5,058 nt of DNA, taken from NCBI GenBank assembly GCA_001795335.1, contig MGOK01000134.1, positions 1,941 through 6,998 of the forward strand. The letters run 5' to 3'. The position numbers and the translations under genes are program-made. The stretch is from Chloroflexi bacterium RBG_19FT_COMBO_55_16. Lineage in GTDB: Bacteria; Chloroflexota; Anaerolineae; Anaerolineales; UBA4823. The notes under the pieces were generated by a model that was given only the letters and a program-made list of their open reading frames with translations, ran no database searches and was not told where the DNA came from. How positions within the stretch are numbered: the first letter of the stretch is position 1; every line of letters starts with the position of its first letter. This document shows positions 1 to 5,058 of this stretch, in pieces.

Positions 1-539
1 AGGAACTTGGCCCCCCCGCCGATGCGCCCGCCGCGATGCAGGTATTCCAATGTGTCGACGGCGAAGATCACGCCGGTGCATGCTCGCGACTTCAGCGCCA
101 GGTCTTTGCACTCGGCCAGGCTGGCCCCCGCTTTAGCCGCACGGGCGGTCATCAAGACCTGGAAGCCCATCGCCATCGCTATCGACTCTGAATTGACGAT
201 CTCGATCGCCGCACCGGGAAACATTTCCTTCGCCTGGTTGGCTGACTCAACCGTGCCGGAAAGCTTCGGGGAGACCAGCACCGCCAGGATGTGGTATTCC
301 TGCTTTAACAAGAGATCGAATATTTCCACGAACTTGCTTGGAGTGACCTGTGAGGTGGTTGGGTGAACCGGGTCCTTTTGCAGCCGCTCGTAAAATTCGT
401 TCGGCTGGATGTCAATTCCGTCCAACAGGGTCTCCTCTCCCCAAATCAGCACCTGCGGCGCGACCCAGATCGGGTATTGGTCCAGGTATTCATGAGGAAT
501 GGTGGCGGTGCTATCCGTCACAACCGCGACTTTTGCCAT
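1..539 (-). CDS. DegV family fatty-acid-binding protein (N-terminal part, cut by window edge)
   Basis: The minus strand from the ATG at 539-537 stays open to the left edge, giving about 179 residues of a family usually near 280. DegV/FakB proteins bind a fatty acid and, in Firmicutes, present it to the FakA kinase for phosphorylation and entry into phospholipid synthesis. Family landmarks appear in the right order: an N-terminal VTDSTA (residues 7-12), TTSQVTPSKF (61-70, the TSQP-type loop), SPKLSGT (90-96, the Ser/Gly ligand-headgroup loop), NSESIAMAMG (116-125) and DTLEYLHRGGRIGG (162-175, with the conserved GRI). The start is supported by a strong Shine-Dalgarno sequence. The protein has no signal peptide and should be cytosolic. 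Family membership is firm. Fatty acid as ligand is family knowledge, and no FakA gene is visible here. The C-terminal helical domain lies outside the window. Confidence 0.93.
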   Translation of the reverse strand, partial: MAKVAVVTDSTATIPHEYLDQYPIWVAPQVLIWGEETLLDGIDIQPNEFYERLQKDPVHPTTSQVTPSKFVEIFDLLLKQEYHILAVLVSPKLSGTVESANQAKEMFPGAAIEIVNSESIAMAMGFQVLMTARAAKAGASLAECKDLALKSRACTGVIFAVDTLEYLHRGGRIGGGAKF

Positions 540-546
540 AATTGCT

Positions 547-556
547 CTCTCCTTCC
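547..556 (-). promoter_or_regulatory. Ribosome binding site of the DegV gene
   Basis: On the minus strand this reads GGAAGGAGAG, ending 7 bases before the ATG at 539. It fixes the DegV start. Confidence 0.8.
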
Positions 557-562
557 ATAATC

Positions 563-622
563 AAAAAATAATATCTAGATTGGGAATTGATGCCTCTCTC
601 ATGTACATAGATAACCCCCAAT
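563..622 (-). terminator. Possible weak terminator between the reductase and DegV genes
   Basis: The 120-bp gap between the reductase stop (660) and the DegV start (539) is AT-rich and holds no gene. On the minus strand an ATTGGG (622-617) pairs with CCCAAT (584-579) around a 32-base loop, followed 10 bases later by a run of six T (568-563). The stem is short and the loop long, so this would be a poor intrinsic terminator. The same AT-rich stretch could instead hold the DegV promoter, for example a TATTAT (574-569) without a good -35. Neither reading is secure. Confidence 0.2.
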
Positions 623-659
623 TTAATGGAAAGTTACATTTACTCAAATATGAGATTTG

Positions 660-1631
660 CTATTGCGACCACTTCGTCGGGGTGCGTTCCCAACGGTGGG
701 CGCGCAGGACGGTGTGGAGCGTTGCGGGAAGCGGACCGGCGTCGCTGGCGGCGAGGTTGCCCTCGACATGGCGCAGCCTGCGCATCCCGGGGATGATCGT
801 GCTGACCACCGGGTTGTTGAGAATGAAACGCAAGGCTATCTCGGGCATGGTCATCCCCAGTGGGAGCAGGGGATTGAGACGTTCGGCGCGCTCTACGCTC
901 GCCTTCAGATTCTCGGGCACAAAATATGTGTTGCGCCAATCGCCTTGCGGCCACTTGCTGTCTAAATTCAATGTACCAGTGAGGCTGCCTTCGTCGAAGG
1001 GCACGCGGGCGATCACGGCAACATCCATTTCCTGGCAGGCGGGGAACAGTTCGTCCTCTGGGTTTTGGTCGAAAATGTTGTAAATCACCTGCACCGCGTC
1101 GATCAACCCACTGCGCACAGCCTGGACCCCGTTCCAGGGCTCCCAGCGGTTGATGCTGATCCCAACCGCGCGAATCTTACCCTGGCGGCGCAGTTCGTCC
1201 ATCTTTTTCACCCAACGGTCATCTTCCAGCCAGCTGTCTTCCCAGGTGTGAAATTGGATCAGGTCGAGATATTCCACGCCGACGTTTTTCAAACTACGGT
1301 GGACGTAAGCCTGGATGTGGTCTGGTGGATAGCATTCTTCCAGGGTGAATTCGCGGCGGCTGGGCCACTCTAAATTCTTAGGGGGGATCTTCGTAGCGGT
1401 GTAAAGCGTCTCGCCCGGGTTCTGGCGGAGCAGTTTTCCCAGGAGTTGTTCGCTATGGCCCTCTCCGTAAGCCCAGGCGGTGTCGAAGAAATTGCAGCCC
1501 AGTTCGACGGAACGCTGCAATGACTGGAGCGACTCGGCATCGTCAGAGCCGCTCCAACCGCCCATCCCCCACATGCCGTAGCCAATTTCACTGGCCACCC
1601 AGCCAGTGCGTCCAAAGCGACGATAATTCAT
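660..1631 (-). CDS. Aldo/keto reductase
   Basis: This is a complete 323-residue protein, the usual length for the aldo/keto reductase family of NAD(P)H-dependent TIM-barrel oxidoreductases that reduce aldehydes and ketones. The full catalytic tetrad is visible: Asp50 and Tyr55 in FFDTAWAYGEG (48-58), Lys81 in TATKIPP (78-84) and His128 in LIQFHTWED (124-132). The N-terminus MNYRRFGRTG with GYGMWGMGGW (17-26) is the usual first strand, and IPGMRRLRHVEGNL (280-293) is the C-terminal segment that in relatives contacts the cofactor phosphate. It starts behind a perfect AGGAGG. It follows the permease gene by 52 bp with no clear terminator, so it may be co-transcribed with the exporter. The substrate cannot be told from sequence. 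No signal peptide is seen, so it should be cytosolic. Confidence 0.95.
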   Translation of the reverse strand: MNYRRFGRTGWVASEIGYGMWGMGGWSGSDDAESLQSLQRSVELGCNFFDTAWAYGEGHSEQLLGKLLRQNPGETLYTATKIPPKNLEWPSRREFTLEECYPPDHIQAYVHRSLKNVGVEYLDLIQFHTWEDSWLEDDRWVKKMDELRRQGKIRAVGISINRWEPWNGVQAVRSGLIDAVQVIYNIFDQNPEDELFPACQEMDVAVIARVPFDEGSLTGTLNLDSKWPQGDWRNTYFVPENLKASVERAERLNPLLPLGMTMPEIALRFILNNPVVSTIIPGMRRLRHVEGNLAASDAGPLPATLHTVLRAHRWERTPTKWSQ

Positions 1632-1639
1632 GCCGGATT

Positions 1640-1645
1640 CCTCCT
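1640..1645 (-). promoter_or_regulatory. Ribosome binding site of the aldo/keto reductase
   Basis: The minus strand reads AGGAGG, 8 bases before the ATG at 1631. The rest of the 52-bp gap to the permease stop shows no convincing promoter. TATCAT- and TATAGT-like hexamers occur without a matching -35. Confidence 0.85.
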
Positions 1646-1683
1646 GCGTTTATGATAAGTTGAGAATAAACTATACCACCTTT

Positions 1684-2754
1684 CTATTTCCCTTCACGTT
1701 TAATTGCCCAAACTACCGCGATAAAAACTACCGCAATACAACCCACCAAAATCGCCATATCTCCCCACACGAGGGCGAAAGTCGCCTTGCCAGCTAAGGA
1801 TAGTCCCATGGCGTGTGTCATGTAATATGTCGGGATCAGGCGCAGAAACACTTCCAATAAAGTCGCCGGCCCTACCAATCCGATCCAACTGGGTGCTATA
1901 AGTACCAACAAGATAATAGAGGACCAAGTGTTCACCTGATGGGCGTTTTGGAACAGACTGCCCATCAATAGCCCCACCATTACCACAAAGAGCGAGCCGA
2001 GCACCAAGGTGACAAAGGTTATAGGCCAATTTCCTACCCAGCCTTTGTTCATGGCGATCAGCACACCAGCGCAGAGCAGGCTGTAACTCATCCCGGTGAG
2101 TGCCTTGCCGGCGGCGATCTCTTTTGGGCCGGCCGGTGAGATCAATAGAGAATCCAGGGTGTGTTTTTCTTTTTCTTCTACCAACAACGTTGGCACCATG
2201 AACGTTCCAGTCATCCCCAGAGCCATGACCAGGAACATGACCAACATGATGCGTTGGAATCGGAATTCACCCTGGAATCCAGCTGAGGTGCCGACATCGG
2301 TCCAAACAACGCGGGCAGGCGCTTCCTGATCTACCAAGGACCAGACCTGTTGATCAACGAGTTGTTGAAATGCGGCTATCTCTCCGCCACCGCGCCGCCG
2401 GTTTACATAAGCGCCTAGTTCTGGTTTTTCGCCGGCCTGCACCGCAGTATCGAAACCAACTGGAATGGCCAAACCACCTACAGCATTCTTCTTGACCTCG
2501 TCAGACAACAGTTGCTCAGAAGCGACCTGCCTAAGAGTTACCTGGGATAAGGTTTGGAGCTCAGTGACCAGGCGCGAACCGCCGGGATCATACACAGCAA
2601 TGGTCAGCTTGAGCATTTCACCTTCATCGGGAAACACGAAACTCAAAAAGAGCGATAACCCTATGGGCAGCAGCAAGCCAAAGAGGATGTACAGGTTTCT
2701 AACTGCATCGATAATATCTTTGCGGGCGATAGTCAGGATAGCACGGCTGTTCAT
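1684..2754 (-). CDS. ABC-2 type exporter permease, NatB-like
   Basis: This 356-residue membrane protein is the transmembrane half of an ABC exporter. The N-terminus carries the amphipathic lead-in ILTIARKDIIDAVRN (6-20), then a first membrane helix at about 21-41. A soluble loop of some 125 residues (43-167), probably extracytoplasmic, follows. A cluster of further helices lies at about 168-191, 217-235, 245-267, 276-298 and 329-350. After the second helix comes LVEEKEKHTLDSLLISP (191-207), the hallmark cytosolic coupling motif of NatB/ABC2_membrane_3 permeases. The layout (one helix, large loop, five or so helices) matches NatB, which exports Na+ in Bacillus, but related proteins move drugs or peptides, so the substrate is open. 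Its ATG overlaps the TGA of the ATPase gene (ATGA, 2754-2751), implying translational coupling and equal expression of the two subunits. Confidence 0.92.
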   Translation of the reverse strand: MNSRAILTIARKDIIDAVRNLYILFGLLLPIGLSLFLSFVFPDEGEMLKLTIAVYDPGGSRLVTELQTLSQVTLRQVASEQLLSDEVKKNAVGGLAIPVGFDTAVQAGEKPELGAYVNRRRGGGEIAAFQQLVDQQVWSLVDQEAPARVVWTDVGTSAGFQGEFRFQRIMLVMFLVMALGMTGTFMVPTLLVEEKEKHTLDSLLISPAGPKEIAAGKALTGMSYSLLCAGVLIAMNKGWVGNWPITFVTLVLGSLFVVMVGLLMGSLFQNAHQVNTWSSIILLVLIAPSWIGLVGPATLLEVFLRLIPTYYMTHAMGLSLAGKATFALVWGDMAILVGCIAVVFIAVVWAIKREGK

Positions 2755-3599
2755 TCTAACAATCTCCTTCCAGTGAGTTGAAGAAATACCTCTTCCAGGG
2801 TGGCCTCTCCAGTGTGCAAGGTGCGTATCTGGCGCGTTGCCATCAATTTTGCCATGCTCTGCCCTGCATCCTTATCTTCAAGGGAGAGAGTAATCCGTTC
2901 TCCACCCTCTAAGATGACGGTTACATTGCGTTGGCCGTGGGTCAATTTTAGCTGTTCTGGGGTGTCCAAGGCCACGATCCGTCCCTGGTTTATGAAGGCA
3001 ACTCGCCGGCACAGTTGGTCGGCTTCATCCATGTAATGCGTGGTCAGGAAGATGGTGACACCAGCCTGTGCTAGCTGCACCACCAGCCGCCGGATTTCGA
3101 GCGCCACGCCTGGATCTAAGCCGCGGGTTGGTTCATCTAGAAATAGCACAGAGGGGTTGTGGAGCAATGCTCGGGCGATGAGCAGGCGTTGGCGCATCCC
3201 ATTCGAATAATGTTGGAGGCGATCATTGGCGCGTTCCAATAATCCCACTCTCTCCAGCAGTTCGTTCACCCGGTGTTGCCCTACCCCATACAACCGGGCG
3301 TTGAATTCCAGGTTTTCCCTGGCAGACATACGTTCGTACAGGTTCTGGTATTCAAAGACCACACCGATTAGCGGTTTCAGACGTTCCTGTTCTTTGACTA
3401 CGTCACACCCTGCTACACGCGCCCACCCGGAAGTCGGTTGAAGTTGACCGGTTAGCATGCGGATGGTGGTCGTCTTGCCGGCTCCGTTCGGGCCAAGAAA
3501 GCCAAAGACCTCGCCTTCTTCCACAGAAAAAGAGATGTCGTCTACTGCAAGCAGACTATTGAAAGTACGGGTCAGGTTTACGACTTGAATAACGTTCAT
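2751..3599 (-). CDS. ABC transporter ATP-binding protein, NatA-like
   Basis: This complete 282-residue nucleotide-binding subunit powers the adjacent permease. Motifs in order: Walker A GPNGAGKT (36-43), signature YSNGMRQR (131-138, a common variant of LSGGQ in this subfamily), Walker B VLFLDE (151-156) with catalytic Glu156, D-loop GLD (160-162) and H-loop His188 in LTTHYMDEAD. All catalytic residues are present, so it should be active. The Q-loop region reads GVVFEYQNLYERMS (79-92). Aligned to relatives, Glu83 stands where the Gln is usual, with Gln85 two residues on. The C-terminal extension of about 85 residues ends in GEATLEEVFLQLTGRRL, typical of the DUF4162-type tail of drug/Na+ exporter ATPases. 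It has its own promoter and strong ribosome binding site upstream and a 4-bp overlap with the permease downstream. It is cytosolic, peripheral to the membrane. Confidence 0.95.
   Translation of the reverse strand: MNVIQVVNLTRTFNSLLAVDDISFSVEEGEVFGFLGPNGAGKTTTIRMLTGQLQPTSGWARVAGCDVVKEQERLKPLIGVVFEYQNLYERMSARENLEFNARLYGVGQHRVNELLERVGLLERANDRLQHYSNGMRQRLLIARALLHNPSVLFLDEPTRGLDPGVALEIRRLVVQLAQAGVTIFLTTHYMDEADQLCRRVAFINQGRIVALDTPEQLKLTHGQRNVTVILEGGERITLSLEDKDAGQSMAKLMATRQIRTLHTGEATLEEVFLQLTGRRLLE
2763..2771 (-). promoter_or_regulatory. Ribosome binding site of the permease, inside the ATPase gene
   Basis: The minus strand reads GGAAGGAGA within the last codons of the ATPase gene, 8 bases before the permease ATG at 2754. 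With the ATGA overlap this supports coupled translation and fixes the permease start. Confidence 0.75.
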
Positions 3600-3605
3600 A
3601 ACTTA

Positions 3606-3612
3606 TCTCCTC
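3606..3612 (-). promoter_or_regulatory. Ribosome binding site of the ABC ATPase
   Basis: The minus strand reads GAGGAGA, 6 bases before the ATG at 3599, which fixes the ATPase start. Confidence 0.8.
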
Positions 3613-3643
3613 AGGCTGGCGCTCGTTTCAGCAATTACCCCTG

Positions 3644-3671
3644 ATTATACAAAGGAGAAAAAAGTTTTCAA
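3644..3671 (-). promoter_or_regulatory. Sigma70-type promoter of the exporter operon
   Basis: On the minus strand a -35 TTGAAA (3671-3666) is followed after 16 bases by a perfect -10 TATAAT (3649-3644). The expected transcription start is near 3637, leaving a leader of about 38 bases with the Shine-Dalgarno site in it. The promoter sits inside the 169-bp gap after the regulator gene, so exporter transcription can be set independently of the regulator. No terminator is seen between the regulator and this promoter, so read-through is possible. Confidence 0.7.
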
Positions 3672-3681
3672 CAAATTATCG

Positions 3682-3731
3682 CCAAATGGCTTGTAGGGCG
3701 GTTAAATGGCGAAAATACCGGGGCGAATGGC
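3682..3731 (-). promoter_or_regulatory. Triplicate direct repeat, candidate LytTR operator
   Basis: Read on the minus strand, three copies of GCCATT occur as the 9-mers GCCATTCGC (3731-3723), GCCATTTAA (3710-3702) and GCCATTTGG (3690-3682). Their spacing is 21 and 20 bp, two helical turns, with gaps of 12 and 11 bases. LytTR regulators bind 9-bp direct repeats of the form WMMGTTNRK separated by about 12 bases. All three copies fit that pattern at positions 2, 3, 5, 6 and 8, but have A where the consensus has G at position 4. The nearest copy ends 10 bases upstream of the -35, a classic activator position (about -45 to -94). A looser ACCATT (3745-3740) lies further upstream out of phase. The repeats are directly visible. 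Their use by the adjacent LytTR protein is inference. Confidence 0.55.
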
Positions 3732-3768
3732 GTACAGGAAATGGTAAAGGAATAACAGGGCTTGCGAG

Positions 3769-4761
3769 TTAATATCCCAACAAATCCCGCAATTCGTGCG
3801 CAGAAGTTTTACTAAGGGGGATCTCGGTTTTCATGGGATCATCGAGAATGAGGGAGAAGCTATCCCTGGTATAGGGGACAATGGCTTTTGCTCGCTGTAG
3901 ATTGACAAGATAGCTGCGATGAGCGCGAAAAAAACCGTTATGGGAAAGTCGCTTTTCCAATTCACCGATGGTCAGGTGGCTGAAGATCTTGCCCTGGGGA
4001 GTGTGAAGACAGGTCTGGCTACCTTCGGTCGAAACATAGAGGATGTCAGCGGGATTAATCAGGACCACCTGACCTTCCTGGCGAGCAGGCACTTTGAAAG
4101 GGATATCCACACGATTTTCATCTTGCCAGGTGCTCATTTTAACTAGATGACCGTGTTCCAGCATATATACCGTCTGGCACAATTGGGTCAAACCGGTTGC
4201 ACCGGTCGCCAGAGTAAGAACACAAGTACCCGTGTCTCCAATCTGGCGGATCAGGCGGGAGAGCAAGGTGCAAGAAGCCTCGTCACACCCTCGAAAAGGG
4301 TCTACGAGCAGGAGAATTGAAGGATTGTGCAAGATCGCCCGGCCAAAAGACAGACGACGGTTCAGCCCCTGGGGTAACCGCCCCGGCGATTCACCAGAGC
4401 GGTCGATCAAGCCGACTTGTTCGAGTACTTCATCTGCCCGCGCGGTCGGTATACCACGCAATTGGCAATAAAAGACCAGATTGTCCCGCGCTGAGAGGCG
4501 TTCGTACAGGCCATTGTCCTGGAAAAGAACGCCAACCCTATGGCTTAGCTTTTCTCTGTCCCGTACCGGATCGAGGCCAACAAGTCGTATTGTGCCTGAA
4601 GTCGGTTTCGATTGCCCAATAAGCAAAGCCAGAAGTTCTAATGTACCGCTGTCGCCTGCTCCAACAATAGCAGCGATATCCCCAGCAGAAACCAAGAGAG
4701 ATTCAATGTCTAATACGACACTCTGTCCCACCACCTTTTGCAGGTGATTAAGCTCTATCAT
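3769..4761 (-). CDS. LytTR transcriptional regulator fused to a degenerate ABC ATPase domain
   Basis: This is a 330-residue two-domain protein. Residues 1 to about 215 have the ABC ATPase fold by clear similarity to the neighbouring exporter ATPase (shared GLYERLSARDNL 84-95 and ILHNPSILLL 143-152). The catalytic motifs are ruined, though. Walker A is GAGDSGTL (34-41, no Lys or Thr), the signature is LPQGL (129-133), and Walker B ends LLLVDP (150-155) instead of LFLDEP. The H-loop His is replaced, with ATG (185-187) in its place, although Gln81 of the Q-loop remains. Residues about 225-330 are a LytTR DNA-binding domain: INPADILYVSTEG (235-247), GFFRAHRSYLVNL (276-288) and the final IPLSKTSAHELRDLL (314-328). 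ABC-LytTR fusions are, as I recall, a recognised but little-studied regulator family. An in-frame TAA (4767-4765) two codons upstream makes the ATG at 4761 the earliest start. The ribosome binding site is weak (GGGA, 4774-4771), suggesting low expression. It probably controls the exporter operon downstream. Confidence 0.9.
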   Translation of the reverse strand: MIELNHLQKVVGQSVVLDIESLLVSAGDIAAIVGAGDSGTLELLALLIGQSKPTSGTIRLVGLDPVRDREKLSHRVGVLFQDNGLYERLSARDNLVFYCQLRGIPTARADEVLEQVGLIDRSGESPGRLPQGLNRRLSFGRAILHNPSILLLVDPFRGCDEASCTLLSRLIRQIGDTGTCVLTLATGATGLTQLCQTVYMLEHGHLVKMSTWQDENRVDIPFKVPARQEGQVVLINPADILYVSTEGSQTCLHTPQGKIFSHLTIGELEKRLSHNGFFRAHRSYLVNLQRAKAIVPYTRDSFSLILDDPMKTEIPLSKTSAHELRDLLGY

Positions 4762-4891
4762 CCATTAGTTTCCCGGGTGAGTTTGTTCGGTTTAATTAGG
4801 GTGTCGATGAAGTGGCTGATCGAGGATTAAATCGCCAGCAGCGCAACCGGTTAAAATGCGAGAAGGCCCTGCTGCTCTTGTTAGGATCTTA

Positions 4892-4897
4892 CTTATA
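4892..4897 (-). promoter_or_regulatory. Possible -10 element of the regulator gene
   Basis: The minus strand reads TATAAG at 4897-4892 with no acceptable -35 at 16-18 bases (the candidate is TCCTGG). If used, the leader to the ATG at 4761 would be about 125 bases. The remaining 4762-4891 stretch shows only an AACCGGTT palindrome (4845-4852) and no gene. Confidence 0.25.
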
Positions 4898-4916
4898 GGC
4901 AAATAGCATCAACCCC

Positions 4917-4964
4917 AGGAATGACAGGCTGACCTGGGAATGCGCCGAATTCAAGCGAAATGGC
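4917..4964 (-). repeat. Degenerate ATT-core repeats upstream of the regulator, possible autoregulatory sites
   Basis: On the minus strand GCCATTTCG (4964-4956), CGCATTCCC (4944-4936) and GTCATTCCT (4925-4917) recur every 19-20 bp, echoing the better GCCATT triplet before the exporter. Only the first keeps the full GCCATT core. The last falls where a -35 for the TATAAG at 4897 would be. This may be autoregulation by the LytTR protein, or chance. Confidence 0.25.
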
Positions 4965-4990
4965 GTCCATCCCAAAGAGGTTGGACGCCA
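4961..4990 (-). terminator. Perfect 9-bp inverted repeat, possible terminator of the upstream gene
   Basis: TGGCGTCCA (4961-4969) and TGGACGCCA (4982-4990) are exact reverse complements around a 12-base loop. On the minus strand the hairpin lies 15 bases after a possible gene end at 5006 and is followed by TTTCGCTTG, a poor T-tract. A terminator for a minus-strand gene entering from the right is the best reading, with a protein-binding palindrome as the alternative. Confidence 0.35.
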
Positions 4991-5005
4991 GAAATCGGCT
5001 ATAGT

Positions 5006-5058
5006 CTATGATTTCTTCTCCGCCAACCCACTGGCGCCAGCCTGGTTCTCAAGTGACG
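5006..5058 (-). CDS. Possible C-terminal end of an upstream gene (partial)
   Basis: On the minus strand one frame is open from the right edge to a TAG at 5008-5006, giving 16 codons ending in LAEKKS, a composition plausible for a protein tail. The hairpin just downstream and the co-directional layout favour a gene end here. The piece is too short to identify, and openness over this length is weak evidence. Confidence 0.22.
   Translation of the reverse strand, partial: SLENQAGASGLAEKKS

Follow-up and report, generated by a model that had tools for sequence, protein, structure and literature searches.

The window, as we call the whole 5,058-nucleotide stretch of DNA analyzed here, encodes a LytTR-type regulator in which an ABC ATPase-like domain devoid of its catalytic motifs precedes the DNA-binding domain, and three direct repeats lie between this gene and the ABC-2 exporter genes downstream. 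On balance, we think it probable that the protein is a LytTR regulator without a receiver that activates the exporter operon beside it, its dead ATPase domain serving non-catalytic input and dimerization, with docking on the exporter as the most likely input. In this role of a dedicated local transcription activator, the regulator would bind through its LytTR domain to three direct repeats ending 10 bp upstream of the -35 element of the exporter promoter. The N-terminal ABC ATPase fold, most similar to that of ABC-2 exporter ATPases, would have lost catalysis and taken over the place of the receiver. Docking of the dead domain, either to the permease or to the partner ATPase, would hold the regulator until the state of the transporter changes, resulting in feedback on exporter supply. 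The dead motifs, the predicted fold, the synteny, the repeats, and the promoter geometry are all read from sequence; that the protein binds DNA, activates rather than represses transcription, dimerizes, docks, and senses the transporter is what we infer.

The regulator gene (3769..4761, minus strand) runs from an ATG to a stop codon in an intact frame and encodes 330 amino acids. Pfam assigned ABC_tran (PF00005) to residues 21-155 (62.3 bits, cut-off 25) and LytTR (PF04397) to residues 231-328 (85.5 bits, cut-off 22.6). A receiver domain with its phospho-acceptor Asp was not found in the regulator by Pfam. An AlphaFold2 model based on an 81-sequence alignment (mean pLDDT 90.3, pTM 0.65) resembled solved ABC ATPases in Foldseek, e.g. 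LptB 4p33 (TM(target) 0.81, rmsd 2.8), and the ABC nucleotide-binding fold is predicted to be kept. Pfam, the motif alignment, and the model placed the degenerate nucleotide-binding domain at about residues 1-212; a linker at residues 211-220, predicted to be flexible (pLDDT < 50), leads to the LytTR DNA-binding domain at about residues 223-330. By sequence, the C-terminal 113 residues resembled a single solved chain, 3d6w, a piece of a DNA response regulator (1.8e-8). An earlier note on this DNA had proposed a pseudo-ATPase fused to LytTR in an intact frame, and the open reading frame, both Pfam domains, and the motif alignment bear it out; the structure prediction of the monomer that it had called for likewise returned an ABC ATPase fold. 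Because a non-catalytic ABC fold occupies the usual place of the receiver before LytTR, input from a phosphorelay is unlikely. A frameshift or misassembly behind the lost motifs is also unlikely because the nearest cluster of the regulator, 99% identical, represents 15 member sequences and 6 contigs, and a homologue with 80% identity shares the losses of Lys/Thr in Walker A, Asp/Glu in Walker B, and His in the H-loop.

The catalytic motifs were compared by aligning the regulator with the window's own ATPase (2751-3599) as a reference. Walker A changed from GPNGAGKTT in the ATPase to GAGDSGTLE in the regulator (K to T and T to L), Walker B from LFLDEP to LLLVDP (D to V and E to D), the signature from YSNGM to LPQGL (S to P), and the H-loop from TTH to LAT (H to T). 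Two residues were retained, the second Gly of the signature and the Asp of the D-loop, which refines the earlier claim of a signature with Ser/Gly replaced. The window's regulator does not possess the residue set of a functional ABC ATPase, i.e. Walker A Lys, Walker B Asp/Glu, signature, and H-loop His. The suggestion in the earlier note that the protein reads nucleotide level is unsupported for the window member because it lacks K/T in Walker A as well as the two acidic residues of Walker B; the other part of its reading, a non-catalytic ABC fold as input without phosphorylation, stood. Nucleotide sensing is unlikely for the window member and possible in a sister clade with Walker A and Walker B Asp, described below.

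Of 7999 proteins scored by phmmer with the window protein as the query, 1667 matched at E <= 1e-10, and the best 120 of the 1667, the Chloroflexota set, were inspected; ABC_tran and LytTR occurred together in 120/120. Scanning of genomes identified 56 loci, those from Chloroflexota being L001-L049. L050-L056 were set aside: six matched weakly and over LytTR-side residues only, and L054 was a GlnQ-like ATPase by eye. The alignment of the window's clade (n = 169) contained the window, 48 loci, and the 120 database proteins (best 120 of 1667); 168 entries were distinct, with four loci repeating listed proteins. Walker B Asp was kept in 0/169 regulators of this clade, H-loop His in 4/169, Walker B Glu in 112/169, and Walker A Lys in 129 of the 167 that could be scored. 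Both Walker A Lys and Glu were lost in 20/167 scorable regulators, and none of the 169 combined Lys in Walker A, Asp and Glu in Walker B, and His in the H-loop. The total catalytic loss of the window member is extreme, not typical, for its clade.

The divergent (sister) clade emerged from 400 sampled genomes of the phylum of genome G001, for each of which the five best candidates were scored. Seventeen matched at E <= 1e-45; two of them are L001 and L039 by position, and the 15 new ones are L062-L076. These proteins kept Walker A Lys (13/13 scorable) and Walker B Asp (15/15) and lacked H-loop His (0/15), and Walker B Glu was kept in five (L066-L069 and L074) and replaced in ten (by Gln five times, by His four times, and by Leu once). 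A third query, a Priestia megaterium plasmid protein (L077), retrieved 1584 proteins. Among the best 120 of these, whose organism-labeled sources were mostly Bacillota genera, 119 carried both domains. All 120 had a one-residue gap in Walker A; the Walker A Lys column held another residue in 95/120, with the alignment beside the gap being uncertain. The second signature Gly was replaced by Ser in 120/120, and the first signature Ser was kept in 60/120. Walker B Asp had become Glu in 119 and Gln in one of the 120, the position of Walker B Glu held Glu in 109 and Asp in 11, and H-loop His was present in 0/120 (all counts for the best 120 of 1584). The Subdoligranulum regulator (L079:3902-4804) has lost the recognizable Walker A half, its PF00005 match starting only at profile position 55. 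The ATPases from the same loci were intact wherever these residues could be scored, at K in 62 rows, at D and E in 61 each, and at H in 60, out of 62 rows that include four duplicate loci.

As judged from these alignments, the catalytic set is incomplete in every regulator examined, and the residues lost vary by clade. The question raised earlier, whether the catalytic residues are always lost, is thus answered in two ways: the full set is incomplete in all, and it is not the case that every residue is lost everywhere. Loss of every catalytic residue as a family-wide rule was rejected; Lys/Glu are often kept in the window's clade and Lys/Asp in the divergent clade. Homologues with intact Walker A/B showing ATPase activity had been named as what would speak against a dead domain. 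As far as the motifs go, they exist in part: the sister clade keeps Lys and Asp, 5/15 also keep Glu, and none has His.

Mean entropies were compared between 184 regulators and 56 ATPases. Walker A had a mean entropy of 1.55 in regulators versus 0.07 in ATPases, and the H-loop 1.90 versus 0.48; by these values, the constraint on catalysis is relaxed in the ATPase-like domain of the regulators. The tightest parts of this domain were the signature helix (1.04), the Walker B strand (1.16), and the Q-loop/coupling region (1.36), and LytTR was the most conserved part of the regulator (1.01). Within an ABC transporter, the Q-loop region is turned to the permease and the signature to the partner subunit. 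Because the Q-loop/coupling and signature regions are constrained, docking on the transporter is our leading idea, with the qualification that it is drawn from conservation that might reflect the fold as well, the Walker B strand being conserved too. A more specific form of it is offered as a tentative model, possible rather than probable: through its dead ATPase domain, the regulator might occupy the ABC-2 permease as a decoy for the motor subunit, and a transporter that is engaged or lacks sufficient ATPase would let it go to the triple LytTR operator, with neither kinase nor second messenger, in Chloroflexota and Bacillota.

Downstream of the regulator, on the minus strand, the window carries two exporter genes: one (2751..3599) encodes a DrrA-like partner ABC ATPase whose Walker A, Walker B, and H-loop are intact and whose signature reads YSNGM, the other (1684..2754) an ABC-2 type permease (PF12698 by Pfam). 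A gene for a separate inhibitor was not seen among the genes of the window. Beyond the exporter genes lie an aldo/keto reductase gene (660-1631) and a partial DegV-family gene (3-539), both on the minus strand. An ABC-2 exporter gene adjoined the regulator in 59/64 loci. In the tandem clade, an ABC-2 ATPase or permease gene followed downstream on the same strand in 46/49 loci, mostly within 0.5 kb and at most 3.4 kb away; in the distant, divergent clade, an ATPase gene was divergently transcribed in 13/15. No exporter gene was found near the regulator on the short contigs of L004, L006, and L049 or within the fetched flank of about 1.5 kb or less of L063 and L076. The order regulator, ATPase, permease was also found on two Priestia plasmids. 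Genome G002, a single contig of 3.4 Mb, contained only two LytTR domains that we could find, both of them in fusions, and one LytTR domain was found in G407. This near-constant pairing with an exporter operon and the operator-like repeats outside the regulator gene are additions missed by the earlier note.

The repeats reside in the 169-bp gap between the regulator and ATPase genes, where GCCATT occurs at positions 38, 59, and 79 when the gap is read towards the ATPase. Direct repeat 1 (GCCATTCGC; 3723..3731, minus strand) is LytTR-box-like with a GCCATT core. Repeat 2 (GCCATTTAA; 3702..3710, minus strand) follows after 12 bp and repeat 3 (GCCATTTGG; 3682..3690, minus strand) after a further 11 bp, 10 bp before the -35 element of a putative promoter. 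The latter is sigma70-like, TTGAAA-N16-TATAAT, and is located ahead of the exporter genes (3644..3671, minus strand; -35 at 3666-3671, -10 at 3644-3649). Promoters were surveyed in 37/50 tandem-clade regions, namely those whose repeat pair was strong, with the last repeat as the anchor. Counted from the core of this repeat, a -35-like hexamer started at +19 in 22/37 anchored loci and at +39 in 3/37; the spacer chosen between -35 and -10 was 17 bp in 31/37, a length to which the scoring gave a bonus.

This arrangement resembles that of the LytTR regulatory systems (LRS). LRS are described as having 9-bp direct repeats with 12-bp spacers (11 or 13 bp in a minority) and a strong bias to a location 10 bp upstream of -35; the repeats of HdrR mediate activation, as established by EMSA and reporters, and LRS regulators are kept inactive via a membrane inhibitor (PMC6193735). 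The LRS of Streptococcus mutans, HdrRM and BrsRM, share with the window's regulator a LytTR domain without a receiver, and the 9-bp repeat, the 12- and 11-bp spacers, and the 10 bp to -35 are common to both systems (PMC6193735). There, the LRS comprise a membrane inhibitor protein, a repeat pair, and autoregulation of their own operon (PMC6193735), whereas the window's system has a dead ABC ATPase domain in the regulator and three repeats, which precede exporter genes. Repeats of the LRS kind were not found before the regulator's own operon, and the window contained no comparable triple elsewhere, the approximately 300 bp upstream of the regulator included. Because the geometry equals that of LRS sites and the HdrR repeats mediate activation (PMC6193735), we infer by analogy that the exporter operon would be activated rather than repressed. 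By the same analogy, the ABC-2 permease could be the counterpart of the LRS membrane inhibitor.

The window was left out of the repeat count because the core had been derived from it. In the other 46 gaps, with one mismatch allowed, core pairs at 20, 21, and 22 bp were found in 15, 24, and 0 loci (sum 39, close relatives such as L018 and L020 included), compared with 0 on the opposite strand and a mean of 1.02 and a maximum of 5 in 200 block shuffles. Exact cores numbered 43 versus 4 in the same 46 gaps. With leave-one-locus-out weight matrices, the window triple scored 42.4 versus -3.7 for the best elsewhere in the window, and the best triple of the whole locus fell in the segment cut out beside the regulator in 54/65 loci. 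Triples off this segment were sought in two matrix scans, the second of them not leave-one-out. A strong triple (33-47) was thereby located downstream of the regulator, near exporter genes, in L006, L021, L034, and L048; in the last three it is 2 to 3 kb from the regulator, with other genes between regulator and exporter. L013, L017, and L039 had only a moderate triple (13-18), in a range where the background in other loci reaches 16.2. Repeat scores were weak in L001, L028, and L035, and the whole-locus scan found no triple repeat in L004, L049, L063, and L076.

With a matrix built from the tandem clade only, 13/15 regions of the divergent clade, near relatives (L067-L069) among them, scored higher than any of 350 shuffles (maximum 5.1), in each case on the strand that faces the exporter; the exceptions were L063 (2.7) and the 60-bp region of L076. 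In Bacillota, the triples of L077 and L079 beat 500/500 shuffles. That of L078 did so as well and is regarded as weak because its score was negative. The strong triple of L079 (Subdoligranulum) is accompanied by ATPase and membrane-protein genes downstream, as found by ORF inspection. Genome-wide, a two-repeat pattern matched the regulator-exporter gap in 3/6 genomes (both gaps in G002, one in G404, and two overlapping pairs in G003) and did not match it in G405, G406, and G004. The pattern also matched other places (12 matches in total in G003), and the reversed-pattern control gave 4 matches in G002 and 6 in G003; because of these matches, the pattern is weak evidence for a purely local regulon. 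By eye, the third repeat lies inside a terminator-like hairpin followed by a T run in the gaps of L005, L012, L023, L031, L033, and L038, and its bases seem to be shared with the hairpin.

The origin of the regulators was addressed by similarity and by a tree. The neighboring ATPase was the best non-regulator match to the window protein in G001 (120.5 bits; next 90) and in G004 (119.7 bits; next 83.5). In G002, another ATPase (126.8) was slightly above the two neighbors (124), and the best match in G003 reached 87.9. The tree comprised 28 regulators, 21 partner ATPases, and 16 other ATPases. In it, the regulators all fell on the same side of a branch whose support was 100, and they were not placed beside their partner ATPases. 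This topology fits a single origin of the regulators, although long-branch attraction is possible. Descent of the regulators from their partner ATPases is not claimed because the tree separates the two and long branches could group the regulators. The partner ATPases of L011, L016, and L026 lay in another branch, apart from the other partners; strict pairing with one ATPase type is therefore disfavored, and partners can change.

Other explanations were weighed against an exporter-docked activator. If the ATPase-like domain bound ATP or ADP without hydrolysis, it would report the energy state to LytTR. The divergent clade points in this direction, with Walker A Lys in 13/13 scorable proteins, Walker B Asp in 15/15, and Glu replaced in 10/15, and replacement of this Glu by Gln traps ATP; Walker A Lys is also kept in 129/167 regulators of the window's clade. 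The window member lacks Walker A K/T and both Walker B acids, however, the best 120 of 1584 matches to the Bacillota query have the Walker A gap in 120/120 and another residue at the Lys column in 95/120, and the Subdoligranulum member, whose PF00005 match begins at profile position 55, yet carries the triple repeat and the ATPase and membrane-protein genes. Altogether, we regard a nucleotide sensor as unlikely. We hold it similarly improbable that the dead domain is a passive scaffold that merely dimerizes a constitutively active regulator, with protein level deciding the output. Relaxed catalytic motifs in a fold predicted to be kept would suit such a scaffold, and tandem sites demand multimeric binding anyway, but the ATPase-like fold together with a near-constant ABC exporter linkage would then be a coincidence, and the Q-loop/coupling and signature-helix regions are conserved.

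Heterodimeric ABC ATPases with degenerate sites exist, and the fusion might pair with the intact ATPase in an asymmetric or inhibited transporter, its DNA binding being secondary. Although the bit scores of the neighboring ATPases in G001 (120.5 versus 90) and G004 (119.7 versus 83.5) agree with this idea, we judge it very doubtful: the repeats stand before exporter genes in most loci, also with intervening genes (L021, L034, and L048), LytTR is the best conserved part of the protein (mean entropy 1.01), the other ATPase of G002 outscores the neighbors (126.8 versus 124), and the partner type differs in L011, L016, and L026. Finally, the repeats might be an RNA element or the regulator's terminator instead of a protein operator, as the third repeat within a terminator-like hairpin and T run, e.g. 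AGCGCCTTTCGGCGCTTTTTT in L005, L033, and L038 (by eye), would suggest. This appears highly improbable to us, as divergently arranged loci, in which the region lies upstream of the regulator, retain both the exporter-facing orientation and a spacing of about two turns of the helix, and the triple of L021, L034, and L048 is 2 to 3 kb from the regulator, near exporter genes.

AgrA, ComE, and LytR are LytTR response regulators with a receiver domain. They have the LytTR domain and direct-repeat sites in common with the window's regulator (for ComE and LytR also PMC6193735), which by Pfam has no receiver. ABC-2 exporter ATPases of the DrrA type resemble the N-terminal half of the regulator in predicted fold and sequence; the regulator differs from them in the loss of the catalytic motifs and the fused DNA-binding domain. 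In the MalK-MalT system, an active transporter ATPase restrains a separate regulator protein. This is akin to the working idea proposed here, a regulator that would read transporter state, except that in the window's system a dead ATPase is within the regulator polypeptide. Fusions of ABC_tran and LytTR are named in databases (NCBI 'LytTR family transcriptional regulator DNA-binding domain-containing protein'); they have the same architecture, and the window protein is a member. Presumably, there is also a PIRSF/InterPro family of ABC_tran-LytTR proteins. A search of paper titles and abstract openings, with subscription journals mostly outside it, returned no description of the fusion's biology, its clade-wise catalytic loss, or the repeats. 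The architecture is thus known by database name, and the ABC-derived input domain on a receiver-less LytTR protein and the triple site at the exporter promoter are apparently new, in that we found no description of them.

A dead transporter motor and gene control are linked here in one polypeptide. If the dead domain does read the transporter, exporter supply would be matched to demand without phosphorylation. The repeats allow target prediction for proteins so far named by their domains only. The module makes a ready test system because the regulator lies next to its putative operator and target and the catalytic residues lost differ between clades.

Several loci carry further genes of note. 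Close to the module on pPmT-2, a plasmid of Priestia megaterium, two lantibiotic genes of the mersacidin family are annotated, together with a gene for a LanM synthetase (L077:1809-2213), a hint at peptide export or immunity as the cargo. A CAAX-protease-like gene (Rce1-like, PF02517) is inserted between regulator and permease in L003:7183-8208, and in L044:8494-12921 one ATPase gene is followed by four permease-like genes in a row.
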